This document shows positions 1 to 11,104 of a DNA stretch of 11,104 bases, piece by piece. Where the stretch lies: the NCBI GenBank assembly GCA_020849935.1, contig JADZFJ010000108.1, forward strand, positions 1 to 11,104. The letters are read 5' to 3'. Each line of letters opens with the position of its first letter. The stretch's first letter is position 1. A program made the translations under genes and the position numbers. The notes below the pieces were generated by a model. That model saw only the letters and a program-made list of their open reading frames with translations. It ran no database searches and had not been told where the DNA came from. Source of the stretch: Crocinitomix sp. Its GTDB lineage: Bacteria > Bacteroidota > Bacteroidia > Flavobacteriales_D > Crocinitomicaceae.

Positions 1-64
1 TGACTTCTCTAAAGAATTTAACAGTGTCAAATTCTTTTTCAGGTGTATTAGATTGATTACTCAT
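1..64 (-). CDS. N-terminal fragment of an unidentified protein, cut by the window edge
   Basis: An ATG at 62-64 on the minus strand opens a frame that stays open to the left edge (21 codons). It begins MSNQSNTPEKEFDTVKFFRE. The charged stretch KEFDTVKFFREV resembles the N-terminus of small Bacteroidota proteins that continue with an 'IRDKIS'-like helix, some of them antitoxin-like, but that is recollection and too little is visible to name a family. It lies downstream on the same strand from the membrane-protein gene at 294-977, separated by about 230 bp. A weak Bacteroidota-type promoter may lie at 95-126. Confidence 0.45.
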   Translation of the reverse strand, partial: MSNQSNTPEKEFDTVKFFREV

Positions 65-94
65 TTGTTATAATATCTTTTGGTGAACGTATAT

Positions 95-126
95 CAAAAT
101 ACAATCTCGGCTTTCCCATAAATCAA
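95..126 (-). promoter_or_regulatory. Possible Bacteroidota sigma-A promoter for the edge gene
   Basis: On the minus strand TTG (126-124) is followed after 22 bases by TATTTTG (101-95). The Bacteroidota housekeeping consensus is TTG at -33 and TAnnTTTG at -7, so the -7 box is one base short of consensus. It sits 30 bases before the ATG at 62-64, which is a sensible distance. AT-rich DNA produces such matches by chance, so support is weak. Confidence 0.2.
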
Positions 127-200
127 ATATACAAAAAAATATGGACAAGGAGTCAATTGTAATACAAGGCTATGCCTAAGCCCGAATAATGCAGCTATTC

Positions 201-288
201 ATAGTTTGCTCATTTGCTTTGGAAATTAAATTTCTCAAATTTTCTCCTCCATTAATTATGATAAAGAATCAATTATTTTAAATGGCGG
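201..288 (-). repeat. Degenerate copy of the leader of the 1127-1651 gene, without the gene
   Basis: This stretch aligns along its length with 1639-1727. ATAGTTTGCTCATTTG is identical in both (201-216 and 1639-1654), and ATTAAATTTCT, CTCC, TAATTA, GAATCAA and ATTTTAAATGG recur in the same order. On the minus strand it contains ATG AGC AAA CTA (MSKL), the same first codons as the downstream copy's gene, but the next codon here is TGA. Similarity stops just after those codons. It begins a few bases beyond the stop codon of the gene at 294-977. The simplest reading is a duplicated 5' leader whose coding part was lost or replaced. Confidence 0.6.
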
Positions 289-293
289 AGTTA

Positions 294-977
294 TTAGATT
301 GCCTTTGTAACAATCAATATAAAAATCAGGAAGTTAACACTAAGAATGATCCAAAAAAAACTGCGACTTGGTTTGGAGATTGCTTTTAATTTGGTGATTA
401 TTTTATCGTTGAGGATGCTTGCAGTGCTTTTATTATCTGTATTGTTAAAATCAACTTCGCTCAAATCTATTTTTTTTAAACCGTATTTTACGATTTTTTT
501 TATCCATTTGTTTTCGTCTGATTGCTCAACTTCGAGCAGCATTTTTAACTTCAATTTTACAAAGTCCTCTCCACTGGTAAATAAGTCGGGGTTTTGCATT
601 TTAATTTTGTCAATTATTTTCTCAATAAGTGGGTAGAAAATTTTATCGCCTTTATCATTTAAGATTTGATGAATGGTTTTTGAAATTAGGTATTTACTAC
701 CCAAGGTAGATAATAAGTAGGGACAAATAAAAAGTGACAACATGACGATGCTAGTGCCTATTGGGCGTATAGCAAATAAGACGATAAAAGCCATTTTTCC
801 ACCATAATGAATTGGACCTCCGAGATATGCTGACTCATCGCCGGATTGAATTACGATAAAAAGCACAGACAAAATGGCAAAAAAATTGATGGCAAGTTGA
901 CCTAAAATGTTAATTTTCAAAAAACTAAACCCCGTTTTTGCAACCAGTTTTGCGATGTAAGCATATTTATTGTCCAT
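294..977 (-). CDS. Membrane protein of unknown function, 227 aa
   Basis: I do not recognise the family. The ATG at 975-977 opens a frame of 227 residues. Hydrophobic segments at about residues 24-44, 62-92 (one long or two short helices) and 206-224 suggest an integral inner-membrane protein with three or four helices. The segment from about 95 to 200 is lysine-rich, hydrophilic and probably helical (KIIDKIKMQNPDLF, KLKLKMLLEVEQ), so it is likely a soluble domain between the second and last membrane segments. No catalytic motif is visible. The gene lies 149 bp downstream of the stop of another small membrane protein on the same strand, and its stop is followed almost at once by a degenerate leader repeat. 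Codon use and AT content match the neighbours. Confidence 0.7.
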   Translation of the reverse strand: MDNKYAYIAKLVAKTGFSFLKINILGQLAINFFAILSVLFIVIQSGDESAYLGGPIHYGGKMAFIVLFAIRPIGTSIVMLSLFICPYLLSTLGSKYLISKTIHQILNDKGDKIFYPLIEKIIDKIKMQNPDLFTSGEDFVKLKLKMLLEVEQSDENKWIKKIVKYGLKKIDLSEVDFNNTDNKSTASILNDKIITKLKAISKPSRSFFWIILSVNFLIFILIVTKAI

Positions 978-1126
978 AATTTTTGATTGTGAATGAATTA
1001 GGTAGTCGCTGAAAATACAAAAAAAAATTGTAAGGGGAGTTTAAACTGTTTTCAGATGAATTAATTTTTGCTGCAAAGTAGGATACGGAATCGGTTAAAA
1101 ATGGATCTAAAACAACTATTAATTGT

Positions 1127-1651
1127 CTAGCGCGGTGTCGCAATTATTTCTGTTTTGATGTACTCGTTTAAGATCTGATATTGATCGATTTTCTGTCCAT
1201 CCCATTCATCATTTTTAAAATTCCATAAAACAGCATGTTTATAATAAATTTGGGTTTCGATAATTGGAAAATAGCGTGGACTTTCTGTGATCCAAAGATC
1301 ACCTTCGCCACCTGAATAAGCGCCAACTGGTATAAAATAGGCATTAAAAATTCGTCCATCCACTTGTTGAAAATAGAAACTACGTACTTCTAAATTGTTG
1401 AAATTAAATGGATTTGTGATTTTTTTGATTAGGAAACCAAACACCAACAAAGAACAAAGAAGATGGAAAATGCGCATTGGAAATCGATACCAAGCTTTTG
1501 GGTAATTGTTTTTAATAACCAACCAAAGTGCCCAGATTGCCAAGGAAATGATTAAAAGTAGGTCTGTCCAAAAACCAGTAAAGGAAATATTTGTGCATGT
1601 AAGTATTAGTAAGTAAAGGGGAAAGAAAATAGTTAGAAATAGTTTGCTCAT
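1127..1651 (-). CDS. Small membrane protein of unknown function, 174 aa
   Basis: The frame can be read from a TTG at 1658-1660, but the ATG at 1649-1651 (MSKLFLTIF) is the likelier start and gives 174 residues. Numbered from there, hydrophobic segments lie at about residues 3-19, 27-47 and 58-76, predicting three membrane helices. A soluble C-terminal domain of about 95 residues follows, rich in aromatic residues (RSFYFQQVDGRIFNAYF, TQIYYKHAVLWNF). Its sequence suggests a beta-rich periplasmic domain. I recognise no family or active site. The leader of this gene is one arm of a direct repeat whose other copy lies at 201-288. Its stop lies 149 bp upstream of the 227-residue membrane protein gene on the same strand, so co-transcription is possible but not shown. 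Confidence 0.65.
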   Translation of the reverse strand: MSKLFLTIFFPLYLLILTCTNISFTGFWTDLLLIISLAIWALWLVIKNNYPKAWYRFPMRIFHLLCSLLVFGFLIKKITNPFNFNNLEVRSFYFQQVDGRIFNAYFIPVGAYSGGEGDLWITESPRYFPIIETQIYYKHAVLWNFKNDEWDGQKIDQYQILNEYIKTEIIATPR

Positions 1652-1727
1652 TTGCCCCAAAGATTAAATTTCTTAAAAAATCTGCTCCAATAATTAGTTA
1701 CGATGCCGAATCAAATATATTTTAAAT
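1639..1727 (-). repeat. Leader of the 174-aa membrane protein gene, second copy of the direct repeat
   Basis: This is the copy linked to an intact gene. It runs from codon 4-5 of the gene through about 75 bases of upstream leader. It aligns with 201-288 in the same orientation, starting with 16 identical bases, then roughly three-quarters matching by eye with small gaps. Both ends of similarity are sharp: inside the coding region just after the fifth codon, and at an ATTTTAAATGG block upstream. Beyond it, 1733-1742 is a T-rich run and the rest of the spacer to 1835 shows nothing clear. Confidence 0.55.
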
Positions 1728-1835
1728 GGGGTGATTTTTTTTTCAGAGCGAGAAGGAGTTTGTGAAAATTTGCAAGGCTTTCTTCTTTCTCATTCTCATT
1801 CCGACTCTATGCCAGTCCTAATTTCAAATGCTTTC

Positions 1836-2243
1836 CTATTTCGCCTTCATTTTATTGCCTTTTGGATCGTGGGTAACTTCGGCTAATCCGAGTGCTTCCA
1901 TTAATGGTGGGATATACATTCCAACTCTTCCGCGAAGTCCTTTTTTGAGGCCATACCAACCGCCGGCAGGGTTGTTTTCAGCACGACCCCAAGCTTCAAT
2001 AGTTCCTTCTTTAGCAGGTTTTTGTTCGTCTGCGCTACCGAGTTCCATCCAATCGCCATGTTTTTTTAGCATTTGGTGGAGATCGTCAAGGATGTTGATA
2101 TTGTAATGTAAAACGGTTTTACCAACGGTACACACCAAAATGTCATTTCCATCTTTTTGATCGACATGCATAGTGTATTCGCTTGTGAGTGGCGGTGTTT
2201 TTAAGACCATTGGTTTTTCTTTTGTTCCGATTGAATGTGCCAT
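1836..2243 (-). CDS. Small conserved protein of unknown function (DUF6855-like), last gene of the sigma operon
   Basis: This soluble protein of 135 residues has no signal peptide or membrane segment. Its C-terminal half carries a dense run of features typical of a conserved small domain: HGDWMELGSADEQKP (62-76), TIEAWGRAENNPAGGWYGLK (81-100) and GLRGRVGMYIPPLMEALGLA (102-121). I recall this pattern as DUF6855 in Bacteroidota and Actinobacteria, but the number is from memory. No biochemical role is known to me. The many Trp and Gly residues and the GWYGLKKGLRGR stretch suggest a nucleic-acid- or ligand-binding fold, which is a guess. It starts 11 bases after the SRPBCC gene stops, so both are almost certainly co-transcribed with the ECF sigma gene. 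Confidence 0.8.
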   Translation of the reverse strand: MAHSIGTKEKPMVLKTPPLTSEYTMHVDQKDGNDILVCTVGKTVLHYNINILDDLHQMLKKHGDWMELGSADEQKPAKEGTIEAWGRAENNPAGGWYGLKKGLRGRVGMYIPPLMEALGLAEVTHDPKGNKMKAK

Positions 2244-2254
2244 ATTTTTTGGTT

Positions 2255-2722
2255 TTATTTTGTAGATGAAATTGTTTCTGCTTCGTTTTTTAAATCTGCT
2301 GCATAAGCTTCGAATGATTGGTCGAAAGGAGGAATCATTTTGGCGAATAGTGGAAAAAGTGGTCCCCCAATTTTTTCGACCATGGTAAAGTTGGTTAAAT
2401 TGTTACCTATTGATTTTAAGGTGTAAACGCGTTTACCCATGGCATCGCCCCAAACCAAACGTTGGTCGGCTTCAAATTCTTTTACTTTTAATTTAAATTC
2501 TCGTTTAGGATCGAGTGTTGATTTGAGTTTTATTTTTTCGCCTAAAGCGATGTTGCCGTCGATTGATACGACGGTTGAATTCCACCGAGGAAAATCGTTT
2601 GCATTGGTTAATAATGCCCAAATAATACTTTTATCGGCTTGGATGTCGATGCTTACAGCAGTTTCACGACTAAAGGTTTTTTTTGTAGTGACTGCGCTAC
2701 CTGTTGATGCTATTGTTGTCAT
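2255..2722 (-). CDS. SRPBCC (START/polyketide-cyclase-like) ligand-binding protein
   Basis: The 155-residue protein fits the SRPBCC superfamily, probably Pfam Polyketide_cyc2. The N-terminal strand TAVSIDIQADKSIIWALLTN (21-40) followed by NDFPRWNSTVVSI (42-54) is the usual beta1-alpha1 signature with its 'fp.Wn..v' motif. GEKIKLKS (61-68), a strand ending RLVWGD (88-93), a TMVEKIGGPLFPLF segment (113-126) and a long C-terminal helix (133-150) complete the helix-grip fold. These proteins bind hydrophobic ligands in a central cavity and few are enzymes. The ligand cannot be read from sequence. There is no signal peptide, so it should be cytosolic. It sits 58 bp after the ECF sigma gene and 11 bp before the DUF6855-like gene. 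It may be a sensor or effector of the sigma operon, which is inference. Confidence 0.88.
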   Translation of the reverse strand: MTTIASTGSAVTTKKTFSRETAVSIDIQADKSIIWALLTNANDFPRWNSTVVSIDGNIALGEKIKLKSTLDPKREFKLKVKEFEADQRLVWGDAMGKRVYTLKSIGNNLTNFTMVEKIGGPLFPLFAKMIPPFDQSFEAYAADLKNEAETISSTK

Positions 2723-2780
2723 TTTATCTTGTTTTTTGTGTTGATATTATTTGGACGATTGACCAGTATAAAATGATAGG

Positions 2781-3584
2781 TTATTTTTCATTTTTTTCAG
2801 AATAATTTTCCATTACATCTCTATTGTGTTGAATATGATGTAATTGCAAGTCTGAACCATTTGAATTAAATGGATCGATTTCTTTCATTATTTGAAATCG
2901 TAAGTCTAAAAGTTGTTCTCGGTTTGGGTCATTTGCCTTTTTGGCGAAATCAATTTTATTTTTTTCAACTTCAAAATCTTGCTTTGGATTAAAGATTCCA
3001 TTGAGTTCGGAACATTGATGACAGGTGCCATTTTTGTTGATTAAGGCACACCGACCTTCAAAAACATTCACCATTTTAGATCGACTGGTGTGCAGGTAAT
3101 ATTTAACCATTGCCTCGCTTGTTTGCAGAATTTCGACAATTTCTGCCACTTTAAATTCGTACACTTCTTTTAATAAAATGCAGATTTGTTGCTCGAGTGG
3201 CAGCGATTTTGAAATGCAGGTAAGGCAAAAGGTGATATGTTCTTTGATTTCAAAATTTCCATGTTGCGAAGTTTGATTAATGGCCATTACTTCAGGAAAA
3301 TAATTTGGATTGGAAAGGGCTTTTGCTTTGCAGATATCAGTGACATTTTCTGTCCAACGTTTTTTGGCTCTTAAATTGTCCTTGGTAAGGTTAGATGCAA
3401 TGGTAAAAATCCAGGTTTTCACCGTACTTTCTGCTCTAAATGTGTCCAATTTAGTGGAGGCTTTTATAAAGGTGTCTTGAACCAGATCTTCGGTATCTTC
3501 AATACTTGCTGTGATTCGTAATAAGTAGGATTTCAAGTGAGGCCTTGCACTTTCAAATTCTGAAGTAAATTGTTCTTTTGTCAT
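2781..3584 (-). CDS. ECF-family RNA polymerase sigma factor with cysteine-containing C-terminal extension
   Basis: Sigma-70 region 2 spans about residues 13-75, with the core-binding LVQDTFIKA (34-42) and the -10-recognition helix TWIFTIASNLTKDNLR (57-72). Region 4, the -35-binding helix-turn-helix, spans about 126-173 (LPLEQQICILLKEVYEFKVA and following, with VKYYLHTSRSKMVN at 160-173). Total length is 267 residues, against about 160-200 for a typical ECF factor. The extra residues are an inter-domain linker with FCLTC (119-123) and a tail of about 90 residues with C179, C188 and C191 (GTCHQC), followed by FNPKQDFE. Tails of this kind often regulate ECF activity in place of a membrane anti-sigma factor, and no anti-sigma gene is visible nearby. 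The cysteine pairs could bind zinc or sense redox or metals. It heads the operon with the SRPBCC and DUF6855-like genes. Confidence 0.92.
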   Translation of the reverse strand: MTKEQFTSEFESARPHLKSYLLRITASIEDTEDLVQDTFIKASTKLDTFRAESTVKTWIFTIASNLTKDNLRAKKRWTENVTDICKAKALSNPNYFPEVMAINQTSQHGNFEIKEHITFCLTCISKSLPLEQQICILLKEVYEFKVAEIVEILQTSEAMVKYYLHTSRSKMVNVFEGRCALINKNGTCHQCSELNGIFNPKQDFEVEKNKIDFAKKANDPNREQLLDLRFQIMKEIDPFNSNGSDLQLHHIQHNRDVMENYSEKNEK

Positions 3585-3670
3585 TTTTTTAGATTGATCA
3601 AAAACTTGATTTTCAGCTTTAAAAATACAATTTTATTTTAAATGACGCTTATTTTATACGTGTAAGTTGA

Positions 3671-3835
3671 ATTTGGCAAGGAGTTGCAAAAGGGATGCAG
3701 CGGAGCTCTTTTTTGAAAAAAAAAGCGGGAGTGGAAGCCCGACCCCGACGATCCCGACTGAAACGTCAGGATGTCGGGGTTTACAACCCAGGCGATTCTG
3801 ACTGAAAGGGAGGGATTGTTGGGGATTTGCCCAAG
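3671..3835 (+). repeat. Structured intergenic element, copy 1
   Basis: The spacer between the sigma gene and the MNIO gene is GC-richer than its surroundings and highly structured. On the plus strand TTGGCAA (3673-3679) can pair with TTGCCCAA (3827-3834) with one bulge, closing the unit. Inside lie GGGATGCAGCGGAGCTC (3692-3708), CTTTTTT pairing with AAAAAAG (3708-3725), the core GTGGAAGCCCG (3731-3741) and a long hairpin (3742-3780). The core recurs as GTGGATAGCCCG in copy 2 at 7731-7830, which also ends in GCCCAA. I recognise this layout (G.GAGGG, AGCGGA, GTGGATAGCCCGAC, hairpin, CGCCCAA) from flavobacterial spacers. It may correspond to Rfam Flavo-1, which I could not test. Copy 1 is read antisense to both flanking genes. 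Confidence 0.6.
3716..3780 (-). terminator. Possible Rho-independent terminator of the MNIO operon inside element copy 1
   Basis: Read on the minus strand, downstream of the MNIO stop at 3886, there is a strong hairpin. ACCCCGAC (3742-3749) plus ATCCCGAC (3751-3758) pair with GTCAGGAT (3765-3772) and GTCGGGGT (3773-3780), with one G-U pair in minus-strand RNA and a one-base bulge. A small CGGG/CCCG hairpin (3726-3741) follows, then directly a run of nine T residues (3724-3716). That is a plausible intrinsic terminator, about 105-170 bases past the stop codon. Intrinsic terminators in Bacteroidota are poorly characterised, so the fold is clearer than the function. Confidence 0.4.
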
Positions 3836-3885
3836 TAAAAAAAATAAAAATCGGTTTATTGATAGGGATGACCTAGAAGGGTAAA

Positions 3886-5031
3886 TTACCATCCTTGTTT
3901 CCATTTTTGCGCTATTTTGAGGGCTGTTTCTAACATATACGCCGACCAATTTTCGATTTTCCAATCTGTACTGGCGAGGGAGGATTGTCGCAATTTTTCG
4001 TGTGCATCGGAATGATTTTTGGCCGTTTCGAGGATGAAGGAGAGTTCGGCTTGTTGTTGTGCTAATTCCTCATTTTGAGGAATTTCGAGGCTAAGTGAAG
4101 ATTTAATTTCGGGAAGAAATGTGTTGGAAATTTGGGGTGTATTTTTTTTGAGATATTGATGGATGATGTTTTGCATTCGGTCAAAATCGTGTTGAAATTG
4201 GATTTGTTGTTCGGATGTGTAAAGGGCTGTTCCTAATTGCTCCAGCACCACGAATTTTAAATTAGGGCAGCGATTAAGGCTAAGTTTTAAGAGTTCAAAA
4301 ACTTCATCGGGAACGGCATTGTCGTGGGTATCTCGGCGAATGTTGCGGGTTGGGTGCACGTCTGATGGTTCCCAGCTTCCGCCAGAAATGTGAATTTCAC
4401 GCACACGGTCGAGCGGGTAGGCTTTAATTAAGGTGTCAAAACTGAGCGAAAAATTCTGTAATTGGCAATAGAGGTTGTGCAAGTCGAGGATAATAAATCC
4501 ATTAATGGGTTCGATTAGTTTTGTGAGAAATTCGCCTTGCTGTTTGACTTCATCGAGGGTGTAGGCGAAGGCAATATTTTCAAGTCCTACGGGACATTGA
4601 CATGCGTCGTAAATTCTTACTAGTCGGTCGCGGCCAAGGGCTAAGGTTGATTGATTATAAGGCACACTAATCGGTGCACCTTTGTGAAAATCGGAACCTG
4701 TCATAAAGCCAAAATGTTCGGTGACATGGTCGAATTTAAAATGATTAGCCGTTTTTTTTAAGTGGCGTAACCAGTTGGTTTGATCCTCACTCCATTTGCC
4801 AGAAAAGATTGAAAAATAGACCCCGTGTCCGATAAGTCGGTTTGCTTGGCTGTAGGTTTTTAATAATTCGACAAACCAATCGGGGATGTTTTTGACTTTA
4901 AATAAGGTGTCAAAAGACCATTCGATGGCTTCTATTTTTTCCGAAGCAAACAGCGGCAAAGTTGCCTGTAACAAATGTTGATCTAAGTTACAAGCAACGG
5001 TTGAGTAAATTGTGGATTGACTGGTTTTCAT
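3886..5031 (-). CDS. MNIO (DUF692) family iron-dependent RiPP-modifying oxidase, 381 aa, with C-terminal extension
   Basis: This is a DUF692 (PF05114; MbnB/TglH/ChrH/BufB) TIM-barrel protein. These enzymes hold two or three iron ions and oxidise cysteine or other residues of a precursor peptide. Counting from the ATG at 5029-5031, expected metal-ligand and active-site motifs are all present: IEWSFD (36-41), IGHGVYFS (67-74), HVTEHFGF (102-109), LENIA (150-154), LDLHNLY (182-188), REIHISGG (211-218), RRDTHDN (232-238) and VLEQLG (262-267). The barrel ends near 290. About 90 further residues form a helical tail not found in classical members of about 270-300 residues. An ATG 13 codons upstream overlaps the preceding peptide gene. 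The chosen ATG overlaps that gene's TAA as TAATG, implying translational coupling. The substrate is almost certainly that peptide. Confidence 0.93.
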   Translation of the reverse strand: MKTSQSTIYSTVACNLDQHLLQATLPLFASEKIEAIEWSFDTLFKVKNIPDWFVELLKTYSQANRLIGHGVYFSIFSGKWSEDQTNWLRHLKKTANHFKFDHVTEHFGFMTGSDFHKGAPISVPYNQSTLALGRDRLVRIYDACQCPVGLENIAFAYTLDEVKQQGEFLTKLIEPINGFIILDLHNLYCQLQNFSLSFDTLIKAYPLDRVREIHISGGSWEPSDVHPTRNIRRDTHDNAVPDEVFELLKLSLNRCPNLKFVVLEQLGTALYTSEQQIQFQHDFDRMQNIIHQYLKKNTPQISNTFLPEIKSSLSLEIPQNEELAQQQAELSFILETAKNHSDAHEKLRQSSLASTDWKIENWSAYMLETALKIAQKWKQGW

Positions 5032-5213
5032 TAACCCATACCACAAGCCGGACAATCTTCGAAACCACATTGAGGTTTTGGATCACCGTCATCGGTTGGC
5101 TCTGCAGTTGTGCGGTCGATATTTTCTTTTTCACACGAAGTCGTGATTCCAGTCACGGCAGAAATTGCAATACTTAGTGTGATGGCTTGGAGTAATGTTT
5201 TTGGTAGTTTCAT
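5031..5213 (-). CDS. Candidate MNIO-modified RiPP precursor with lipoprotein-type leader, 60 aa
   Basis: The frame is open further upstream, but the ATG at 5211-5213 places a signal sequence at the N-terminus. Residues 1-27 are MKLPKT, a hydrophobic stretch (LLQAITLSIAISAVTGI), then TTSC, matching a relaxed Bacteroidota signal-peptidase-II lipobox with C27. CEKEN after it resembles the charged lipoprotein export signals of this phylum. A hydrophilic acidic spacer (28-48) follows, and the C-terminus is CGFEDCPACGMG with C49, C54 and C57 (CX4CX2C). Tight coupling to an MNIO enzyme and terminal cysteines next to Gly match the architecture of MNIO substrates such as bufferins and chryseobasin precursors. 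Expected modification: oxidation of one or more cysteines to thiooxazole-type heterocycles, by analogy. The exact product, export and metal-binding role are inference. No convincing promoter is visible in the 95-bp gap upstream. Confidence 0.8.
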   Translation of the reverse strand: MKLPKTLLQAITLSIAISAVTGITTSCEKENIDRTTAEPTDDGDPKPQCGFEDCPACGMG

Positions 5214-5308
5214 ACTTGAATTTAAATTTTTCAACCTTTGTTTATTGGATGATGAAGGTGGATGAAATTTGGTTGCATAGCTAATAAAATAAATGATGGA
5301 TTTAATAC

Positions 5309-5779
5309 TTACTTCCAATTTTTAAAAGGATGGGTGGTAAGATTTGCGTTGTAATATTTTGGTTCGGAGGTCACTTCTTTGCCAACCCAAAGGGGTAATT
5401 CAAACGTTTCATCTTCACTATTTAGTTCGATTTCGGCCACCCATAAGCCAGCATTATCGCCTAAAAATTCATCTACTTCCCAGATGTTGCCTTTAAAATT
5501 TAGCGTATATCGGATTTTAGAAAGTTCTGAACTAGCAAAATTGTCAAGTAATTCGGTTGCTTCTTGAAGTGGAATTTCATATTCATATTCGGTCCTAGTT
5601 GCCCCAATAGTGATTCCTTTAATGGTTAAAAATCCTTGTGTTGGGGTTTGGCGTATCCGAATGGTTTTATGTTGATCTGTCAGCAAATACCCTTGCCGAT
5701 AAAGTTCGCCCGCAGGCTTTTCTTGTTGATTCCATTGATTTTGGTCAACTAAAAATTTTCGTTCGATTTCTTGTGCCAT
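5309..5779 (-). CDS. CYTH-domain protein (inorganic triphosphatase / class IV adenylate cyclase-like)
   Basis: The ATG at 5777-5779 is chosen because AAGGAG lies nine bases before it and the CYTH signature follows at once; an upstream start would add 16 unrelated residues. The 156-residue protein has the ExExK motif EIERK (4-8), basic RIR (41-43), TIKG (52-55), RTEYEYEI (62-69), KIR (88-90), EVDEF (101-105) and AEIEL (115-119). These line the CYTH tunnel and bind triphosphate and divalent metal. Short stand-alone bacterial CYTH proteins of this type are usually tripolyphosphatases rather than cyclases, but the substrate cannot be fixed from sequence. It lies 95 bp upstream of the RiPP precursor gene on the same strand, so shared transcription is possible without implying shared function. 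Confidence 0.9.
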   Translation of the reverse strand: MAQEIERKFLVDQNQWNQQEKPAGELYRQGYLLTDQHKTIRIRQTPTQGFLTIKGITIGATRTEYEYEIPLQEATELLDNFASSELSKIRYTLNFKGNIWEVDEFLGDNAGLWVAEIELNSEDETFELPLWVGKEVTSEPKYYNANLTTHPFKNWK

Positions 5780-5794
5780 AGTAATTTTCTCCTT
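5780..5794 (-). promoter_or_regulatory. Ribosome binding site that sets the CYTH start
   Basis: On the minus strand AAGGAGAAAATTACT precedes the ATG at 5777-5779. AGGAG with nine bases of spacing is a good Shine-Dalgarno match, unusual in this AT-rich Bacteroidota DNA. It argues for the internal start over the ATG 48 bases upstream. Confidence 0.6.
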
Positions 5795-5869
5795 TTGCAG
5801 ACAATCAAAGAGTACGAATTTATCCAAATTTCTTTGGAATTTAATGGTAGATGTTAATTCGATTGGAGT

Positions 5870-6469
5870 TTAATTTTTTTTGGTGTCCACCAACTCCAAT
5901 TTGGTAATAGAAGGGAGGTAAGCTTCAACTAACTCATATTCGCCCTCGCAGCAAGGGAAGGAGGTGATTTTCCAATTCCAATAAACTTTAAAGGTTTTGT
6001 TGAGGTAGGTTGGATTGTCGGCAAAATCTGTTTCGTCAAAAAGTTTGAAGGGTTCATACTTATTTTCACCAAATCCAAAATCGTAATTGTTGCCTTTTTC
6101 ATCCTCAAAATTTAAGTGGAAATAGTCACCAAAATCGCAGCCTTGGTAGGTGGCTATTAGGGGACTTTTAACATCTTCCCATTGCTCTTTTGTGTATTCA
6201 ATTTGTGCTCTTAATGCCGTGGAAGAGCGGTCTTTTTTCTTCACAATAAAGTCGTCAATTTTCCAATTTGATACAGAGATTAATTCTTCAGTTTTTTGTT
6301 CAAGCGCTGAACTATCAGTTAAAATTTCACTCAACAATTCGGAACTGTCGGTTTTTTTTTCATCGCTGACAGGAAAAGTTTCTTCTGTTTTTTGGTCGAT
6401 ATTTCCATTGTTCTGACAAGCTAAGGAAAACATCAAAATTATTAAGAGGAGTGATTTTATTTTGTGCAT
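5870..6469 (-). CDS. Lipoprotein of unknown function, 199 aa
   Basis: The N-terminus MHKIKSLLLIILMFSLAC is a clear lipoprotein signal with lipobox SLAC and lipidated Cys at residue 18. Residues 20-65 are a low-complexity linker rich in Ser, Glu, Asp and Thr containing two imperfect repeats: QKTEE at 26-30 and 58-62, each followed by a VS, and TDSSEL/TDSSAL between them. A globular domain follows, with NWKIDDFIVKKK, TYQGCDFGDYFHLNF, a glycine-rich FGFGENKYEPF and a pair of cysteines in TSFPCCEGEYEL. I do not recognise the family. It should be anchored in the periplasmic or outer-membrane leaflet. It is followed by the CYTH gene after about 90 bp and preceded by a gap holding a strong inverted repeat. 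Confidence 0.75.
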   Translation of the reverse strand: MHKIKSLLLIILMFSLACQNNGNIDQKTEETFPVSDEKKTDSSELLSEILTDSSALEQKTEELISVSNWKIDDFIVKKKDRSSTALRAQIEYTKEQWEDVKSPLIATYQGCDFGDYFHLNFEDEKGNNYDFGFGENKYEPFKLFDETDFADNPTYLNKTFKVYWNWKITSFPCCEGEYELVEAYLPSITKLELVDTKKN

Positions 6470-6516
6470 TTTTTGATTTATATAATTCGTTAATTTTTTA
6501 ACCTATGGTTTTGTCG

Positions 6517-6564
6517 CTACAGCTCGAAACGATTGACTTCTTCGAACTTTGTTTCGAGCGGTAG
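6517..6564. repeat. Strong 14-bp imperfect inverted repeat (hairpin)
   Basis: CTACaGCTCGAAAC (6517-6530) pairs with GTTTCGAGCgGTAG (6551-6564): thirteen of fourteen pairs, around a 20-base loop that itself contains the palindrome TTCGAA (6541-6546). It lies 20 bases past the stop of the 300-residue gene and about 50 bases before the lipoprotein start. It could act as an mRNA 3' end or processing hairpin. No T run follows directly on either strand, so it is not a textbook intrinsic terminator. Confidence 0.6.
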
Positions 6565-6583
6565 AGTGGGATTTAATAGCTGA

Positions 6584-7486
6584 TCATGTATTGTGTATTG
6601 AATTTTCCTGATCCCACTTAGTCCAAACCATTCGATTGCCGGTCTCAATTGATATTTCGGCAAGTTTTAACAATGCTGTTACTATGTATGTGTATTCATA
6701 TCCTCTCAAAACAGACAAAAGTCCATAGGAAACAATAAATTCTAAATCTTCATCTGTGTCGTAATCGAAGGGTTTAAGCTTTAATCCACAAATAACACTT
6801 TTACCTGTTTCTTTATCGATGAACTCGCATTTGTGTACAGGTACATCTCCTACTTTCAAGGGTTGGTTTTCTAAAATAGTTCTTTGGGTGAATTCGCTTG
6901 ATCGAAAAATTGAATAAAAAGATGTTCCACGATCTTCGGAAATGTTAAAACCAAATTGACCTAAGGAACAACCATATTTTCCATCTAGGGATTGTTGAAT
7001 CAAAATTGATCCCATGGTATAATAATCGCTCAAGATATCGGTATTTATTATATTGATGCCTTTTGATTTTTCATTTAAAAAAACCATTTTCTCATATTCA
7101 GGTTCAAAATCACTAGGGTCAAGTTCCTCTAATATTGCTTTTGCATGATCAATAGGAAACATGCCTTCGTGTGTTCGAGGTGCATATTTTGTAGTTATCG
7201 GTAGCTGCTCGTGCCAAAATTGAAAATACTCAATCATTGAATCCACACCGAAATCATCGAGGTATTCATAAGCTATTTTCATGAACGGATGCTCACATGC
7301 TGTTTCCTTCCAATTGTAAAAGTCCTCCTCTATTTTATCCCTGAGTGTTTTATCATTTATTAAAAGTAATTGTTGGAAATCAAGAGATACTCGTTCTTCA
7401 ACAATGCGCACAAACTCCTTCTTTGGTGGATCAGAGGTCATTCCATTTTTGTAGCAATTGCAGTTAACATATACTAAATAACCCAT
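6584..7486 (-). CDS. Uncharacterised soluble protein, 300 aa
   Basis: I do not recognise the family. The ATG at 7484-7486 opens a frame with no signal peptide or membrane helix. The N-terminus MGYLVYVNCNCYKNG has two close cysteines (C9, C11), but the hydrophobicity is too short for export. Residues 25-130 look helical and acidic (RIVEERVSLDFQQLL, KIEEDFYNWKETACEHPFMK). Residues 140-235 look beta-rich, and the C-terminus (245-285) has two probable helices around SYGLLSVLRGYEYTYIVTALLKLAEISI. C64, H66, C173, C220 and C233 are further potential ligands without a clear motif. It is transcribed away from the T9SS protein and ends before the hairpin at 6517-6564. Isolated genes of this kind are often accessory in Bacteroidota. 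Confidence 0.75.
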   Translation of the reverse strand: MGYLVYVNCNCYKNGMTSDPPKKEFVRIVEERVSLDFQQLLLINDKTLRDKIEEDFYNWKETACEHPFMKIAYEYLDDFGVDSMIEYFQFWHEQLPITTKYAPRTHEGMFPIDHAKAILEELDPSDFEPEYEKMVFLNEKSKGINIINTDILSDYYTMGSILIQQSLDGKYGCSLGQFGFNISEDRGTSFYSIFRSSEFTQRTILENQPLKVGDVPVHKCEFIDKETGKSVICGLKLKPFDYDTDEDLEFIVSYGLLSVLRGYEYTYIVTALLKLAEISIETGNRMVWTKWDQENSIHNT

Positions 7487-7730
7487 TTCTTATTTGATTG
7501 AAATATTTTTTTCTCTATTTTAAATCAGAATATTAATAACAAAGGCTGGATAATTCTCCCCATCCAAACCTCACCAGTTTAAAAATAGCTAAATAATTTA
7601 GGATCGGTAATTTTTAGTTACAATTTATTCGTTTTTACAAGCAACCGTTTTTACCCCCAATCCAAAACGAACCCAACTTAATAACTGAATTTTAAAATTA
7701 AGCCAAACGTGTTAATTGAAAAACAAATTT
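7487..7730. other. AT-rich divergent spacer, no gene seen
   Basis: This stretch separates the divergent genes at 6584-7486 (minus) and 7960-9351 (plus). I see no open frame, tRNA or tandem repeat. It holds short AT palindromes such as AATTTTAAAATT (7688-7699) and probably the promoter of the 300-residue gene near 7490-7560, but no convincing TTG/TAnnTTTG pair. Confidence 0.4.
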
Positions 7731-7830
7731 GCGCGAGGGCGGAGGTGGATAGCCCGGAGTTATCTTGTTGGTTGAGGCACTCGAAACCAAGATAACGAGG
7801 ACTTGGAACCGGAGACCGTTAACGCGCCCA
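7731..7830 (+). repeat. Structured intergenic element, copy 2
   Basis: GCGCG (7731-7735) can pair with CGCGC (7823-7827) to close the unit. Inside, GTTATCTTG (7759-7767) pairs perfectly with CAAGATAAC (7788-7796), extendable by GGTT/AACC across a small bulge, around a loop containing GAG/CTC. The core GTGGATAGCCCG (7745-7756) matches GTGGAAGCCCG in copy 1 (3731-3741), both units end in GCCCAA, and both are on the plus strand. CGTTAACG (7817-7824) is a further palindrome. The variable hairpins differ in sequence while the flanking core is kept, which is how a structured RNA or mobile structured repeat looks. Here it lies about 130 bases before the start of the T9SS protein, so it could be part of that gene's leader. 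Confidence 0.6.
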
Positions 7831-7950
7831 ACTACTTTAAATACTTATTTGGATGAGGTTTAAGGAAGGAATAGAAAGAGCAGAGATTTTGAGCGGAGGA
7901 AGTTTGTTCACTATTTTTTAATATCTTGGGGAACTAAAACCAATTTAATA

Positions 7951-7959
7951 CTGGAAAGG
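7951..7959 (+). promoter_or_regulatory. Purine-rich ribosome binding site before the T9SS protein
   Basis: CTGGAAAGG directly abuts ATGATG. Two ATG codons lie in tandem (7960 and 7963). The spacing is too short for efficient Shine-Dalgarno use with the first ATG, so the second may be used, which would shorten the protein by one residue. Confidence 0.35.
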
Positions 7960-9351
7960 ATGATGGGAAATTATAGATTTACTTCGCTTTTAATGCCCCT
8001 TTTTACTTGGATTTTACTCGGGGTGAGTGGTAGTGCGACTGCACAATTTAATCCGGATTTTTTTCCTGATTTTACGGCTGATCCGGCGAATCCAATTATT
8101 AAGTATGGCGATGGTTTTGAGGATGCGGCGTGGAATGACCCATCGGTGATTAAGGTGGATGGGCAGTATATCATGTACACCACCGCAGCGGAGGGTATTT
8201 TTCTTTCAGACTCGAATGAAGTAAAGGTGTATCGCCAAGTTTCGAGTGATGGGATTAATTGGAATTTGTCGCCCTTAACGCCTGTGTTGGAGCCCTTGGA
8301 TGGGACTTATTATGAAGGGGGAACTGAAACGCCAAGTGTGGTTTTTAAAGATGGGGTTTATCATCTATATTTAACGTGTTATCCTCCAGGAAATGATCCG
8401 TTTACCTACGTACTAGCACATGCGGTTTCTAGTGACGGGTTAACGTGGACAATGGATGAATTGCCGATTTTAGAATCGACTTTAACGGATGTTTTTTACA
8501 GTGAAATTGTGGCCGAGCCGGGTGCCTTGGTGTATCATGACAGTATTTTTGTTTTTTTCACTGCTTCGGGAATTGTGGATGGGGCGGTGACGCAAGGAAT
8601 TGGTTGTATTAAATCGGCTGATGGGGCGGTTTTTGGTGCGCCTGTTTTGGAGTTTAGTTTGCCAACGGATGTGTATGAAACGGACGATTTTTGGGGACTT
8701 TCGACTCCTGCGGCCATGGCGATGAATGATACGATTTATGTGTTTACGGATGTGGCTCAGACAATCGATGAGCAATGGACGCAAGTGGCTTTGCATCAAT
8801 TTAAAACGGACGGTGTTTCGGGAATTTGGTACCACGATGATTTACCGATTCACCACATGCAGGATTTTCCGTGGACGGATGGGGATTATTTGTCGAATTT
8901 ATTGGCGCCAAGTGCGTTGTTGGACGAAGGCGGTTTGTTAAGGATTTGGTATGCAGGGCAAAATATTGCCAGTTTTGTGGGTGAAGACACGATTTATAAT
9001 GTGACAGTTGATTTGGATGGAACCATTCATGTTTTACCTGATTTTTATGGGATTGGAACGTCTTCGTATCAATTTCCATATCTATCTGCGGATGAAAATG
9101 TTGTGGATGCTGAGGCGATTCGGGTGTATCCAAATCCGACCAATGGAATGATTCAGTTTAACTCGCCAGTTAAAGGTGAAAGTGCGGTTGTTAAGGTGAT
9201 TAATTTACAAGGGAAAGTGGTGAAAAATGTGGTTTATTCAAATGACCAGATGTGCGCGATGTCGTTAGATGACTTGGAAGAGGGGATTTATTTGATTCAA
9301 ATTCAACAATCTTCAGTGACTCAGACGTTGAAAGTTGAGTTGGTGAGGTGA
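7960..9351 (+). CDS. Secreted five-bladed beta-propeller (GH43-like) protein with T9SS type A sorting domain
   Basis: Residues 1-29 form a signal peptide (SLLMPLFTWILLGVSGSATAQ). The mature part (30-375) has spaced motifs of the GH43/GH32-type five-bladed propeller: WNDPSVIKVDGQYIMYTT (58-75), TPSVVFKDGVYHLYLT (124-139), AEPGALVYHDSIFVFFTA (185-202), WGLSTPAAMAMNDTIYVFTD (245-264) and APSALLDEGGLLRIWYAG (316-333). D60 and E186 sit where the catalytic base and acid of GH43 enzymes are found, but assignment needs a structural model. Residues 386-463 are a type A (Por secretion) sorting domain: IRVYPNPTNGMIQF, VIN-LQGKVV, LEEGIYLIQI and a terminal KVELVR. The protein is therefore exported by Sec, carried across the outer membrane by T9SS and released or anchored there. 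A polysaccharide or fructan/arabinan substrate is likely, but no SusCD pair is nearby. Confidence 0.9.
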   Translation: MMGNYRFTSLLMPLFTWILLGVSGSATAQFNPDFFPDFTADPANPIIKYGDGFEDAAWNDPSVIKVDGQYIMYTTAAEGIFLSDSNEVKVYRQVSSDGINWNLSPLTPVLEPLDGTYYEGGTETPSVVFKDGVYHLYLTCYPPGNDPFTYVLAHAVSSDGLTWTMDELPILESTLTDVFYSEIVAEPGALVYHDSIFVFFTASGIVDGAVTQGIGCIKSADGAVFGAPVLEFSLPTDVYETDDFWGLSTPAAMAMNDTIYVFTDVAQTIDEQWTQVALHQFKTDGVSGIWYHDDLPIHHMQDFPWTDGDYLSNLLAPSALLDEGGLLRIWYAGQNIASFVGEDTIYNVTVDLDGTIHVLPDFYGIGTSSYQFPYLSADENVVDAEAIRVYPNPTNGMIQFNSPVKGESAVVKVINLQGKVVKNVVYSNDQMCAMSLDDLEEGIYLIQIQQSSVTQTLKVELVR

Positions 9352-9373
9352 TTTTTTTGGATTATTCCCGTCA

Positions 9374-10777
9374 TTAAGAGGGCATTTTATGTCCCCAACC
9401 AATCTGAACTTGAGTACCTTCGCCAATGGTTGAGGTTAGGGCAAATGTAAAACCAATTTCTTGAATCCGAGTTTGCATGTTTTGTAATCCTTTCCCACTT
9501 GGATTTAGTTTTTTGTCAAATCCGATACCGTTGTCTGAAATAGTGATGGAGTTATCGGTGATGACAATGTCGAGTTGGCTTGGTTGGGCGTATTTTAAGG
9601 CGTTGTTGATGGCTTCTTGGATGGTGCGGAAACAATTTACGGCTTGAATAGAGGTTAAAATTCCGGAAGAAGTAGTTGATTTTAAACTGATTTGTGTGGA
9701 AGGATAATTTGATTTAAAGGGTTGAATGAGTTGGGCAACTTTGGTGCAAAATTCGGAAAGGGGCACTTCTTCGGCTTGAATGGTCCAAATAGTTTCGCGG
9801 AGTTCATTCATGGTGTTTCGGGTGAATTGCCCCAATTGATTGAGTCGTTCTGTTTTTAACTCGTTGTTTTGTAGATAATTGAGGTTGTCTAAAGAGGAAA
9901 TAACGTAAGTGAGTTGCGAACCGATATTGTCGTGTAAATCGCGGGCAATGCGTAGTTTTTCTTTGTGAATTTTGTTTTCGGCGGTTGATTTTTCAAGGAT
10001 GATTTCTTGTTCTAATTTGCGGCGTTTTGATTTTTGATAGCTGTAAATAAACACGATCAAGGCAATGGCGACAATTATGCCGATGATTAATTTGGTGAGC
10101 CGTGAATTTTGTCGGGCAGCTAAGATTTCGGCGGCTTGAATTTGTTGTTTGTTTTCTGCGATTTCTTTGTCTTTTTTCGCCGCATCATAGGCCACTTGTA
10201 ATTGAGCAACCGCAATACTTTTTTCAACGGATTGGATACTGTCGGTAAAACGTTGGGCTTGACGCAAGTAGTTGAGGGCTTGTGTGATGTCCTTGGTTTT
10301 TTCGTAGCAATTGGAAATGCGACCTAGGCAAAATTTAATGAGGTTGGTAAAGTTTGTTTTTTTTGCAAGGGCTAAGGATTTTTGATAATAAACTAAAGCA
10401 CTATCAAATTTTTCCATGTCGTAATAAACATCCGCACGATAGGCCAAATTATCTGCCCAATTGAGGTCGTTATTCTCTTGTTTTCGATAGGCATCGCTTT
10501 CGTCCAACATTTCCATGGCTCGGGCGAATTTTTTTTGCGCACTATAATCCACAGCGAGGTTGTTCAGACTGTATGGAATTGCTTGAACAAAATTATTTTC
10601 TTTAGAAATAGTGTATGATTTGGTGTGATAATGCAAGGCACTGTCCACTTGGCCCGCTTCGAAAAACAAGGTGCCGTAATTATTGTAAATTTTTTCTTTT
10701 GCGGACGTTAATTGATGCGTCTCCGCTAAATTAATCGCCAATTGGAAATAATTTTGGCATTGATATATTTTGATGTA
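9374..10777 (-). CDS. TPR sensor histidine kinase (LytS/NarL class) lacking its 5' end; probable pseudogene
   Basis: The frame is open from a TAG at 10778-10780 to the stop at 9374 with no ATG at its head; the first usable codon is a TTG at 10739-10741. Even before that TTG the frame reads YFQLAINLAE, which is TPR helix, so the fold begins mid-repeat. Counting from the TTG, about four TPRs lie at 14-47, 54-87, 94-127 and 134-167, a membrane helix at 217-233, a coiled coil at 238-262, the HisKA_3 dimerisation domain RIARDLHDNIGSQLT with phospho-acceptor H270, and the HATPase with N-box QEAINNALKYA (375-385), G1 DNGIGF (403-408) and GKGLQNM (416-422). Complete relatives are about 600-700 residues with a signal peptide and more TPRs. 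The kinase core looks intact, but the sensor is beheaded. No response-regulator gene is adjacent in the window. Confidence 0.85.
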   Translation of the reverse strand, partial: YIKIYQCQNYFQLAINLAETHQLTSAKEKIYNNYGTLFFEAGQVDSALHYHTKSYTISKENNFVQAIPYSLNNLAVDYSAQKKFARAMEMLDESDAYRKQENNDLNWADNLAYRADVYYDMEKFDSALVYYQKSLALAKKTNFTNLIKFCLGRISNCYEKTKDITQALNYLRQAQRFTDSIQSVEKSIAVAQLQVAYDAAKKDKEIAENKQQIQAAEILAARQNSRLTKLIIGIIVAIALIVFIYSYQKSKRRKLEQEIILEKSTAENKIHKEKLRIARDLHDNIGSQLTYVISSLDNLNYLQNNELKTERLNQLGQFTRNTMNELRETIWTIQAEEVPLSEFCTKVAQLIQPFKSNYPSTQISLKSTTSSGILTSIQAVNCFRTIQEAINNALKYAQPSQLDIVITDNSITISDNGIGFDKKLNPSGKGLQNMQTRIQEIGFTFALTSTIGEGTQVQIGWGHKMPS

Positions 10778-10787
10778 CTAATTAATC

Positions 10788-10815
10788 TTGACGGACTATA
10801 ATAACTTACCGTCAA
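10788..10815. repeat. Inverted repeat at the truncated kinase end
   Basis: TTGACGG (10788-10794) pairs perfectly with CCGTCAA (10809-10815) around 14 bases. It lies between the stop codon of the small lysine-rich gene (10825) and the beheaded kinase frame, 8 bases beyond the kinase's upstream TAG. It may be the transcription terminator of the small gene, or a scar of the event that removed the kinase 5' end. No T run follows the stem on the minus strand. Confidence 0.4.
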
Positions 10816-10824
10816 AAATTTTGT

Positions 10825-10956
10825 TTATTTCTTCTTAGATTTTACCTTGGTAACTTTTTTCAAAGTCTTATTAGGACTTTTGATTTTTAAGTCATTGTAT
10901 TTTTTAGCTACTTCTGATGGATCAAAAGTTTTCTTTTTTGATGTAGACTTTTTCAT
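10825..10956 (-). CDS. Small lysine-rich protein of unknown function, 43 aa
   Basis: The ATG at 10954-10956 gives 43 residues beginning MKKSTSKKKTFDPSEVAKKY and ending with KVKSKKK. Fourteen or so lysines, spread over both ends with one short acidic/aromatic patch (TFDPSEVAKKYNDL), make it strongly basic. The composition fits a nucleic-acid-associated or ribosome-associated small protein, but I recognise no family. The frame extends upstream to a TTG at 11095-11097, but that part is hydrophobic, AT-driven and unlike the rest, so the internal ATG is preferred. It is short and the lysine bias comes partly from A-rich DNA, so chance cannot be excluded. Confidence 0.45.
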   Translation of the reverse strand: MKKSTSKKKTFDPSEVAKKYNDLKIKSPNKTLKKVTKVKSKKK

Positions 10957-11014
10957 TGAATGTAAAGATAAATAAATTTTCTGTATTTTTAAAATCAAGT
11001 TGAAAACTGTTACT

Positions 11015-11104
11015 ATGAAGAATTTATTTTTGACAAATTGGATTGATATTACAATCAAAAAGGAACATGAAACAATTCTATTCTTACTTCTTGTCAAAGA
11101 TAAA
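11015..11104 (+). CDS. Possible N-terminal fragment of a gene running off the right edge
   Basis: An ATG at 11015-11017 opens 30 codons without a stop to the window edge: MKNLFLTNWIDITIKKEHET and on to a hydrophobic LFLLLVKDK. It would be divergent from the small lysine-rich gene, with 58 bp between them. No ribosome binding site is obvious and the minus strand is open over the same bases, so this is a weak call. Confidence 0.25.
   Translation, partial: MKNLFLTNWIDITIKKEHETILFLLLVKDK

Follow-up and report, generated by a model that had tools for sequence, protein, structure and literature searches.

A two-gene MNIO cassette of probable DybA/DybH type in Crocinitomix sp.

The gene pair and its precursor peptide

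The window, that is, the whole stretch of DNA analyzed here, comprises 11,104 nucleotides of a contig from Crocinitomix sp. Two consecutive genes are located on its minus strand. The first one, an ORF spanning from nucleotides 5213 to 5031, encodes a 60-aa peptide that starts with MKLPKTLL and ends with QCGFEDCPACGMG. The second one, spanning from nucleotides 5031 to 3886, encodes a 381-aa MNIO (DUF692) enzyme with a C-terminal extension. The stop codon of the peptide gene and the ATG of the enzyme gene overlap by one base within a TAATG sequence (5029–5033). Both frames extend open upstream, and the starts chosen agree with those of relatives. The coordinates and the overlap that a previous sequence-only reading of this DNA had given are correct.

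The peptide (5031–5213) was assigned to the RiPP precursors of the chryseobasin-related/DybA type by a family model and by homology. With 48.7 bits, it is above the cut-off of 40 of NCBIfam model NF050125, “chryseobasin-related MNIO class RiPP peptide”, and it fails NF050124, the ChrA model (14.1 bits; cut-off 50). Local identity is 35% to the peptide of locus L064, which corresponds to DybA, and 43% to the precursor of the Fluviicola locus L009. L064 is from Dyadobacter crusticola DSM 16708, and its peptide fits the numbering used for DybA in PMC12636315 (Met26/Asp27, A46 and a 13-residue LysC fragment). The window peptide contains four cysteines, Cys27, Cys49, Cys54 and Cys57. From the sequence and the alignment, residues 1–27 (5133–5213) are predicted to be a lipoprotein signal peptide, in which a hydrophobic stretch is followed by a lipobox-like TTSC; Cys27 would be the lipidation site. 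Directly at the stop codon, the peptide ends with CPACGMG (5034–5054), of the CPxCGxG type, which includes Cys54 and Cys57 and which, by homology to DybA (PMC12636315), is the expected site of a macrocycle and a hydantoin. The remaining cysteine, Cys49 (5067–5069), lies between signal and tail.

It had been proposed that the peptide carries a CX4CX2C core, and conservation of its three cysteines was analyzed in 97 precursors from 83 of 86 loci (window included), all of them selected by the search for having the tail pair. Cys54 and Cys57 are conserved, while Cys49 is absent or differently spaced in relatives. The third conserved cysteine is instead Cys27: a cysteine is found at residues 20–27, the place of the lipobox, in 95 of the 97 precursors, and in 65 of them there is no further cysteine between the lipobox and the tail. 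An extra cysteine located 3 to 6 residues ahead of the tail is present in the window peptide, in precursor P0002 and in five out of eight TTSCEK/SASCEK-type precursors of the Fluviicola clade, two of these five (from L006 and L015) being the same sequence. Its spacing varies from CX4C in the window to CX5C in P0002 and CX2C in the five Fluviicola-clade precursors (CEPCPACGMG), and two of the eight, L004 and L013, lack it. Because even close relatives misplace or lack this cysteine, and most precursors have none, Cys49 falls outside the conserved core. CX4CX2C was accordingly rejected as such, the conserved residues being Cys54 and Cys57 within CPACGMG plus the lipobox Cys27.

The sequence-only reading also considered the tail to be unlike that of chryseobasin, and suggested a distinct precursor class. 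CPACGMG is in fact the highly conserved C-terminus of chryseobasin precursors (PMC10214503), and it also ends the precursors of loci L089 and L090, whose enzymes score above the ChrH cut-off. As the tail is shared with both chryseobasin and DybA, a distinct class was rejected; the peptide passes NF050125, and the lipidated two-gene form has already been described as DybA/DybH in PMC12636315.

The enzyme and its pairing with tail-bearing precursors

The enzyme (3886–5031) was assigned to the ChrH/DybH subfamily of MNIOs, for which a C-terminal extension has been described (PMC12636315). It matches Pfam PF05114 with 103.8 bits (cut-off 25), and its best NCBIfam match is NF050165 (MNIO_ChrH), with 377.6 bits along residues 17–378, below the equivalog cut-off of 600. 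Scores with the BufB (84.4 bits; cut-off 310) and HvfB (71.1 bits; cut-off 360) models are both below that of ChrH. The enzyme can be aligned locally with 8hci and 3bww, two DUF692 proteins of solved structure. Residues H69, H106, E151, N152, D183, H185, N186, E212, H214, D234, H236, D237 and E264 are invariant in all 88 MNIOs aligned. Among these positions are presumably those that bind iron, a role carried over from other MNIOs. With the PF05114 match and these usual positions in place, the earlier identification of a DUF692 enzyme with the expected, putatively metal-binding motifs holds.

Identity of the window enzyme is 67.6% to that of Fluviicola locus L009, 58.6% over 377 aligned positions to that of L064 (DybH) and 40% to that of the ChrH-type locus L089. 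In a tree of the 88 enzymes, with a midpoint root used for drawing only, it is placed within a 10-row clade with Fluviicola, a member of the Crocinitomicaceae, and its kin (support 100/97), apart from the ChrH-type L089 and L090. The nearest enzymes in the tree are those of loci L004–L006, L009–L013 and L015, at most of which one precursor starts like that of the window and has the same kind of anchor (TTSCEK). These loci differ from the window in that seven of the nine carry two tandem precursors, whereas L005 and L009, like the window, have a single one. At four of the seven two-precursor loci (L004, L006, L010, L011, L012, L013 and L015), namely L006, L011, L012 and L015, the first precursor ends with CEPCPACGMG. 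Tandem arrangements are also seen in Taibaiella chishuiensis (L070:8987–9930), with three CPxCGxG precursors before one MNIO; one of them has no lipobox cysteine and, judging from its sequence, may use signal peptidase I.

At 83 of the 86 loci, window included, the MNIO is preceded by an ORF with a CPxCGxG tail, at a distance of no more than about 1.5 kb. Variant tails were read by eye at L080 (CGPCGMG) and L084 (CLSCGMG), upstream of MNIOs of the same subfamily, which raises the number of loci with a tail-bearing precursor to 85 and indicates that the proline after the first tail cysteine is not universal. At L024 there is an MNIO of the same subfamily but no CPxCGxG-stop in its 8055-base contig, which ends 246 bases past the match. 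The 86 loci are not all independent, as the enzymes of L006 and L015 are identical. With 83 of 86 loci showing such an ORF just upstream of the enzyme, the arrangement is not due to chance, and the window pair was confirmed to be real and correctly placed. Its initial recognition as a RiPP system made up of an MNIO and a lipoprotein-type precursor, with no further conserved gene, is borne out by the NF050125 match and by this conserved pairing.

The association was also apparent when whole genomes were searched. A ChrH-type match at E 1e-40 was obtained in six out of 395 genomes of the phylum, and an exact CPACGMG-stop in five (the window's own genome included in both cases). All five are among the six, a co-occurrence with P = 7.7e-11 if kinship is ignored, two of the five being of one genus. 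Co-occurrence of the pair in related genomes is thereby upheld, in line with the 85 tail-bearing loci. In the sixth genome (G097; L008), a split enzyme is preceded by an ORF ending with TGACGMG. This locus (G097:C41) encodes a 292-aa MNIO and a separate 85-aa ORF, its match starts 410 bases into the contig, and its TGACGMG lacks the first tail cysteine; split MNIOs of this kind have been described for Cyanobacteria (PMC12636315). The wider CPxCGxG pattern matches 57 of the 395 genomes, some of them without the enzyme, and part of these matches read tryptophan instead of a stop. The ChrH match is patchy: it occurs in five of 149 genomes (own genome and G097 included), and the eight further genomes from the genus of the window all lack it.

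As the seven-residue tail suffices for DybH, orphan tail-bearing proteins modified in trans were worth searching for. We searched the genomes of 50 out of the 80 loci with the pattern CP[A/G]CG, followed by ATG or CTG and then by GG. Matches to CP[A/G]CG[M/L]G-stop were found in 42 of the 50, and all 47 matches are at the MNIO locus; orphan substrates with such a tail were thus rejected for these genomes. The eight genomes with no match have variant tails or other leucine codons at their MNIO locus, and orphans of such kind are missed by the pattern. The window's own genome (68% complete) has a single CPxCGxG-stop match, the tail of the window peptide. The most widespread other neighbor family is found at 19 of 81 loci (proteins of at least 90 aa compared; at several loci the contig stops within the flank), and conserved neighbors thus offer no clue to function. 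As the tails matched in the 50 genomes are all at MNIO loci and no neighbor is commonly shared, the cassette looks like two genes standing alone.

The genes nearest to the cassette in the window encode a CYTH protein, a sigma factor, a protein weakly similar to Polyketide_cyc2 (below cut-off) and a DUF6855 protein. The ECF-type sigma factor, the protein with the weak Polyketide_cyc2 match and the DUF6855 protein are encoded in a row behind the cassette (1836–3584). None of the eight remaining genomes of the genus has a match to the sigma factor at E 1e-30, and the CYTH gene has a match, of 47%, in just one of them. The gap between the enzyme and sigma-factor genes contains two imperfect 31-base direct repeats (3742–3816), 74% identical and 44 bases apart.

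A second MNIO locus exists in the same genome (G000:C111, about 4754–6691; L002:990–2927). The peptide encoded there has 82 aa and carries two CPxCRSGFPG repeats that follow a stretch ending SIKGGG; the other products are a 297-aa MNIO, whose best NCBIfam model is BufB (158 of 310 bits), and a 245-aa protein without any family over cut-off. At E 1e-40, this MNIO has no match in the 147 other genomes searched.

Expected product and alternative readings

In Bacteroidota outside Chryseobacterium, clusters of this family consist minimally of a precursor and an MNIO, the precursors carrying a lipobox cysteine and CPxCGxG (PMC12636315). According to the same source, DybH of D. crusticola alone turns CPACGMG into a macrocycle plus a hydantoin, with a change of -4 Da; the seven-residue tail placed on GFP is sufficient for DybH, which tolerates changes inside the ring. 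DybA is triacylated on its lipobox cysteine, its modification is confined to the tail, and no new UV absorbance accompanies it (PMC12636315). The window pair resembles DybA/DybH in its two-gene layout, its lipobox-type cysteine, its CPACGMG, its C-terminally extended MNIO (58.6% identical) and the absence of a partner protein. It differs in that its precursor is only 35% identical and has an extra cysteine (Cys49) before the tail, where DybA has none, and in that its genes overlap by one base, those of L064 being 11 bases apart.

By this analogy, the window very probably contains a two-gene DAG-RiPP cassette of the DybA/DybH type, in which a cytosolic MNIO would oxidize the tail of a peptide that is later lipidated and anchored to the membrane. 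The enzyme would recognize the C-terminal CPACGMG of the precursor and, using O2 and a multi-iron centre, remove four hydrogens (a four-electron oxidation, -4 Da). A sulfur-linked ring would join Cys54 to the former beta-carbon of Cys57, and the Cys-Gly-Met backbone would rearrange to a hydantoin, leaving one free thiol; no partner protein would be needed. The modified peptide would then be exported, diacylglycerylated on Cys27 and cut by signal peptidase II, so that the end product would be a small lipopeptide, probably membrane-anchored. Both the chemistry and the lipidation are inferred from the characterized homologue DybA/DybH. Against this reading stand the enzyme score below the NF050165 equivalog cut-off, the lack of a counterpart of Cys49 in DybA and the one locus out of 86 (L024) with the enzyme and no tail-bearing ORF.

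The extra cysteine is the basis of an alternative that is partly compatible with a DybA/DybH-type cassette: Cys49 might also be oxidized, or it might pair with the free tail thiol in a disulfide or at a metal site, the product then being other than that of DybA. Such a cysteine recurs in P0002 and in the five Fluviicola-clade precursors, and DybH tolerates changes within the ring (PMC12636315). Its variable spacing, its absence from L004 and L013, and the 65 of 97 precursors that have the lipobox cysteine and no other cysteine before the tail argue against it, as does the restriction of the DybA modification to the tail (PMC12636315), though DybA has no such cysteine. We consider this alternative unlikely.

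A second alternative is that, like ChrH, the enzyme additionally uses SAM for S-methylation of the tail, with a +10 Da product as the result. The window shares with ChrA/ChrH the CPACGMG tail and the enzyme subfamily (PMC10214503), ChrA and ChrH yield a +10 Da product in E. coli also when ChrI is left out, and both the -4 Da and the +10 Da product are formed by ArlAH, the homologue from Archangium (PMC12636315). Chryseobasin is S-methylated, and its cluster holds chrI, chrE and chrP (PMC10214503); as counterparts of these genes, no match to DUF1772, epimerase or M42 peptidase turned up in the scanned proteins of the window. Unlike the window peptide, ChrA has a signal-peptidase-I signal and no lipobox cysteine (PMC12636315). 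Together with the scores against NF050165 (377.6 of 600) and NF050124 (14.1 of 50), this separates the window pair from the ChrA/ChrH equivalogs. For DybH, ChsH and HymH, the product obtained was that of -4 Da (PMC12636315), and the window enzyme is closer to the non-methylating DybH (58.6%) than to ChrH-type L089 (40%); in the tree, it is found on the other side from L089 and L090. S-methylation is thus very improbable here.

Lipidated bufferins and oxazolins are likewise MNIO RiPPs with lipoprotein signals, one of them, NedA, having been shown to be triacylated, but their cysteine motifs and chemistry are different, and the MNIO of NedA works with a partner protein (PMC12636315). That the window encodes a copper RiPP of this type, with thiooxazole or oxazolone-thioamide cysteines, can practically be dismissed, as, apart from the common enzyme superfamily and the lipoprotein signals of some members, the peptide has no EGKCG, no DUF2063 protein was found among the ten window proteins scanned, and the BufB and HvfB scores are far below both their own cut-offs and the ChrH score.

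The window pair hence adds one more well-formed but unexceptional member to the DybA/DybH group, a family already described in the 2025 preprint PMC12636315.

A histidine- and cysteine-containing motif in related precursors

The most interesting new observation concerns the relatives and not the window. A profile built from 19 precursors had 1403 matching proteins with E values of 10 or less; the best 120 of these 1403, five other proteins and the precursors of MNIO loci made up a sample of 212 distinct precursors, which leans towards the CX3C type because the profile query held that type. Within this biased sample, a CX3C lies between the lipobox and the tail in 103 of 212 precursors. A histidine is found four residues before the first cysteine in 84 of the 103, four residues after the second in 85, and at both places in 80; in 62 there is a glutamate midway between both cysteines. 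In the 109 precursors without CX3C, histidine accounts for 1.1% of the linker. In P0127 and others, the H-x3-C-x3-C-x3-H stretch located between lipobox and tail is typically HLKTCDENCDIDH. The window peptide does not have it. This type is seen at nine of the 86 loci (L017, L020, L028, L055, L058, L062, L077, L079 and L092), each time upstream of an MNIO of the same subfamily. When ten precursors were scanned, seven of them of the H-x3-C-x3-C-x3-H type, none had a Pfam match over cut-off and all passed NF050125.

A slightly looser form of the motif occurs at several places of the tree, among them the two branches that flank the midpoint root away from ChrH, so that the motif may be ancient and have been lost several times, not all of the forks there being well supported. 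The abstract, introduction, results and discussion of PMC12636315 make no mention of the motif; “Saprospira” and “Fluviicola” are absent from its main text, and “metal” appears only in the keywords and in the reference titles shown.

From its residues, the motif looks like a four-ligand metal site, and it may be comparable to the CuA loop, CxExCx3H. It is possible, though doubtful, that the DAG-RiPPs of this family are envelope-anchored binders of metal, perhaps copper, and that a large subgroup of them carries H-x3-C-x3-C-x3-H, often as C-x-E-x-C, after the lipid anchor and ahead of the modified, thiol-bearing tail, the extra cysteine of the window and of Fluviicola representing a reduced form. 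If this were true, one lipopeptide would offer two metal sites.

The analysis shows that, within its genus, a ChrH/DybH lipopeptide cassette is present in this one genome and missing from the eight others searched. It indicates that this cassette stands alone, with one enzyme, one tail, no common neighbor and, in the genomes searched, no tail found apart from the enzyme. The window alone gives no lead to metal binding; it is the H-x3-C-x3-C-x3-H motif of many of its relatives that provides one that can be tested.
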